NCBI GenBank assembly: GCA_003054695.1
Contig: QAZA01000039.1
Location: 248,001-312,000 of the forward strand
Direction: 5' to 3'
Length of the DNA stretch: 64,000 nt
Origin: Verrucomicrobia bacterium LW23
GTDB taxonomy: Bacteria > Verrucomicrobiota > Verrucomicrobiia > Methylacidiphilales > UBA1321
Positions 1-64,000 of the stretch are shown piece after piece. Each line of letters begins with the position of its first letter. Positions within the stretch are counted from its first letter, which is position 1. The notes under the pieces were generated by a model. The model was not told the origin of the DNA, did no database searches, and saw only the letters and a list, made by a program, of their open reading frames with translations. A program made the position numbers and the translations under genes.

Positions 1-23
1 GCGAATGGAGCGGAACGAGGGAG

Positions 24-54
24 ATTAACCACCAAGGCACAAAGGCACCAAGTT
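24..54. repeat. short-unit repeat (ACCAAGGC / ACAAAGGC words)
   Basis: The stretch reads as three near-identical 8-nt words (ACCAAGGC, ACAAAGGC, ACCAAG) preceded by ATTA. The same kind of sequence recurs near 26262 and, in opposite orientation, near 28087. No partner arm is visible here because the window begins just before it. I place it in the short-unit intergenic repeat family described in the findings; its function is unknown. Confidence 0.6.
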
Positions 55-129
55 TCGGATTGTGAGCGGCCACCGGAATTCATTGTTTTGTATAGGCATT
101 CGCGGCGCGGGGGCTTAGATTAGAGGGGT

Positions 130-3100
130 ATGGCCGAGTCGACTCCGCAGACCACTTCCCCCGCCCCCGCCGCCCCCTCCGAAACCGCCGCGCCCGCCCC
201 GGCGCCGCGCCAGTTTGTGCACCTGCACGTGCACACGGAGTACAGCCTGCTGGACGGCGCCTGCCGCACGGCGGATCTGGCAGCGAAGGCGAAGGCGCTT
301 GGCATGCCGGCCGTGACGATCAGCGACCATGGCAACATGTACGGGGCGATCGAATTCTTCAAGGAGTGCAAGTCCGCCGGGGTCAAGGCGATCATCGGAT
401 GCGAGGTGTACCTGGCGCCGGGCAGCCGGCACGACAAGAAAAGCACCTCCGCGCGCGATGCCTCCACGCACCTGCTCCTTCTCTGCAAGGACAAGGAGGG
501 CTACCACAACCTCATCAAGATCGTCAGCGATGCGCACATGTACGGCTTTCACTATAAGCCGCGCACGGACAAGGAGATGCTGCGCAAGCACAGCAAGGGC
601 CTCATCTGCACCAGCGCGTGTTTGAAGGGCGAGGTGGCGCAGGCGATCATAGCGGGGGATATCGCCGCCGCCGAGAAATCCGCCCTGGAGTTCGCGGAGA
701 TTTTCGGCAAGGACGACTTCTACATTGAGGTAGCCAACCACGGCGTTGAGCTGCAACGCACTGTCAACAAGGAGCTTATAGCGCTGGCTAAACGCCTGGA
801 TCTCAAGCTCGTGGCCACCAACGACGTGCACTACGTGGAAAAGGAGCACGCCGCCGCCCACGACGTGCTGCTGTGCATCGGCACGGGCAGCATGCTTGCC
901 GACGAAAAGCGGATGCGCTACCCCTCGCAGGAGTTCTACTTCAAGTCAGCTGACGAGATGTACGAGCTGTTTCCCGATTGCCCCGAGGCCGTGGCCAACA
1001 CGATGGAGATTTGCGACAAGTGCAATCTCAAGATTGACCTGGGCATCAACAAATACCCCGCGTACGATCCGCCCGAAGGCTTCACCCGCATGGGCTACCT
1101 GCGCCACCTGTGCTACGAGGGCATGAAGGAGCGCTACGGCGCGCGCGCCGGCGACAAGGAGCTGACCGACCGCCTGGACTACGAGCTGACGATTCTGGAG
1201 AAGACCGGCTTTATCAGCTACTTCCTCATCGTGTGGGATTTCATTAACGCCGCGCGTGAGAGGGGCATCCCCGTCGGCCCCGGCCGTGGCAGCGCGGCGG
1301 GCGCGATGATTGCCTACGTGCTGAAGATCACGGATCTCGACCCCATCCGCTACGGCTTGTTCTTCGAGCGCTTTCTGAACCCGGAGCGCGTGTCGCCGCC
1401 CGATATCGACGTCGACTTCTGCTACAACCGCCGCCCGGAGGTCATCGACTACGTGCGCCGCAAGTACGGCGAGAGCTCCGTGGCGCAGATCATCACCTTC
1501 GGCACGCTCGGCGCCAAGATGGTCGTCCGCGACGTGGGTCGCACGCTGGGCCTGAGCTACGGCGAGACGGATCGCCTGGCCAAGATGATCCCCTTCGACC
1601 CGAAGATGACCCTCGAGAAGGCGCTGAAGGAGAACCCGGAGTTTCAACGCGCCTACGAGGAGGAGGAGAATCCCAGGCAGGTCATCGACTTTGCCCTTAC
1701 GCTGGAAGGACTTACGCGCCAGACCGGCGTGCACGCGGCCGGCGTGGTTATCGCGGATGGCGACCTTACCGACCAGGTGCCGCTCGCGCGGGACGACTCG
1801 GGCGGTGTGGTAACGCAGTACGCCATGGATCCGCTGGGCGAAGTGGGCGCGCTGAAGATGGATTTCCTTGGGCTCAAGACACTTACGGTCATCCAGGACT
1901 GCCTGGACATGATCGAGAAGACGACGGGGAAGAAGATCGTCCTGCACGAGATTCCCCTGGACGACGAGGCGAGTTACGAGATGCTGTGCAAGGCGCAAAA
2001 CGTCGGCCTGTTTCAGGTGGAATCGCCCGGCATGTGCGACCTGTGCCGGCGCCTCAAGCCCAGCAACATTGAGGACATCATCGCGCTCGTGGCGCTCTAC
2101 CGCCCCGGCCCGATGGAAAACATCCCCGCGTACGGCGACCGCAAGATGGGCAAAGTGCCCATTGAGTACGACCACCCGCTGCTGGAGCCGATCCTCAAGG
2201 ATACCTACGGCGTCATGATCTACCAGGAGCAGGTGATGCAGGCCGCCTCCGTGCTGGCCGGCTACACGCTGGGCCAGGCGGATTTGCTGCGCCGCGCCAT
2301 GGGCAAGAAGAAGCTGGAGGAGATGATCAAGCAGCGCGAGATGTTTGTGAAAGGCTGCGGCGAGAAGCACGGCATCACCCCCGAGCGCGCGTCGGAGATT
2401 TTTGACGTGCTGGAAAAATTCGCCGGCTACGGCTTTAACAAAGCGCACAGCGCCTGCTATGGCTACCTGGCGTACATCACCACGTACCTCAAGGCCAACT
2501 ACCCGGTCCAGTTCATCGCGGCGTTGCTGTCCAACGAGTTGGATAACACCGACAAGATCTCCCTGTTTATTGCGGAGGCGAAGAACATGGGCATCAGCGT
2601 GCTGCCGCCCTGCATCAACAACAGCGAGGCGGCGTTTTCCGTAAACGCCGAGCACCGCAGCATCCGCTTCGGCCTCGCCGCCATCAAAAACGTGGGCGGC
2701 GCGGTGGTGGAGCAGATTGTGGCCGCGCGCAAGAAGGACGGGGGAGGGGATGGCCTGGGCAATCCGTTCAAGTCGCTCACCGATTTGTGCGTGCGCGTGG
2801 AGTCGCGCTCCATCAACCGCAAAACGCTGGAGAGCCTCATCAAGGCCGGCGCCACCGACGTGCTGGACACCAACCGCGCGCGCCTGTGCGAGGAGATCGA
2901 CGCCGCCCTCAGCGAAGCCAGCGCCGTCTCCCGCGACCGCGAATCCGGCCAGGTCTCCATGTTCGACATGTTCGGCCCCCCGCCCGAGGCCCCCGCCAAC
3001 GGCAACGGCGCTCGCAAAAAGGCGCCCCGGCAAACGCCGGACTGGCCGCTGACCGAGCGCTTGCAAAACGAGAAGGAACTGCTCGGCTTCTACGTCACCG

Positions 3101-3729
3101 GCCACCCGCTGGATAACTACCTCAAGGAAGTCACCACCCTGCAGATGTGCCGCATCGCCGACATGGCCGGCTGGGAGGGCGAGGACGACACCCGCTTTGC
3201 CGGCCTGCTCACCAAGGTGGAGCAACGCCTGACCAAGGACAAACGCCCCTGGATGCGCCTCACCTTCGAAGACACCACCGGCGGCACGGAAGTCCTCGTC
3301 TTCCCCGACGCCTACAACGCGCTGAAAGCTCCGCTCAAAGCCGGCGATGTCGTGGTAGTTCATGGCCAGATTGACCGCCGCGAAGATCCGCCCAAAATCA
3401 AGGCGAGCGAGATCCTCACCCTGGACGAAGCAAGAGAGCGCCTCTACACCCAGGTCACCCTGGAGATCCCCCTGCAAAGCTGGACCGCGGACAAATGGGT
3501 GGAGCTGCAGGACCTCCTCCTCAACTACCCCGGCGGCACAAGACTCTGCCTGCGCTGCACCAGAGGCCGCGGCCGCTCCGTAGAGCTGGAAGCCAACGAA
3601 ACCTACAACGTCGGCATCTCCCACGACATGCTCACCACCCTCCGCACCTTCCTCGGCGGCGACAACTACGAGCTGCTGGCCGGGCGCTACGTACCGGCGA
3701 AGAAGAAGCGCTTTTGGGCGAAGAATTAG
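130..3729 (+). CDS. dnaE: DNA polymerase III subunit alpha
   Basis: This is the catalytic subunit of the replicative DNA polymerase (1199 aa, normal size for DnaE1). An N-terminal PHP domain begins with HLHVHTEYSLLDG at residues 31-43 and keeps its metal-binding histidines. The palm domain has the GPGRGSAAG motif and PDIDVDF with Asp425 and Asp427; the third catalytic Asp is probably Asp578 in KMDFLGLKTL. QVSMF at 941-945 fits the internal sliding-clamp-binding motif, and an OB fold follows at about 1020-1065. About 28 Pro/Ala-rich residues precede the PHP domain, so the true start could be further in, although no better ATG lies closer. The gene stands alone; a degenerate intergenic repeat lies just after its stop. 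Confidence 0.98.
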   Translation: MAESTPQTTSPAPAAPSETAAPAPAPRQFVHLHVHTEYSLLDGACRTADLAAKAKALGMPAVTISDHGNMYGAIEFFKECKSAGVKAIIGCEVYLAPGSRHDKKSTSARDASTHLLLLCKDKEGYHNLIKIVSDAHMYGFHYKPRTDKEMLRKHSKGLICTSACLKGEVAQAIIAGDIAAAEKSALEFAEIFGKDDFYIEVANHGVELQRTVNKELIALAKRLDLKLVATNDVHYVEKEHAAAHDVLLCIGTGSMLADEKRMRYPSQEFYFKSADEMYELFPDCPEAVANTMEICDKCNLKIDLGINKYPAYDPPEGFTRMGYLRHLCYEGMKERYGARAGDKELTDRLDYELTILEKTGFISYFLIVWDFINAARERGIPVGPGRGSAAGAMIAYVLKITDLDPIRYGLFFERFLNPERVSPPDIDVDFCYNRRPEVIDYVRRKYGESSVAQIITFGTLGAKMVVRDVGRTLGLSYGETDRLAKMIPFDPKMTLEKALKENPEFQRAYEEEENPRQVIDFALTLEGLTRQTGVHAAGVVIADGDLTDQVPLARDDSGGVVTQYAMDPLGEVGALKMDFLGLKTLTVIQDCLDMIEKTTGKKIVLHEIPLDDEASYEMLCKAQNVGLFQVESPGMCDLCRRLKPSNIEDIIALVALYRPGPMENIPAYGDRKMGKVPIEYDHPLLEPILKDTYGVMIYQEQVMQAASVLAGYTLGQADLLRRAMGKKKLEEMIKQREMFVKGCGEKHGITPERASEIFDVLEKFAGYGFNKAHSACYGYLAYITTYLKANYPVQFIAALLSNELDNTDKISLFIAEAKNMGISVLPPCINNSEAAFSVNAEHRSIRFGLAAIKNVGGAVVEQIVAARKKDGGGDGLGNPFKSLTDLCVRVESRSINRKTLESLIKAGATDVLDTNRARLCEEIDAALSEASAVSRDRESGQVSMFDMFGPPPEAPANGNGARKKAPRQTPDWPLTERLQNEKELLGFYVTGHPLDNYLKEVTTLQMCRIADMAGWEGEDDTRFAGLLTKVEQRLTKDKRPWMRLTFEDTTGGTEVLVFPDAYNALKAPLKAGDVVVVHGQIDRREDPPKIKASEILTLDEARERLYTQVTLEIPLQSWTADKWVELQDLLLNYPGGTRLCLRCTRGRGRSVELEANETYNVGISHDMLTTLRTFLGGDNYELLAGRYVPAKKKRFWAKN

Positions 3730-3736
3730 AGTTACA

Positions 3737-3764
3737 GCGCCAGGGGCTGAAAGATCGCCAGGGG
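3737..3764. repeat. degenerate copy of the GGCGATCTTTCCGT repeat
   Basis: GCGCCAGGGGCTGAAAGATCGCC resembles one arm of the repeat at 60164-60270 (ACGCCAGGGACGGAAAGATC) and, in reverse complement, the one at 5150-5230. It lies immediately after the dnaE stop. The partner arm is not visible, so this looks like a decayed half element. Confidence 0.5.
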
Positions 3765-3988
3765 TTATGGATCATTGTCTCCCTCCCATTTCCCCATTCC
3801 GTGGTGGTTACGCACCCCCCCTGCCTTCGCCTTTCCCCGTAAAAAGATGAAGCGGCGCGCAGTTTGTGGCGTCTAGCGTTGTGGCGGGGGCGCGTGTGGG
3901 TGTAGACTGGGCGGAGCGAGTTCGTATCCGCTGCCAGTTAGTCCTTTTGTATCAACGCTTTACTTCGTCCATTCCATCCCCCAGCGCC

Positions 3989-5131
3989 ATGCTTCTTTCG
4001 ATCGTCGTCCCCGTGTACAAAGAGGAGAAAAATGTGCCGGAATTTCTGCGGCGCATGCGGCCGATTCTCGAGGCGATAACGCAGGACTACGAGATTATCT
4101 TTGCGCTCGATCCCTCGCCGGATCGCACCAAAGAGGTGGTGCTGGAGCATCGGGCGGCGGACGCGCGCGTCAAACTGCTCACCTTTTCCCGCCGCTTTGG
4201 GCAGCCGATGGCCACGCTGGCCGGGTTGCAGTACTCGCGCGGGCAGGCCGTTATTGTAATGGATGTGGATCTGCAGGATCCGCCCGAGCTGGTGAGCGAG
4301 ATGTACGCCAAATGGCGCGAGGGCTTTGACGTGGTGTACGCGCAGCGGCGCGATCGCAAGGGCGAGACGTGGCTGAAGATTCTGGTGGCGGCCGTGGGCT
4401 ACCGCGTCATCAATCGGCTGGCGGACGTCACCATCCCGCCCAACACGGGCGACTTTCGCCTGATGAGCCGGCGCGTGGTGGACGAGCTGAACCGGCTGAA
4501 GGAGTGCCACGGCTTTTTGCGCGGCATGGTGGCGCTGGTCGGCTTTCGGCAAACGTCGGTGATGTTTGACCGGCCCGCGCGGTTTGCGGGGCAGGGCAAC
4601 TACAACCGGTTTGTGGGCTCGCTGCGCATTGGGTTTAACGGTATTTTCTGTTTCTCCAACGCGGCCCTTACGCTCAGCACTTTGATGGGTTTTGCCATTG
4701 CGGGCTTCTCGTTTTTGCTGATGCTGGTGTACCTGACGATGAAGGTGCTGCAGTTTTTCGATATCATCCACCCCACCTTTTACTGGGGCACTCCGGCCAT
4801 CATGGTTCTCGTCTCGTTCCTTGGCGGCGTGCAGCTGATCTGCATCGGCATACTGGGCGAGTACATTGGCCGCATTTACGAGGAAGTGAAGCAGCGGCCC
4901 AAGTTTATTGTGGATCACGGCTTTGGCTTTGAGGCCGCGCCCGCCCCGGTGGCACCGCAGCGCGCGGATCTGGCCGACCCCGTGCAGCCCGCGCCCGCGC
5001 CAGGCGCGCCGCACCAGGCGGCCGGGCCGAACCAGCCCCCGGCGCCCGCGCCCGGCACCGTGGCGATTCCGCCAGGCCCGGAGGTCGCTTCGAGCCCCGC
5101 GGTGCTTCCCGTGCGTCTTGCAGACACGTAG
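3989..5131 (+). CDS. polyprenyl-phosphate glycosyltransferase, GtrB/ArnC-like (GT2)
   Basis: This family-2 glycosyltransferase (380 aa) probably moves a sugar from a nucleotide donor to undecaprenyl phosphate at the cytoplasmic membrane. It opens with LLSIVVPVYKEEKN, and the DxD metal site is Asp92/Asp94 in MDVDLQDPPEL. The stretch TGDFRLMSRRVVDELN is typical of dolichol-phosphate-mannose-synthase-like enzymes. Two membrane helices follow at about 225-250 and 268-292. The last 70 residues are a Pro/Ala tail not usual for the family. I chose the ATG directly before the catalytic domain; the frame stays open upstream from a GTG at 3866, but that extension does not look like the family. The sugar and acceptor cannot be read from the sequence. 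Confidence 0.9.
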   Translation: MLLSIVVPVYKEEKNVPEFLRRMRPILEAITQDYEIIFALDPSPDRTKEVVLEHRAADARVKLLTFSRRFGQPMATLAGLQYSRGQAVIVMDVDLQDPPELVSEMYAKWREGFDVVYAQRRDRKGETWLKILVAAVGYRVINRLADVTIPPNTGDFRLMSRRVVDELNRLKECHGFLRGMVALVGFRQTSVMFDRPARFAGQGNYNRFVGSLRIGFNGIFCFSNAALTLSTLMGFAIAGFSFLLMLVYLTMKVLQFFDIIHPTFYWGTPAIMVLVSFLGGVQLICIGILGEYIGRIYEEVKQRPKFIVDHGFGFEAAPAPVAPQRADLADPVQPAPAPGAPHQAAGPNQPPAPAPGTVAIPPGPEVASSPAVLPVRLADT

Positions 5132-5149
5132 TCTACCGATTTTCCTCTC

Positions 5150-5230
5150 CTCAGTCTTGGCGATCTTTCCGTACCTGGCGTCAAAAATCTGCTCGATGCA
5201 TCGCACGGGGAGTTTTTAACGCCAGGCGGA
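5150..5230. repeat. intergenic inverted-repeat element (GGCGATCTTTCCGT family)
   Basis: The left part, CTCAGTCTTGGCGATCTTTC and onward to about position 5181, matches the reverse complement of the element at 60164-60270 almost base for base over about 32 nt. The right part, AACGCCAGG at 5219-5227, pairs with CCTGGCGT at 5174-5181. The spacer holds the palindrome CGATGCATCG. It lies just after the glycosyltransferase stop. The words CTTGGCGAT and CTTTCCGTA give a 9-nt period. Confidence 0.7.
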
Positions 5231-5313
5231 ATTCGTCGCGATTAGTGTAATTTATGCTTAGATTTTCATGCCGGGGGATTGTATACTGGAGGGTAGGAGG
5301 TCATGGAGGCGAG

Positions 5314-6090
5314 ATGAACGATTTGCCCGGCTTTTTTTCCAGGATGCTTTCCCGCGTGCGCCACGGCGGTGTGTCCGTGGCCGGGCAGGCGAGGGAGCGG
5401 GTTTGCGCCGTGGAGCCGGTTCGCAGCGTAGGGCCGGTGCCAGGGCTGGTGCTGGAGCCGCCCATGGCGGTGCCGGGCCTGAAAGGTGAGGGAGCCGGTG
5501 TATCCGCCCCCGCCTCTGCGGGGCAGGCGCTGCTGCCGGATTGTCACGACGAGGCGCCGCTGGCTTCTGCTCATACTACTGCTTCTTCATCACCATCATC
5601 ATCATCGTCTTCTTCGAAGGCGGTGGCCGGAGGCGCCGCATGGATCGCGCCACGACTGGAGCGCAAGGTCCTCGCCTTCCCCGGCTGCGAGCGCTTTGCA
5701 GCGGCCGTGCAGTCCGCCATCTCCGAGGAGGCGCTCTCCCGCGCCCAGGCTCTGGAGGCTGCCGCCCGGCTGGGCGATGCCGGGTTTTGCGCGGGCAGGG
5801 ACGCCCTTGCGCAGCGGATTGCCGCGCCCGCCCGCAGGTCGCTGCCGGAGCGCCCTCGTGGCGCGCCGGCCGATCTGCGCCCGCTGCCCCCATACGAGGC
5901 GGCGACTGCGGAGGACCGCGCTGGGACGACGACGCTTCCCTGCACGCAGGAGCAGATTGTGGATTACATCCAGCGCCGCTGGCGGGGGGATCGCTGCATC
6001 GTCCTGCCGCCCGGCTGCGAGGGTGCGATGATGCCCGACTTTTCCGCCTCCGGGCGCCGCGGGCGGGATTCCTCCACGGACGGCGGCTGA
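5314..6090 (+). CDS. hypothetical protein with low-complexity Ser run
   Basis: I do not recognise this 258-aa protein. I chose the ATG at 5314 because GGAGG-like sequence precedes it; the frame is also open from 5254. The first 110 residues are Ala/Pro/Val-rich, with a poly-Ser stretch encoded by a CAT/CATCAT microsatellite near 5580-5615. The C-terminal part (TQEQIVDYIQRRWRGDRC) looks more like a folded segment. No signal peptide or membrane helix is apparent. The gene sits between the glycosyltransferase and the convergent 6105-9907 operon, ending 15 bp from it. Coding status is moderately supported. Confidence 0.5.
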   Translation: MNDLPGFFSRMLSRVRHGGVSVAGQARERVCAVEPVRSVGPVPGLVLEPPMAVPGLKGEGAGVSAPASAGQALLPDCHDEAPLASAHTTASSSPSSSSSSSKAVAGGAAWIAPRLERKVLAFPGCERFAAAVQSAISEEALSRAQALEAAARLGDAGFCAGRDALAQRIAAPARRSLPERPRGAPADLRPLPPYEAATAEDRAGTTTLPCTQEQIVDYIQRRWRGDRCIVLPPGCEGAMMPDFSASGRRGRDSSTDGG

Positions 6091-6104
6091 AGCTCGCGCT
6101 TCAC

Positions 6105-6383
6105 TCAGGGTGCCGGCGCCGGCGCGTTGGTGGGGCTGGGGAGCACGACGGGTTTGTTGGTGACGCGGCGGTCCAGCTCGTTGAGCCAGCTTTGAACGTG
6201 GCGGTCCCCCGGCTCGGACTTGAGCAGGAAGATGAGAAAAAGGTAGCCGCCCAGAAACAGGACGATCAGGATGACGGCGATCTTCCCCTCGATCCCGCGG
6301 CTGAAGCCCTGCTCCTTATCGTCCTGATCGCCATTGGGCGGGGGCTGGGGAGTGGACTCCGGAGTATTGCCGTTGGATGTCAT
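6105..6383 (-). CDS. small single-span membrane protein
   Basis: This 92-aa protein has a Pro/Asp-rich cytoplasmic-like N-terminus, one clear membrane helix at about residues 35-54 (VILIVLFLGGYLFLIFLL), and a short tail that ends in a Pro/Ala run. I know no family. It is the last gene of the minus-strand operon 6105-9907 and starts 55 bp after the stop of the DUF4350-like gene, so it is probably cotranscribed with it. The hydrophobic profile and operon position support a real gene. Confidence 0.7.
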   Translation of the reverse strand: MTSNGNTPESTPQPPPNGDQDDKEQGFSRGIEGKIAVILIVLFLGGYLFLIFLLKSEPGDRHVQSWLNELDRRVTNKPVVLPSPTNAPAPAP

Positions 6384-6438
6384 GTTGAAAGCGAAGAGTA
6401 CGATGGAAACGGTGAAGATAGCGGGGCAGCCCGGCCCG

Positions 6439-7734
6439 TCAAATCATCGCGTTCTTGATCGACACCAGCTCCCGGGCCATTTTCATCCAGCCGCTGGGGG
6501 GCAGGCCCTCCACGTACACGCCTTTATTGTCAAACTGCAGGGCCACGCGCTTCCAGCGGGGCAGGTGGGGGAAGGCGTCGCTCATCAGGCGGCTGATTTC
6601 GTCGTGGCTGGTGGTGGGGGGGAGGTTGAGTTTCTTCAGCACGCGCTGGTGCGTGTCGTCGTACAGGGCGCGCATCACTTCGTCGCGCAGATCCGCCCGG
6701 CGGTAGAGCTTGGCCATGCTGGAGACAAACTCCATCGTGGCGCGCATCTGCTCGCGCGGCAGCGGCATAATCAGGCCAAAGCGCACCATCTGGGACGTAA
6801 TGAAGATAAGGATGCCGACGAGGATCTGCAGGCCCGCCATGCGCAGGCCGGGCAGGTTCAGCACTTCCGTGGCCTTGTAGGTAATGCGGTAGCCGTGGTG
6901 ACCTTCCTCAAACCATATGTTGGGGGGCATGGGCCCAACGGCGGCGGTGCCGGTGACGGCGGGGAGCTCGTTGGCGGAGGTGGGCGCCACGGGGCGCAGG
7001 AGATCCAGGAAAAGCCGGAGGTTGTCCGCCGCGCCCACCAGGCCGTTATCAATCAGCGAGGGCGAGGAGACAAACGTAATAGTGCCCAGGCCCACGGCCA
7101 GACGCACCGCCACCACCTCGCCGGAGCTGGAGGTGAGCAGCAACGTCCCCTTGGGTGCCGCGGGCGGGCCGTGAAACAGCTCGCCAACCTCCAGCAACAC
7201 GGGCTGGATGACCCCCGAGTAGGTGCTGCCGGGCGGGGCAAACGCCTCCATGGTGTTGCGTTTGTCGGGCTGAAGCAGCAGGGCGCCGCGCTCAAAAATG
7301 CCCTCCTGCCGGGGCTTGTAGCCCGGGGGCACGCCGTAGCCGCTGCGGCGCAGGATGGATCGGCCGTCGTCATAGCGTGTCAGCGGGCCCAGGGCGACGA
7401 AGTGGTTGCCGGCCTTGATCCACTGGAACAGATAGTCCAGCTCGCTGGCCACAAACGGCTCGCGCTGGCCGTAGCCGCTGCGGCTAAACACCATAACGTT
7501 GCCTGTGCCGGTGTTGGGAAGCTCGCTATAAGTGGTGCGCCACCGTTCCACGGGCCAGCCCATCTCCTGCAGAGTAGTGTAGACGGCCTTGGTGCCGCGC
7601 TGCTCCGGGTTAAACGTGGAGGGCAGCCACAGGTCGCGGTCCGGGTTGCCGGGGCGGCCAAACAGAAAGCCCAGCACAGCGGCCACGCCTACCACGGCCA
7701 GCAGAGCGCGAATATAGAGGGAATCGGACTTCAT
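6439..7734 (-). CDS. DUF4350-like membrane protein
   Basis: This 431-aa protein has an N-terminal membrane helix (about residues 7-25) followed by a segment typical of DUF4350: a GTKAVYTTLQEMGWPVERW stretch and a later LFQWIKAGNHFVAL stretch. A second helix lies near residues 300-325. DUF4350 proteins are usually encoded beside DUF4129 proteins and a MoxR ATPase; the DUF4129-like gene is directly upstream here and overlaps by four bases (ATGA), so translation is probably coupled. No MoxR or DUF58 gene is present in the window. The biochemical role of the family is unknown. Confidence 0.75.
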   Translation of the reverse strand: MKSDSLYIRALLAVVGVAAVLGFLFGRPGNPDRDLWLPSTFNPEQRGTKAVYTTLQEMGWPVERWRTTYSELPNTGTGNVMVFSRSGYGQREPFVASELDYLFQWIKAGNHFVALGPLTRYDDGRSILRRSGYGVPPGYKPRQEGIFERGALLLQPDKRNTMEAFAPPGSTYSGVIQPVLLEVGELFHGPPAAPKGTLLLTSSSGEVVAVRLAVGLGTITFVSSPSLIDNGLVGAADNLRLFLDLLRPVAPTSANELPAVTGTAAVGPMPPNIWFEEGHHGYRITYKATEVLNLPGLRMAGLQILVGILIFITSQMVRFGLIMPLPREQMRATMEFVSSMAKLYRRADLRDEVMRALYDDTHQRVLKKLNLPPTTSHDEISRLMSDAFPHLPRWKRVALQFDNKGVYVEGLPPSGWMKMARELVSIKNAMI

Positions 7735-8648
7735 GAGGCGGAAGCGGAAGAGGGAGAGGACGCGGTGGCGGCGGTTGCGGAGGGCGCGGCGGAGCCGGCG
7801 TCGGCCAGGCGCATCAGCTGGGTCTCGGCTTCGTCCACGCGGTCGCGAAAGGTGGTCCAGGCGGGCTCATCCAGCCGCGCCTCGCCGTAAATATAGAGAT
7901 CGTAGGTGCGCACCAGGCTCAGCAGCAGCTCGCGCGTCGCCTCGGCGGGGTGCAGGCGCAGAATCTGGTTGGCATACTCCCAGTTCGTCTGCGTGCGGTC
8001 CGCCTTTACAATCTCTTTGGTCTCCAGCCCGGAGAGGAATTTGCGCCAGCGGAACAACATGGCGTCGCTCCACGCCCCCGAGCTGACGGCCTGGGCGATG
8101 CGCGGGTCGTAGCTCTCCGGCACCGCAAAGAATTTGGTGCCCACCTTGGCGCTGGTCATATCCAGCAACGGCATGCGCGAGCCCTTGAAGACACGCCACA
8201 CCCAGTACCCGGTGGCGACAAATACACCGACCAGAATGGCCCACATGACAAAATACGTAAAGCGGTGCAGCTGATCCGCATACGGAAAGCCGGCCAGCGT
8301 CTCCGGCAGGGATTGCAGCCAGTTGAAGAACAGGTCCTGCAGCTTCGTAAAGGTATCCTGCTCCCGTTTGCGCATAAACTCCGGGCGCGCCAGCACCGCC
8401 TCCAGGCGGGACTCCACCGCGTCCAGGTTTGTCACCAGCGGCGGGCGTGGGGCGGCCTGGGGTTTGTCCGGCTGGGGCGCGCCGGGGGTGGTCAGCGGTG
8501 TGTCCTCGGCGGTAACTGCGGATTGGCGCGCGGCGGAGTTCTCCTGCGCGGCGGCGGATGGCATGGCGACGGGGGCGGCCATCAGCAGCGCGGCGGCCAG
8601 AGCGGCCAGGGCGCGCGTCGGCATCAGGGCTGTGGAGCGGCGGCACAT
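7731..8648 (-). CDS. DUF4129-like membrane protein
   Basis: This 305-aa protein has an N-terminal signal-like segment ending near AAAQ, a long extracytoplasmic stretch, one membrane helix (about 165-188, FVMWAILVGVFVATGYWVW) and a cytoplasmic C-terminal region. The C-terminal pattern, with a conserved-looking DRTQTNWEY followed by RTYDLYIYGE, fits DUF4129, a domain often found with transglutaminase-like and MoxR operons. Its start overlaps the upstream stop by one base (TGATG), preceded by GGAGG, which indicates tight coupling. Function is not established. Confidence 0.7.
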   Translation of the reverse strand: MCRRSTALMPTRALAALAAALLMAAPVAMPSAAAQENSAARQSAVTAEDTPLTTPGAPQPDKPQAAPRPPLVTNLDAVESRLEAVLARPEFMRKREQDTFTKLQDLFFNWLQSLPETLAGFPYADQLHRFTYFVMWAILVGVFVATGYWVWRVFKGSRMPLLDMTSAKVGTKFFAVPESYDPRIAQAVSSGAWSDAMLFRWRKFLSGLETKEIVKADRTQTNWEYANQILRLHPAEATRELLLSLVRTYDLYIYGEARLDEPAWTTFRDRVDEAETQLMRLADAGSAAPSATAATASSPSSASAS

Positions 8649-9907
8649 CAGTAGCCTCCTCCATTCTGGCCGTGGCGAGCGGCGTCTGCGGCTTCCAGGT
8701 GCATGGCCATCACTTCCATATCGTAGCCCTCGCGGCGCACGCGGATATCGTAATAAAACACCGTGGCGCCCAGCACGCTCAGCAGCGGCGACACGAGATT
8801 AATGCCCAGAAAATACAGAACCTGTTGCAGCGCAATAATGGCGGAGGAATCCGCAATGCCGAGCCCCAGGCCCAGACGCTCCTGCGTCAGTGCCGTGGGC
8901 GCGCTGCTTACCATCATGACAAGCAGCGTGGTTACCAGCACTACAAGCAGCAGCATGCTCAGCCGCGTCTCGCCCCAGTACCAGGGGCCCAGACGCGGAT
9001 CGTACCGGGTGATGGTGGAGGAGCGGATCAGCGCGTTAAAGCCAAAGCGGTTTTCCAGCATCACCGTCTGGGGCACCAGCTGAGTATGTACGGTGTAGAG
9101 AAGCATCGGCACTACCAGGGCCAGGGTCAGCAGCCCCATCAGGATGCCCGTCCAGATGTTGAGGTAGCCATACGTGTGGAGCATCACCACCGCGCCCAGC
9201 GAGACAAACGGCAGGCACGCCAGAAAGAGAAAGAGCACCGAGCGCAGCGCATTGGTTACCAGCAGGCGCAGCACCTTGCCGCGCAGCGACCAGAACGCGC
9301 GACCCACCGTCACGCGGCGCTCAAGATAAAGATCCGCCACGTAGGTCGTCAGCACACTCACGCCCAGCCACTCCATGCACAGCGCGGCCAGCATGGCGCC
9401 CAGGGTCATCACCAGCAGCTGCGTCTCCGGCAGGCGGGAGATGAGATTGCCGTCCAGGCTAAGCAGGGAGACGCCGAACTTGTCCAGACCGGCGTAGCGC
9501 GTCAGCGTGTGCAGCAAAAACACGGGGCCGTTAATCATGCACGCCATAATAAACAGCTGCAAAAAGTGGTGGCGATAGACCTGAAACGCCCGGTCCAGCA
9601 TCTCGCTGTTGGTCAGCGGTCGCAGGCCGGCGCCCGCGGGTCTATCCTCCACACGGGCCGCCGCGGGCGCGGGCGCTTTGCCGGGCTCGGACCTGGCGCC
9701 GGAGCCGGTGGCGGCCGTGGAGCCCAGCACATCGCGCGCCAGCACGGAATCGCCCGCGGGCGCGGAGTTGGTGGATTCCGCACCGGCCCGGATCAGGCGC
9801 GTATCTTCCGCCAGCAGGCCCTCCGAGAGCCATGCCCGCAGCGTCGCCACGTCGGCGGGACCCCGGGTCACGCCGCGCGCATCAGTAAAAACAAAGAGAT
9901 CTGCCAT
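8648..9907 (-). CDS. GYF_2-type N-terminal domain plus six-helix membrane protein
   Basis: The first 40 residues (FVFTDARGVTRGPADVATL and following) match the pattern of the bacterial GYF_2 domain, a small module that usually starts with a tyrosine/phenylalanine pair and contains GP. A Pro/Ala linker follows, and then about six membrane helices between residues 115 and 400. The membrane part resembles polytopic proteins of the glycerophosphodiester-phosphodiesterase membrane-domain kind, but I cannot name it with confidence. It is the first gene of the four-gene minus-strand operon. About 200 bp of apparently non-coding sequence separates it from the amidase gene. Confidence 0.7.
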   Translation of the reverse strand: MADLFVFTDARGVTRGPADVATLRAWLSEGLLAEDTRLIRAGAESTNSAPAGDSVLARDVLGSTAATGSGARSEPGKAPAPAAARVEDRPAGAGLRPLTNSEMLDRAFQVYRHHFLQLFIMACMINGPVFLLHTLTRYAGLDKFGVSLLSLDGNLISRLPETQLLVMTLGAMLAALCMEWLGVSVLTTYVADLYLERRVTVGRAFWSLRGKVLRLLVTNALRSVLFLFLACLPFVSLGAVVMLHTYGYLNIWTGILMGLLTLALVVPMLLYTVHTQLVPQTVMLENRFGFNALIRSSTITRYDPRLGPWYWGETRLSMLLLVVLVTTLLVMMVSSAPTALTQERLGLGLGIADSSAIIALQQVLYFLGINLVSPLLSVLGATVFYYDIRVRREGYDMEVMAMHLEAADAARHGQNGGGY

Positions 9908-10104
9908 AGAAGAAAGGCGTCACGACACGAGAAAAGCCGCCGCCACCTATTACATGAACCATTCTGCGTCCGCTGACAAGCCTGCATCCCGCACGAATGC
10001 GCGAGTCCCTTTGCAACGCCTTGCTGCATCGAGGGATTGGCCGGATTTGGCATGGAGCACCACAAGGTGCCCGGCCAGAAAGACGGCCTCGCCGAGGATA
10101 TGCG

Positions 10105-11643
10105 TCACCCGCCTCCCATGCGGGCCGGGGCGTTCTGCTCCATAATCGGGGCGACGGGGTAGATGAAGACGGGGGTATCGGGCGTGGTGGTGGAGGGCTT
10201 TCTCGCGCCGCTTTTGCCTTTCTCCTTCTCGGCTTTGGCGGTGGGCACGTCCACAGTGCGGGGCGGAGGCGAGCCGGCGGCGCCTTTCTCCTTGTCGGTG
10301 GCAGAGGGGGGAGGAGGGGTGGCGCTGACGGGCGTGCCGGGACCGGGCGGCGGCGGAGTGGCGGGGGCTGGCGTCGGCGTGGCGGGGCGGTTGCCGCCGT
10401 TGGTAAAGGCCGGGATGTCGCGGGCGCTGGGGCTGACCTTATGCGTCGTCGTCTCCGGGCTCAGGCCGCCGGGCGGTACGGGATCGTCCGGATTGCGCAC
10501 GGTGGGGGTGCGCACCTCGCCAAAGCGCAGGTTGGGTTGCTGATCCATCTGCATGCTGGGGATGCGCCGCGTGGGGCCGCCCGAGCGCGCCATGTAGGCA
10601 AAGATGCCCGCCGCCACGCGCTCCGCCAGCCGCTGCCGGTGCACGGGCGAGTCGACCAGCGAGGCATCCATGCGGTTGCTGAGAAACCCGAGCTCCACCA
10701 GGACGCTGGGCAGGTGGTTAAGGCGCAGCACGGCAAAGCGGGCGCGCTTCACGCCGCGGTCCGCGTCCGGATTGTTGGGGTAGAGCTGAATGATCTGGCG
10801 ATGGATCTCGTGCGCCAGCAGGATGTTAAGCCCGTCATTCATGTTACCGTACTGCTTCATAAAGTCCTTGTACTGCGGCTCCCCGCGCTCCTGCGTGCTG
10901 GTGGCGCCGCGGGGCGAGCAGCAGTACGTCTCCAGCCCGTACGCGGCGGTGGAGGCGCTGTTATAGTGCAGCGATACGAAGATGTAGTCCTTGTACTGGC
11001 TGGCCATTTCGGCGCGCTCATGCAGCTCAATAAACACGTCGGAGCGCCGGGTCATCACCACTTTTACGCCGGCCTTTTTCAGCACCTGCTCCAGCCGCAG
11101 GGCGGTGTCGAACGCGTAGGCTTTTTCCGTGCCGCCCCCGCGTGTGGTGGCGCCTTTGTCGCCGCCGCCGTGGCCAGGGTCGATCACCACGCCCTGCACG
11201 GGGCGGAAGCCCTGGATATTTTGCGGGCGGATGACGGGCTCGAAAAGCTTGATGATATCGATGCGCGAGATGAGCCAGTCTTCCTCGTTGGAGGTGATGT
11301 CGTAGCTGAGGGTGTACTTTACCCCGTTAATCACCGCAATGCCGCTGCCGTGCTTAAGGCTGACGGAGATGACGCCGTTGCGCGCGCTAAAGGTCTCCTC
11401 CTTCGTCAGCCGCCGGTAGGGCAGGCGGTAAAACTCGCAGAAGGATTGCAGCGTCACGTACTCATGCTGCCCCACGCGGGCAGTGCGCCACGTAAAGCGG
11501 GCCTCCGCGGGTACGGGGGCCAGGATCAACACCAGCGCGGCCAGGGCCAGGGCGACGGCCACCCCCGCGCGGCATGCGCGCATAACGGCGGCGGCGCGGG
11601 TAAGGCGCCCTGCCTGCGCACGTAAGGTGTACATCCGCGACAT
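10105..11643 (-). CDS. N-acetylmuramoyl-L-alanine amidase (Amidase_3)
   Basis: This exported zinc amidase cleaves the bond between N-acetylmuramic acid and the stem peptide of peptidoglycan, usually during cell separation. A hydrophobic signal segment ends near VPAEA; Met21 would give a cleaner signal peptide than the first Met. The catalytic domain starts at VVIDPGHGGGDKGA with His158, has SLHYNSA with His226, and VLVELGFLSN with Glu317, so the catalytic set appears intact. A domain of about 100 residues precedes it, and a Pro/Thr-rich tail of about 120 residues follows. A second, degenerate amidase-like gene lies upstream on the same strand, 362 bp away. Confidence 0.92.
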   Translation of the reverse strand: MSRMYTLRAQAGRLTRAAAVMRACRAGVAVALALAALVLILAPVPAEARFTWRTARVGQHEYVTLQSFCEFYRLPYRRLTKEETFSARNGVISVSLKHGSGIAVINGVKYTLSYDITSNEEDWLISRIDIIKLFEPVIRPQNIQGFRPVQGVVIDPGHGGGDKGATTRGGGTEKAYAFDTALRLEQVLKKAGVKVVMTRRSDVFIELHERAEMASQYKDYIFVSLHYNSASTAAYGLETYCCSPRGATSTQERGEPQYKDFMKQYGNMNDGLNILLAHEIHRQIIQLYPNNPDADRGVKRARFAVLRLNHLPSVLVELGFLSNRMDASLVDSPVHRQRLAERVAAGIFAYMARSGGPTRRIPSMQMDQQPNLRFGEVRTPTVRNPDDPVPPGGLSPETTTHKVSPSARDIPAFTNGGNRPATPTPAPATPPPPGPGTPVSATPPPPSATDKEKGAAGSPPPRTVDVPTAKAEKEKGKSGARKPSTTTPDTPVFIYPVAPIMEQNAPARMGGG

Positions 11644-12005
11644 GCCGTTGGTCGATTGCGTGATAAGAGTGGACGGGGCCGGCGCACCCGAGTAAACGCC
11701 GTGTCTCTCCCCCCTGCCGGGTCGGAACGCCCCTCTATAGAGCGCCCTGCGGCCGTGCTGTCAAGCCGGAACGAGCAGGGGCGTCGCGATTTGAACTCGC
11801 AGGGATAGCGGCACTTGCCGCCCTTTTTACGCCGTTGGCCAGAGGAAGGGCCGGCCAGGGCGCCTCCATCCTTCAGCCACGTTGCCTGTTGCCAGGGCTG
11901 TCACAGCGGCGAAACGTTAGCACAACAGGTGCCGCCACGCCAGTGCACTTTGCGGGAAAAAGCCGGGGGTGCGCGCCACCCCCTTTTCCCACCGCCATAC
12001 AGGCA
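11644..12005. other. 362-bp intergenic region between the two amidase-like genes
   Basis: I see no gene. The segment near 11776-11850 contains a phrase like a tRNA T arm (GATTTGAACTCG on the plus strand) and a GC hairpin (GCGGC-AAGT-GCCGC on the minus strand), but it does not fold into a full tRNA. The remainder holds the upstream sequence of the minus-strand amidase gene near 11644. Confidence 0.5.
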
Positions 12006-13322
12006 TTAGCGCCCGTACAAATCGGCCAGGCCGTCCGCCACGGAGTTGGCGTACTCGCGGTAAATGCTGATGCGCGCCTTGCCGCCGATCACTTTGGTGC
12101 CGTCGTAATCGCCGGCCAGCAGGCGGGGGAGCGTCACCGTCTCGTTCATAAAGTAGGGCTCGCACGTAATGTTGGGGCCGTCGTGCTCGCGGTTGGCGTA
12201 GATGTTGCGGGCCACCACGTACTTGTTGCCGGGGATGACCATGCGCGTCGTTGCGGAATCCCCGTACAGCACGGGCGGGTAGCCGGTCTCCCCGGCCAGG
12301 CGTTTGGCAATGGCTGCGCCCACGCGGGCCTCCACGGATGTGGCGTTGTCCAGCACTTTCTTCAGCATCAGGTAACGCTGGCGCGGATCTTCCAGCTCCT
12401 TCTTGCCAAAGGCGCCGGGCGTAAAATAGACGATGCGGTTGCCGGTGACGAGGCCGCCGGTAACGCTTTGGCCGGTGGCGTTGTGCTGGAGAATAATCAC
12501 GACGTCCGGCTTGAACTTGCGCGCCTTTTCGGCGCGGATCCAGCTCTCGTACGCTTTGGTAAAGAAGACGCCCATCGCCATCTTCTTGTACGCCTCGCTG
12601 CCCTTGGACATGCGACGCACGCGCGGGTAAAAGGCGCGCGGCATGGCGTACTCGCGGTTGGCCAGGCAGTCCTGAGCTGCGGCATAGACGTCCTGCGGGC
12701 GCAGGTCGCCGGCGGGCACGGAGCCGGTGCGTGTTATCATTACCTCGGCGCCCATGCTCTGCAGCTTCTTCATGAGGATGAGACCGACTTTGACGTTCAG
12801 GTCGCCCTCATTAATGTGGCCGTAGCCTTTGTAGGTGGACGAGCGGTCCTCCATCTCGGCGTAGTCGCCGCCGATGTCGGCCGGATCGATGGCCACGCGC
12901 AGGCCGCCCAGTTTGCCGCCGCGTGGCGTAAACTGCTCCGGCGAGCGCCATGGTGTCGGCCGGCGCGCCGCCTCGGGAGAGGACGCGAACGTTACCTCCG
13001 CCACCTTTTGGGAGCGCCCGGCGTTGGCGTAGATGATGAGGGATCTGTCGGTAATCTGGATATAAGAATCGATGCCGCGATCGAAGCTGAACGTGGAGTA
13101 GAGGCGGCTCTCGAACTGCTGCCGCGTCAGCGCCCCGTTAAACATCTGCAGGTGCTTCCACACCTGGGGGGTGGGGTCCTTGAACACCGTGTCGCCGCCT
13201 TCATCCGCACGGAGCGACGCCGGGGCCAGCGCGGCGGATGCAAGGGTGCCGAGCGCAAGGCCGGAGAGCAACGCGGCGGCGCAGGAGTGACGCAGGAGCG
13301 AGAGGAGTTTCAACGCGCGCAT
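12006..13322 (-). CDS. amidase-fold exported protein with degenerate zinc site
   Basis: This 438-aa protein has an N-terminal signal peptide (hydrophobic run to about residue 35). From about residue 140 it resembles Amidase_3: LRVAIDPADIGG stands where active enzymes have VIDPGHGG, VKVGLILMKKLQSMGAEVMITR matches the following helix and strand, and VVIILQHNA matches the second His motif. The first zinc-ligand histidine therefore seems lost (PADI for PGHG), while the second His is kept. It may be an inactive peptidoglycan-binding relative or a regulator of the intact amidase gene downstream, but this is inference. Large insertions lie between the motifs. Confidence 0.8.
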   Translation of the reverse strand: MRALKLLSLLRHSCAAALLSGLALGTLASAALAPASLRADEGGDTVFKDPTPQVWKHLQMFNGALTRQQFESRLYSTFSFDRGIDSYIQITDRSLIIYANAGRSQKVAEVTFASSPEAARRPTPWRSPEQFTPRGGKLGGLRVAIDPADIGGDYAEMEDRSSTYKGYGHINEGDLNVKVGLILMKKLQSMGAEVMITRTGSVPAGDLRPQDVYAAAQDCLANREYAMPRAFYPRVRRMSKGSEAYKKMAMGVFFTKAYESWIRAEKARKFKPDVVIILQHNATGQSVTGGLVTGNRIVYFTPGAFGKKELEDPRQRYLMLKKVLDNATSVEARVGAAIAKRLAGETGYPPVLYGDSATTRMVIPGNKYVVARNIYANREHDGPNITCEPYFMNETVTLPRLLAGDYDGTKVIGGKARISIYREYANSVADGLADLYGR

Positions 13323-13546
13323 AGGAGAGAGAGGGGAGGGGAGAGGGAGAGTAGGCGACCCGTGATTGGATCATATGAATAACGCGCCCCATAATGGGAG
13401 GATTCGCCCGCACCGCAAGCCGGAAAGTGGGAAATTCCGCGTTTTGGTGTAAAATGGGTGAGGATTCCCTTCCGCAAAGCGGTAATTTACTCCCAGGCAC
13501 CTTTCCGTTTGTACGAAGGCCCTCTGTATGTCAGGTATTATCCTGT

Positions 13547-13840
13547 ATGAAAACGCTGGCTGAAATCAAGGAGGCCCTTGCCCAACTGAGCGGCGATGAA
13601 CTTGAGGAGCTGGAGAAGATCGTACAGGAGCAGCGCCTTCTCAAGCGCCAGCCCCAGTGGCCTGACTTTGCGGCCCGCCTTGCCCGGAATTTTCCTGATG
13701 GCCCTGTGCCAGGTAAGCCACTCTCCGAGATAGTAAGCGAGGGCCGGGGGAGCACTAAACTCGGGCTCCGCCCATTTCCACGTGGGCACACTGAGCCCCG
13801 TGGAGGGAACAAGAAAAGGGGTCGGGCTGCAGGGATTTGA
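13547..13840 (+). CDS. orphan VapB-like antitoxin, C-terminus run on into tRNA-Pro
   Basis: The first 66 residues (MKTLAEIKEALAQLSGDELE, then a helix, then WPDFAARLARNFP, and finally a conserved-looking SEGRG) follow the pattern of short antitoxins encoded in front of VapC PIN toxins. Such proteins normally end shortly after the EGR motif. Here the frame continues for about 30 atypical residues and stops inside the tRNA-Pro gene at 13838-13840. No PIN toxin follows. The sequence just upstream, CAGGTATTATCCTG with flanking GTATG repeats, looks like a palindromic operator. I take this as a remnant of a toxin-antitoxin locus truncated at the tRNA. Confidence 0.65.
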   Translation: MKTLAEIKEALAQLSGDELEELEKIVQEQRLLKRQPQWPDFAARLARNFPDGPVPGKPLSEIVSEGRGSTKLGLRPFPRGHTEPRGGNKKRGRAAGI

Positions 13841-13895
13841 ACCCTGGACCTCATCGACCCGAACGATGCGCGCTACCAAACTGCGCTACAGCCCG
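13822..13895 (-). tRNA. tRNA-Pro (anticodon CGG)
   Basis: Read on the minus strand, the 74-nt sequence folds as a complete cloverleaf: acceptor CGGGCTG/CAGCCCG, D stem GCGC/GCGC, anticodon stem CATCG/CGATG around loop TTCGGGT, and T stem CAGGG/CCCTG around TTCAAAT. The anticodon is CGG, reading proline codon CCG, and the C1-G72 pair is characteristic of proline tRNAs. The CCA end is not encoded. The convergent antitoxin-like frame ends inside it. Confidence 0.95.
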
Positions 13896-14033
13896 GAAAT
13901 GAATCTGCTTTTTTGAGGGAAAAGCCGCTGCCGCCACGAGGGCGTAGTCAGCGATGGAGAGGCAACGCTATCAAAGGCGCGGCGGCGACTCAAGCAGAAT
14001 TTTGCGAAAAAGCGGCGCGCTGGGGGCTCTGAA

Positions 14034-14086
14034 GGGGCGATGGAGGGCGGGGGGCCGATGGGGGCGATGGAGGGCGGGGGGCCGAT
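14034..14086. repeat. two-copy 27-bp tandem repeat
   Basis: A G-rich unit beginning GGGGCGATGGAGGGCGGG and ending CCGAT occurs at 14034 and again at 14061. The copies are identical over 26 bases. It lies between tRNA-Pro and the 3' end of the exported-protein gene at 14124. The G-runs could form quadruplex-type structure; function is unknown. Confidence 0.8.
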
Positions 14087-14123
14087 GGAGATGCTGCTGA
14101 CCTTGCGCGCAGCGGGGCGCGCG

Positions 14124-14618
14124 TTACTGTGTCCAGCTGGAGCAGCGGGTGACGACGAGGCGGCCGTCGCCGGCTTCTAACTCGTTCCAGGTTAAGGCGT
14201 AGCGCTTTTGGCGGTTGGAGCCTTCGCCACTCCACTCTACCTGAAATCCGTTCTCCATGGGCTGCACTTTGGCGCGGTTAATGCCGCGCAGGATGCGGGG
14301 GCTGCTGAGGTAGGTCATCACCTCTCGCGCTGTGCCCAGCTTTTTGTCGCCGGCTTCCAGCGGCATTTGCACAAAGGGCTTGAGCGCCTCCGGCTTGCCG
14401 GATTTGAGGGCGGCGAGAAAGGCGTCCCAGCGGGTTTCGCGGAAGCGATCGATGCGGCCCTGCTCCACGCGGGCGCGGGCGGCAGTTTCCTGGGCGGTTT
14501 CGGCCCGCGTGGCGGCGGGGGCAAGCAGCGTTGCGGCAAGTGCTGCCGCGGCCAGGAGTGAGGTGCCTGCGCGAGGGAGGCCGGGGCAGCGCGCGGGCGG
14601 GGTACGAAGGGATGTCAT
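14124..14618 (-). CDS. small exported protein of unknown function
   Basis: This 164-aa protein begins with a basic/hydrophobic signal peptide (residues 1 to about 38, ending TRAE). The mature part has a helical segment (RDRFRETRWDAFLAAL-like, near 50-65), and a C-terminal beta-rich part with NGFQVEWSGEG and RYALTWNELEAG. I recognise no family. The frame is open further upstream, but Met at 14618 gives the signal peptide and I chose it. It probably acts in the periplasm. No cotranscribed neighbour is evident. Confidence 0.7.
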   Translation of the reverse strand: MTSLRTPPARCPGLPRAGTSLLAAAALAATLLAPAATRAETAQETAARARVEQGRIDRFRETRWDAFLAALKSGKPEALKPFVQMPLEAGDKKLGTAREVMTYLSSPRILRGINRAKVQPMENGFQVEWSGEGSNRQKRYALTWNELEAGDGRLVVTRCSSWTQ

Positions 14619-15301
14619 GAGATTTTGTGGATGTAGAGACCGGAATCCATGCTTTTTGGTCTGCGTCTGCGTACGAAGCTTTGCTTTATCCTCAGCGCAC
14701 GCACGCCGGAGACATCGGGCCCGGGACTCAACAAACCACGACCGGGCCCGCCGAGGCGTGCGTGTCTCATGATTGATACGCACCGCGGACGGTTTCTCTT
14801 ACACATTTTGGCGGGGCGAGCGGAGTTGCCCGTTGCCTGCGACCGGAATCGGTGCGAAAGATATACTTAGCCGATATGATTCAGACTGGAGCGGTCCATT
14901 GCCGCAAGATCTTGACCTTCAAGCCATCGCGCACTCCTCAATGTATGACATGACGATACGCCTCGGCATGCGCAAGGGCTTGCAGGTTCAAGCTTTTGCG
15001 CCACTGGGCTTCTCTCATCGGAATCGATCCGGCTGGCAAATGAATGACTGGATGACATTCAATAGCGATGGACGCAATCTCGCTTTTTGTATGTCTTTGC
15101 GGCGCAAACGGGTGAAACATTTGGCCCGGCCGTCGTCTAATCCTCAGGCGTTTGCGTCTGCCGGCACGCTTCCGGGCCTTTGCCCGGGGGGGAGTGCCGC
15201 CAGGTAACAACATATAACGCGCCATCCGGTGCCTGCGCCGGCCGCAAGGCTGCAGGGCGTCGGGGTGGCAGATTCCCTAAAATTCATCTCAATACAATCA
15301 A
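14619..15301. other. 683-bp intergenic region
   Basis: Frames on both strands here have unlikely composition and I call no gene. The region holds a nested palindrome (14696-14764) and, near its right end, AT-richer sequence (TAAAATTCATCTCAATAC) that may carry the promoter of the lipoprotein gene at 15302. Confidence 0.5.
14696..14764. repeat. nested palindrome (cruciform-type)
   Basis: The outer arms CGCACGCACGCC (14696) and GGCGTGCGTG (14755) enclose inner arms CGGGCCCGG (14716) and CCGGGCCCG (14742), with a 17-nt loop. There is no T tract, so a simple terminator is unlikely. It resembles the nested design of the element at 50902-51058 but shares no sequence with it. Confidence 0.75.
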
Positions 15302-15619
15302 ATGACATTAAAACTGACGGTGGCCGTGCTGGCAGGCACAGCGGCCTTGTTTCTGAGCGGCTGCACGATGGAGGTAGCCGAATATGGCGGTGGCGGCCAT
15401 CACGGGTCCAGCTCGACGTACTATCGTAAGCGGGACAAGTCGCACCGCGATCACGACCACGATCATCACGGGCATAACAAAAACCGCCGCTACGACGACG
15501 GGCATCGCCACGACGGCGAACGCAAGAGCCGCTATGGCAATGACGACCGCCATCGTCATGACCACGGCCACGACGGCGACCGCAATCGCGACCACGATCA
15601 CGACCATAACTATCGGTAG
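15302..15619 (+). CDS. His/Asp-rich small lipoprotein
   Basis: This 105-aa protein has a lipoprotein signal peptide with lipobox LSGC (acylated Cys21 predicted). The mature chain is almost wholly charged: runs of His and Asp alternate with Arg, Lys and Asn, for example HDHDHHGHNKN and HDHGHDGDRN. This composition suggests binding of divalent metal or a disordered, highly solvated surface peptide; neither can be proved from sequence. It is followed about 390 bp downstream by a second lipoprotein of equally extreme but different composition. Confidence 0.75.
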   Translation: MTLKLTVAVLAGTAALFLSGCTMEVAEYGGGGHHGSSSTYYRKRDKSHRDHDHDHHGHNKNRRYDDGHRHDGERKSRYGNDDRHRHDHGHDGDRNRDHDHDHNYR

Positions 15620-16010
15620 AGCGGATTAGGCCGGGGTGGATGCGTGTATGCAGCACTACCGCTCCAAAGCGACGAAGGTGCTGAGTGTTGCGCACCCGCG
15701 CGCCGGATTGCCGTGTCCTTTCAGGCGGCTCCCTCCCCTCGTGCTTCTTACCCAGGGTTACGGCAGACCTTAACCCTGGGCCGCGCGATGCGCAGCGCGC
15801 TTTCCGTCGCAACGCGCGCGATCCCTGCTTGCCTTTCCATCAATTAGATAACAAACTTTAACAACCTGTGCGTTCTCCCCTCCACGGATTGCGCCGGCAA
15901 ATCCCCCCCCCTTCTCGCCCCCTGCCGGGTGCGCAGCGGATGAAGTACGTCAGGCAATGAGTCAGGCATGTCCCCGTATCCATACATAAACCACTGATCA
16001 GGAAAATGTT
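15620..16010. other. 391-bp intergenic region
   Basis: No gene is apparent. It contains the stem-loop at 15751-15780 and GC-rich palindromic sequence just after it (CGCGCGATGCGCAGCGCG). The last 60 bases before the next ATG are less GC-rich and probably carry its promoter. Confidence 0.5.
15751..15780. repeat. REP-like stem-loop
   Basis: CCCAGGGTTA and TTAACCCTGGG form a near-perfect 10-bp stem around a 9-nt loop. No T tract follows on either strand. The shape is like short REP-type palindromes found between genes. I saw no second full copy in the window. Confidence 0.7.
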
Positions 16011-16418
16011 ATGATAAAGGCAATTTACCTTAGCTGCGCCCTGGTGCTTACCCTTTTCTGGGTTACCGGCTGCACCATCATTACGGAGGACGGCGATATC
16101 ATCGCTGTTGACTCCGCCTACTACGGGCCGGGCCCCGGCTACTACGGCCGCTACGCGTACGACGATCCCTACTATTATGGGGGCCGCTATTTCTACGGCG
16201 GGCGCTATTATTATGGTGGCCGTTATTATGCGGATGGCCGTTACTGGAACAACGGTCGCTACTACCGGGGTGGCCGCTATTATTACGGCGGTCGCGGCGG
16301 GCGTTACTATTCCTCGCCCAACCGCACCTACTATCGCGGGCCGCGCGGCAGCACCTACTATCGGGGCCCGGGCGGTACGTACACGCGTGGTCCGCGCGGC
16401 AATGTACACCGCTGGTAG
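16011..16418 (+). CDS. Tyr/Gly-rich repetitive lipoprotein
   Basis: This 135-aa protein has a signal peptide with lipobox VTGC (Cys21 predicted acylated). After a short acidic stretch (TIITEDGDIIAVDS) it consists of imperfect repeats of the type GRYYYGG, GGRYF and YYRGPRG, with Tyr and Gly making up most residues. Such sequence is typical of disordered, possibly adhesive or matrix-forming surface proteins. No domain is recognised. It is probably anchored in the outer membrane. Confidence 0.75.
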   Translation: MIKAIYLSCALVLTLFWVTGCTIITEDGDIIAVDSAYYGPGPGYYGRYAYDDPYYYGGRYFYGGRYYYGGRYYADGRYWNNGRYYRGGRYYYGGRGGRYYSSPNRTYYRGPRGSTYYRGPGGTYTRGPRGNVHRW

Positions 16419-16814
16419 CCGCCGGCGTATGCCGTCGCAGCAACGATTGACATTGATGTGCGACGGCAGGTGAGTATAGTCACCACGGATGCACGGCCTG
16501 CCCACTAATGGGCAGGCTGCGTGCGTGTACGCAGGGCTGTGCTGTTGCGGGCGGGCCGCCTTCTCTCCGCCCGGCAGTGCCTGCCCTTGTACGCGCCCGC
16601 CGCAACTGCCGACAAACGCGATCTCTCCCCTCTGACATGACCGGGCCTTCGGGCTCTGTGCGTGTTGCTCAGCAGCCGAGGCCTCGCCGCCTTTCGCCCC
16701 GCCCCTGCGCCTGCCGCCGGGCCGCGGTGGATGCGTGTGTGGGTTACCTCGCCTGAGATGTCCCCTACCTCCCCCACAACGGGTCCAGCATCCCGCTGGC
16801 GTAACCTCCTCATC
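16419..16814. other. 396-bp intergenic region
   Basis: No supported gene. The frame of the downstream gene stays open back to 16662, but that part lacks a signal peptide and is Pro/Arg-rich, so I treat it as untranslated. I see no clear promoter or terminator. Confidence 0.45.
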
Positions 16815-19103
16815 ATGAAGAAACTGAAGTCGCTTGTTCCCTCCCTGGTGGCCGCCGTATTGCTGGCGGTGCCGGGCCTGATCTCCTGCCCAGCCCAGGA
16901 TACCACCACTGCGGACGCCGCACCCAAGGTCGCGGAGTACCTGCCCGATTCCACCATCCTGTTCCTGCACCTGTCGGACGTGTCGGCAACAGCGAAGGCT
17001 TACGAGGGATCCAACCTCAAGAAGATCATCGACGCGCCCGAAACGGCGGCCCTGTGGGACGCCTCGTGGGCGGCTCTCAAGCGCGCTGCCGGCGAGAAGG
17101 CAGGCGGCGAAGCCAGCTTTAATAAAGGCCTGGCGGAGTTTCTGGACATCACCAAGCCCCTGCTGCCCGTGCTGGACGGCGAGGCGTTTATCTCCTGGAG
17201 CGGCATTAACATGGGCCCCACCAAGACGGTTCTCCCCGTCTCCGGCTTCCTGATCGCCGGCGTTAAGCCCAAGGATATTGCCAGCTATGACAAGTACGTG
17301 GAGGAAGTGAAGGGCAAGCTCAAGGCCAAGGGCATGGATCTCACGGCCTTTAGCGGCACCGGCACAGCTGAGGGCGTCGCCTACGACTTCCTGACCGGTC
17401 CCCGCTATGGCAAGGATAACAAAGAGGCCCGCGTCATCTTTGCCAAGTACAACGGCTGGGTGCTTATCGCCGTGGGCGAGAGCGCGCTTACCGACTTTGT
17501 GCAGCGCGCCAGCGGCAAAAAAGCCGGTGGTAACCTGGCTGGCGATCCCCTGGCCAAAAAGGCCTGGACCAAGCTGCATGCCAATGCGGACACGCACATC
17601 CTCTTTAACGTGCCGCCGCTGATGAAGACTCTGGCGCAGATTCCCGCGCCGGAGATCAAGTCCGCCCTCAACAACCCCGGCCTTAAGATGATGGGCGCCG
17701 TGGGCGCCAGCGCCAAGTTCGTCGGCCCGCTGATTGAAGATCGCTACGCTGCCGTAACGCTGCCGTACGAGAAGTTTGACGTGGCCAAGATCGCCAAGCC
17801 CTGCCCCTTCAGCACCCTCAAGTATACCTCCCCCGCCACGCTCATCTACGCGGCGCAGACGTTTAACCTGCCCGCCATTGTGGAGATGTATAACACGATG
17901 GAGTTTGAAGAGAACGGCCAGACGATCAAGATCAGCGACTACATCACCCAGGCGCGCGACGCGCTGAAGCAGATGAACCTCGATTTCGACGCCATCCTTG
18001 CCGCCTTTGGCGAGGAAAACGCCTTTCTGCTGGACTGGGACGGCAAGGGCCTGCCCGAGCTCGGCATTTTCTTCCCGCTGAGCAAGCCCGAGAACCTCGT
18101 GCCGCTCTACACCCTGGCGCTGGCCCAGCTGGGCGACAAGCCCAAGGAGATTGAGAAGGTGACCATTACGGTGGACGAAATCGGCGGCAACAAGGTCGCT
18201 TACATCTCCTACCAGGAGGCCCAGATGATTCCCCCCACCGTCGTTACCCTGGGCGGCCCCGTCCTCGGCATCTTTAGCAGCAAGGAGGCCGCCGAGCGTT
18301 ATCTGACAAAGCCCGCCGCAGCCACCAGCGTGGCCGATCAACCCGCTCTTAAGCAGGTACTGCCCGGCGGCATTACCGGCAAGGGCTACACCGGCGCCAC
18401 CTACGTCAACACCCCGGCCATCATCAACCAATCCGCCCCCATGCTGCGCAGTGCCTACGGGAGCTTTGCGGCCCCCATGCTGGAGAATGATGCGCCGGAG
18501 TTTGCCAAGCTGACCCTGCCGGAGACCCTGACGGTGCCGGACCTCATTACCGCCTGGGCCATGACGCAGACGTTTGAAGGCGACACTGCCGTCACCTTCT
18601 CCACCTCGGGCATCGGCAACCAGCTTATCCCCGTCTACGGCCTGGCCGTAGGCATTGGCGTTGGCGTGCAGCAGTTTATGAACGCGATGTCGCCCCCCGC
18701 GGCCACGTCGTTTGAGCCCAAGGACGAAAAGAGCGCCGACGCCATCAAGGAAGAACTCGACACCCTGCGCACCGCCGTAGAGAGCTACGAAGAGAAAGCC
18801 AGCCCCAAAAAGGGCGCCGCCATCAAGTGGGATGACCTGACCCCCTACCTGATCCCCGGCAGCCGCCTCGCCTCCTCCGGCGGCAAGGACGCCCTGGGCA
18901 ACGCATTCGTCCTCGGCACCATCGGCGGCACAGTCGACGTCTCCAAGGCCACCAAAAGCAAGTTCCCCGATAAGGACGCCGCCTTCTGGGCCGACGAAGA
19001 TGACGACGACGGCAACGGCGCGGACGAAGTCCCGAGCATGGAAAAAGACATCAAGCCGAAAGCCCCCGCCAAAGGCAAGGGCGGCATGAAGCTGGAAGAC
19101 TAA
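16815..19103 (+). CDS. large exported protein, DUF3352-like N-terminus
   Basis: This 762-aa protein begins with a clear signal peptide (MKKLKSLVPSLVAAVLLAVP, cleavage near ISCPAQ; the Cys could also be a lipobox). The segment VAEYLPDSTILFLHLSDVSA resembles the opening of DUF3352, a family of exported proteins in Planctomycetota and Verrucomicrobiota with no known activity. The body is alpha/beta without membrane spans apart from a weakly hydrophobic Gly/Val stretch near 610, and the C-terminus is a charged Lys/Asp tail. Codon use looks strongly biased, suggesting high expression. It is a single-gene unit followed by a strong terminator. Confidence 0.85.
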   Translation: MKKLKSLVPSLVAAVLLAVPGLISCPAQDTTTADAAPKVAEYLPDSTILFLHLSDVSATAKAYEGSNLKKIIDAPETAALWDASWAALKRAAGEKAGGEASFNKGLAEFLDITKPLLPVLDGEAFISWSGINMGPTKTVLPVSGFLIAGVKPKDIASYDKYVEEVKGKLKAKGMDLTAFSGTGTAEGVAYDFLTGPRYGKDNKEARVIFAKYNGWVLIAVGESALTDFVQRASGKKAGGNLAGDPLAKKAWTKLHANADTHILFNVPPLMKTLAQIPAPEIKSALNNPGLKMMGAVGASAKFVGPLIEDRYAAVTLPYEKFDVAKIAKPCPFSTLKYTSPATLIYAAQTFNLPAIVEMYNTMEFEENGQTIKISDYITQARDALKQMNLDFDAILAAFGEENAFLLDWDGKGLPELGIFFPLSKPENLVPLYTLALAQLGDKPKEIEKVTITVDEIGGNKVAYISYQEAQMIPPTVVTLGGPVLGIFSSKEAAERYLTKPAAATSVADQPALKQVLPGGITGKGYTGATYVNTPAIINQSAPMLRSAYGSFAAPMLENDAPEFAKLTLPETLTVPDLITAWAMTQTFEGDTAVTFSTSGIGNQLIPVYGLAVGIGVGVQQFMNAMSPPAATSFEPKDEKSADAIKEELDTLRTAVESYEEKASPKKGAAIKWDDLTPYLIPGSRLASSGGKDALGNAFVLGTIGGTVDVSKATKSKFPDKDAAFWADEDDDDGNGADEVPSMEKDIKPKAPAKGKGGMKLED

Positions 19104-19163
19104 AGCCGGCGCGTTAGGCTGAGCTGGCCTGATCCGGCATAAGCCAGGACTTTCCCCTCACGA

Positions 19164-19200
19164 CAAGGGCGCCCGCCAACGCAGGCGCCCTTGTTGTTTG
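19164..19200 (+). terminator. intrinsic terminator after the exported-protein gene
   Basis: ACAAGGGCGCC and GGCGCCCTTGT form a perfect 11-bp stem around a 10-nt loop, followed by TGTTT. It lies about 60 bp after the stop of the large exported protein and is the natural end of its transcript. Confidence 0.85.
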
Positions 19201-19287
19201 CATAGTAGGAGTCGTGGCGATGTTTCCGCCGACGGCCACCAGTTGCAGTTGTCATCGGCGGTGTGCGCTGCTATAGTCTGTAGCACA

Positions 19288-19725
19288 ATGACAACATCGG
19301 CGCCACCCTCCCCCTGGCTCTCGCGCGTCAGGATTGCGGCCGCTGTCGCCCTTGTTGCCTTCTTCCTCGCGGCGCTTTCCTGTGCCAACCTGCTCGCTAT
19401 CGGCAAGGCGAAAGCGGGGCTGTCTGCCGCGATTGAATCGGGCGACATCTTTCACCATGTCTCTCCCGTCTTCGCCTTTGTGGGCGGCTCCACCCGGGCC
19501 GAGCTTTCTGCCTTTCAGGGGTGCGACTACACGATCAGGATATTGCCCTTTGACTGGGTGGGCGACGGTCGGGCGTCACATACGGCCTTTGTGAGATCGG
19601 GGGACCGCGAGCTTCGCGTTCGCCTGCTGCTGAGTGTTGCCGGCCGCTGCCACATCGTCGGTTTTACCGTGGCAAAGGCAGGCTCTCCGCAATCGAAAAC
19701 GGCCGCAAGGGCCGGCGCCCCATGA
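19288..19725 (+). CDS. small membrane-anchored protein
   Basis: This 145-aa protein has an N-terminal membrane helix (about residues 14-38, VAAVALVAFFLAALSCANLL-like) followed by a periplasmic domain of about 100 residues with alternating beta-type segments (DYTIRILPFDW, ELRVRLLLSVAG). I recognise no family. Its stop overlaps the next start by four bases (ATGA), so the two are made together. The small size, coupling and shared topology suggest a two-component membrane complex, which is inference. Confidence 0.65.
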   Translation: MTTSAPPSPWLSRVRIAAAVALVAFFLAALSCANLLAIGKAKAGLSAAIESGDIFHHVSPVFAFVGGSTRAELSAFQGCDYTIRILPFDWVGDGRASHTAFVRSGDRELRVRLLLSVAGRCHIVGFTVAKAGSPQSKTAARAGAP

Positions 19726-20228
19726 TCCTCGCCTTGTTCGATATCCGACCCCTGATCGGCCTGGCGCTGCTGCCAGTTGCGGCGGGGCTGGGTTTTCTCC
19801 TGTGGCGCGTGGCGTTTCGCTCGTCGTCGTGGCTGCTGTGCCAGATGGCGGCGTTCGCGGTCTCCCTCGCCGCGTTTCAGTTCATCTACTACGGGCCGTT
19901 TATCGACCAGGATGAAATTCAATGGGTGAAAACGACAGTGAAATGGAGACCGGACATCGGTCCCAACGCCATCGAGTTTGCTTTTCCCGAGAAGTTCGGC
20001 TTTAACAACTTGCTGTCCAACGACATCGACGTTGCCAACCACGTCCGCGAACGCAATCTGAAAGAGGTGGAACTGCGCGTGGAGCTGGGCCGCACCTTCG
20101 GTTCCATCAAGTCGATGAACACGATGTATGCTTTTGCCGACGGCATTCTGTTTGCCCCCGTCGACAGGCCTCCGGAACCTGTACCCCCGCCGCCCCCCCC
20201 TGAAGCCCGCGCAACTGAGTCCCGCTGA
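19722..20228 (+). CDS. two-helix membrane protein
   Basis: This 168-aa protein has two membrane helices (about residues 10-28 and 35-55) and then a soluble domain with FAFPEKFGFNNLLSND and KEVELRVELG. The C-terminus ends in a poly-Pro run. No family is recognised. Translation is coupled to the preceding gene through an ATGA overlap. The next gene (DUF971) begins 160 bp further on. Confidence 0.65.
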   Translation: MILALFDIRPLIGLALLPVAAGLGFLLWRVAFRSSSWLLCQMAAFAVSLAAFQFIYYGPFIDQDEIQWVKTTVKWRPDIGPNAIEFAFPEKFGFNNLLSNDIDVANHVRERNLKEVELRVELGRTFGSIKSMNTMYAFADGILFAPVDRPPEPVPPPPPPEARATESR

Positions 20229-20388
20229 GCCCTCCCCCAACGCGCTGCTTGACCATCATCCCCGGGAGGCGCATTCTAGTGGCGTGTCCCAGGCTTCCTC
20301 CCCGTCCTCGCCCTCTCCCACCCCGTTGTCCGCTGCATCCGCCACCTCCCCGGCTTCTGCAGGATCTCACCTGCCGCCGCCGGTAAAC

Positions 20389-20964
20389 ATGCAGGTGATT
20401 GGCGAGGAGTTTGCCGTGGCGTGGCCCGATGGCGGCGAGTCCTACCTGCGCCTCGAGTTCCTCCGAAAGCATTGCCCCTGTGCGGGTTGCGGCGGCGAGC
20501 CCATTGATCTGATGGGCAACTACTCCCGCCCGACCGTGCTGCACGGCCCCAAAAGTTTTCTCCTGCGTACCTGGCGCGTTGTCGGCAGCTACGCCCTGCA
20601 GCCGGTGTGGGAGGACGGCCACGACAGCGGCCTTTACACGTGGCGCTACCTCCGCAAGCTGGGCGAGAAGGCCGAGGCCGAAGCCGCGGCGCCTCCCCCC
20701 CAGGCCGGCGGCTGCTGCGGCGGGCCGGGCCAGGCGCACGATCACGAGCACGGCCACCATCATCAGCCTCCTCATCACCACGATGATGAAGAGTCTGGCG
20801 ATAATGGATCTTGCTGCGGCGGAGGCGGTTGCTCATCGCATCTTCAACAACAACATCACCTCCACACCGCGGACGAAGCGCACGAGCATGCATCGCCCGC
20901 GCCCTCTGCCACGACGCCCCGCGCCACCCCGCCGCCACTCCCCCGGCAGGAGGTCGGATCGTGA
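20389..20964 (+). CDS. DUF971 protein with Cys/His-rich C-terminal tail
   Basis: The first 100 residues form a DUF971 domain (GBBH-like N-terminal fold): FAVAWPDGGESYLRLEFLR, then CPCAGC, then LQPVWEDGHDSGLYTWRYLR. DUF971 occurs alone, fused to Mrp/ApbC Fe-S carriers, and in gamma-butyrobetaine hydroxylase, where Cys and His residues bind zinc. The remaining 90 residues are unusual: GGCCGG, a HDHEHGHHH cluster, GSCCGGGGCSS and a further His-rich stretch, fit for binding metal. The start is uncertain, because the frame is open to 20128; I chose the ATG next to the domain. The stop overlaps the GTG of the transporter gene (GTGA). Confidence 0.8.
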   Translation: MQVIGEEFAVAWPDGGESYLRLEFLRKHCPCAGCGGEPIDLMGNYSRPTVLHGPKSFLLRTWRVVGSYALQPVWEDGHDSGLYTWRYLRKLGEKAEAEAAAPPPQAGGCCGGPGQAHDHEHGHHHQPPHHHDDEESGDNGSCCGGGGCSSHLQQQHHLHTADEAHEHASPAPSATTPRATPPPLPRQEVGS

Positions 20965-22328
20965 GGAGCGACGACGCGCAGATGCCGCCCGGCGTGCCTG
21001 CCCCTGGCTCGACGCCCAGCGCGCCCACCGCACATCCCCCGCCCGGCAGCTTCCCGCCCGTGACGCGGAAGGAAATCTTTGCGTGGTGCTGCTTCGATTT
21101 CGCCAACTCCAGCTTCACCACCGTCCTCGTCTCGGTCGTTTTTGTGGCGACCTTCACCAATGTCCTTGCGCCCGCCGAGTCCGCCGACTCCCTCTGGGGC
21201 CTCGCCATTTTTATCGCGCAGCTCGTCGTCGTCGTCCTCTCGCCCTTCCTCGGCGCGTGGGCGGACATCTTTGCGGCGAAGAAAAAGCTTCTCTTCTGCA
21301 GCTACATCACCTGCGTTGTCTTTACCGCCTCGCTCTGGTTCTTCGGCCCCGGGGCGTGGCAGATGGCCATGGCCTGCTTTATCATCGCGTACATCGCCTT
21401 CTCGCTGGGTGAGAATTTTACCGCCAGCTTCCTGCCCGAGCTCGCCACCCCGGCCAACATCGGCCGCATCAGCGGCTACGGCTGGAGCTTCGGCTACCTG
21501 GGCGGCCTGGCCAGCCTGGGCCTCTGCTTCCCGCTCATCGGCGGAGGCTTTACGGCGGGCAACCTGGCCAGCCTGCAGCTCACCAATCTGGTGGTCGCCG
21601 TCTTTTTCGCCATCACCGCCATCCCCACCTTCGTCTTTTTGCACGAGCGCGCTTTGCCGCGCCCCGATCGCCCGGCGGCCGGCGCTCTGTTTGTCGGCAT
21701 ATGGGCGCAGGTCTTTGGAACGCTGCGCAAGATGGCGCTTAACAACGGCTTACGCACGGCGTTTGGCAGCTTCTTCCTCTACATGTGCGGCGTATGCGTC
21801 ATCATTACCTACTCCACGCCCTTCGCCATCAAGGCGCTGGGGATGCAGGGGAAGGAGCTGATATTGCTCTTCCTGATTATCCAGGTTACCAGCGCTATCG
21901 GTGCGTTCCTGTTTGGCTTTGTGCAGGATAAGGTTGGCTCCATCCGCACGCTGCAAATCACACTCGTCATCTGGACGCTCGTCGTCATCGCGGCCTCCAT
22001 GGTGTGCACGGGCACACAGTTCATGATTCTTGGCAACCTGGCCGGCCTCGTTATCGGTGCCACGCAGGCGGCCAGCCGCGCCTTGGTGGCCCAGCTGGCG
22101 CCGGAGAGCCAGCACGCCGAGTACTTTGGCCTGTGGGCGCTGTTTGGCAAACTGGCCGGCGGCTGCGGCCCGCTCCTGTTCGGCCTGCTTATCGGCGGGC
22201 CGGAGGACTACCCGTTTGCCCTGTGCGTCACCACCGTCTTCTTTCTCGCCGGCCTGGTGTGGCTTTCCATTGGCGCGGAGGATCTGGCCGCCCAGACAAA
22301 ACGCGTTGCCGAGACGGGCCGGGCCTGA
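20961..22328 (+). CDS. MFS transporter, UMF1/Atg22-like
   Basis: This 455-aa polytopic membrane protein has about 12 helices. The opening EIFAWCCFDFANSSFTTVLV and the later SFGYLGGLASL and NNGLRTAFGSFFLYMCG stretches are typical of the UMF1 branch of the major facilitator superfamily, related to the vacuolar effluxer Atg22. The substrate is unknown. I chose the GTG at 20961 because AGGAGG stands seven bases ahead and the start overlaps the upstream stop. A metal-binding DUF971 partner encoded directly before it makes a link to metal or amino-acid efflux possible, but this is only context. Confidence 0.85.
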   Translation: MRSDDAQMPPGVPAPGSTPSAPTAHPPPGSFPPVTRKEIFAWCCFDFANSSFTTVLVSVVFVATFTNVLAPAESADSLWGLAIFIAQLVVVVLSPFLGAWADIFAAKKKLLFCSYITCVVFTASLWFFGPGAWQMAMACFIIAYIAFSLGENFTASFLPELATPANIGRISGYGWSFGYLGGLASLGLCFPLIGGGFTAGNLASLQLTNLVVAVFFAITAIPTFVFLHERALPRPDRPAAGALFVGIWAQVFGTLRKMALNNGLRTAFGSFFLYMCGVCVIITYSTPFAIKALGMQGKELILLFLIIQVTSAIGAFLFGFVQDKVGSIRTLQITLVIWTLVVIAASMVCTGTQFMILGNLAGLVIGATQAASRALVAQLAPESQHAEYFGLWALFGKLAGGCGPLLFGLLIGGPEDYPFALCVTTVFFLAGLVWLSIGAEDLAAQTKRVAETGRA

Positions 22329-22386
22329 TATCCAAGTCGCCGGCGCCTGCCGTTCCCCGCCCCAGCGCGCTCGCCCTCCCGCCGCC

Positions 22387-23430
22387 ATGCCCGATCCCGC
22401 CCGCATCCTCATCGTCAAGCCCAGCGCCCTTGGCGACGTTGTGCAAGCGCTGCCCGTATTGACGGGGCTGAAGCGCCGCTGGCCGGCCGCCCGCATCGAC
22501 TGGGTCGTCAACGACAACCTCGCCGGAATCCTGGAGGGCCACCCGTGCCTGGACGACGTGCTGCTCTACCGCCGCAAGCGCTGGACCCGCCTGAGCGCCG
22601 CCGGGGAGATGCGCGACTTTGCCCGGCGCATTGCCGCCGCGCGCTACGATATCGTCCTTGATTTGCAAGGACTTGCGCGCAGCGGACTGATGACGTGGCT
22701 GACCGGCAGCCCCCGGCGCATCGGCCTGCGCAGCGCAAGAGAAGGCTCGCGCCTGGCCTACACGGAGATCATCGACGACACGAAGGAAGCCAACGCCTCG
22801 CGTCGCTATCTCCTTGCGCTGCAGCATCTTGGTATTGCGGATTGCCAGCCGCACGATTTCGGCCTCACCGCTACCGTCGCGCTTTCGCCCCCCGTGCAAC
22901 GCGCGCTGGATGCCGCCGCCGCTGCCGCGGCGCAGAGACAGGGCCCTTGCAGCAGCCTTATCGTCATCCACCCCTACAGCCAGTGGCGCACCAAGCTCTG
23001 GCCGTGGCGGCACGTGCAGCAGCTGGTGGATCTGGCGCCGGCGCAACCCTTTGCGATTGTGGGGGAAGGGCCGTGGTTTCCCATCCACGGCCCCCATGTG
23101 GCGGATGTGCGCGGCTGCCTCTCCCTGCGCGAGCTCATTGCCGTGCTGGCGCGGGCCGACGCCGTTCTCAGCACAGACAGCGGCCCGGCGCACCTGGCTG
23201 CGGCGCTCGGGCGGCCCACCCTTGCCCTGTTTGGCGCGACGGACTGGCGCAAGACCCGGCCGGCCGGTGCCAAAGTGGCGGTAATGACGCATGACGTTTT
23301 TTGCTCACCTTGCCTAAAACGCCATTGTCGCAACAGCGTTCCCATGGCGTGCATGGCGGGTATGGAGCCCATACATGTTTTCGGGCGCTTGCAAGAAATG
23401 ATTTCCGGCATGACTGTTTATCATTCGTAA
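22387..23430 (+). CDS. lipopolysaccharide heptosyltransferase-like glycosyltransferase (GT9)
   Basis: This 347-aa protein matches family GT9, which adds ADP-heptose to the LPS inner core on the cytoplasmic face of the inner membrane. It opens with RILIVKPSALGDVVQALPVL, has YDIVLDLQGLARSG, IHPYSQWRTKLWP near the donor site, and STDSGPAHLAAALGRPT plus LFGATDWRKTRP near the C-terminus. CSPCLKRHC is also typical. The start is the ATG before this opening. The last 40 codons are clearly less GC-rich than the rest and merge into an AT-rich intergenic region. It may be cotranscribed with the transporter 58 bp upstream. Confidence 0.9.
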   Translation: MPDPARILIVKPSALGDVVQALPVLTGLKRRWPAARIDWVVNDNLAGILEGHPCLDDVLLYRRKRWTRLSAAGEMRDFARRIAAARYDIVLDLQGLARSGLMTWLTGSPRRIGLRSAREGSRLAYTEIIDDTKEANASRRYLLALQHLGIADCQPHDFGLTATVALSPPVQRALDAAAAAAAQRQGPCSSLIVIHPYSQWRTKLWPWRHVQQLVDLAPAQPFAIVGEGPWFPIHGPHVADVRGCLSLRELIAVLARADAVLSTDSGPAHLAAALGRPTLALFGATDWRKTRPAGAKVAVMTHDVFCSPCLKRHCRNSVPMACMAGMEPIHVFGRLQEMISGMTVYHS

Positions 23431-23890
23431 TGCTGGGTGGTGGTTGGATAAGTATTTGTGCATGAGTGTGTTGTGAGTGACTGCATTGCTAAAGCAATGG
23501 CAAAGTGCAAGGCTTTGGGCGGGGCTGGAAAAAGTGTTTACATTTATGCACGCGTGGTAAAATCGAGACAGGCTGGCAAGGGAAAAGTGCACTTTTTTCG
23601 TAGTCGATGCGTTTTTCAGCCGGGTCGAAGGATGAGAAAATCTGATTTTCGAAAAATTTTTTGCAGCCCATTTGGATACAAAACAGCGTCGAAAAATCGG
23701 GGTCACATTAGAATAACTGATGTTATAAACTCTTGTGGTTTTAACACGTTACATTATTACGCAAACGGATGCTAAAAAACGTCATAAGAATCACTAAAAC
23801 GCTTCTCTACCACTTTGCCGCATTTTCGTCACTTGACTTGGCCCGCAAATCGCTTATTTCATACGGCATAACCCAAGGAGTAACACCATT
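23431..23890. other. 460-bp AT-rich regulatory region
   Basis: No gene is supported; the plus-strand frame 23458-23775 has poor composition. The DNA is markedly AT-richer than its surroundings. AAAAGTGCACTTTT at 23583-23596 is a perfect palindrome followed by T residues, and GAAAATCTGATTTTC is another small hairpin next to a T run; either could end the heptosyltransferase transcript. Promoter-like words are TTTACA (23537) with TAAAAT (23558), and TTGACT at 23833 ahead of the next gene. Confidence 0.55.
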
Positions 23891-24673
23891 ATGGTCGCTA
23901 AAAGCAATCGCAGTTGGACAAGTCAGAATGTGATCGAAGAGATCCAGGCCTGGCACAAAGCAGAAAAACCCCTTTACTCGCACTTCATGCGCCAGAACTA
24001 TCAGGAGCTTCTGGCGGCGGGTATCCGCTACTTCGGCGCCTGGCGCAATGCCGTGGAAGCCGCCGGCATTGGCTACGACGCGGTGCGCAAGTACCGTGAC
24101 TGGTCCAAGAGCCGCATCATCAGCACCGTGCGCGAGCTTCAGAATCAGGGCGTGGACCTCTCGTTCCGCTCCATGATGCTCTCCAAGTACGCCCCCATGG
24201 TGTACGCTGCTATTCGCCCCAACCACTTTGGCAGCTGGAAGGCCGCCCTGGCCGCCGCCGGCCTGGCCCCTGAGGAAATCTACCGCTACCGCAGCTGGGA
24301 CGACGACCTCATCCTGGCCGAGATCCGCCGCCTCAAGGACTCCGGCGCTGACCTGAGCTCCAAAAAGATGGACGAGACCTCCAACCCGCTGATCGCCACC
24401 GCCCGCCGCCGCTTTGGCAACTGGGGCGCCGCGATCGAGCGCGCCGGCCTGGATTATGACGCCATCCGCCGCCGCCGCCGCTGGACAAAGGACCTCATCC
24501 TCGAGGAGATCACCCGCCTGAAGGACGAAGGCGCCGACCTGCGCAGCGGCGAGATCCGCCAGCATCACCCCGCCCTCTTCGCCGCCGCCTGCAAGCCTCG
24601 CTTCTTCGGCAGCTGGGGCAAGGCGCTGTCCGCCGCCAACGCGGTGGTTGCCGAGGAAGAAGCCGCCCTCTAA
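23891..24673 (+). CDS. protein of four homing-endonuclease-associated repeats
   Basis: The 260-aa protein consists of four tandem repeats starting at Trp9, Trp71, Trp136 and Trp198, each 62-65 residues long. Each has a first helix (for example DLILAEIRRLKDSGADLSS), a middle helix, and a closing FGSW or FGNW followed by an Ala-rich helix and a basic run such as RRRRR. This is the pattern of the HNH/homing-endonuclease-associated repeat, a helix-turn-helix-like DNA-binding unit, but no nuclease domain is present. The protein is basic and probably binds DNA. A strong AAGGAG lies ten bases before the ATG and strong codon bias suggests high expression. Function is unknown. Confidence 0.8.
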   Translation: MVAKSNRSWTSQNVIEEIQAWHKAEKPLYSHFMRQNYQELLAAGIRYFGAWRNAVEAAGIGYDAVRKYRDWSKSRIISTVRELQNQGVDLSFRSMMLSKYAPMVYAAIRPNHFGSWKAALAAAGLAPEEIYRYRSWDDDLILAEIRRLKDSGADLSSKKMDETSNPLIATARRRFGNWGAAIERAGLDYDAIRRRRRWTKDLILEEITRLKDEGADLRSGEIRQHHPALFAAACKPRFFGSWGKALSAANAVVAEEEAAL

Positions 24674-25329
24674 TCCGGGCGCGCAACTTCCCCGTATCCG
24701 CACGATCACACGGAAGCGTAACTCCCAGGGACTCGTCCCGAGCCTCCCTCCCCGAAAATGGGCGGGGGCTCGGGCCGGGCAAACCGGGGGGTAACCTTCC
24801 CCTTGGTGCTGAACATCCTGGTTATACGCCTGGCTCCGTGCCCAACCAGCACGGGGCCGTGGTGGATTCTCCGGAAGTTCACGGATGGGATGACGCAGGG
24901 CGAAAGCTTTGAAAAACCCTTCCGTAACCCGCACCCGCTCAGCGTTTTGCACGAATGAAGTCCCGCCCATGAACTGCGGGATCCCCGGACCCTTTCCTGC
25001 CTCCCAGGAAGCCTGGCCGGGCTGCTGCACACCACGCATCCCGAATCCCGACGGATGCGACCGGGGGTGCGCCTGATTGAGCTCCGCGCCGCAAACCCAT
25101 GCGGCTGACGTAGAGCTAACTGCTTCGTAGACAAGGCGTTAAGCCTATCGCCGCTGTGCCGCTTACCTGCGTGCGCGCGGCCTGCCTGCTCCCGGCGCGG
25201 CGCATTGTTCCCGCCGTCGAAGGAGCGATCTCTGGGATCGGAAACCATCCGCAGGCGCTGTACGCGCGACAGCACCACCTTCGCCGCCGCTGACTGCGCC
25301 TCCCCGTCCATCAACCCCGTTGCGGGCCG
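24674..25329 (+). other. gene-free structured region, candidate noncoding RNA or long 3' UTR
   Basis: About 650 bp follow the repeat-protein gene without any protein-like frame on either strand. The plus strand holds several stems, such as CCCGAGCC/GGCTCGGG at 24737-24774 and GCCGCA/TGCGGC at 25088-25105. The stretch is followed by a clear intrinsic terminator at 25330-25380 in plus orientation, so something transcribed rightward ends there. I checked by eye for tmRNA, RNase P RNA and SRP RNA signatures and did not find them. Confidence 0.4.
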
Positions 25330-25380
25330 CAACCCCCTTGCATAACATGGGAGTGCGGCCGGCGCCGGGGTTGTTTTTTT
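25330..25380 (+). terminator. intrinsic terminator with T7 tract
   Basis: CAACCCC at 25330 pairs with GGGGTTG at 25367, with the palindrome CCGGCGCCGG inside, followed directly by seven T residues. It is oriented to stop plus-strand transcription. The nearest plus-strand gene ends 650 bp earlier, and pgsA converges from the other side. Confidence 0.75.
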
Positions 25381-25480
25381 GTGCGAGCGGGCCGCCCTCA
25401 TGGCGGGGCGAGCGTTCCGCGCAACCGCTCAGACCCGTTGCCACACGCGACGCGGGCGCAGCTGCGCGACAACAGCTCCG

Positions 25481-26098
25481 CTACTCCCCCTTTTTGGTGC
25501 CGGGGGCGGAGGTCGCCTCCGTGGGGCGCACGGCGTCGGATTCGCCAAGCACCTGCACGGCGGTTTGGACGTACACGATGGTGGCGGCAACAGCCAGGGC
25601 GGCGCCGGCGGCGCACAGGGCAAAGGTGGTGGGCAGTTGCAACAGGCCGGAGCACACGGCGGTGAAGGTGAAGAGTGTGGAGAGCTTGCCTGTCCAGTGC
25701 GGCTTTACATCCACCTTGACGTTGAGCATGTGAAACACGCTGAAGCCGAGGATAAGCAGGGCATCGCGCGTGATGAGAATGATGGGGAACCAGAGCGGGA
25801 ACGGGTAGTCGCTGCCAATGCGCGCGATGGCCAGCACCATCAGCGCGGAGAAGAGGAGCAGCTTGTCCGCCAGGGGATCGAGGATGGCACCCAGCCGGGT
25901 GGCCTGCCCGCAGTGGCGCGCCAGGTAGCCGTCCACCGCGTCGGAAAGCGAGGCGAGCGTAAAGATGGCAAAGGCTGTGTAGCGCCAGAATTCCTCTGGA
26001 ACGCCCGCGCGCCGGCTGGCCTCGTAGTACAGCATCGCCGCGATAAAGAGCGGGATCATCAGCAGCCGGCCAATGGTGATTTTGTTGGCGGTCGTCAT
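25481..26098 (-). CDS. pgsA: CDP-diacylglycerol--glycerol-3-phosphate 3-phosphatidyltransferase
   Basis: This 205-aa membrane enzyme makes phosphatidylglycerol phosphate, the first step to phosphatidylglycerol and cardiolipin. The CDP-alcohol phosphotransferase signature is complete: SDAVDGYLAR, then G eight residues on, then DPLAD. About five hydrophobic helices surround it. The start is ANKITIGR-type, typical of PgsA, and I chose the Met directly before it although the frame is open for another 32 residues. Other CDP-alcohol transferases remain possible, but the opening TANKITIGRLLMIPLF favours PgsA. It runs alone on the minus strand. Confidence 0.9.
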   Translation of the reverse strand: MTTANKITIGRLLMIPLFIAAMLYYEASRRAGVPEEFWRYTAFAIFTLASLSDAVDGYLARHCGQATRLGAILDPLADKLLLFSALMVLAIARIGSDYPFPLWFPIILITRDALLILGFSVFHMLNVKVDVKPHWTGKLSTLFTFTAVCSGLLQLPTTFALCAAGAALAVAATIVYVQTAVQVLGESDAVRPTEATSAPGTKKGE

Positions 26099-26261
26099 GA
26101 GGGGCAGGGAAGGGGGCGGTGGCGCGGCTACGGTAGGGGAGGGAAGGGCGGGAGGTCGGGATCCGTTGACGCCCTGTACCAACACATAACACAAGGCAAT
26201 GCCGTCTGCAAAGGTGCCTTGGAGGGGAAGCTTGAGGATCTATTCGCGCAGAGGGGATATT

Positions 26262-26292
26262 AACCACAAAGGCACGAAGTCACAAGGGGGGA
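26262..26292. repeat. short-unit repeat arm (ACCACAAAGGCACGAAG)
   Basis: ATTAACCACAAAGGCACGAAGTCACAAG is followed by a G-rich run. Its near reverse complement stands at 28087-28122, so the two arms flank the amine oxidase gene at a distance of 1.8 kb. A related copy begins the window at position 24. Confidence 0.75.
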
Positions 26293-26332
26293 GGGGGGAC
26301 GTAAAGGTGGTTGGTCTTGCTGACCTTGCAGC

Positions 26333-27898
26333 CTATCCGGCGGCGCGGATGATGCGCTCCGCCACGGCGGCGCCGCTCTCCAGGGCGCCTTCCATCATCC
26401 CGCTGAAGGGATAGCTGGTGTGCTCGCCGGCAAACTGAAGGCGCCCGGCGCCCAGTTCCAGGGCATCGCCCACACGCATAATCTGGCCCGGGGCGGGGAA
26501 GCTGTAGCCGCCGAGTGTCCGGGGTTCCGACGGCCACGATATGTATTTGGCGGGCAAGGTGTTACCGATGAACTCGCGGTCGTACACAGCAGCCATGGCG
26601 CCGCTGAGAAACCATTGCCGCTCCTCCTCACTTAGCTCCGCGCCGTCCCGCGCTGCCGCGGGGGTGGGGAAGCCGACCATGCACGCGGGGCCGTCGCCGA
26701 TATCCTGGCTGTCGGTGGCCTCCCAGGTCAGGCCGACGCCGGAGTCCGCAAGGCTTTCCGGGCCATCGCCGCGCTCGCGCCAGGTTCGCCCGGACACGGC
26801 TTTCAGGTACTTGGCGCTCACGCCCATTTGCAGGCGGGCCACGCGCTCGGGCAGGGCGGGCGTAAACTGCACGTGCTTCCATACAGTGGGCGGCAGCGTC
26901 AGCACGGCAAAGTCGGCCTCGTACAGCCTGGCGGGGGCGGGCTTGGGGGAGGTTGTGCCGAGGCCTTTCTGGGTTGCGGCGGCCGGCGCCGTCCGCACGG
27001 CGACGCCGTTGGGGTGAGTATCCACATGAGTAACCGCTTCGCCCAGGCGGATGCGCTCCGGGCCAAGGGCGCGTGCAAAGGCCTCGGCCAGTTGATCGTT
27101 GCCGCCTTCGCAGCGCAGGCTTTCGGAGTCGGTCCAGTAGTTCTCCATGCCGCCGCCTTTTATCTGCGCCAGCAGGCCCAGGTAGCTCATGTTGTGCGGG
27201 CCGACGCCGTACTCCACATCAATGCCGGCCCACATGGCACGGCGGGTGTAGTCGTCCGCGTCCAGGCTGCGCACCCAGTCGGCCACGGTGCGGCGGTCCA
27301 GCTCCGCCGCGCGCGGGGAGAGCCAGGGGCGGAGCGCGTCGATGGGCCGGGCGTCGTCGTTAAGGCTGCTGTAGAGGTCGTCCATCGTACGCCACAGCCG
27401 GTCTTCTTTGGAGGGGGGCAGGCGGCGTCCTGCGATGCGGATGGGGGCATTGGCCTCTTTCTCCTCCACCACGCGCCGCAGGGTGAGGCCAAAGCGCCTG
27501 GCGTAAGCGCCCCAGGCGGGCTGGTTTCCGCCGATAAGCTCGCCGCCGCCCTCCACCACCAGGCCGGGGATAAAGTCTCGAAACGTGAGCACCCGGCCGC
27601 CGATGCGCTCGCGCGCCTCCAGCACGGTCACGTCGAATCCGGACTGCCGCAGTTCAAACGCCGCCGCCAGCCCCGCAAACCCGGCGCCGATGACGACGAC
27701 GCGCCCTCGCGAGGCCGCCCGCGCCGCCGTCGCCAACCCGGCCGCCACAGCAGAGGGCGCCGCCTCGCTCAGCAAAAACCCCGCCGCCCCCGCAGCCGCG
27801 CCCGCCAGTAACGTGCGCCGCGAGATGCCATGGCTGGAGCCGCCGCTGCTATTGCCGGACGCGAAGGTGTTATCTCGAACATCGGAAGGCATACGCAT
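26333..27898 (-). CDS. FAD-dependent amine oxidase with Tat signal
   Basis: This is a flavin monoamine oxidase of about 521 aa. A twin-arginine signal is visible ([19 protein letters not shown]), so it is probably exported folded. The FAD-binding Rossmann motif [17 protein letters not shown] follows at about residue 65, with [10 protein letters not shown] after it. Near the C-terminus [20 protein letters not shown] matches the conserved FAD and substrate segment of the family. The substrate (a primary amine, polyamine or amino acid) is not evident. Met at 27898 is my start; another Met two codons on is equally possible. The gene lies between two inverted short-unit repeat arms. Confidence 0.88.
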
Positions 27899-27957
27899 AG
27901 TACGATTCAAGTGTATCGTTTTGTCACCAAAACCGGCCACTTCAGCTTCATTCCCCC

Positions 27958-27996
27958 CTTGGCAAAGGGCGCAAAGAACGCACGGGACGCGAGGGA
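27958..27996. repeat. short-unit repeat (GGCGCAAAGAACGCACGGGACGCGA)
   Basis: The words GCGCAAAGA, ACGCACGGG and ACGCGAGGG follow one another with a 9-nt period, preceded by TTGGCAAAG. No inverse partner is visible nearby. It belongs by design to the same repeat class as the elements at 56010 and 31787. Confidence 0.6.
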
Positions 27997-28086
27997 GAGA
28001 TTACCAGAAGCAGAATACATCTCTCAACGGTCTGGAGCGGTTAAAGTAAGGATGTATTCAGCGCGTTTGGGAATGATTTCTGTTCC

Positions 28087-28122
28087 CCTCCCGACCTTTG
28101 TGTCTCCGTGCCTTTGTGGTAA
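28087..28122. repeat. short-unit repeat arm, inverse of 26262
   Basis: CCTTTGTGTCTCCGTGCC followed by TTTGTGGTAATT is the near reverse complement of the arm at 26262-26292. Together they bracket the amine oxidase gene. Confidence 0.75.
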
Positions 28123-28165
28123 TTGACCGGGACAGGGGGAGTATGATTGCTCGTGACGACGCTAC

Positions 28166-29464
28166 CTAATACATCCTCCACACGCCCAGCCATCCGGCCA
28201 GGGAGGAATCGCGGGAGCGGAGCTCCAGGCGGCGGCGCTGGCGCCAGGCCGTGCGGTAGTGGCGGATCCAGAGGCCGTGCGCGGCGTCCCAGCCGATATC
28301 GCCGCCGTTGTGGAAGCTTTCGGCGGCGCGCAGACGTTCGATTTCTTCGTACTCGCGCTCAAATTCCTGGTACAGGGGCGTGAGTTTCAGGTCGATGGCC
28401 AGCACGCTGTTCTCCCTCTCTTCAGCATCCGCAAGGCGCTGGCGTTCAGCGGGATCCAACGCGCGGATGCCGTCCGGGGAGGCGCGGCGCTCGGCCAGCA
28501 GAGTGTTGAGCCAGTCCGCCAGGTGGCGAAGGCGGGTGGAGTCGAGGCCGCAATTGTCGAAGATGTAGCTGTTACTCCGCAGCAGAGGCAGAAGCTCCTG
28601 GCGAATGCCCGGCCTGTCGCCGGGGCGGCCTGTCAGGCAAACGCACAGCAAGGATTGCATCCGAGGATCGCCCGGCCAGGTGGTATCATCGCCGGGCTGT
28701 ACCGGGGCAAAACTGCGAACATCCTGCAGCGCAAAGACTTGGGGAACGCGGCGTTTGTCGCCAACGAAGGGCAGCTCCCGCGTAATGGACGGCAGAGTCA
28801 GGGTGCCGCGGGCAAAGTCGAGCGTGATGTCCCGATCCCCGCGCGCAATGCTCCACGCCTTGGCCAGTTGCACAAAGGCAAAGAGCCATGCCATACACAG
28901 CAGACCCACCGTAATGATATCGAGCTCGTACCAGCGAAAAGCCGCAACGCTCGGAACAAGCAGGAAGAGCCCGGCCGGCGCGAGGGTGAGCAACGCCGCC
29001 GCTGTATGCGCGGCGACGGGCAGCGGCGCCAGGCGAATCGTCAAGGCGTCGCCCTGGCCGGGCACGGCAGGGGCTGTCCACACGTTGGCCGGGCGGCGCC
29101 ACCAGTGGCGGAAGCCCGCCGCGGCCGGTCGTCGCGCCCCCTCGCGCCAGAGGATGAGCGCGCCCGTTGTCATCAGCGCGCCGAAGCCACCGACACCGCC
29201 ACCTAAATGGTAGGTAAGGATCACAAGGTTCCGATCCTCAAGCTGCAGGTTGGGCCAGGCGCGCAGCAACTCCTCTGCATCCACCGCGAGTAACCCGAGG
29301 CTGCACAGCAGCCCCAGCCCCAGCCAGCCCGCCAAGGCAATGCCACCTCCCTTCGCGCGTTCCCAGGGGTCCGGCGCAATAATGGATTGCGCCTGCGTAT
29401 CGCCGTCCACGGTGGTCGCAGTGGCGGTGTCGTCCTGCGCCGACCTTGTGTTGCGCTGTGACAT
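28166..29464 (-). CDS. four-helix membrane protein of unknown function
   Basis: I do not recognise this 432-aa protein. After a Thr/Asp-rich start it has about four membrane helices (near residues 38-58, 80-100, 145-170 and 178-200). A soluble domain follows with DFARGTLTLPSI and a pattern of beta strands, then a long charged helical segment (YQEFEREYEEIERLRAAE) near residue 375. The C-terminal basic region is rich in Arg and Trp. I chose Met at 29464; the open frame further upstream is unlike protein. It overlaps no neighbour and lies divergent from the pseudogene at 29588. Confidence 0.7.
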   Translation of the reverse strand: MSQRNTRSAQDDTATATTVDGDTQAQSIIAPDPWERAKGGGIALAGWLGLGLLCSLGLLAVDAEELLRAWPNLQLEDRNLVILTYHLGGGVGGFGALMTTGALILWREGARRPAAAGFRHWWRRPANVWTAPAVPGQGDALTIRLAPLPVAAHTAAALLTLAPAGLFLLVPSVAAFRWYELDIITVGLLCMAWLFAFVQLAKAWSIARGDRDITLDFARGTLTLPSITRELPFVGDKRRVPQVFALQDVRSFAPVQPGDDTTWPGDPRMQSLLCVCLTGRPGDRPGIRQELLPLLRSNSYIFDNCGLDSTRLRHLADWLNTLLAERRASPDGIRALDPAERQRLADAEERENSVLAIDLKLTPLYQEFEREYEEIERLRAAESFHNGGDIGWDAAHGLWIRHYRTAWRQRRRLELRSRDSSLAGWLGVWRMY

Positions 29465-29587
29465 GCGTGTAGAATGACAGATAGGCGGGCGGAAATCCAG
29501 CAGGGAATGCCCCGCCCCATGGGCTGGGGCGGTGGCGAACTCTATGTCTGTCGCCCGGCCGTCAACCGCACTTGCTCGCCCATTGCA

Positions 29588-29898
29588 ATGCCACAACATA
29601 CGAAACCATCGGGCCCGCCTTTGACGCTTTGCCAGCTGGAAGGCATCGATTTCCGCCCGCCGACCGGTGTGTTGGTAAGCGGCCTGATGCTTCGCATTCA
29701 CTACCTCTAACGCAAGTGCCTGTGGCGCAGTTTACTGCGGCGGATTTTCGGCTGCTGCTTGATCAGACGTGCAGCCTTCCCCACGTTGTGCCGCCGGCGC
29801 TTGCTCTGCTGTCGCACGAGCCCTGGATCGGGGCGGATGCCTACGCCGGCGATTTGCTCAACGCTGTGCTCGGCGTGCGGGGCGAGGGCCAAACCTAG
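29588..29898 (+). pseudogene. frameshifted CdiI-like immunity protein
   Basis: The 3' part reads VAQFTAADFRLLLDQTCSLP and later GADAYAGDLLNAVL, matching contact-dependent growth inhibition immunity proteins of the CdiI_2 type, which usually have a DLR-IGQ-LP motif and end in GDLL-AVL. The expected N-terminal half (CQLEGIDFRPPTG and LMLRIHYL) is found just upstream, but in another frame that stops at 29708-29710. One frameshift near 29690-29715 would join the two. No CdiA toxin gene is near. I read this as an inactivated orphan immunity gene, although a sequencing error would look the same. Confidence 0.65.
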
Positions 29899-29929
29899 AG
29901 CTTGTCGACATTCGACTAACGTGGAGAAC

Positions 29930-30033
29930 ACTCCCTTTTCCCCTGCGTGTAATCCGTGTTTTGCGTTGTTAATAACTCCCCTTTGAACCGAAAGCTAAAC
30001 ACGGATCACACGGATTGCACGGAGGGGGATGGA
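29930..30033. repeat. inverted repeat with ATCCGTGTN words
   Basis: The left arm (29930-29962) carries GTGTAATCCGTGTTTT; the right arm (29998-30033) carries AAACACGGATCACACGGATT and GCACGGAGG. The right arm has one 9-nt word more than the left. The spacer is about 35 nt. It lies between the CdiI-like pseudogene and the terminator of the anti-sigma-like gene. Confidence 0.8.
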
Positions 30034-30082
30034 GAGATCCTGGAGAGACCGGAGGGGCGGTAATAAAAACGTGCAAAAGCAA

Positions 30083-30119
30083 AAAGCAGTGCCTCCCTGG
30101 AGCGGGAGGGCACTGCTTT
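30083..30119 (-). terminator. intrinsic terminator of the sigma-factor operon
   Basis: Read on the minus strand, AAAGCAGTGCC-CTCCC and its complement form a stem of about 15 bp with a 6-7-nt loop, followed by TTTTTGCTTTTG. It is located about 75 bp after the stop of the membrane protein at 30196. Confidence 0.9.
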
Positions 30120-30195
30120 GCGGTACGTTACCTTTTGAGGAGTGGGCAAAGTGGGCACGGCTCGCAGGCCTGCCGCCGTACAGGGAGCGAAGCCT

Positions 30196-30672
30196 TTAGA
30201 ACGCCACGTACGTGTCCGTCGGCGTGGCGGCGGTGAGCATGTAGTGGGGCTGCTGGGGGCTGGCGGCGGTTACTTCCGTGGTGGGGAGGACGTCGAAGTT
30301 GTCATCCACGGGGGCGGCGGAGGTGATGTACGCGGTGGCTGGAGGCAGCGGGGCGGTGGAGGCGAGGGTGCCCTGGCTGCCCGTTTGCACCGGCAGGGAG
30401 ACGCCCCATGCACCGAGGCCGAGTGCGCACGCGGCGACGGCGGCGGTGGCGTAGCGGTAGCCGGGGGAGAGGTTGAGCGCGAAATCGAAGTTGAAGGTTT
30501 CGACAAGGGAGTTCCACGCCTGGCGCCAGCGGTTGGGGGCGGCGGGAATCATCGCGGCGCGCTGGCGACGATGAAGCTCGCCCAGAATGCCGTCAAAATA
30601 GGCATCATGGGGCATGTTATCCGCCTTCTGGGAAAGGAGTTGACGCAGTTTGTCGAAGTTTTCTTCAGCCAT
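30196..30672 (-). CDS. single-span membrane protein, possible anti-sigma factor
   Basis: This 158-aa protein has a soluble helical N-terminal part (FDKLRQLLSQKADNMPHDAYF), one membrane helix at about 68-90 (YATAAVAACALGLGAWGVSL), and a Pro/Ala/Thr-rich periplasmic tail. It follows the ECF sigma gene on the same strand, in the place and with the topology of an anti-sigma factor. The zinc-binding HxxxCxxC motif of classic ZAS anti-sigma factors is absent, so if it regulates the sigma factor it does so with a different domain. A strong terminator follows. Confidence 0.75.
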   Translation of the reverse strand: MAEENFDKLRQLLSQKADNMPHDAYFDGILGELHRRQRAAMIPAAPNRWRQAWNSLVETFNFDFALNLSPGYRYATAAVAACALGLGAWGVSLPVQTGSQGTLASTAPLPPATAYITSAAPVDDNFDVLPTTEVTAASPQQPHYMLTAATPTDTYVAF

Positions 30673-30838
30673 AGTTGTAAATGTAAGCCAGCGTAATGCT
30701 GAACTCTTCTAGAGGTAAATCAGCGGCAGTCAAGCATTTGCGCGCAATCGTTGCCATCATTGCTGGTGTTGGCCACGCTTGCCGCAACGCCTTCCTGTCG
30801 CCGACACGTTCAGCACGTTGCCGTGCCATGCGCTGTGG

Positions 30839-31471
30839 TTAAAGGAAGTTTTTCAGCAGCTTTTGAAGCTGTTTGTGGGCGTAGTGCAACCGCGATCGAA
30901 CCGTCCCCTCGGACACCCCGACGATCCTGGCAATCTCGGCGTGGCTGAAGTTCTCGATATCGAAGAGCGTTACTACTGCCCTATGTTCTTCTGACAGCTT
31001 CATCAGGCTTTCGTTCAATTTTTTTTGCAGCAGCTTCAGTCGCTCCTGCTCCGTTACCGATTTCTGGCTGGGATCGATAAACTCATGGCGCTCATGGAGA
31101 TTCGTTTCCTCGTCGTCCATGGAGACGTTGTGAAAGTCGTGCTTTCGCTTCTGCAAAAAGTTGAGCGTGCGGTTGACGGCAATGCGGTAGAGCCACGTGT
31201 AGAACGCCGCCTGCTCCTTGTAACTGTGGATGCCCTGGTACGCGCGCGTAAAGGTCTCCATGAGTAAGTCGTTGGTATCCTCATGGTTATGAGTCATGTT
31301 GAAAATGACCTTGTAGACGCGGCGCTGGTGACGCACCACCAGCTCGTCGAACGCCGACGGATCCCCGGCCTGGGTACGCGACACCAGTTCGTCGTCCGGC
31401 GGGCCTGTCTGGCCGGCGCCGGGCTCCGCTTCATTGCTGCCGGGCGGCAGCCGTGGAGGGGGCGAGCTCAT
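30839..31471 (-). CDS. ECF RNA polymerase sigma factor
   Basis: This 210-aa sigma-70 family protein of the extracytoplasmic-function type directs RNA polymerase to a specific promoter set. Region 2 spans about residues 40-110 (AFDELVVRHQRRVYKVIF, then TRAYQGIHSY, then TWLYRIAVNRTLNFLQ). Region 4 at about 155-205 has HAEIARIVGVSEGTVRSRLH, the helix-turn-helix for the -35 element. A Pro-rich stretch of 25 residues precedes region 2. I chose the Met at 31471 in line with family length. The membrane protein encoded 166 bp downstream is the likely regulator. Confidence 0.92.
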   Translation of the reverse strand: MSSPPPRLPPGSNEAEPGAGQTGPPDDELVSRTQAGDPSAFDELVVRHQRRVYKVIFNMTHNHEDTNDLLMETFTRAYQGIHSYKEQAAFYTWLYRIAVNRTLNFLQKRKHDFHNVSMDDEETNLHERHEFIDPSQKSVTEQERLKLLQKKLNESLMKLSEEHRAVVTLFDIENFSHAEIARIVGVSEGTVRSRLHYAHKQLQKLLKNFL

Positions 31472-32049
31472 GATGGGCGGGAGGCGATCTCTGCCCGGCC
31501 GGCCAAGGGGGGAGGCGGGAAATCCGGGGACGCTGCGCCCGCGCGCGCCGGGGAGGGCGCTGCCAGTCGGGCGATGTCCGTCGGAGACTTCCAGGTGCCA
31601 GGAGGAGATACGCCACAACCATGGGCCGGAATGCCCGCAAATTCAAGCCCGCATGGCACGGAATTTGCGTTCTACGCCAGCCCGGGCACGTGGGCCAGAG
31701 CAGCTTGGATACATGTGCTTGCAGAAATGTCGGATTGCAAAGCAGATACGGGAGTTAGAGCAAGGCCTGCTCAGGGCGTACTCAGTTTTCCCCCGTTGCG
31801 TACGTTGCGTATCTGCTTCCGCACGTTGCGACCGTTGCGTGAAAGTCCGTTAAGGAGTTCGCCCAACTATAAAGTGCTGCAATCCGTGGAGCGGAATTTC
31901 ACGCAACGGTCGCAACGGGCAGAATCAGAATCGCAACGTACGCAACGGGGGAAAGAAGACTTGTCCGAGAAGGCCAGTTCGCCAGCTTTAGTCTCTAATC
32001 CTGGTCCTAAATACGACAGGATTTAACCGTGATTAAATGGCTCAACATC
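31472..32049. other. 578-bp intergenic region
   Basis: No supported gene. It contains the upstream region of the sigma gene and the inverted repeat at 31787-31954. Frames across it are of repeat or shadow character. Confidence 0.5.
31787..31954. repeat. inverted repeat with GCAACGTAC / GCAACGGTC words
   Basis: The left arm (31787-31843) contains CCCCGTTGCGTACGTTGCG and CGTTGCGACCGTTGCGTGAAA. The right arm (31896-31954) contains TTCACGCAACGGTCGCAACG and CGCAACGTACGCAACGGGGG, so the arms pair over almost 60 bp with a small central mismatch. The spacer is about 50 nt. The words repeat with a 9-nt period. Confidence 0.9.
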
Positions 32050-33306
32050 CTACATCCCCAGCATGCGCTTCACCTGGTCCACGTCCTTATCGCCTCTGCC
32101 CGAGAGGTTTACGACGAGCACGGCGTCCTTCGGCATGGTGGGTGCGATTTTGATGGCGTGCGCGACGGCATGCGAGCTCTCCAGCGCGGGGATGATCCCC
32201 TCCAGGCGCGCGAGCGTCTGGAACGCGTTGAGCGCTTCGGTGTCGGTCGCGTACTCGTACTCGGCGCGGCGCAGCTCGCGCAGGTAGGAGTGCTCCGGGC
32301 CCACCGCCGCGTAGTCCAGCCCGGCCGAGACGGAGTGGGTGAGCTGGATGTTGCCGTTTTCGTCCTGCAGCAGGTAGGTGCGGGCGCCTTGCAGCACGCC
32401 CAGTACGCCGCCCTGAAAACGCGCCGCGTGGCGCCCGGGCAGGATGCCGTCGCCGCCGGCCTCGACGCCAATGCAGCGCACCTTTTCGTCCGCCAGAAAC
32501 GCGTGGAACAGGCCGATGGCGTTGCTGCCGCCGCCTACGCAGGCAATCAGAGCGTCGGGCAGGCGCCCTTCCTGCTCCAGAATCTGCCGGCGCGCTTCCT
32601 CGCCGATGCAGCGGTGGAAGTCCCTCACCATCATGGGGTAAGGATGCGAGCCGAGCGCGGAGCCGAGGATGTAGTGGGTCGTGCGCACGTTCGTCACCCA
32701 GTCGCGCATTGCCTCGTTCACGGCTTCTTTCAGCGTCTGCTGGCCGGCCGTCACCGCGACGACCTCGGCGCCCAGCAGGCGCATGCGCGTCACGTTCAGC
32801 GCCTGGCGCTCCATATCCACGGCGCCCATGTAGACGACGCATTTGAGGCCAAAACGCGCCGCCACGGTGGCCGTGGCCACGCCGTGCTGGCCGGCGCCCG
32901 TCTCGGCAATCACCCGCGGCTTGCCCATGCGGACGGCGAGGAGCACCTGCCCCAGCGCGTTGTTGATTTTATGGGCGCCGGTGTGCAGCAGATCCTCGCG
33001 CTTGAGATAAATTTTGGCGCCGCCCAGGTGGTCCGTAAGGCGCTTTGCAAAGTAAAGCGGCGTGGCCCGGCCGGCGTACTGCTCCAGCAGATCCTTAAGC
33101 TCTGCACGAAAAGCCGGGTCCTGCCGAGCGCGGTCGTACTCCGCCGTAAGCTCCTGCAGCGGAGCCATTAATGTCTCCGGCACAAACATGCCGCCATACT
33201 TGCCGAAATGTCCGGTGGCATCGGGAATGTGCGGCGAAACAAAGGGAGACGAAGGCGCGGCGGAGGCTGCGACGACCGGCGCGGGGGCAGTGGCTACGGG
33301 ACTCAT
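32050..33306 (-). CDS. trpB: tryptophan synthase beta chain
   Basis: This 418-aa PLP enzyme joins indole and serine to make tryptophan. [13 protein letters not shown] contains the PLP lysine (Lys113); [14 protein letters not shown] and the phosphate-binding [10 protein letters not shown] are also present, as is the closing LSGRGDKDV. The first 25 residues form an Ala/Pro-rich extension ahead of [14 protein letters not shown]. The start at 33306 is chosen because the upstream frame is unlike protein. trpF lies 250 bp upstream on the same strand. trpA is not adjacent in this window. Confidence 0.97.
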
Positions 33307-33556
33307 GGAGATAGAATAAGGCAAAGGAGTAGAAAAAGCGAAGCGAAACCGCGGAGCGAGGCGCCGACAATAAGCGCAAGCAGTTGCATGCGAGGCACTA
33401 ATGTGGCGCTTTAATCGCGTGGAGAAGATCACGAACCGTGCGCGTGCAACCCGTCCGCCACTCCGCCCTTACGTCGCGCCGTCTTCCACAAACTTGCCAA
33501 TCTCGCAACTGTCGTTGTTGTAATCGTAACTCGTTGTCGCTATGTGGCTTAACAGC

Positions 33557-34198
33557 TTACAGTCCCGACCGCGCTTTCTCAAGCGCACCCTTGCACGCCG
33601 CCACAAAGTCACGCACCTTCGCGTGGTCCTTGCGCCCTGGCACTTCCTCCACGCCGCTGCTCACATCCACGGCGTAGGGCTGCACGGTGCGGATGGCCTC
33701 CGCCGCGTTGTGGGGGCCGAGGCCGCCGGAGAGGATGACGGGGCGGGGGGAAGTGGCGCGGAAATCGGCGGCGCTTTGCCAGTCAAACGTGCGGCCGGTG
33801 CCGCCGTAGCCGGGGCCGGGCGTGTCGAGCAGGAAGGCGCTGCTGTTGCCCTGCCACTCGGCCACATCAGGCGCGTCGCCCTCGCCCAGGCGGAAGACTT
33901 TGATGATGCGGCGCGGCAGGAGGGCCTGGGCCACATCGGGCTCTTCGTCGCCGTGCAGCTGCCAGGCGTCAAACGGCGCAACCCGTTCAATGCGAATGAT
34001 ATCGCAAATGGAAAGATTGACGCATACCGCCACGCGTGTCACAAACGGCGGCAGCTCGCGCGCAATGGCCCAGGCGCGTTGCGGGTCCACGTAGCGCGGG
34101 CTGCGCGGGTAGAGGATGAACCCCACCGCGTCGGCGCCGGATTCCACCGCTACGGCGGCATCCTCCGGCCGGGTAATGCCGCAGATTTTAACCTTCAT
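33557..34198 (-). CDS. trpF: phosphoribosylanthranilate isomerase
   Basis: This 213-aa TIM-barrel enzyme catalyses the Amadori rearrangement of phosphoribosylanthranilate, the third step of tryptophan synthesis. VKICGITRPEDA holds the catalytic Cys6, DAWQLHGDE is the central motif, and the phosphate site is VILSGGLGPHNAAEAI with VDVSSGVE. The catalytic Asp is probably in LLDTPGPGYGG. Length is normal. It precedes trpB on the minus strand, an arrangement common in bacteria, although the 250-bp gap leaves cotranscription open. Confidence 0.96.
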   Translation of the reverse strand: MKVKICGITRPEDAAVAVESGADAVGFILYPRSPRYVDPQRAWAIARELPPFVTRVAVCVNLSICDIIRIERVAPFDAWQLHGDEEPDVAQALLPRRIIKVFRLGEGDAPDVAEWQGNSSAFLLDTPGPGYGGTGRTFDWQSAADFRATSPRPVILSGGLGPHNAAEAIRTVQPYAVDVSSGVEEVPGRKDHAKVRDFVAACKGALEKARSGL

Positions 34199-34388
34199 GT
34201 GGCCAGCAGTTTAATCGATGGGCGCTCACAATCAATGCCGCTTTAAGGGGAAAACACCAAAGCGCGGTCGGCCCGGCGCTGATGCCCCGGGGGGCACCCG
34301 CCGAACCGCCGCGTTTTGAGTGGATGAAAGAAAAGCTGTGTCCCGGGCAAAAGCGCAGGTTTAAGCCAGGCCCCGCCCGGGGCAAAAC

Positions 34389-34916
34389 TTACTTGGCCTT
34401 GACGGAACGGACAATCTTGACGACGTCGTCCGAGTACTTTTCGGCGACACCCTTGACGCCGTAGTACAGCAGCGCGCAAATCGTCTTGCCGTCCGGGGAG
34501 AAGAAAGCAACCTGCACCTGCAGGGGCTTCTTGGACTCCTTATCGATGCCGGAGCCTTCCACCAGAATCATGTCCATGCCGTTAACCTTGATGATCTCGG
34601 CGTCCTTTTCGGATACCTTGAACTCCTTGACGTAGGCGGCGATTTCTTCGCCGGCGGCGTTGGCGGCTTCCTTGATATCCTTGTAGTCCTTCAGGATCCA
34701 GGCACCAATGGAGATTTCGTCCTTGACGCCATACTCAACGTACTCTTCGTCCTTGTAAACTTCGGTCCAGGAATCCGGGTAGCTGATGGTGAAGATCGCC
34801 TTTTCCTTCGGGAACTCATGAGTTTTGTCTGCAAGCGCAGGCGAAAGGGCAACGCCCAGGGCCAGAGCTGAGGTGAGAAGCAGAATACGAACAGTGGAGG
34901 TAATGCGTGAGAGCAT
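34389..34916 (-). CDS. exported protein of unknown function
   Basis: This 175-aa protein has a clean signal peptide (RILLLTSALALGVALSPALA, cleavage after ALA near residue 29). The mature domain begins THEFPKEKAIFTISYPDSW, a pattern seen in PsbP/DUF1795-like small periplasmic proteins, and ends in VAEKYSDDVVKIVRSVKAK. It is Lys/Glu-rich and less GC-biased than its neighbours, suggesting efficient expression. A GCCCC/GGGGC hairpin at about 34371-34384 follows the stop but lacks a T run. Confidence 0.75.
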   Translation of the reverse strand: MLSRITSTVRILLLTSALALGVALSPALADKTHEFPKEKAIFTISYPDSWTEVYKDEEYVEYGVKDEISIGAWILKDYKDIKEAANAAGEEIAAYVKEFKVSEKDAEIIKVNGMDMILVEGSGIDKESKKPLQVQVAFFSPDGKTICALLYYGVKGVAEKYSDDVVKIVRSVKAK

Positions 34917-35423
34917 AGCTTGGATACGAATTTATAGAATGTACTTGCGAAAAAGTCAAAGAATTCCCCACCAGCTGTTGATGTACAACCTGCAAGGTTT
35001 AAATCAGTATGGTATCATGAAACACCCCCGCCTCCACAAAGGCGCTTTCACACCAGGCATGGAATCACCCTAAATTCCTGATCATGAGTACTTAACAGTT
35101 CGCGAGCACGTTTCGCTAAGGACAACTCCTGAAACAACGCTTGCGCACTCGACTACGATAAATGCCCGGCATGCTTTCCCCTGGCACTGTTTGTGGATAA
35201 TCAGTGATACAACACGTGATTATATGCAAACACTGGCAAGGGCAGTGCACTTTCTATCTATTCACTTAGCTACAAGAAAAAGAAGGTACCAGACCAACCA
35301 TTCAACTATATTCTCCCGCCTGAAAACACATCCCTGACCACGATTCCGCAATGCGCTCGGCGTATTACAGATGACGCGCTCGCCTGGTTCAGAGGCCGGA
35401 AGCCCTATCGCTGGCGTAAATCA
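34917..35423. other. 507-bp intergenic region, relatively AT-rich
   Basis: I see no gene. The sequence is less GC-rich than the rest of the window. It contains one perfect DnaA-box word (TGTGGATAA at 35192-35200), but no cluster. The left end includes the promoter area of the exported-protein gene. Confidence 0.5.
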
Positions 35424-35810
35424 CTACCCCGCAGGTACTTCCATCTTGAAGGCCGGGATGCGGATCAGCACGCGCTGGCCGTTTTCCATCAGGCCCAGGT
35501 AGCTGCCTTCCGCCAGGCTGTCGCTATCCACAATATGGTAGCTTTTGTACGGAAACTTCTGGCCTGGAAGCAGATGCGGAAATTTGCTCAGCACGCCCTC
35601 GGCCTCGTACACCATGCGGTGGCCCGTGGAGAGCGATGTTACCACCCACTTGCGACCTTTGATGGTGACAGCAAACTCGCTGTCATTGTGTATGGTGATA
35701 TGATACTCAAAGGCATAAGGTCGCTCGTCCGTGGCCGGAATGTTTGGGTTGAAATCCACTCGGTCCACGGCAGCGCGCAATCCGGAAATTTCCTCCAAGT
35801 GAGCAGCCAC
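35424..35810 (-). CDS. apaG: ApaG domain protein
   Basis: This 128-aa protein is of normal ApaG length. The segment EYHITIHNDSEFAVTIKGRKW, slightly diverged, and VLSKFPHLLPGQKFPYKSY match the conserved core, and the end VLIRIPAF is characteristic. ApaG has an immunoglobulin-like fold and has been linked to Co/Mg resistance in Salmonella; its biochemical role is unsettled. It is transcribed divergently from thiD with only 37 bp between the starts, so the promoters overlap. No apaH or ksgA neighbour is present. Confidence 0.85.
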   Translation of the reverse strand: MAAHLEEISGLRAAVDRVDFNPNIPATDERPYAFEYHITIHNDSEFAVTIKGRKWVVTSLSTGHRMVYEAEGVLSKFPHLLPGQKFPYKSYHIVDSDSLAEGSYLGLMENGQRVLIRIPAFKMEVPAG

Positions 35811-35847
35811 GATTGCGTAACCTTACTGTGAAAGTGATATAACAGCA

Positions 35848-36696
35848 ATGGAAAACAACTCTTTCATTCCGGTCGTATTGACGGTGGCCGGATCGGACAG
35901 CAGCGGCGGGGCCGGCGCGCAGGCGGACCTGAAAACCTTTACATCCCTCGGCGTCTACGGCACCAGCGCCATCACCTGCACCGTGGCGGAGCACCCCGGC
36001 CGCGTCGCCTCCATCGTGCCCCTGCCGGCGGACCACGTGGGGGAGCAAATCCGCCTGGTGGCCGAAGCTTTTCCCATCGCCGCCGCCAAAACCGGCATGC
36101 TGTTTACTCGCGAAATTGTGGAAGTTGTTGTGGCGGAGAAGGTTGGCGACCGAGGCGGGCTGCGCGACGTCCCCCTGGTTGTCGACCCCGTCATGGTGGC
36201 CAGCAGCGGTGCGCAACTCCTTAAGGATGATGCGGTTGCGGCAATTCGCGATCGCCTCATCCCGCTCGCCGCACTCGTCACCCCAAACCGCGACGAAGCC
36301 GCGCTGCTCGTCGGCCGCCCCATCACCACGCTCGCCGAGCTGCGTGCCGCGGCAATGGAACTCGTTAAGCGCCATGGTGTTGCGTTTCTTGTAAAGGGCG
36401 GGCATCTTCGCGGCCCGCGCGCGGTGGATTTGCTGTGCGTTCCCTCGCAACCCGATGCGCCGCTGGAGCTTACGCACGACTTTATCCCCAACGTCGACCC
36501 GCACGGCACCGGCTGCACGTTCAGCGCCAGCATCGCCGCCGGCCTGGGCCAGGGCATGAGCCTGGAAGCGGCCGTGGAGCGGGGCAAAAGGTTTATCACC
36601 GCCGCCATTGCAAAGCATTACAGGATAGGGGGTTACACCCTGCTCAACCAGATGCCCGAAGCCGCCGAGGCGGCGCGCGAGGTGGCGCTGATATGA
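35848..36696 (+). CDS. thiD: hydroxymethylpyrimidine/phosphomethylpyrimidine kinase
   Basis: This 282-aa ribokinase-fold enzyme phosphorylates HMP and HMP-phosphate in thiamine synthesis. AGSDSSGGAGAQADLKTF is the substrate-binding signature, VVDPVMVASSGAQLL and TPNRDEAALL are typical, and DPHGTGCTFSASIAAGL carries the anion hole and Cys223. Length and motifs are complete. It starts the plus-strand run thiD-truA-phosphoesterase, and its stop overlaps the truA start (ATGA). No other thiamine gene or TPP riboswitch is visible nearby. Confidence 0.95.
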   Translation: MENNSFIPVVLTVAGSDSSGGAGAQADLKTFTSLGVYGTSAITCTVAEHPGRVASIVPLPADHVGEQIRLVAEAFPIAAAKTGMLFTREIVEVVVAEKVGDRGGLRDVPLVVDPVMVASSGAQLLKDDAVAAIRDRLIPLAALVTPNRDEAALLVGRPITTLAELRAAAMELVKRHGVAFLVKGGHLRGPRAVDLLCVPSQPDAPLELTHDFIPNVDPHGTGCTFSASIAAGLGQGMSLEAAVERGKRFITAAIAKHYRIGGYTLLNQMPEAAEAAREVALI

Positions 36697-37871
36697 GCGA
36701 GCGTTCCCACGAACTTGATCCGGCCTTCCCCTTTCCGCCCCCCAGCGCCCCGCGCGGCCGGGAGGACGGAACCTCCAGCTTTACGGAGCCCGCCGACACG
36801 GACGAGGAAGCCCCGCTTGACGACGCCGCTGCCAATACTCCCCCTTCTCCACAACCCCTTGCGGCGCACAAGCTTACCGTCAGCTATCTGGGCACGGACT
36901 ACGCGGGATGGCAGATTCAGCCGGGCAAGGAAACGGTTCAGGGCCATCTGGAGGATGCCGTTGCAAAGATCTATGGCTTAGCGACTTCCGTCCAGGGCTC
37001 TGGTCGTACGGATGCGGGCGTGCATGCACTCGCGCAGGTCGCCTCCTTCCTGGCGCCCCGGCGCCATACGGGGGAGGTGCTGGTACGCGCGTTTAACAAC
37101 AACATGCCGGAGACTATTCGCGTATTGGATGCGCAAGTGCTTGATAGCGAGTTTCATGCGCGGTTCGATTCCGTAGGCAAAACGTACCACTACCACATCC
37201 TCAACGCCCCGGTAGCCGATCCCTTCCGCCGCCACCTCAGCTTTTTTGTGCCGCGCCCGCTGGATGTGCCGGCGATGCGCGCCGCCGCCGCGCATCTCCT
37301 TGGTATGCAAGACTTTTCGTCGTTTGCCAGCAACCCCGGCTACGAGCGCACGACGATGGTCCGCACGATGCACTGTGTGGAGCTGGATGTTGTGTCCGAA
37401 GTGGCACAGCCGCAAGGAGTTGGGCGCGAGATTGTGCTGCGCGTTACCGCCGACGGCTTCCTCTATCGCATGGTGCGCAATATCGTCGGAGCGCTCATCA
37501 AGGTCGGCCACGGCCGTCTCTCGCCGGATGGTTTCCGGGACGTGCTGCGCGCCGCCCGCCGCACCGCCGCGCCCAACACGGCACCGCCGCACGGCCTGTA
37601 CATGGCGCGCGCTTACTATGGGGACGAGCTGCGCGAGGCGCTGGAAGCCGGGGCCCGGGCGGCGACGGACGCCACGATGCTCTGGCGGGGCTCCGCCGCG
37701 CACTTTGCCGCCGGGGTTGCCGCCGCCGCCCCTGCCAAGTACGGCCGCACGCGCCGGCCGCGTCGCGGGGATGTGCAAGCCTCGCAAGATGCTGATGGAG
37801 AAAGTGTTGCGGCTTCTGATATCGCCGATAACGACAAGCCCGCGCAGGACGACGCCCCGCATGAGGACTGA
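36693..37871 (+). CDS. truA: tRNA pseudouridine(38-40) synthase
   Basis: TruA converts uridines 38-40 of the tRNA anticodon arm to pseudouridine. The core (about residues 55-310) includes YLGTDYAGWQIQP, the catalytic motif GSGRTDAGVHALAQ with Asp107, and FLYRMVRNIVGALIKVG. At 392 aa it is about 130 residues longer than usual: about 55 acidic/Pro-rich residues precede the core and about 80 Ala- and charge-rich residues follow. The start is fixed by the ATGA overlap with thiD; an internal start near the core cannot be excluded. Its last 11 bases overlap the next gene. Confidence 0.93.
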   Translation: MSERSHELDPAFPFPPPSAPRGREDGTSSFTEPADTDEEAPLDDAAANTPPSPQPLAAHKLTVSYLGTDYAGWQIQPGKETVQGHLEDAVAKIYGLATSVQGSGRTDAGVHALAQVASFLAPRRHTGEVLVRAFNNNMPETIRVLDAQVLDSEFHARFDSVGKTYHYHILNAPVADPFRRHLSFFVPRPLDVPAMRAAAAHLLGMQDFSSFASNPGYERTTMVRTMHCVELDVVSEVAQPQGVGREIVLRVTADGFLYRMVRNIVGALIKVGHGRLSPDGFRDVLRAARRTAAPNTAPPHGLYMARAYYGDELREALEAGARAATDATMLWRGSAAHFAAGVAAAAPAKYGRTRRPRRGDVQASQDADGESVAASDIADNDKPAQDDAPHED

Positions 37872-38787
37872 TCGCTGGAAGCCCCTGTACAGCCAGTACC
37901 TGCGCTTGCGTAACGCTGTGCGGCTGTTGCCTTTCCGCATTTTTGGCAGCGCGGAGCGTTTTGCGCGTGGGTACGCGGGGCGCTTCGTCGTGCACCGCTA
38001 TCAGGTCACCTACCCGCACCTGCCGCCGGCGTGGGATGGCGTGACGATCACCCACCTCTCGGACCTGCACCTGGGCCCCTGTTTCCGGCCGGAGCTGCAC
38101 CTGCCGCCGGTGCTGGAGGCGTGCGAGCGGCTCAACAGCGACATCATTGCCATCACGGGCGATTTTGTGGACTTCGACACCACGTGGCTGGCCGCCGCGC
38201 TGCCCGCACTGCGCACCATGCGCGCTCCGCTGGGCGTGTTTGGCTGCCTGGGCAACCACGACGCCTACGAGGAGATTCGCACGGTGCGCGCCGGGTTGCG
38301 CAGCTGGCTGGGGCCGCGCCTGCTCGTCAACAGCGGCATGGTGCTGCGGCGCGACGGCCAGGCGCTGGGCATTGTGGGCGAGGCGATGGGCACGGTGCGC
38401 TCGCATGAGGCCCATTTTAGGGCCATGCGCCGACGCTGGCCAAGTGATTGCCTGTTCATTATTGGCCTGGCGCATAACCCCTCCGCCTTCCCTTGGATGC
38501 AACAAAATGATGTGGCGCTTACGCTGGCGGGGCACACACATGGCGGGCAGGTCTCGCTCACGCGCGCGCCGGAGCCGGTGATCGGGTGGGCGTCGTTCAA
38601 GTTCCGTTTCAGCCGCGGCTGGTACACGCGGGGCGACAGCCGCATGTACGTTAGCTGCGGCATCGGGCAATCGGTCCCGATCCGCATCAACTGCCCGCCG
38701 GAGATCGCGCATATTCGCCTGCTGCGCGGCCCCGCCGCCGGCCCGCCCGGCGCGGGGGACGAGCCGTGCGGGAACGGTGTGTGCTGA
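37861..38787 (+). CDS. membrane-proximal metallophosphoesterase, YkuE-like
   Basis: This 308-aa calcineurin-like phosphoesterase has all metal-binding motifs: SDLHLG with Asp68/His70, GDFVD with Asp101, GNHD with Asn132, a His in LAHNP, and GHTHGGQ with His225/His227. The architecture with a basic N-terminal segment of 45 residues resembles YkuE/YaeI-type enzymes, which act on membrane or lipid substrates, but the true substrate is unknown. The C-terminal 30 residues are Gly/Pro-rich. It starts 11 bases before the truA stop, so the two are co-translated. Confidence 0.9.
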   Translation: MRTDRWKPLYSQYLRLRNAVRLLPFRIFGSAERFARGYAGRFVVHRYQVTYPHLPPAWDGVTITHLSDLHLGPCFRPELHLPPVLEACERLNSDIIAITGDFVDFDTTWLAAALPALRTMRAPLGVFGCLGNHDAYEEIRTVRAGLRSWLGPRLLVNSGMVLRRDGQALGIVGEAMGTVRSHEAHFRAMRRRWPSDCLFIIGLAHNPSAFPWMQQNDVALTLAGHTHGGQVSLTRAPEPVIGWASFKFRFSRGWYTRGDSRMYVSCGIGQSVPIRINCPPEIAHIRLLRGPAAGPPGAGDEPCGNGVC

Positions 38788-38916
38788 TGGATATGGGGTG
38801 TGTAGCGTAGGTGTGGCGTTGTCGCTTGATTTTGTGCGCATGGCGCGCCGTATTCGCTTTTCGGCGGCGGCCGAGGCGGGTATGGTGGCCTTCTTCGCGC
38901 GCACGCCTTCCCTCCC

Positions 38917-40125
38917 ATGGTCCAGACGCTATTCATCCTCTACGTCACGGCGCTGTATGCCAGCGTGCTTTGGGCGGGCTACGCACTTGGGTCGCTGCTT
39001 ATCCCTCGGATATTTGGTATGTCTGTGCTGCGCATGTACTTGCGCGGGCGGCAGATTGTGGCGATGGTGAAGCCGCGGCGGGCCACGGCGTTCCGCAACG
39101 TAGCGTATTACCTGGGCGGCAAGCCGTGCGTGGAGGGGCCGCAGGCCAACTCGCGCCGCGTCGCCATCTGGCTGTGCGTGCTTTCGGGGCTGATCGGGTT
39201 GGCGGTGGCGGGCTTTCTCTTTACCCTGGTGTGGATGATCGGCGCCGTTGTGCTCAATACTTCCGCGGCGGCGCTTTCCGGCCTGCCCTGGCCCACGCGC
39301 GAGATCGCTCGCGTGATGCGGGAGGTGCAGCCGATCGGCTTTGCCATTGGCGTCTTTGTTTTCGCCATGTTCTATTACATGCAGCTGGTCGGCAGTATGA
39401 AGAAGGTCCTTTACGACAAGATCGGTGGGAACGAATATGAATTGATAGATCCCGAGCCTGGCGATGTCGAAATGTATTTGCTTCAGCTCGTCATGAGGCG
39501 CCGGCAGCTCAAGCGCAAGCGTCCTAAAATAGAGCTCTATTATCACATGCGCCTGGCGGACTTCTATGTAAGCCATGAGTCGATCGATTTATGTACAAGC
39601 ACGGCTCGCTACATGGCCGCTATGGGTAAACCCTATGATGCGATCTATCTGTGGCGCGAGCTTACTTTCAAGCGCATCGATTTACATGCGCAGATGATGG
39701 TGGAAGGTATTCACGATGTGCTCTACAGCCGGACGCCGCCGGCGCCGTGGCAATGGGACTATGCGCTGGAGCTGGCCGACATGGCGCGGCAGTACGACCT
39801 GAGCAACTCCGCCGTGCTGGGCGCTCGCGGCGCGTTGCTGGTGGCGATGGATCGCGACCCCGACGAGGCGCGGCGCCAGCTGAACGATTGCCTGGCTTAC
39901 ACCACGTCGGATCTCGAAAAGTGGAGCGCAACCGCCTGGCTTGCAAAGCTTTCCGCCAGGCAGGGGGATGCCGCTTACGCGCGCAAACTGCTGGACGGCA
40001 TGCCTGGGGAGAAGCGTCTGCGAGAGGCGCTGGGCACGCTGGAGACGGATCGCATTCTCTTGGTGCGCCGTGGGGCGGAGGAGCAAATGGCCGCCACCCC
40101 CGCCACTGCGCCATCCGGCCCGTGA
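38917..40125 (+). CDS. membrane protein with helical-repeat C-terminus
   Basis: I do not recognise this 402-aa protein. It has about four membrane helices (near residues 5-30, 82-112 and 138-157) and a C-terminal half rich in helices with a TPR-like layout (ALELADMARQYDLSNSAVLG, then WLAKLSARQGDAAYARKLL). It is followed 87 bp later by a protein of the same general design. It may be cotranscribed with the thiD-truA-phosphoesterase run, from which it is 129 bp away. Confidence 0.7.
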   Translation: MVQTLFILYVTALYASVLWAGYALGSLLIPRIFGMSVLRMYLRGRQIVAMVKPRRATAFRNVAYYLGGKPCVEGPQANSRRVAIWLCVLSGLIGLAVAGFLFTLVWMIGAVVLNTSAAALSGLPWPTREIARVMREVQPIGFAIGVFVFAMFYYMQLVGSMKKVLYDKIGGNEYELIDPEPGDVEMYLLQLVMRRRQLKRKRPKIELYYHMRLADFYVSHESIDLCTSTARYMAAMGKPYDAIYLWRELTFKRIDLHAQMMVEGIHDVLYSRTPPAPWQWDYALELADMARQYDLSNSAVLGARGALLVAMDRDPDEARRQLNDCLAYTTSDLEKWSATAWLAKLSARQGDAAYARKLLDGMPGEKRLREALGTLETDRILLVRRGAEEQMAATPATAPSGP

Positions 40126-40212
40126 CGGCGACTGCAGCGCGAGGCAGCTCTCCAGCCTGCCCAGTCGATCCGCCCTCGCACCACCGAGGCAGGGGCGCCG
40201 GCCGGCTGTTGG

Positions 40213-41571
40213 ATGCGCCGCAAAAAATGCAAGCACCTGATGTTTAATGTGATGCATCTTTCGCCTACAACCGCGTTGCTTCCCGCCTCTGGCGTGGCCT
40301 TCGGGCCCTGGCTGGATCTGGGCGTGGATCTTTCGCTCGTAGCGGGTTGCTGCGTGTTGTGGGTGCTTTGGGTACCGTTTGCCAACCTGTTTTATGTGGC
40401 GGGCTCCGCAGCGGGGGCGCGATTGGCCGGACTTCGTGTGGCCAATGTGGATCTAGGAGTGGGTGCCGTTTATGCAAAGGCCGGGCCGTGGCTGGGTGTA
40501 CTTGTACTTGTTCACTATAATCCCTTTTTCAGGCAACCTGTTGGGGTGACGGCGACATCGCTGCGATGTTATCAGGCGCGGCATTTGTTTGCTGTATTCA
40601 GCGGGGTTATGCTGAAGCTTGCCGCCGGGCTTTGTATGATGACTGTTGTGCAACAGGGCATCCATAAAAAGGGCGTTGCGGAGTTGTTTTTCAGCCCGGC
40701 GCACGCTTCGCCAACGTGGATACAAGTCTCCGCACTAATGATCCTTTTTGACGCCGTTATGGAGGTATTACCCTTGCCCTTTTTGCAAAAGCGCTACGGC
40801 AATCTCGCCGGGGCGGACGTCTTTCGCTACCTGACGATGGGCCCCGAGGCGGTGCGTGGGGAGTGGCACTGCGGGCGCGCCGCCGAGCACCGGGCGGAGG
40901 GGCGCTACCGCATGGCGGGGTACCATTGTATGCGGGCTTGGCGCTTTATCGCGGATAACCTTTCCGTTACAGCCGGGGCCATTGCGGCGGGCGATATTTT
41001 CGAGGCGGGCAAGACCGAGCGCGCGTGCGAGTTGCTGCTGCGCCTGGCCCGCCGCCGAGACGTCATTACGGTGGAGCGTTGCGACCTTCTCGACGACGCG
41101 GCGCGCTATGTGCTGTGCGATGATGCGGCACGCGCTGTGCGTCTTGACGAGGCGCTGGCCTGGAGCCGCGAGTCGCTGGAGTTTGATAACCAGCGGCGCG
41201 ACCTGCGGGGGACCCATGGCGCCATTTGCCTGGCCAAACGCTACCTGCAGGATGCCGGCGACAACCTTTCCTTCGCTTTGGCCGACAAGCTCGATCGCCA
41301 CCTTTCGGAGGAGAAGATTTACCTCCTCGCCGCGTGCCGGGCGCGCGTGGACGTGGAGCTGGGCTTTTGGGAGAATGCCGAGCGCCGCCTGTCGGAGTCG
41401 ACCGCCCCCTGGCGCACGTCCCGCGTCACCCGCTACGCCGATGCCATCCGCGCCGAGACCCTCCCCCTCATTGAGGCCGCGCGCACCCGCTCCGCCATCG
41501 CGAAAGCCGCCGCGGCCCGGGCCGGAGATCCGCCGCGCGGAGGAGGCGGTGGGAAGAAGCGGAAGCGGTAG
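40213..41571 (+). CDS. membrane protein with helical-repeat C-terminus (second copy of the design)
   Basis: This 452-aa protein has about four membrane helices between residues 30 and 200 (for example LFAVFSGVMLKLAAGLCMM), then a cytoplasmic half of paired helices in TPR style (ALAWSRESLEFDNQRRDLRG, WENAERRLSES). The C-terminus is Gly/Lys/Arg-rich. The layout resembles the preceding gene, and the transmembrane part has a faint likeness to membrane-bound metalloprotease (M50-type) scaffolds, although I see no HExxH. Function unknown. Confidence 0.65.
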   Translation: MRRKKCKHLMFNVMHLSPTTALLPASGVAFGPWLDLGVDLSLVAGCCVLWVLWVPFANLFYVAGSAAGARLAGLRVANVDLGVGAVYAKAGPWLGVLVLVHYNPFFRQPVGVTATSLRCYQARHLFAVFSGVMLKLAAGLCMMTVVQQGIHKKGVAELFFSPAHASPTWIQVSALMILFDAVMEVLPLPFLQKRYGNLAGADVFRYLTMGPEAVRGEWHCGRAAEHRAEGRYRMAGYHCMRAWRFIADNLSVTAGAIAAGDIFEAGKTERACELLLRLARRRDVITVERCDLLDDAARYVLCDDAARAVRLDEALAWSRESLEFDNQRRDLRGTHGAICLAKRYLQDAGDNLSFALADKLDRHLSEEKIYLLAACRARVDVELGFWENAERRLSESTAPWRTSRVTRYADAIRAETLPLIEAARTRSAIAKAAAARAGDPPRGGGGGKKRKR

Positions 41572-41890
41572 GGGCACGCCGGAGGGGGCGCTGGGAAAAC
41601 CGCCCGCCGCGGGAAAGAATTGCGGGTATCGCCGCGTTTGTAAGGTGACATTTGTGCGGCGGAATGTAAGCTGGATTTCAACCCGGCGTCCTGTTGCATG
41701 CGGTTTCGCGGCGGCATTGCTTTGCCAGCGCAAGGGCCTGTGTTGCAACACTTAACTGCCGTTTCCGGGCGTGCCGTCTTCCCGGCCTTCGCTTCTTTTC
41801 GCCGTGCCTTCTCCTTCCGAAACCAACCTGCCGCCGGAGCTGTCGACACCCGTGCTTTTTGCTCACGAGTGTCCTGACCCGTTTCGCGGC

Positions 41891-43690
41891 ATGGCGGCGG
41901 TTCCCAAGGCGGCGGCGCCTCCTTCGCTGGCGCAGGCGCAGGTTCCCACACGGGGCCGCGCCGCCGCGCCGGGCAAGGTGGCGGTGCCGCGCCTTGCGGC
42001 GGAGACGCCCCGCAAGCGTTGGGACGCCCCGCCGGCCTGTACGGATCAGGTGCTGCGTCTGGCGCGGGAGCTGACGATTACGCCTTTGGTGGCCGGGTTG
42101 CTGTGCCGGCGCGGCTACAGCAAGGTGGAGGAGGCGCGCACGTTTCTTAAGCCCAGCCTCAGCGATATCTTCGATCCGTTTGAGCTGACCGACCTGCGGC
42201 GCGGGGCGGAGCTCATCCTTGGCGCGGCGCACGACGGTCGGCGCATCGTCATTTTTGGCGATTACGATGTGGACGGCATTACCAGCTGCGCCATGTTGTG
42301 GCGTTTCCTGCAACGCCTGGGCGCGCGAAACGCGACGACTTTTCTGCCCAACCGCATGGAGGAAGGCTACGGCCTGAGCCAGAAGGCCGTGGAGCGATGC
42401 CACGCGGAGATGGCGCCCGAGCTGCTTGTGGCGGTGGACTGCGGCACGACAAGCGTGGGCCAGATTGCCTGGCTTAGCGCGCAGGGCGTCCCCACCGTGG
42501 TCATCGATCACCACGCGCTGCCGCCCGAGCTGCCGGCCGCCGCCGCGCTGGTAAACCCGCAGCGCGACGGTCGCCACACCTACCTGGCCAGCGTCGGCCT
42601 CGTGTTTAAGGTGTGCCACGGCCTGCTGAAGCTGCTGCCGCCGGAGCAGCGGAACGTCGATCTTAAGGACTTTCTGGATCTGGTGGCCGTGGGCACGGTG
42701 GCGGATATTGTGCCGCTGCGCGAGGACAATCGCGTGGTGGTGCGCAGCGGGCTGCGGCAAATCCAGCGCACCCGCCTGGCGGGGCTGCGCGCGCTTTGCG
42801 AGGTGGCGGGTATCAAGGCGGAGCCCACGACGGCGGATGTGGGCTTTCGCATCGGCCCGCGCCTTAACGCCAGCGGCCGCATTGGCGATGCCTCGCGCTC
42901 GCTGCAGTTGCTGAAGACGGACGACGACGCCGAGGCGCTGCGAATCGCCCACGAGCTGGACCTGAGCAATCGCGAGCGCCAGCGCCTGGAGCAAACCACG
43001 CTGAACGAGGCGCAGCGCATGCTGGAGGAGGAGTACGATCCCGACCGCGACTACGTGATTGTGCTGGGCAAACCGGGCTGGCACGTGGGGGTCATCGGCA
43101 TCGTGGCCAGCCGCGTGCAAAAGCAGCACAACCGCCCCGCCATCATTATTGGCTTTGACGAAACCGGCACCGGCAAGGGCAGCGGCCGCAGCATTGATGG
43201 CTATAGCATTGTGCAGGGGCTGAGCGCCTGCGCCGAGCACCTGGTGCTGTTTGGCGGGCACGATATGGCGGCGGGCCTCACCATCCGCCAGGAGAATCTC
43301 GACGCCTTTCGCGAAGCGCTGCTGGCGCATGCGCGCGAGCGGCTGAGCGCGGAATTGCTGTGCCCAACCCTGGCGCTCAGCGGTGTGGTGCCGGCTTCGG
43401 AGATCAGCGAGAGCCTTTACCGCGACGTTCAACGCATGGCGCCCTTCGGCCGCGACAACCCGGAGCCGGTGTTTCTGTTTGAAGGCGCGCGCCACCGCCG
43501 GCCCCCGCGCCCCTTCGGTCGCAACCACGTCAAACTCTTCCTGCGCACCGCGGCCGGGGAGGTGGAGGCGCTGGCCTGGGGCATGGACGGCATCCCCATC
43601 CCGCAGGACAACTTCAACCTTGCGGCCTCCCTGGATTGGGATGAAGAGCGCCAGCGCGTGCAGCTGCGCGTGGTGGACTGGCGGCAGTAG
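41891..43690 (+). CDS. recJ: single-stranded-DNA-specific exonuclease RecJ
   Basis: RecJ degrades single-stranded DNA 5' to 3' in recombination and mismatch repair. The DHH phosphoesterase motifs are complete: FGDYDVDGITS with Asp124/126/128, CGTTSVG, VIDHHALPPELP with Asp206-His-His, and in the DHHA1 domain GKGSGRSIDGYS and GGHDMAAGL. The open frame extends to a GTG at 41771. I chose the ATG at 41891, giving 599 aa, which is close to the usual 570-590 with a Pro/Ala-rich leader. No SD is obvious at either start. The gene stands alone. Confidence 0.95.
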   Translation: MAAVPKAAAPPSLAQAQVPTRGRAAAPGKVAVPRLAAETPRKRWDAPPACTDQVLRLARELTITPLVAGLLCRRGYSKVEEARTFLKPSLSDIFDPFELTDLRRGAELILGAAHDGRRIVIFGDYDVDGITSCAMLWRFLQRLGARNATTFLPNRMEEGYGLSQKAVERCHAEMAPELLVAVDCGTTSVGQIAWLSAQGVPTVVIDHHALPPELPAAAALVNPQRDGRHTYLASVGLVFKVCHGLLKLLPPEQRNVDLKDFLDLVAVGTVADIVPLREDNRVVVRSGLRQIQRTRLAGLRALCEVAGIKAEPTTADVGFRIGPRLNASGRIGDASRSLQLLKTDDDAEALRIAHELDLSNRERQRLEQTTLNEAQRMLEEEYDPDRDYVIVLGKPGWHVGVIGIVASRVQKQHNRPAIIIGFDETGTGKGSGRSIDGYSIVQGLSACAEHLVLFGGHDMAAGLTIRQENLDAFREALLAHARERLSAELLCPTLALSGVVPASEISESLYRDVQRMAPFGRDNPEPVFLFEGARHRRPPRPFGRNHVKLFLRTAAGEVEALAWGMDGIPIPQDNFNLAASLDWDEERQRVQLRVVDWRQ

Positions 43691-43743
43691 ACGCGGACTC
43701 TCCAGCCAGCTTCAGAACATGTGCAATCATTATGACGCTCGGC

Positions 43744-44103
43744 TTATAGATCTTCTGCCGGGACGCCCCACAGGGTGGTGTAGGCGCGGAGAGCGTAACT
43801 TATTGCAGGGCTTTGCTTTGCGGCGAGAAAGATGGGGCGGTAGACGCGAAACAGGGTCTTTGCGTTCGGGGTGTCTCTGATGCCGTAGAAAGTGTTGTGG
43901 TGGTAAAAGACCAGTGCTCCCTCCCACCGCAGCGCGGGGCCGATGCTCAGGGGATAAAGCAGGGCTACGGCAATAGCGGCCGCAATCAGGTTACTGTAGG
44001 CAAAGGGCCGGAGCTGCCGTTTGCGGTCGGCCACGGGGGGCGGCGTTGCGGGTGGCGGCCCGCCGGGTTTGTCTGTTGGGGATGGGGATGATCCGCCATT
44101 CAT
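43744..44103 (-). CDS. small single-span membrane protein
   Basis: This 119-aa protein has a Pro-rich N-terminus (about 30 residues), a membrane helix at about 38-58 (LIAAAIAVALLYPLSIGPAL), and a C-terminal domain with WEGALVFYHHN and FRVYRPIFLAAKQSP. No family recognised. Met at 44103 is chosen; the frame is open further up to 44184. It is transcribed toward recJ (convergent) and lies downstream of the ftsH terminator, so it has its own promoter or depends on readthrough. Confidence 0.55.
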   Translation of the reverse strand: MNGGSSPSPTDKPGGPPPATPPPVADRKRQLRPFAYSNLIAAAIAVALLYPLSIGPALRWEGALVFYHHNTFYGIRDTPNAKTLFRVYRPIFLAAKQSPAISYALRAYTTLWGVPAEDL

Positions 44104-44244
44104 GTGATCCGGAGTGGTTGGCGCATGGTAGGACAGGGCCGGGGCGAATTCCATCGATATCGTCGAAGCACTCTGCTCCTCCATCCCCTTTCCCTCCAGA
44201 CTCTCTCCACCGTATCGTCCCCTCCCTCTCCTCCCAACAGCATA

Positions 44245-44274
44245 ACAGCCCAGAGTTTTCGCTCTGGGCTGTTG
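44245..44274 (-). terminator. intrinsic terminator after ftsH
   Basis: AACAGCCCAGAG and CTCTGGGCTGTT form a perfect 12-bp stem with a 6-nt loop. On the minus strand it follows the ftsH stop by about 45 bp. The T run after it is weak (ATGCTGTT), so termination may be partial. Confidence 0.8.
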
Positions 44275-44317
44275 TGGATGGGTGGGATGGCCGACGAAGC
44301 CGGCCTGGCTCCGCTCC

Positions 44318-46432
44318 TTACGCGGGTGCGCCTTGCAGGCCGGGCAGGAGGCCGTCGCTGTCTTCCTTTTTGTCGGGGACAGGGTTGGCGGGCAGGGGCT
44401 CGCTGGGGGTGGGCATGACGGGGGCGCTCAGGCCGCGGGGCGGGGGGAACTGCATCTTACCGGTTTTGATCAGCTCGATGACGTGCTTGCCGTCCAGCGT
44501 TTCGTACTCCAGCAGCGCGTTGGTCAGCAGCTCCATCGTCTCGCGGTGGGTGGTGATGAGGTGTTTGGCGCGATCGTAAGCGCCGGTCAGCAGCGAGTGC
44601 ACTTCCACGTCAATCTCCTGGGCCGTCTTCTCGCTGTAGCTGCGGCTGCCGCCGATGTCGCGGCCGAAGAAGCTGCCGCTGTTGTCGTCGTTGTAGAGGA
44701 CCATGCCGAGCTTCTCGCTCATGCCCCACTCGCACACCATTTTCTTGGCGTAGTAGGTGGCCTGGCGGATGTCGCCGGATGCGCCGCTGGAGACGTCGTC
44801 AAGGAATACTTCTTCCGCAACGCGGCCGCCCATAATCACGCACAGGTTGTCGATAAGCTGGCGTTTCCAGGCGGAGTGCTTGTCCTTCTCCGGCAGCATC
44901 ATCGTCACGCCCAGGGCGGGGCCGCGGGGGATGATCGACACTTTGTGGATGGGGTCGGTGTGATCCAGCAAGACGTTGAGGAGGGCGTGGCCGGCTTCGT
45001 GCACGGCGGTGGTGCGCTTTTCTTCCTCACTCATGGCCATGCTGCGGCGTTCGCGGCCCCAGCGCACCTTGTCGCGGGCTTCTTCCAGTTCGCCCTGGCC
45101 TACGTCGTCCTTATTACGCTTGGCGGCGAGAAGGGCGGCCTCGTTCATCACGTTGGCCAGCTCCGCGCCGGAGTAGCCGGGCGTGCCGCGGGCGATGACC
45201 TGGAGGTCGACTTCCTTGGCAAGCTTCACACTCTTGGCGTGCACTTTCAGGATTTGTTCGCGGCCGCGCACGTCGGGGAGATCCACGCGCACTTCGCGGT
45301 CAAAACGGCCGGGGCGCAGCAGGGCGGGGTCGAGCACGTCCTTGCGGTTGGTGGCGGCGATGATGATGACACCTTCGGCGGTCTCGATGCCGTCCATCTC
45401 CACGAGCAGGGCGTTGAGCGTCTGCTCGCGTTCGTCGTGGCCGCCACCCATGCCGGTGCCGCGGCTGCGACCGACCGCATCGATTTCGTCGATGAAGATA
45501 AGGCACGGGGCGTTCTTTTTGCCCTGCTCAAACATGTCGCGCACGCGGCTGGCGCCGACGCCGACAAACATTTCGACAAAGTCCGAGCCGGAGATGCTGA
45601 AGAACGGCACGTCCGCCTCGCCCGCGATGGCCTTGGCCAGCAGGGTTTTGCCGGTGCCGGGGGGCCCGATCATCAGCACGCCCTTGGGGATGCGACCGCC
45701 CAGGCGCTGGAACTTTTTGGGATCCTTGAGGAACTCCACAATTTCCGACAGCTCCTCCTTGGCCTCGTCGATGCCGGCCACGTCCTTAAAGGTGATCTTG
45801 TTGCGGTCGCGCGGAAGCATGCGGGCCTTGCTGCGCCCAAAGCTGAACGCGCTTTTGCCGGCCATGCGGATCTGCTGGCGAAAGAGGAAATAGCCAACGA
45901 CGAGCAGCAGCAGGATGGGCAGGATGCTGACCAGGATGTTCTGGATCAGGAACGTGTCGACGACCTTGGTATCGACATTGGGGTAGCCCATTTTGGCCAG
46001 GTCTTCCTTCAGCGTGCGATCGAAGGCGGTGACGATGGGTGTGCGGAACGCGGTTTCGACCTCACCGCCGCCTTTGCCGTCCTTGGGCTTTTTGTATTTG
46101 CCCTCCAGCCAGCTGCGGCCGGAGTTGGAGTCGGCGACAAACGCGAGGCTGTCGGGCACAATCTGTTCCTTCTTTTGCAGCAGGGCCATGACCTTGGCGT
46201 AGGACATGTCTTCGGAATTACCCTTCATGTTGGTGTTGAGGCTGTAGATCAACACCACAAATACGGCAAAGCCCATCAGCAGAAGGAGCCCGCGCATATT
46301 GCCGCCGCCGCCCTCGCCGTTGGAGCCGGAGTCATTCCCCTGCGAATCGCCGCCATCTCCGCTGCCGTTATTGCGCACGGGCGGTTTACGGGTCTTCTTG
46401 GGTTTGGGAAACTTCACAGGAGCATCAGACAT
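44318..46432 (-). CDS. ftsH: ATP-dependent zinc metalloprotease FtsH
   Basis: This 704-aa membrane AAA+ protease degrades membrane and short-lived cytoplasmic proteins. Two membrane helices (about 46-64 and 150-175) flank a periplasmic domain. The AAA domain has Walker A GPPGTGKT with Lys262, Walker [12 protein letters not shown], and the second region of homology [19 protein letters not shown]. The protease site is HEAGH with His478, Glu479 and His482. The N-terminus carries an unusual 40-residue Lys/Gly/Asn-rich extension before the first helix. The Met at 46432 gives this start; the longer frame upstream is unlikely. Confidence 0.97.
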
Positions 46433-46650
46433 AACACGGAAGCGTAGCACGGTCCCGATAATATGGCAACCGGCCAGATGACGATGCGACAACATTGCGA
46501 TAACCGGCGCCGGGGCGACTCAGGGCGAGGGGGCCTGCGAGGCCGAGGCGGGCTTTGGCGCCGGGGTGGCCACGGCTTTCAGCTCGTGCCTCGTCATCCA
46601 ATCGGGCCGGGCGACTTCCTTGCGATACACGACCAGGCAGGCCCTGGCCC

Positions 46651-47757
46651 TTACTCCGCCAGCGTTTTGTGGAAGAACGGCACGAGCGTGTCCTCCAGCT
46701 GGCCGGCGGGGATGCTGTGGCCGGCGCCTTCGATAACCTCCAGCGTAACGTTGCAGCCCGCCTCGCGCAGGGCGGCGGCCAGGGCCTGGCTGTGGGCGAC
46801 GGGCACCAGGTCATCCTGACTGCCGTGGATGAGCAGGAACGGCGGGTCGTCGCGCGTAACGTAGGTGAGGGGACTGGCCGCCTCGATGGTGCCGGGGCAA
46901 TCCTGAATGCGCGCGCCGAGAAATTTGGTGAACGGATCGCCCGGCTTGGAGTAGCCGAAAAGCCCCAGATTCGTCGGCCCCCCAATGCTGCACACCGCCT
47001 GAACGCGGCTGCTGTAGCCCAGGTGGTCGCCCTTGTCAAAGTCCAGCACGCCGCCGCTGGTGCCGATAAGCGAGACAAGATAGCCGCCCGCCGCGTCACC
47101 GGCCATGCCGATGCGCAGGGCGTAGAGGCCAAACTGATCCGCGCTGGCCCGCAGAAAGCGGATGGCCGCCTTGCAATCCTGCACCGGGGCGGGGAAGACG
47201 CAGGTGTCCGAGAGCCGGTAATCCAGGCTGGCGACGGAGAAGCCGTGGCCGAGGAGAAAGCGAATGGGCAGCCACTCCTTGCTGCCGCTGTGCCAGCCGC
47301 CGCCGTGCACCCACACAACAAGGGGCGCCCTGGGCACCGGGTTAACGTAAAGGTCCAGCCGCTGCAGATCGGTGCCGCCGCGTACGTAGGGGACGTCGCG
47401 GTACACGCGCACGCCGTCGGGCAGATTGCGACACCTGGTTGCCGCGGCGGGCTCGCCAATGGCCCCGAAGCCGCGGTTGCGAGCGGCCGTGGCCGTGGTA
47501 GCTGTAGAGTCAACGCCCTTGCCGTTGGCGCCGGCGGCATCCCCGCCCTCGCTGCGACCAAAGGGCAGCCGGGGGCGGATAATCCAGGCCATGGCGGTAA
47601 TGCCAAGGGCCACGGCTCCGGCTGCCATCGTTACGGCATGGCGCGCCAGGCCGTCGGGCGGGGCGCCGTTGGCGCGGCGCAGAGCCGGCGACGAAGGCGC
47701 GGCGGTGTGCGTGGAACCGGAACCTTGTGCGGGATCGCGAGGGGCGGGCATACTCAT
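46651..47757 (-). CDS. alpha/beta hydrolase (esterase-like) lacking the nucleophile serine
   Basis: This 368-aa protein has a membrane helix at about 42-62, a linker, and an alpha/beta-hydrolase domain of the BD-FAE/carboxylesterase kind. The oxyanion motif VVWVHGGGWHSG and the acid and base segments (HGSQDDLVPV, EGAGHS) are present. The nucleophile elbow, normally G-x-S-A-G-G, reads GDAAGG, with Ala222 in the serine position. The protein is therefore predicted to lack classical esterase activity unless a nearby residue replaces it. It is probably anchored in the inner membrane with the domain outside. Neighbouring ftsH is on the same strand but 220 bp away. Confidence 0.85.
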   Translation of the reverse strand: MSMPAPRDPAQGSGSTHTAAPSSPALRRANGAPPDGLARHAVTMAAGAVALGITAMAWIIRPRLPFGRSEGGDAAGANGKGVDSTATTATAARNRGFGAIGEPAAATRCRNLPDGVRVYRDVPYVRGGTDLQRLDLYVNPVPRAPLVVWVHGGGWHSGSKEWLPIRFLLGHGFSVASLDYRLSDTCVFPAPVQDCKAAIRFLRASADQFGLYALRIGMAGDAAGGYLVSLIGTSGGVLDFDKGDHLGYSSRVQAVCSIGGPTNLGLFGYSKPGDPFTKFLGARIQDCPGTIEAASPLTYVTRDDPPFLLIHGSQDDLVPVAHSQALAAALREAGCNVTLEVIEGAGHSIPAGQLEDTLVPFFHKTLAE

Positions 47758-47927
47758 GGGGCGGCGGTGATGCGCTGGTAGCGCGCTGGGCAGTCCCGGC
47801 GCGCCGCGGCGTGTTGCGCGGCGGGCGGAGCGGCCGGGCCAGACAAGACAAGCTTAGTATTTCACATCATCCCGCCCGGCACAAGTGACATGGTGACGAC
47901 GGCCCGTTTTGCGAGGGCGCACTAACG

Positions 47928-48047
47928 CTACTTGCCCGGAGTGCGGGGCTTGTCCTTAAGGACGTGCCGGCTGTGCTCAAAACCAAAGCGCAGCAGGATG
48001 GCGGGTGCGTGCTTTTGCCAGCGCGCGGGGGACTTTTTGCTTTTCAT
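47928..48047 (-). CDS. possible 39-aa basic small protein
   Basis: A short frame starts with MKSKKSPARWQKHAPAILLR and ends in KDKPRTPGK. It is Lys/Arg/His-rich and has a plausible amphipathic helix in the centre (AILLRFGFEHSRH). No ribosome binding site is visible, and I recognise no family. Its codons match the GC-rich style of the genome. Together with the surrounding few hundred bases it is the only sensible frame between the hydrolase gene and 48161, so I list it with low confidence. Confidence 0.35.
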   Translation of the reverse strand: MKSKKSPARWQKHAPAILLRFGFEHSRHVLKDKPRTPGK

Positions 48048-48161
48048 ACTGTCGCTACCAGTAATAACAGCGCTCGATGGGATATTCATGAAAAAGATTG
48101 CTTGGGTGCCAACGACAAACCCGGTGTGCTTGGGACGGGTGGGGTTATCGCTGCAAAGGCG

Positions 48162-48539
48162 TTACGCAACGTCTGTGTCGGGCCGCGTGCGGAGAAGGAT
48201 CGTCCGCTTGACGCGTGGGCTAAAAAGTTTACTGACAACAGGTTGCGACGCAGCTAACTGCGCCTCAAGGGCAGCAAGCTCAGGGTCGTCGACACTCAGG
48301 AACATATCAGCAGGCGCCGTTTGTGCAAGCTTTTGCGTAGAAACCGCGCGGGCGGCCGGCCCGCAAACAGGGGCCGAAGCGGCATCGCCAACCGGCGTTG
48401 CGGCGGCGGAATCGGCGGCGGGGGCGGAGGTGGTAACCTCCTGGATATAAGGCGTTTGCGTATCCGCAAGAAGGCGGGAGGCGGCCTTGGTGCGGCGATC
48501 CGTACTTCGTAAAAACCAGGGCGTGCGGCGACGCGACAT
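48162..48539 (-). CDS. hypothetical protein divergent from sctJ
   Basis: This possible 125-aa protein begins basic (MSRRRTPWFLRSTDRRTKAA), continues with an Ala/Ser/Pro-rich stretch, and closes with a charged helix (DDPELAALEAQLAASQ) and a basic end. No domain or signal peptide is recognised. It points away from the sctJKL genes, so a link to secretion (effector or chaperone) can only be guessed from position. A frame on the other strand covers much of the same DNA but has poorer composition. Confidence 0.35.
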   Translation of the reverse strand: MSRRRTPWFLRSTDRRTKAASRLLADTQTPYIQEVTTSAPAADSAAATPVGDAASAPVCGPAARAVSTQKLAQTAPADMFLSVDDPELAALEAQLAASQPVVSKLFSPRVKRTILLRTRPDTDVA

Positions 48540-48777
48540 TAATTTGTATCGGGTAGTCATGCATAGAAGACGGGGCGACCGGAATTTCTTGCCGTGTTTC
48601 ATTTATCGGGCGATCCGGGATTTCCATTGCGCAATTTCGGGGACTCCGCTACGTCTAAGGGTACCTGTTAATAAAGGTGTGGTGGGGAATATGTTGCCTG
48701 CGTTTTTCCATATTGTACTTTCCGCAATTCAATACGCGGACACCCTGACGCGATGCAAGTTGGCCGCTGCCAACATC

Positions 48778-49347
48778 ATGCGCGCCTGCGGGGCTGTCGC
48801 CCTGGCCGTCGTCCTGGCTGGCTGCGGCACCAAGGAGCTCTACTCCGGCATCAGCGAACTGGAGGCCAACGAGATGATTGCGGTGCTGAGCCGCAGCAAT
48901 ATCTCCGCCACCAAACTGGCCGGTACGGAGGGCACCTTCAACCTCACCGTCGATGCCGATAAATTCTCGGAAGCGGTGGAACTGCTTCGCAAGCAGGGGC
49001 TTCCGCGCGACAAGTTTACCGGCATCGGCCAGGTCTTCACCAAAACCGGCCTCGTCTCCTCTCCTACGGAGGAGCGCATCCGCTTTATGTTCGCTCTCTC
49101 GCAGGGCATAGCGGAGACGCTCACGCACATCGACGGCGTGATTACCGCGCGCGTGCACCTGGTACTGCCGGACAACAATCCGCTGGCGGACAAAGTCAGC
49201 CCCAGCTCGGCGGCTGTATTCATCAAGTACCGGCGCTCCTCGCAGGTGGAGAACCAGATTCCGGAGATTAAAAAGATGGTGATGAACAGCATCGAGGGCC
49301 TCACCTACGAGAAAGTGAGCGTTGCGCTCTTTCCCGCCGACAACTGA
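48778..49347 (+). CDS. sctJ: type III secretion inner-membrane ring lipoprotein SctJ
   Basis: SctJ (YscJ/PrgK/EscJ/CdsJ) forms the inner ring of the type III secretion basal body. This 189-aa copy has a short lipoprotein signal with lipobox LAGC (Cys16), then ELYSGISELEANEMIAVLSR. The GLPRDKFTGIGQVF, GLVSSPTEERIR and IDGVITARVHLVLPDN motifs follow, and SSAAVFIKYR lies in the second ring-building domain. It ends after this domain without the C-terminal membrane helix of YscJ, as EscJ does. Flagellar FliF is excluded by its size. It heads the block sctJ-sctK-sctL, with only 3 bp to the next gene. Confidence 0.93.
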   Translation: MRACGAVALAVVLAGCGTKELYSGISELEANEMIAVLSRSNISATKLAGTEGTFNLTVDADKFSEAVELLRKQGLPRDKFTGIGQVFTKTGLVSSPTEERIRFMFALSQGIAETLTHIDGVITARVHLVLPDNNPLADKVSPSSAAVFIKYRRSSQVENQIPEIKKMVMNSIEGLTYEKVSVALFPADN

Positions 49348-49350
49348 TCC

Positions 49351-50094
49351 ATGAGCACCGCCGTCGCCCCCACCGCAAAGACAGGCGCCGCGCCCCTGCC
49401 AGGCACGCTAACCCCCGCGCAGGCACGCACTTACATGGCGCGCCAGGACGCGCTGCTGGCGCGCATGCACGATTTTCACGCCGCGCCGACGGACTACGCG
49501 GACCCGAGCCAGATTGCCGCGCTGCTGCCCGTGGCGCCCGCGGTTGCCGGGGTTATCGCCGCCACTCCGCGCGGACGCAAAGCGCTTAGCGTGTGGATAT
49601 TGCGCAAGCTGCAGCTGGCGGATCGCCCTTGGGCGTCGTTCGAGGTCTCCACCTCCCGCCTGGCCCTGCTGCCCGCACCGGTGCTGCGCCGGGCGGCCCT
49701 CCTGGCAGGGGCGTGCGTGTGCAGTAAGGAAATTGCCCGCATCATCTCCCGCGATGAGCTGAACGAGCTGAAGGCCGCCATCGGCGACGAAACGCGAACA
49801 TTTGCGCTCAAAACCGCCCCCATCATGCTGGGCGCCCCGCCGCCCGTGGAGGGAGTGCAGCCCGCAAAGCCCGGCACCGCCGCCCTGGTGCTGGCCACCG
49901 CGCGCCGCATGCTGGAGCTTGCATTCAGCGGGGAATCGCCCATCGTTCTGCAACGGCTGCGCCTGAAGTTTCCTGTGGGCGAGACGCCCGACTTTGCCCC
50001 GGTGGCCCTTGCCGAGAAGGCCAGGGCCGCCGCTTACCTCACCCGCATCGTCACCCGCCACCTTGCACCGGACTGGGCCCCATGCTTCGCATAA
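49351..50094 (+). CDS. sctK: type III secretion sorting-platform protein SctK
   Basis: This 247-aa protein lies between sctJ and sctL, the place of SctK (YscK, and CT560 in Chlamydia). The central pattern WASFEVSTSRLALLPAPVLR, then LAGACVCSKEIARIISRDEL and AAIGDETRTFALKTAPIMLG, fits SctK. The SctK family is poorly conserved, so the assignment rests on both pattern and position. SctK is thought to help attach the cytosolic sorting platform to the ring. Its end overlaps sctL by 13 bp, so the two are translationally coupled. Confidence 0.8.
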   Translation: MSTAVAPTAKTGAAPLPGTLTPAQARTYMARQDALLARMHDFHAAPTDYADPSQIAALLPVAPAVAGVIAATPRGRKALSVWILRKLQLADRPWASFEVSTSRLALLPAPVLRRAALLAGACVCSKEIARIISRDELNELKAAIGDETRTFALKTAPIMLGAPPPVEGVQPAKPGTAALVLATARRMLELAFSGESPIVLQRLRLKFPVGETPDFAPVALAEKARAAAYLTRIVTRHLAPDWAPCFA

Positions 50095-50702
50095 CCGAGA
50101 AATCCCTTCGCGCACTCCCCCCGCGCGGCGTCATCAAGCCCGCCGACTACACGGCGCTGCTGACGGCCGAAACCCTTCTGGCCGAAGCCCACGCGGAGAG
50201 CGAAAAGCTGCGCGCCGACGCCAAGGTGGTCTACGAGACCGAGAAGAAGCGCGGCTACGAAGCCGGCCTGGACGAAGGGCGCGAGCAAATCGCCACGCAG
50301 CTGATGGAAAACGCCATGTCGTCCGTCAACAGCATGGCCGCGATGGAGGAGCGCATCGTCGATGTCGTCATCCGCTCCCTGCGCAAAATCCTGGGCGAGA
50401 TGGACGACCGCGAAGTCGTCACCAAGGTGGTGCAACGCGCGCTGGAAATGGTGCGCAACCAGAAGCAAGTGCTCCTGCGCGTCAGCCCCGGCGATTTCGA
50501 TGCGATCCAGAGCCGCCTGGACGACTTCATGCGTCAGTTCCCCGCCATCGACGTCATCGACGTGAAGCAGGACAGCCGCCTGAAGGCCGGCGGCTGCATC
50601 CTGGAGACCGACATGGGCATGGTGGAAGCCAGCGTAGACGTACAGATCGAAGCGATCAAGACAGCACTGATCAACTCCATCCGCACGCAGGCGGGGGAGT
50701 AG
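50082..50702 (+). CDS. sctL: type III secretion stator protein SctL
   Basis: SctL (YscL/HrpE, homologous to FliH and to V/F-ATPase stator parts) holds the SctN ATPase. This 206-aa protein has a helical N-terminal half (LLTAETLLAEAHAESEKLRA, ETEKKRGYEAGLDEGREQIA) with the Gly/Glu-rich periodicity of FliH-like stalks. The globular C-terminal part shows QVLLRVSPGDFDAI and GGCILETDMGMVEASVDVQ, the last being characteristic. The next expected genes (sctR, S, T in the chlamydial order, or sctN) are not found; a structured intergenic element follows instead. Confidence 0.92.
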   Translation: MLRITEKSLRALPPRGVIKPADYTALLTAETLLAEAHAESEKLRADAKVVYETEKKRGYEAGLDEGREQIATQLMENAMSSVNSMAAMEERIVDVVIRSLRKILGEMDDREVVTKVVQRALEMVRNQKQVLLRVSPGDFDAIQSRLDDFMRQFPAIDVIDVKQDSRLKAGGCILETDMGMVEASVDVQIEAIKTALINSIRTQAGE

Positions 50703-51166
50703 GTGGGCGATTGAGCTGGCGAGCACACAGCGAATGAGAGACTCAGTCCGCGAGAACGGCTTCCGCCGTTCTCGGAACGTAACTCGAGCGACAAATGAAG
50801 AGGCTTTGCTTAGTGTCCAGTAGCATAAACCCTTCGCATAGTGCTTTCTGAAGAACGCCTCTTGAAAGCTTCGCTCTTTATTACGAAGAATCACTGATAT
50901 CGGCGCGAAAGCCTAAAGCCCAGGTCGTAAGGGAAGTCCAATAGGAATCGCGTTCTGAAGGGACGCAACAGCCTCTGCCTGGCGATGTTGCGTTCCTTCA
51001 GAACGCTACGGATTTTGAACCTCACCCAGGGACGCCCTGGGCTTTCGGCTTTCGCGCCTGTGGCGCCTTCAGAGGCAGCCGTTTCTAGACTCGTATTGAA
51101 ACCGCTCTGAGTGTGATTTTTCGTGTGGCAACGCATCGCGCTGTGGCCTAGGATCTGGGCACGGGT
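50703..51166. other. 464-bp structured intergenic region after sctL
   Basis: No gene is visible. Features are the 9-bp hairpin GAGAACGGC/GCCGTTCTC at 50752-50773 (no T tract), GAAGAGGC/GCCTCTT at 50797 and 50857, and the nested inverted repeat at 50902-51058. After that the sequence (to 51166) includes the upstream region of the DUF2339 gene. Confidence 0.6.
50902..51058. repeat. nested inverted repeat (two concentric stems)
   Basis: The outer arms GGCGCGAAAGCC...AGCCCAGG (50902-50924) and CCCTGGGCTTTCGGCTTTCG and onward (51035-51058) pair over about 20 bp. The inner arms GCGTTCTGAAGGGACGCAAC (50950) and GTTGCGTTCCTTCAGAACGC (50987) pair over 20-21 bp with a single mismatch and a loop of about 15 nt. 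As DNA it could extrude a cruciform; as RNA it would form a long branched hairpin. No transposase or flanking duplication is evident. Confidence 0.9.
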
Positions 51167-54100
51167 ATGCAAAACGCGGATGATCGCGAGGAGTTGCAGA
51201 CGCTGCTGAGGGAGCAACGCGCTCTCGCCGGGCAGATGGCTGCGCTTTCGGCGCGGGTGGAGGCGTTGGCGGCGCGGGTGGCTGCAGCGGAGCCCGGCGG
51301 CTCGCGTCCGCACGTGGCGCCGCCGGTGGGGACCGCGCCTGCCGTATCCCCGACGCCCGCGGTCACTCCTGTCGCAGGGCCGCCGCCGGTTCCTGTGCAT
51401 CTGGCGGATGCGATGCATTCCGCGCGGCCCGGCGGGGTGGTGCCGGCGTCCTCGGCGCTTTCGGTGCCCTTGGCGCATCCGCCGCATATGGCGCATGGGA
51501 AGCTGTCCGGGCATATTCCCGTTAGCGCGGAGCAGGGGCTTCCGCTCAAGGACAAGGAGGCGCAGGCGCCGCCGCGCGAGGTGCCTGGAGGGCATCCCAA
51601 CCCGGCGACGCGTCCTCTCGCTACGACTTCCTCCACCTTTTCTGGCACCGCGGAGAAGGTGGCGCCTGCTCCCGGCTCTCAAGGGCGGAGCGCAACTGCG
51701 GAATCAGCCGCGCTTCCCCCGGCCGGCATCCGTCCCGCCGCCGCGGCCCCACCTCCTTTGCGGCCCGCTTCGGCCTCTCTCCCCGTCACCCCTTCCCCCG
51801 CGACGGCCCCCGAAGGGCCGTCAGCTACCGGGGTCCAGCGCCCCGCGCTGGCGCTGGAGCAGGGGTGGGAGGAGAAGTTTGGGGCGTACTGGCTGCCGCG
51901 GATTGGCGCTTTGCTCTTTATCATCGCGCTGGGGTCGCTCGGCACGTACCTCTATTACAACTATATTGAGTATATCGGGCCGGATCTGAAGTTCGCCGCG
52001 CTCCTGGCCATCAGCGCGGGCCTGGCCGGGTTTGGCGCGTGGATCGAGCGGCGCAAAGACTTTGCGGATTATGGCGGCGTGGTGCTGGCGGCGGGCCTGG
52101 CCGGCGTCTACTTTACTCTTTACGCGGGCTACCACGTGGAGCAAGTGCGGGTAATCCCCAGCCTGACGGCGGATGTTTTGCTGCTGATGGCGTGGGCGGG
52201 CGTGATTATTGCCCTGGCCCAGTGGCGCGCCAGCGAGGGGCTGGCGATGATGGCCGTCCTGCTGGGCTTTTTGCCGCTGACGATGAGCCCCGTGAACGCG
52301 GCCAGCCTCAGCGCCAACTTCATCCTGGCCGTGGCGGCCGTGGGGCTGATGTTGCGCAACCGGTGGACGTGGCTCTCCTACGCGTCCATCGTCTGCACCT
52401 ACGCGGCCTTTTTCTTTTGGCGCCTGCCGTGGATGGACGTGTGGCGGCTGGAGCAAAGCGCGGAGCTGGGCCAGGCGCCGTTTGAGGTGGAGGCAGGCTT
52501 TTTGCTGGCCTACTGGTTGGTGTACACCGCGGTGGTTTTCCTCTCCACATCGGCCGCGTTTACGCCCTGGGGGCGGGTGGCCTATGCCACGCTTAACAAC
52601 GCGGCTATTGTCGTGCTGTTTGCGCTGCGGTTTTCCGGGGATATCGAGCAGCTTTGCCTTATCATCATAGTGATGGGCGCCGTGCTGGCCGCCGTGTATC
52701 TGCCGGCGCGGTACGTGTTCCGCCTGCCGGAGGTGGTGGGCAACGCGTATCTCGCGCACGCGCTGATATTGCTGACGGCGGGCGTCTCCGGCTATTACTC
52801 CGGCCTGGTGCGCGCTTCCATTCTCCTGGCCGGCAGCACCATGCTGCTGGTGCGCGGCACGCAGGCGGCCAATATGGTGGCGCGCGTGTTTGCACGGCTG
52901 ATTGCCGCAGTGGCGTTCTGCGCGGTCTTCTATCACGTGGCCGCCAGTGACCCCGGTGCGACGACGCTGGGGCTGATCGCCATCGCCCTGTGGCTGTACG
53001 GCGCCTGGTGGTCGCGAAACGTCCCGCATGGCGACCCTTACGTCTCCGCCGCCGCGTCCTCCTTTGAGGAAGCGCCGCCGCCCCCGCCTGCTGCGGCGGC
53101 AGAGGAAGCTGAGGGCTCGCCGGCCGGTCCGTGCAGCGCGCCACAGGGCGTCTCCACCATGGCGTGGATGCACAGCTTCTTTTACTGCTGCCTGGCCGTG
53201 CTGGTGGCGTGGGCGATGACTGTGGCTGCCCTCAAGCCGGCGTTCTCCGGCTACGTCATGGCCGCCGTGGCGTTGCTGTGCGTGCTTGCCGCGCCGGGCG
53301 TGCGCATTCGCGAGCTGGCGGTGAGCGCGCAGGGGCTGCTTTTCTTCGCGCAGGTGTCCGCCATGCTGTCCTACACGTGGCTTAAGGCAGATGCGGCGGC
53401 CGAGCTGGGGGTACAGCGCGAATGGTGGCAGGTAAGCCCGAATGTGGAGCGCTTCATCACCGGGCAGTCCCTGTTTGTGATTGCTGTTACCCTGGCGGTA
53501 AGCGCCTGGTGGGCCTGGGCCAATCGCACGCGCATCCTGGGATTCTGGTTTACAGCATCCGGCCGTGCGGCGGCAGCAGGAGTGCGTGCCGGCGTGGGAG
53601 GAGAGGCCGCATTGCCCCCGGAGCAAGCGGAGGGAGCGGCGGAGATGTCGGCGGAAGCAAAGGCTGGCACCGCCGGCGCTGGCGGAGGCATTTTCGGGTA
53701 CCTCAGCCCGGCCGGCCTCTACATCGCACCGTTTCCGCTGCTTATCCAAATAGCGTGTGCCATCGGCCTTTGGGGTATGGTAGAGGCGATGCTGGGCAAC
53801 CATCCCCTTCACCCGCATCACGTGATGGCCTTGCTGGCGCTTATTGCCGTGGTGCTGTTTGCGTTTGGCATTGGCACGGGGGATTATGTGGTGGCGGGGT
53901 TCAGCCAGTACTTTCTGCTGCGCTCGCTTTACTACGCGCTTTTGCCGGCGTCCGGCTGGGGCGATCCCTACCCGCTGCACTTCGCCATCACGCCATTCAT
54001 CGCCATTGCCGCTACTGTCTCGCTGCTGGAGTGGCGATGCCGGACGCTGGGCCTTGCCGAAGCCGGCGGCGCCTCCCGCGCCTACACAGCCCTGAGCGGG

Positions 54101-54736
54101 CTGATGTGGATGTACATCGTGGGCGGGCTGGTACTCTGGGCGCTGTTTATCCCCGTGTATGCTGCGGAAACGATGTTGCTGCTGAGCTACGCGTTAACCG
54201 CATTGGCCATCACCGTCGCCGCGCTCGTTTCCTCCGGCGGCTCGCGCCCGTGGCTGGCCGTGCCGGTGGCGGCGGTTGGGCTGCTGGTATGGATGGCCCA
54301 CGAAGGCGGCGCGGCCACGGATTACGCTGCGCTGGGGGTGCTGGCACTTGTGGATGCACTTGCGCGCGTGCGAGATCCGCACTACGCCACCGCGCAGCGC
54401 CCTTGGTTTGTGGGGCTGATGATCGCCATACAGGTGGGCCTGGTCATCGCGATCGGCAACACGGCTAGCGCCCTCAGCCTGGAGAGCCGCGTGACCCTGA
54501 TGTGGGCCGGCGCCAGCATTGCCGTGTTTGCCCTTGGCCTTGCCCTCCGCGAGCGCGTGTACCGCCTGGGCGGCCTGGCCATCCTGCTGCTGGCCATGGC
54601 CCGCGTCGGCGTTTACGACATCTGGCAGTTCGCCACCATCTTCAAGATCCTCACCATCTTCGCCCTCGCCGCCGTCTGCCTCGCCGTCTCCATGGCCTAC
54701 GTCTGGTGGGGCAAAAAGATGCGCGACTGGCTGTAG
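51167..54736 (+). CDS. very large polytopic membrane protein (DUF2339)
   Basis: This 1189-aa protein begins with a coiled-coil-like helix (ELQTLLREQRALAGQMAALS, residues 10-45), then a Pro/Ala-rich linker of about 180 residues. The hydrophobic body of more than 20 membrane helices starts at WEEKFGAYWLPRIGALLFII. That motif, followed by GSLGTYLYYNY and DFADYGGVVLAAGLAGVYFT, is typical of DUF2339 proteins, predicted membrane proteins of unknown activity. The closing segment (RVGVYDIWQFATIFKILTIF, then WWGKKMRDW) also fits. It converges on the LptF/G gene, 20 bp away. Confidence 0.85.
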   Translation: MQNADDREELQTLLREQRALAGQMAALSARVEALAARVAAAEPGGSRPHVAPPVGTAPAVSPTPAVTPVAGPPPVPVHLADAMHSARPGGVVPASSALSVPLAHPPHMAHGKLSGHIPVSAEQGLPLKDKEAQAPPREVPGGHPNPATRPLATTSSTFSGTAEKVAPAPGSQGRSATAESAALPPAGIRPAAAAPPPLRPASASLPVTPSPATAPEGPSATGVQRPALALEQGWEEKFGAYWLPRIGALLFIIALGSLGTYLYYNYIEYIGPDLKFAALLAISAGLAGFGAWIERRKDFADYGGVVLAAGLAGVYFTLYAGYHVEQVRVIPSLTADVLLLMAWAGVIIALAQWRASEGLAMMAVLLGFLPLTMSPVNAASLSANFILAVAAVGLMLRNRWTWLSYASIVCTYAAFFFWRLPWMDVWRLEQSAELGQAPFEVEAGFLLAYWLVYTAVVFLSTSAAFTPWGRVAYATLNNAAIVVLFALRFSGDIEQLCLIIIVMGAVLAAVYLPARYVFRLPEVVGNAYLAHALILLTAGVSGYYSGLVRASILLAGSTMLLVRGTQAANMVARVFARLIAAVAFCAVFYHVAASDPGATTLGLIAIALWLYGAWWSRNVPHGDPYVSAAASSFEEAPPPPPAAAAEEAEGSPAGPCSAPQGVSTMAWMHSFFYCCLAVLVAWAMTVAALKPAFSGYVMAAVALLCVLAAPGVRIRELAVSAQGLLFFAQVSAMLSYTWLKADAAAELGVQREWWQVSPNVERFITGQSLFVIAVTLAVSAWWAWANRTRILGFWFTASGRAAAAGVRAGVGGEAALPPEQAEGAAEMSAEAKAGTAGAGGGIFGYLSPAGLYIAPFPLLIQIACAIGLWGMVEAMLGNHPLHPHHVMALLALIAVVLFAFGIGTGDYVVAGFSQYFLLRSLYYALLPASGWGDPYPLHFAITPFIAIAATVSLLEWRCRTLGLAEAGGASRAYTALSGLMWMYIVGGLVLWALFIPVYAAETMLLLSYALTALAITVAALVSSGGSRPWLAVPVAAVGLLVWMAHEGGAATDYAALGVLALVDALARVRDPHYATAQRPWFVGLMIAIQVGLVIAIGNTASALSLESRVTLMWAGASIAVFALGLALRERVYRLGGLAILLLAMARVGVYDIWQFATIFKILTIFALAAVCLAVSMAYVWWGKKMRDWL

Positions 54737-54755
54737 GGGGAGGGGATTGCTTGAT

Positions 54756-55871
54756 TTAGTGCCGGTTGGCGCGCCAGAGGAGGAGGAAGCCGAGGCTTTG
54801 GAAGAGGACGTTGGGCATCCAGATGAGGAGATCCGGGTAGGCGTGCACCTGGTTCTTCAGCGCTTCGGCTACGGACATGATGGCCCAGTAGCTGAAGAAA
54901 ATAGTGACGGCCAGGGCGACGCCGACCGATGTCTCGCGGCGCTGCGCCTGGATGGCCAGGGGGATGCCGACCAGCACGCACGTAAAGCAGGAGAAGGAGA
55001 ACGCGAGGCGTTTTTGGAACTCCGTAAGATACGGCGTGGCGTTGCCCACTTTGCTTATCTCCTTGTCGTCCATTAACATATCGCGAATCTCAAATAGCGT
55101 AAGCCTGCTGGCGCTGCGGCTCCGCGCCGCCTCCAGAAAGTTGGAAAGCGAGAGCGGCAGCGTGTATTGAGTGGCCTTGGCAGCCGGCTTCATGGCCCAC
55201 ACGTCGTTGGGGTTCTTTTCCTCGCGGTCCTCCTGCCGGGCGTTGTTCAGGACGATTTGCAGCTGCTGGTTCTTTTTGTCCGGGCGGATAAACCCGGTCT
55301 CCGCACGCACGTAGCGCACCGCCTGGCCGTTGTTGTTCAGCTGCCAGATGTGCACGTCGTTAAGCATGGTGCCGGACTTTTTGCCCACCCAGATGCGCAT
55401 GCCGGGAAAGCGATCAATGGTGCTCTCCGACGCAAAGAACGCCATGGGCGTGGTGGTGGCCAGCTGGTAGCCGATTTCGCGGAACTCATTGCGGCACACG
55501 GGCGCAAGGTACGCGTTGATGACGAGGCTTATGACGCTGAATGACAACGAGATAAGGATGGCGGGCGCGGAGATCCAGAAGATGCCGATGCCGCTCGCCT
55601 TTAGCGCCAGGATCTCCCTGTCCTGCGACATGCGGCCGTATACCAGCAGCACGCTCAGCAGGATACCCGACGGTAGTGTGAAGATCAGCGCAAAGGGGAT
55701 AAGCAGGACGACGAGCTTGACGATGATCCAGACGGAAACCTCGCTGTACAGAAGCAGGTCGAAGACGTCCTTGAAGACGTTGACGAGCACCAGCAAAAAG
55801 GTCAGCACCGAGACGGTCGCGAAGGCGACGCTGAAAATCTCGCGGAACAGATAGGCGTAGATGGTGCGCAT
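54756..55871 (-). CDS. LptF/LptG family LPS-export permease
   Basis: This 371-aa inner-membrane protein belongs to the LptFG family, which with LptB moves LPS from the inner membrane to the outer-membrane bridge. It has the usual plan: two helices in the first 80 residues (VSVLTFLLVLVNVFKDVFDL and onward), a third with GRMSQDREILALKASGIG, a periplasmic beta-jellyroll domain (about 130-275), and three C-terminal helices (FSFSCFTCVLVGIPLAIQAQ and onward). Whether it is LptF or LptG cannot be told from one gene alone. Met at 55871 is chosen; no SD precedes it. Confidence 0.9.
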   Translation of the reverse strand: MRTIYAYLFREIFSVAFATVSVLTFLLVLVNVFKDVFDLLLYSEVSVWIIVKLVVLLIPFALIFTLPSGILLSVLLVYGRMSQDREILALKASGIGIFWISAPAILISLSFSVISLVINAYLAPVCRNEFREIGYQLATTTPMAFFASESTIDRFPGMRIWVGKKSGTMLNDVHIWQLNNNGQAVRYVRAETGFIRPDKKNQQLQIVLNNARQEDREEKNPNDVWAMKPAAKATQYTLPLSLSNFLEAARSRSASRLTLFEIRDMLMDDKEISKVGNATPYLTEFQKRLAFSFSCFTCVLVGIPLAIQAQRRETSVGVALAVTIFFSYWAIMSVAEALKNQVHAYPDLLIWMPNVLFQSLGFLLLWRANRH

Positions 55872-56009
55872 TAGGAGGGAGAGAGCGATCCGCGAAGATG
55901 CCGGCATCGGCCGGGCTGCGAGCAAAATGCTGCGTCGGGATGCTGCAGTCTAGACAACCCGCGCCGGATTTCAACCTTCTTGAAGCAATGCGCCGCGCGG
56001 GAGGGCAGA
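55872..56009. other. upstream region of the permease gene
   Basis: This 138-bp segment between the permease gene and the nested repeat has no gene and no clear signal. Confidence 0.4.
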
Positions 56010-56344
56010 GGGGGATTATTTAACCACGAATAACACGAATGACACGAATATACGGAGGGGAGGAATGGGGGAAATGTTGGATATGATGAACCTGAGTGGC
56101 TAAATACCTTTGATAGTGGGTCTTGCCTCCCTGTTTAACGGGTTCAGTATCTCCCCCTTCGCGAACTTTGCGCGAAACATCCATTCGGTTTAGCCTCACG
56201 AAAGGGGGTTCGCTATCCTGTGCGGTTTTCGCGCAAAGGACGCAAAGTTCGCGAAGGGCGAAAGGCATTTTAGATTCCTCCCTCACAATCCCCCATTTCT
56301 CCCCTCCGTAACATTCGTGTTATTCGTGGCTAAATAATCCCCCT
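56010..56344. repeat. double nested inverted repeat with CACGAATAA and GCAAAGGAC words
   Basis: The outer arms are GGGGATTATTTAACCACGAA plus CACGAATGACACGAAT (56011-56060) and the reverse of GGGGATTATTTAGCCACGAA (56296-56342); the right arm lacks one CACGAATNN word. The inner arms are CCCTTCGCGAACTTTGCG (56154) and CGCAAAGTTCGCGAAGGG (56241); here the right arm has one extra word (GCGCAAAGG). The stems are about 45 and 20-25 bp. The element fills almost the whole space between the permease and the membrane protein gene. Confidence 0.92.
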
Positions 56345-56347
56345 CCC

Positions 56348-57145
56348 CTAACCGGCCGGCGGCGCGCCCGTACCTACGGGCGACGAGGCGATGATGGGGC
56401 TGAACTCCGACTCCGACAGCTTGAGCTCCACGGCCGTGATGTCGTGCCGGCGCAGGAAGTACCAGGCCAGGTAATAGCCGTGGGCCCCGGCCCAGCTGAA
56501 GAGCAGCACCGCATAAGTGATGCGCTGCGACTCCGCCAGCGCGGACCACCCGTAAAGCGCGCCGTTGCAAAAAAAGAACATCCAGATGCAGCACCAGTGA
56601 AGCGCGTAGGCGGAAAAAAAGCGCTCCGGCCGGCCCATGGCCACGCCACCGAGCTTCGGCTCGTCCAGCGGATAGGAGTACACCTCCTCCAGCCGCGCGG
56701 CCACCAGCAGCTGGGCGTCCAGCAGGCGATTGATGCGGGCCTCCATGGCGCGGGCGCTGACGCGGGCAAAATCCATGCCGTGCAGGTAAAAGGCGGCCTG
56801 CATGGCAATGGTAACCACGAGAAAAGGAAGCACCGCGTGGAGCCGGGGATCCACCACGGCCAGCAGGTACACGGTAATCAGCACGCCTATGGTTATCGTC
56901 ACCCACGTAAAAAAGCGCGCGGCGGAGCGCTCCTGTACGGCGCGCATGCCTTCCAGCTGGCGCATCAGGACGTCGTAGCGCAGGCGCAGCAACATCTCCG
57001 CGCTTACTGTGACAGGGCCGCGCACGCCTTCCAGCCCGGGCAGTGCCACGGTGCTGGGGGGAGGCGCGCCGCCGATGTGCGCGTTAGCCGCTGGGGCTGA
57101 GGCGCTTGCGATGATCGTGGGGTTATCCATGGCAGGGGTATGCAT
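56348..57145 (-). CDS. four-helix membrane protein of unknown function
   Basis: This 265-aa protein has an Ala/Pro-rich N-terminus, a soluble helical stretch (LLRLRYDVLMRQLEGMRAVQ), then a pair of helices (about residues 78-115) and another pair (about 185-230). Between the two pairs lies a charged helix and PLDEPKLGG. No known family. The alternative start at Met6 is as good. It ends immediately beside the double nested repeat. Confidence 0.7.
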   Translation of the reverse strand: MHTPAMDNPTIIASASAPAANAHIGGAPPPSTVALPGLEGVRGPVTVSAEMLLRLRYDVLMRQLEGMRAVQERSAARFFTWVTITIGVLITVYLLAVVDPRLHAVLPFLVVTIAMQAAFYLHGMDFARVSARAMEARINRLLDAQLLVAARLEEVYSYPLDEPKLGGVAMGRPERFFSAYALHWCCIWMFFFCNGALYGWSALAESQRITYAVLLFSWAGAHGYYLAWYFLRRHDITAVELKLSESEFSPIIASSPVGTGAPPAG

Positions 57146-57186
57146 GCAAGGATGGTTGAGCAGAGCAAAGCATAGCTGGCCTGTCT

Positions 57187-57206
57187 AAAGCAAAGCAAAG
57201 CAAAGC
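57187..57206. repeat. (AAAGC)4 microsatellite
   Basis: Four perfect AAAGC units lie in the 80-bp gap between the membrane protein start and the PpiC-type isomerase stop. Such pentanucleotide runs can vary in copy number by slippage; no phase-variable gene is obviously controlled. Confidence 0.8.
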
Positions 57207-57227
57207 GCCGGCGCCGGGTCCCCCCGC

Positions 57228-58532
57228 TCAGTTGCCTTGCGGCGGCGCGGCGGCGGCCGGCTGGGGCGGAGGCGTCTCCGCGGGCAGCTGGGGCTCCGGC
57301 GCGGAAGCGGAGGCTTTGGGTGCGGCCGGGGGCTTATCCGCCACCGGCACGTAGTAGACGATTTTGGCGTCGGTAATCACCTGCTTCACAAAGGTCAGCG
57401 CCTGGTTCTGCTGATGCAAGTCCGTAAGCCGCTTGATGATATAACTGCGCGCCGCAGACCGGTTGGCGATCCCCTGCGGCACCTTCTCCGTTACCTTGAT
57501 GATGTGGAAGCCGTAGGGCGTCTCAAAAACTTCGCTCACCTCGTTAATCGGCAGCGTCGCAATCTTCTCAAAAAGCTCGGGCACTTCGCCATTCTCGACC
57601 ACATAGCCGCAGTCGCCGCCCTTGTCTTTGCTGGACTGGTCGTCGCTGTGCTGGCGGGCCAGCGTGGCAAAGTCGTGATCGCCGCGCAAAATCAGCTCGC
57701 GCACGCCGTTCAGGCTGGCGCGAATGTCCGCTTTTTCCTTCTCAAACGCCGCCAGCTTGTCCGGCTGGGCGCCCGGCGCCGGCGGGTACACCTTAATGAG
57801 GATCTGACTCCACCGGTACATGGCGGGCGAGATGATATCCTTGCCGTGCGTGTTATAATACTCGTCAATCTCTTCTTCAGTCGGCTTGTAAGGCTTCAGG
57901 TGCTTTTTGATGACCGACTGGCGCAGGATGTCCACCCGCTTCGCCTCCCGCAGGCGCTCCACCGTCAGCCCGCGGCCTTTCAGCACATTCTCCATGTCTG
58001 CATCGCTGGAGAACTGGGCGCGGTAACGCTCCATAAACTCCTGCACCTGCAGGTCCAGATCCGGCACCACCTCGTTAGCCATCATGCGGCCCAGACGGAA
58101 CTTGAAGACGGAATCCTGCACCACCAGCTTCGTCAGCCACGGCTTCTCCTCCGGGCGCAGCGAGGCGGGGCTGCGGTGCATGGAGTTCAGGCGCTCCGTA
58201 ATACTGCCGGTAAGCATGGCCTGGGTGATGATAAACTTGCCGCCGGCGCCGTCACTGGCCTCGGCGACCACAAAACGCAGGTCGTTGGGATCAGTAATGC
58301 GGGAGCTCCAGCCCACGCCGGAGAACACCGCCACCACCACAATAAGGGCAACGCCCAGCACCCCGCAAAAAACGTAGAGCGCGATCGAGTCCTGCCGCGG
58401 TTTGGCGGCGGAGATCTGATCCGCCACCAGCTTCGGCGCATCGCCTTCGGGGGCGGGCGTCGTCGTTTTGCCCGGAGACTTACTTGTGGCGGAGGGCTTC
58501 TCCTCGGTTTTCGGCGCCTTGCTGCTGCTCAT
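57228..58532 (-). CDS. membrane-anchored PpiC-type peptidyl-prolyl isomerase
   Basis: This 434-aa protein has a Lys/Pro-rich cytoplasmic N-terminus, one membrane helix (about 50-72, ALYVFCGVLGVALIVVVAVF), a SurA/PrsA-like helical region (RLNSMHRSP onward), and a parvulin domain at about 235-370. The domain begins near RWSQILIKVYPP, continues with FATLARQHSDDQ and KGGDCGYVV, and ends FETPYGFHIIKV. It probably assists folding of outer-membrane or exported proteins in the periplasm. The C-terminal 45 residues are Pro/Ala-rich. It is divergent from hom; the 294-bp space between holds the AT-rich promoter sequences of both. Confidence 0.92.
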   Translation of the reverse strand: MSSSKAPKTEEKPSATSKSPGKTTTPAPEGDAPKLVADQISAAKPRQDSIALYVFCGVLGVALIVVVAVFSGVGWSSRITDPNDLRFVVAEASDGAGGKFIITQAMLTGSITERLNSMHRSPASLRPEEKPWLTKLVVQDSVFKFRLGRMMANEVVPDLDLQVQEFMERYRAQFSSDADMENVLKGRGLTVERLREAKRVDILRQSVIKKHLKPYKPTEEEIDEYYNTHGKDIISPAMYRWSQILIKVYPPAPGAQPDKLAAFEKEKADIRASLNGVRELILRGDHDFATLARQHSDDQSSKDKGGDCGYVVENGEVPELFEKIATLPINEVSEVFETPYGFHIIKVTEKVPQGIANRSAARSYIIKRLTDLHQQNQALTFVKQVITDAKIVYYVPVADKPPAAPKASASAPEPQLPAETPPPQPAAAAPPQGN

Positions 58533-58826
58533 GGAGCAAAAAGATAGCGACGGGAGTTGCGATATGCAAGTATTATATAGCCGTATATGCCGATGCCGCA
58601 GCCTCTTCGACAAGATATTATCGCTTGATCCATCGCAACTTACTCCGCCCGAACAACCTGCCTGTTCCGGCCACGTAAAAATCAGCAAACCGCGTGCGGG
58701 ACGGCTTGCGTGCGGGCGGAGAATGGGGTATGCGTTGCCCTTCGCGTCGTCGCGTCGCGCGCTATCGTCCCCACGATGTCGCGCCGCCCGACGCCTCCCC
58801 TTCACTACTCCCCCTCTCCTTTTCTC

Positions 58827-60134
58827 ATGCAACAGCAGCTTCGTATTGGCATAGCGGGTCTTGGCACAGTCGGCGGCGGCGTGTGGAAACACCTCCACAC
58901 CAACGCGGAGCTCCTGCTCCAGCGCACCCGCACCCGCATCGCCATCACCCGCGTGGCCGTGCGCCGCGCCGAACGTGCCGAGGCGCTTGGCGTCGCCCCG
59001 GAGCTCGTCACCCCGCGCTGGCAGGACTTGCCCGAGGACCCGAACGTCGATGTCGTCGTCGAGCTTATCGGCGGCACCACCGACGCGTACGAGCTCATCT
59101 CCCGCAGCCTCAAGGCCGGCAAACACGTCGTCACCGCCAACAAGGCGCTGCTGGCGGAGTGCGGCGAGGAGCTCTTTGCCCTGGCCTCCAGGCACCGCCG
59201 CCAGCTGCTGTTCGAGGCCAGCGTGGCCGGCGGCATCCCCATAATTAAAGCGCTGCGCGAAGGCCTGGTAGCCAACCGCATCATCTCCCTGCACGGCATT
59301 GTTAACGGCACCTGCAACTACATCCTCTCTCAAATGAGCACGACCGGCCGCACCTTTGAGGATGTGCTGGCCGACGCCAAGGCCCTGGGCTACGCCGAAG
59401 CCGACGAAAGCCTGGACGTGGAAGGCCACGACGCCGCCCACAAAACGGCCATTCTGGCCGCCCTGGCCTACGGCTTCTGGGTGCCCATGCACCAGGTGTA
59501 TACCGAGGGCATCCGCCACATCGAGCAGGAGGACGTCAAATACGCCCACCAGCTGGGCTACGAGCTTAAACTGCTCGGCATCATCCAGGCCGACTCCGCC
59601 GGCGCCGTGGAAGTGCGCGTGCACCCCACCCTCGTCCCGCGCGAGCACGTGCTGGCCAGCGTCAACGGCGTCTTCAATGCCGTCTACGTGCGCGGCGATA
59701 TCGTCGGCGACACCCTCTTTTACGGGCGCGGCGCCGGCGCCGACGCCACCGCCAGCGCCGTCATCGGCGACATCGCCGAAATCGCCTGCATGGGCCCCGA
59801 CGCCGCCCGCTGCCGCGGCGTCGGCTTCGACGCCCTGTACGCCCGCGTGCGCGGCATCGAGGACATCCACAGCCGCTACTACCTGCGCCTGGAGGTCTCC
59901 GACCGCCCCGGCGTCCTCGCTGCCGTCGCCAGCGTCCTCGGCGAGCACCAGATCGGCATCCTCAGCGTCATCCAGCCCGAGCGCGACAGCGGCAAAACCT
60001 CCGTCCCCCTCGTCATCATGCTGCACGACGCCGTCGAACGCGACGTCAACGCCGCCCTCGCCAAAATTTCCCGGCTGGAAGTCGTGAAAGAAGACGTCGT
60101 GCGCATCCGCGTCGAGACGTTTGCCAAGAAATAG
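58827..60134 (+). CDS. hom: homoserine dehydrogenase
   Basis: This 435-aa enzyme reduces aspartate semialdehyde to homoserine, the branch point to threonine and methionine. The NAD(P)-binding motif is LRIGIAGLGTVGGGVWKHL, followed by GKHVVTANKALL, EASVAGGIPIIKAL and NGTCNYILSQM. The signature YAEADESLDVEGHDAAHKT holds the catalytic residues. A C-terminal ACT domain (YLRLEVSDRPGVLAAVASVL) is present and probably senses threonine. I chose the Met next to the domain; an in-frame Met 17 codons earlier is possible. Monofunctional, not fused to aspartate kinase. Confidence 0.97.
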   Translation: MQQQLRIGIAGLGTVGGGVWKHLHTNAELLLQRTRTRIAITRVAVRRAERAEALGVAPELVTPRWQDLPEDPNVDVVVELIGGTTDAYELISRSLKAGKHVVTANKALLAECGEELFALASRHRRQLLFEASVAGGIPIIKALREGLVANRIISLHGIVNGTCNYILSQMSTTGRTFEDVLADAKALGYAEADESLDVEGHDAAHKTAILAALAYGFWVPMHQVYTEGIRHIEQEDVKYAHQLGYELKLLGIIQADSAGAVEVRVHPTLVPREHVLASVNGVFNAVYVRGDIVGDTLFYGRGAGADATASAVIGDIAEIACMGPDAARCRGVGFDALYARVRGIEDIHSRYYLRLEVSDRPGVLAAVASVLGEHQIGILSVIQPERDSGKTSVPLVIMLHDAVERDVNAALAKISRLEVVKEDVVRIRVETFAKK

Positions 60135-60163
60135 CGCCCTTTTGGCAGCTGCCGACATCTCGG

Positions 60164-60270
60164 CAGTCTGCGGGTCCCCCCGGCGATCTTTCCGTCCTTG
60201 GCGTTAAAGTCTCTTCGATGACTCCCCAGGGGAGTTCAACGCCAGGGACGGAAAGATCGCCAAGACTGAG
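60164..60270. repeat. intergenic inverted repeat (GGCGATCTTTCCGT family)
   Basis: GGCGATCTTTCCGTCCTTGG and onward (60182-60208) pairs with TTCAACGCCAGGGACGGAAA and onward (60235-60261), with the palindrome CTCCCCAGGGGAG in the loop. CAGTCT and AGACTG extend the stem outward. The right arm, reversed, is nearly identical to the repeat at 5150. It lies between the convergent hom and PQQ-protein genes and could also stop transcription. Confidence 0.88.
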
Positions 60271-60344
60271 GCGGAAAAACTCAATGTCGACGGCCTCAAC
60301 CTAACCATCCCCCTGTAACCCAGTCGAGCTTTGCTGATGCCCGG

Positions 60345-63300
60345 TTACCCGGGCATACCCGCCGGCACGCTCTCGGCGCCCGGCGTTGACGACGTAGCCG
60401 GGCCGGGAGAGAGTCCCCGCTCGGGGCGATCCGAAGACGCTTCGGGAGCGTCGAGTTGGGGATTCGCGTCGCGATGCTCAGGGAACTCGCCCGGGCCGGA
60501 CGAGGCGGGCACGCCGGGCGCCAGCGGCGAGGCGGCCGGTGCGGACGCGGGAGAGGAATCCCCCTCCAGGGGCGCGCCCAGGCCGCGGTAGCCGCTGGCG
60601 CCTGGACCGGACATCACTTCGCCACGCGCCGCTGCAGGTTCCTCGCCGCCCAGGCGCGGCTCGGCCGCTTCAGCCGCGACCGGCATAGCGTGTGGCGCGG
60701 CCGCATAAATGTGCGCAATTTCAGCCACCCGCGTGGCGCGGAAGGACGCATCCGGCGACGCCAGCGCGTTGGCGGGGGGCGGGACAAAGCCGGCAATGCG
60801 GCCGGGCGACATCGAAGCGATCAGCAGGTTGGATTGCACGCTGGAAATCATTGGCACCAGGTACGCGTACTGGCCGGTCGTGTTGGGAATCTGCATGCCG
60901 GTAAGGGTAAGGAACGGCCTGGGCTGATACCCCTCGCTGGGTGAGGTAACGGTGGACGCCATGCCAAACGAGTTGCCGCCCGCGGGCACCGCCGCCAGTG
61001 ACTCCGGCCATGGCTGCACCCGCAGCACATGCGCCGTGCGCGCGTTGACACACGCAATACCCCAGGGGCCGGTGGCGTAAACAAGAACGCCGTCCACGCA
61101 AGCCTGCGGCCACACGGCGGCGGTTTTGGCGTTCGGGACCGCCTTGCCGGTAGCCGCGGCAGCCGCAACAAATTGTTGATAAGGCAGTTGCGTAACCTCG
61201 CCGGATACCACGTCGATCAGCACCAGCGCGTTCTGCTGGGTAAACACGGCGCTGCGTCCCGCCACGCCCGCAAACGTGCCGCCGTTGAGAATGCGCCGGG
61301 CGCCTACAGGGATCTCCAGATTGATGCTCAGCACCTCCCCCGGCAGCATCAGCAGCAACCGGCCCGCCGCGATGGCCGCCAGCCGCTCGTTGGCCCGCGC
61401 CGTGCGCGACGCCCAGCCCACGGCCGGCGCCAGGATCGAGAGCTGGAAGCCGGGCATGCGCTCGATGTACGACGTACCTGGCGGATTGGCGTCCATGTAC
61501 AGCACGTTCTGACCCTGGCTGTCCGTCGTAAAGTTGAAGCCTGGCCGGCTGCCCAGCGCCATGCCCCCGCTGTACTGCGCGCTTATATTGTTGTAGCGAT
61601 TGAGCTGCGCCCGCGTGGAGTTATAGGAGTACGCGTGCGGCGCTGCCGCCGAGGCATCCTGGCCGCCGCCCGGCCGCCCGCTCGGCTCCTTCATGTCCAC
61701 GGGAAAACGCCGCACGCGCTCCGGCTCCAGCGTCCAGAGGGTGGCGCCGGTCTGGCGATCCATCAGCCCTGTGGCGGATCCATACACCATCAGGTGCTTA
61801 GGGCCAAGCGCGGAGCCGGTGCTGCCGCCGGGGATGGCCACTTCGCGGCCGCCATCCAACTTGGCGGACCACAACAACTTGCCATTGCCAGCGGAGAACA
61901 TCCCCACATCGTTGCGCCACGGCGCGGCCACCCACACGCGGTCGTCCTGGCAAAAGATTTGCGTCAGCGGTATGGGCGGTACCTCCTGGCCGTTGGCGGA
62001 GGGACCCACCGTTACCGGCTCCGCAAACAGGTCGGCCTCCCACATCACCTGGCCCGAGCGCGCGTTGATGCACAGCGCACCGGAACTGGTAGGCAGGTAA
62101 ACGCGCCCGCGTCCGTCCGTGGCGGGGGTGACGTAGCTGAGCCTGTCCTGCCTTTGGCCGGCGCGGACCTGCGTGCGGAAAGTAAAGCGCTGCCCACCTT
62201 GATAACGCGTTACTACCTGCAAATTCGACCGCGGGTCGCCCGTCGTCGCCGCCGCCGTGGGGTAGTCGGCAACCAACGCAGGCTGATCCCACAGCAGCTT
62301 GCCGGTACGCGAGTGCACGCCGTAGCCGTTGCCCTGGGAGTCCAGCACAAACAGCACATCTTCGTCCGCCTGCACCGAAGCCTGGATGGGCAGGCCGCTG
62401 GGCGTATCAAAGCACCATGCCAGGTTGAGGGCGGAGTCCGAGGGGAGCCGAAGCGCTGCGGAAGCTGTTGCGGGAGAGGGGGCAGGGAATGCGGACGCGG
62501 CCGGTGCCGGATCGCGCAGCAACGCCATCGCGGCGTCGGCGGAAAGCGTCAGTCCGTCGGGGAAGGCGATGCCGGTGAGGCGATCGACGTTTCCTGCGCC
62601 GGAAGCTGAGCTTTTCGCGTCGCGACTCCCGGCCAGCAGATCGTCCAGGCTGTTTGCCCGAACCCCGCCCATTGCTCCGGGGTAGGTGTCGGTAGTTCCC
62701 GAGGTTTTAGGCGCCCCCGCAAACGCCTCGGCAGCAGTATGTTGCGATGTCGCGACAGAGCCGTCCTCTCCGTCAATCAGCTTCTGCAGCTCCGCAATGG
62801 CCTCGTCGCGCGCGGCGTTCTGATCCAGCTTTTTCAGTAGCCAGGCGCGCATCCACAGAGCCCACGCGCGTTGCGTGCGATCGGCGCTGCCCTGGTAGAT
62901 AAAGTCCAGCAGCGGAAGGGCTTCCGTCCAGGCGGACGGCGTATTATCCGCGGCCAGTTTGCCGGCGGAGCGGCCGTACGAGTCGCGAAGGTGGCCCTCC
63001 AGCTCCTGACGCGTTTCGTCGCTCAGGGGCATGCGCTCCACGCCGGCCAGCACGCGTTGCAGGCCCGCGCGCAGCTTGAATTCCTCGCCCGCGGAGGCCA
63101 GCTGCAGCAGCCATTGCCTCCAATGCGCGCGGTTGGAGGGATCCATGTTGATAAGCCTTTCCAGTGCAAGGGTATAGCCAACGGCGCCGGTGGCGCCGGG
63201 GCCTTGCGGTGCCTGGCTTGTATCCTGTGTATACAAGGGCAGAAGTGCCTCAATGAGACTGCTTTGCGAGACCTGCAGCACATCAATTTGCGGCAGCAGT

Positions 63301-64000
63301 TTCACCGCCAGGTCCATGCGCTGATTGCGCACGTGCAGGCCGGCCAGCCGGGCCAGATAATCCATCTGCCGCGCGGGATCTTCCTTCTGCAGCAAAGTAA
63401 GTTGCTCTTCCGCAGCGGCATAGCTACCCGTTTGCGATGTCAGGATTTCAACAAGGCGTTCGCGCAGGCGCACTTTGAGGGCCGGGTCATCGGCAGCAGC
63501 CAGCCTGGAGCGCAGCGCCTCTTCAATCTGCTCCTTGCCAATGCCGCTGCGGCCATAAACGTCCAGGAAGGACTGCATGCGTTCCGATTTCGCCTGAGCA
63601 TCCGCAATCTTATCACCTTCCAGCGCAACACGTTCCGACTCCAGGAAGGCCGGCGATGTTTCAAAGACATCGTGGAACTTGGCGGCGGCCTCCAGCCACA
63701 TGCGGTAGCGGGCGCCGCTGTCCGCAATGGCGCGGGTTTCGGCAAGAACGCGCAGCCCTTCCTCCTGTTGCCCCAGCTGCGCAAGTACTTGCAGGAGAAG
63801 GACTCGCACCTCGATGCTTACCGGATCCTGCCGGGCGCGCGCGGTGAGGGCATCGCGGGCTTGCGTCCAGAGCTCCTGCCGCACCATAAACTGCAGAACC
63901 TCAAGGAATTGCTCGATAGGCAGCGTGGGCGGGACGGACTGGGAGAAGAGGGCGCGCACCTGTTCTTTTTGCTCACCGGCCAGGTAAAGCTCGGCCAGCT
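60345..64000 (-). CDS. TPR-like plus PQQ beta-propeller protein (5' end outside window)
   Basis: At least 1218 residues are encoded; the frame stays open and protein-like to the right window edge (LAELYLAGEQKEQ precedes the first GTG at 63959), so the start lies outside. The N-terminal 450 residues are paired helices of TPR type. From about residue 570 the chain looks like a PQQ/quinoprotein-type beta-propeller (LFVLDSQGNGYGVHSRTGKL, YGSATGLMDRQTGATLWTL), which often acts as a binding scaffold and not as an enzyme when the catalytic residues are missing. The last 100 residues are Pro/Glu-rich. ATGCCCGG/CCGGGCAT forms a stem over the stop codon. Confidence 0.85.
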   Translation of the reverse strand, partial: LAELYLAGEQKEQVRALFSQSVPPTLPIEQFLEVLQFMVRQELWTQARDALTARARQDPVSIEVRVLLLQVLAQLGQQEEGLRVLAETRAIADSGARYRMWLEAAAKFHDVFETSPAFLESERVALEGDKIADAQAKSERMQSFLDVYGRSGIGKEQIEEALRSRLAAADDPALKVRLRERLVEILTSQTGSYAAAEEQLTLLQKEDPARQMDYLARLAGLHVRNQRMDLAVKLLPQIDVLQVSQSSLIEALLPLYTQDTSQAPQGPGATGAVGYTLALERLINMDPSNRAHWRQWLLQLASAGEEFKLRAGLQRVLAGVERMPLSDETRQELEGHLRDSYGRSAGKLAADNTPSAWTEALPLLDFIYQGSADRTQRAWALWMRAWLLKKLDQNAARDEAIAELQKLIDGEDGSVATSQHTAAEAFAGAPKTSGTTDTYPGAMGGVRANSLDDLLAGSRDAKSSASGAGNVDRLTGIAFPDGLTLSADAAMALLRDPAPAASAFPAPSPATASAALRLPSDSALNLAWCFDTPSGLPIQASVQADEDVLFVLDSQGNGYGVHSRTGKLLWDQPALVADYPTAAATTGDPRSNLQVVTRYQGGQRFTFRTQVRAGQRQDRLSYVTPATDGRGRVYLPTSSGALCINARSGQVMWEADLFAEPVTVGPSANGQEVPPIPLTQIFCQDDRVWVAAPWRNDVGMFSAGNGKLLWSAKLDGGREVAIPGGSTGSALGPKHLMVYGSATGLMDRQTGATLWTLEPERVRRFPVDMKEPSGRPGGGQDASAAAPHAYSYNSTRAQLNRYNNISAQYSGGMALGSRPGFNFTTDSQGQNVLYMDANPPGTSYIERMPGFQLSILAPAVGWASRTARANERLAAIAAGRLLLMLPGEVLSINLEIPVGARRILNGGTFAGVAGRSAVFTQQNALVLIDVVSGEVTQLPYQQFVAAAAATGKAVPNAKTAAVWPQACVDGVLVYATGPWGIACVNARTAHVLRVQPWPESLAAVPAGGNSFGMASTVTSPSEGYQPRPFLTLTGMQIPNTTGQYAYLVPMISSVQSNLLIASMSPGRIAGFVPPPANALASPDASFRATRVAEIAHIYAAAPHAMPVAAEAAEPRLGGEEPAAARGEVMSGPGASGYRGLGAPLEGDSSPASAPAASPLAPGVPASSGPGEFPEHRDANPQLDAPEASSDRPERGLSPGPATSSTPGAESVPAGMPG

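Follow-up and report, generated by a model that had tools for sequence, protein, structure and literature searches.

The window analysed here, a 64 000-nt stretch of a contig from Verrucomicrobia bacterium LW23, contains a gene for a basic protein of 260 aa (computed pI 9.6, net charge +9) that follows a GT9 heptosyltransferase gene and has an upstream region of its own, 460 nt long, with a promoter-like element (Table 1). Pfam assigns the protein to the homing endonuclease associated repeat, PF18780.6 HNH_repeat (E 1.3e-23), with matches in all four repeats and a score of 83.5 bits that exceeds the cut-off of 26 threefold. No HNH, LAGLIDADG or other domain rises above the Pfam cut-off, and the NCBIfam and PADLOC scans, nuclease domains included, return no match. 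The original prediction of a protein built only from four such repeats, free of any nuclease domain, is borne out by these searches; the repeats start at Trp9, Trp71, Trp136 and Trp198 as proposed, and the FG(S/N/A)W signature is found as FGAW, FGSW, FGNW and FGSW in repeats 1–4.

Table 1. Features of the repeat-protein locus, in window coordinates
Feature	Position	Strand	Residues (aa)	Basis and remarks
GT9 heptosyltransferase gene	22387..23430	+		Pfam PF01075, E 9e-34; upstream neighbour
Putative alternative sigma-70-like promoter, overlapping, TTGACT-N16-TATTTC	23833..23860	+		Read from the sequence and alignment
Sigma-54-type −24/−12 element, TGGCCCGCAAATCGCT	23839..23854	+		Upstream alignment; scans with shuffles and control genes
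Shine-Dalgarno, AAGGAG	23875..23880	+		10-nt spacer; read from the sequence
Gene for 260-aa repeat-only protein	23891..24673	+		ORF with ATG start; PF18780 match; order-wide homologues
Repeat 1	23909..24100	+	7-70	Repeat alignment; invariant Q38-E-L-L-A-A, R46-Y47
Repeat 2	24095..24295	+	69-135	Repeat alignment; invariant D89-L-S-F-R, M103-V-Y-A, I108-R109
Repeat 3	24290..24481	+	134-197	Repeat alignment; invariant D154-L-S-S-K, M160, L167-I-A, R172-R-R-F-G; single-repeat AlphaFold2 model
Repeat 4	24476..24652	+	196-254	Repeat alignment; invariant P227, L229, C234-K235, F238

Each repeat runs from its Trp through a long helix 1, a short helix 2, helix 3, the FGxW motif, helix 4 and a short final helix to an Arg/Tyr-rich linker that leads into the next Trp, the three linkers reading RKYRDW, YRYRSW and RRRRRW. 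The repeat length of 62–66 aa sets the period of the array, and this period, the extra helix, the R[KR]xRxW-like linker, the lack of a nuclease and the status of single-copy core gene distinguish the window protein from PF18780 in general. Per-position conservation, computed over 45 members of the order, identifies a set of positions common to all repeats (W, L, G, FGxW and A) that is likely the core of each unit. Beyond this set each repeat has invariant residues of its own, mostly from helix 2 to helix 3: QELLAA...RY in repeat 1, DLSFR...MVYA.IR in repeat 2, DLSSK.M......LIA.ARRRFG in repeat 3 and P.LFAAACK..F in repeat 4, with the strongest constraint on repeats 2 and 3. Such differing sets would suit units that each read a separate, conserved part of a target, though the same pattern would also come from a fixed protein or RNA partner.

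AlphaFold2 predicts an all-helical fold for the whole protein (pLDDT 84, pTM 0.35) and for repeat 3 modelled singly (pLDDT 87, pTM 0.74); because of the low pTM of the whole model, the relative placement of the repeats is undefined in it. Foldseek finds no significant match in the PDB to either model, and sequence and profile searches of the PDB yield nothing credible. With VIA-align, repeat 4 of the whole model aligns with numerous DNA-binding domains of the TetR family, at best with Z 5.8, rmsd 4.5 and 64 residues, a Z within the range that VIA-align itself rates uninformative or unreliable; the single-repeat model gives nothing at Z ≥ 2 among 37 chains. The resemblance of repeat 4 to the TetR-family or homeodomain-like helix-turn-helix (HTH) is thus weak, unaccompanied by a sequence match and not significant, and what repeat 3 shares with uS15-type ribosomal proteins, at Z about 3, is at noise level. 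Helical repeats are present in the models, but a significant HTH fold match is not (TetR-type likeness at Z ≤ 5.8). The missing structural match is not evidence for a new fold.

Proteins made only of these repeats are already known from haloarchaea and a viral contig. Haloarcula marismortui WP_011222312.1 (238 aa, plasmid) and a protein of viral contig L076 have, like the window protein, four repeats and no other domain above cut-off, and are about 25–31% identical to it. In two HNH homing-type endonucleases (L003, L065), by contrast, three PF18780 repeats lie N-terminal to an HNH domain that the window protein lacks. The statement that such repeats elsewhere sit beside HNH or LAGLIDADG nucleases is therefore incomplete, given that proteins of repeats only exist as well. 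Other arrangements occur on plasmids: PF18780 repeats followed by a C-terminal Cro-type HTH_3 domain in Brevibacillus (L125:2057-3436), and a long array of 14 PF18780 stretches in an 824-aa hypothetical protein of Bacillus subtilis (L127:2137-4611). Our literature search found no functional study of the PF18780 repeat, and only one paper naming it (PMC8078820), which gives just a contact-based model in a list.

Of 60 relatives, 59 carry the gene, among them all 28 good genomes, essentially in single copy, and its product is 53–81% identical across the Methylacidiphilales (Verrucomicrobiota), as compared to 39–57% for the adjacent GT9 protein. A phylogenetic tree recovers families f9, f4, f2 and f8 each as one group, and all family labels fit with 11 changes, the minimum; this grouping of the large families argues for vertical descent; long branches leave the deep branching order unsure. 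The best reading of these sequence comparisons is that of a vertically inherited, near-universal and slowly evolving core gene of the order. No second close copy was found in the LW23 genome; that genome does encode a distant 587-aa protein (L145:5836-7599, + strand, contig C17) with several degenerate PF18780-like repeats, for which Pfam reports repeats only and in which a putative Ros/MucR-like zinc finger, CRICGYSAGRLSHHIVKDHQMSTKAYTAQYPGAEL, can be seen by eye.

Elsewhere in the class, as far as sampled, only G063 has a close homologue (54%), and G083, from another family, has copies at 36–37% identity. One of these copies (L093:9515-10573, − strand), a protein of 352 aa made only of repeats, was read as having some five or six of them, with an R-rich linker like that of the window protein; a second locus of this genome (L094) encodes a further relative. 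Among 197 genomes from a second class of the phylum, 49 give a match, for the most part to repeat-only homologues of ∼200 aa (e.g. L068, L069 and L111) that carry a similar linker motif and reach E values as low as 1e-50 against the profile of the family. These homologues (families f61, f66, f77, f85, f86 and f119; mostly one per genome) differ from the window protein in having three repeats, in the lack of a sigma-54-like element, for which none was found before their genes, and in occurring in several copies in one genus, g215 (G485, G511, G428), where other genera mostly have one; they share no neighbours across families. Phage homologues gave no match, plasmid homologues are distant only, and no member of the family above cut-off is found in 14 named control genomes.

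With the genome's own ribosomal operon as reference, the codon adaptation index of the gene is 0.736, inside the ribosomal-protein range of 0.56–0.81 and second among window genes of at least 150 aa (median 0.555), and 26 of its 27 Arg codons are CGC, in keeping with the strong codon bias noted originally. The ribosome binding site had been called the best in the window, a ranking that is not supported: it is good, but the gene at 7731-8648 (− strand) has AGGAGG at a spacing of 6 nt, with the proviso that start calls are crude. In the upstream alignment most close relatives lack a clear Shine-Dalgarno sequence before this gene, so that the site is not a conserved feature.

In the family to which the window belongs, conservation of the non-coding DNA 5′ of the gene is highest in the block TTGGCACGAAAATCGCCTA, which has a GG-N10-GC layout and a TGGCACG core; the corresponding element in the window, with its first base 52 nt 5′ of the start codon, is conserved in this family both in position and in sequence. 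This layout and core form the sigma-54 promoter consensus. We scored sigma-54 likeness with fixed weights (maximum 20) in 43 upstream regions and before 258 other genes of these loci taken as controls, the pattern having been suggested beforehand by the f1 alignment. Scores of at least 16.5 occur in 60% of the upstream regions and 6% of the controls, and scores of at least 18 in 35% and none, respectively; the resulting p of 1e-11 is inflated, as the upstream sequences are related, and by family medians five of nine families pass (binomial p 1e-4). The distance of the element from the ATG differs between families (−40 to −197); four families fail by median, and no such element was found within 200 nt in f3, f4, f5 and most of f8. 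The gene for sigma-54 itself, rpoN, is present in LW23 (contig C9, E 6e-60) and in 50 of 60 relatives. In the window, the element lies between the two hexamers of a possible sigma-70 promoter. We also considered the motif as an operator with many sites and rejected this, as the LW23 genome has the extended motif here and just once more, with one mismatch; being nearly confined to this gene, it looks like a promoter element and not a regulon-wide operator. From these comparisons, the gene is probably expressed from a sigma-54-type promoter in several families of the order. Titles and abstracts of the literature on Methylacidiphilum sigma-54 or on abundant DNA-binding hypothetical proteins held nothing relevant. 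The features that are new relative to known repeat-only proteins are the near-universal core-gene status in the order, the repeat-specific invariance and the probable sigma-54-type promoter.

The fusion of these repeats to HNH nucleases and to a Cro-type HTH domain, together with the charge and the helical units, makes it very likely that the 260-aa protein binds nucleic acid. DNA is the more likely ligand than RNA. An RNA-binding protein, e.g. one associated with ribosomes or mRNA whose helical repeats wrap RNA, would suit the basic Arg/Tyr-rich linkers and the ribosomal level of codon bias, and could draw on the faint uS15 resemblance of repeat 3; as that resemblance is at noise level and the repeat family keeps company with DNA nucleases and HTH proteins, we consider this unlikely. 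Single copy, retention across the order and biased codon use speak for a housekeeping regulator or nucleoid protein, and our preferred reading, held with somewhat more confidence than doubt, is a vertically inherited, abundant, putative DNA-binding regulator or nucleoid protein of four helical units, possibly expressed by sigma-54.

The original suggestion of a nucleoid protein or extended-site regulator thus fits better than a nuclease relic or mobile gene, given the order-wide single copy, the tree that follows families, the basic charge, the helical repeats and the repeat-specific invariance, even though no significant HTH match backs it. A homing-endonuclease fossil, or a derivative that has lost the nuclease, with continuing ties to a mobile element, would account for the same repeats in the HNH nucleases of relatives; with GT9 adjoining in most loci examined, strong conservation of a single copy, a tree in line with taxonomy, no close phage homologue found, no nuclease domain and a distribution that is not patchy, it is highly improbable. 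Across the order, no neighbour is better conserved than the GT9 gene (17 of 23 sources, namely the window and 22 loci), which usually lies directly upstream and is codirectional; this could suggest a regulator specific to this lipopolysaccharide gene or to other local genes only. We regard such a local role as quite improbable, as neighbours are not conserved around the three-repeat homologues of the second class, the gene is preceded by an upstream region of its own with a promoter-like element, and codon bias at the ribosomal level is unusual for a local regulator. An operon was likewise considered and not adopted, GT9 alone being widely conserved, and within the order only.

For a DNA-binding regulator or nucleoid protein, the mechanism that we infer, with DNA as ligand and with the geometry, abundance, sigma-54 dependence and regulatory role set out here, would be as follows. 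A tandem array of four small helical units, connected through Arg/Tyr-rich linkers, would bind DNA, the third helix of each unit probably laid into the groove, and the four together may recognise a site that extends over a few tens of base pairs. The protein would be made in quantity, in several families probably from a sigma-54-type promoter, and may act as a global regulator or chromosome organiser. A more speculative extension, which we put forward tentatively and think doubtful as it stands, is that an ancestor of the Methylacidiphilales (and, for the three-repeat form, an ancestor of another class of the phylum) domesticated the DNA-recognition repeats found in homing endonucleases, giving rise to an abundant global DNA-binding protein in which each repeat reads its own fixed few bases and which is driven by a sigma-54 promoter. 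If true, this would be a regulator acting across the whole chromosome, of a kind not known from model bacteria. If the protein binds DNA as proposed, the whole order would depend on a protein class that has no member above cut-off in the 14 control genomes, and its four repeats, with fixed and differing residues near the putative recognition helix, would offer a natural test of unit-by-unit DNA reading.
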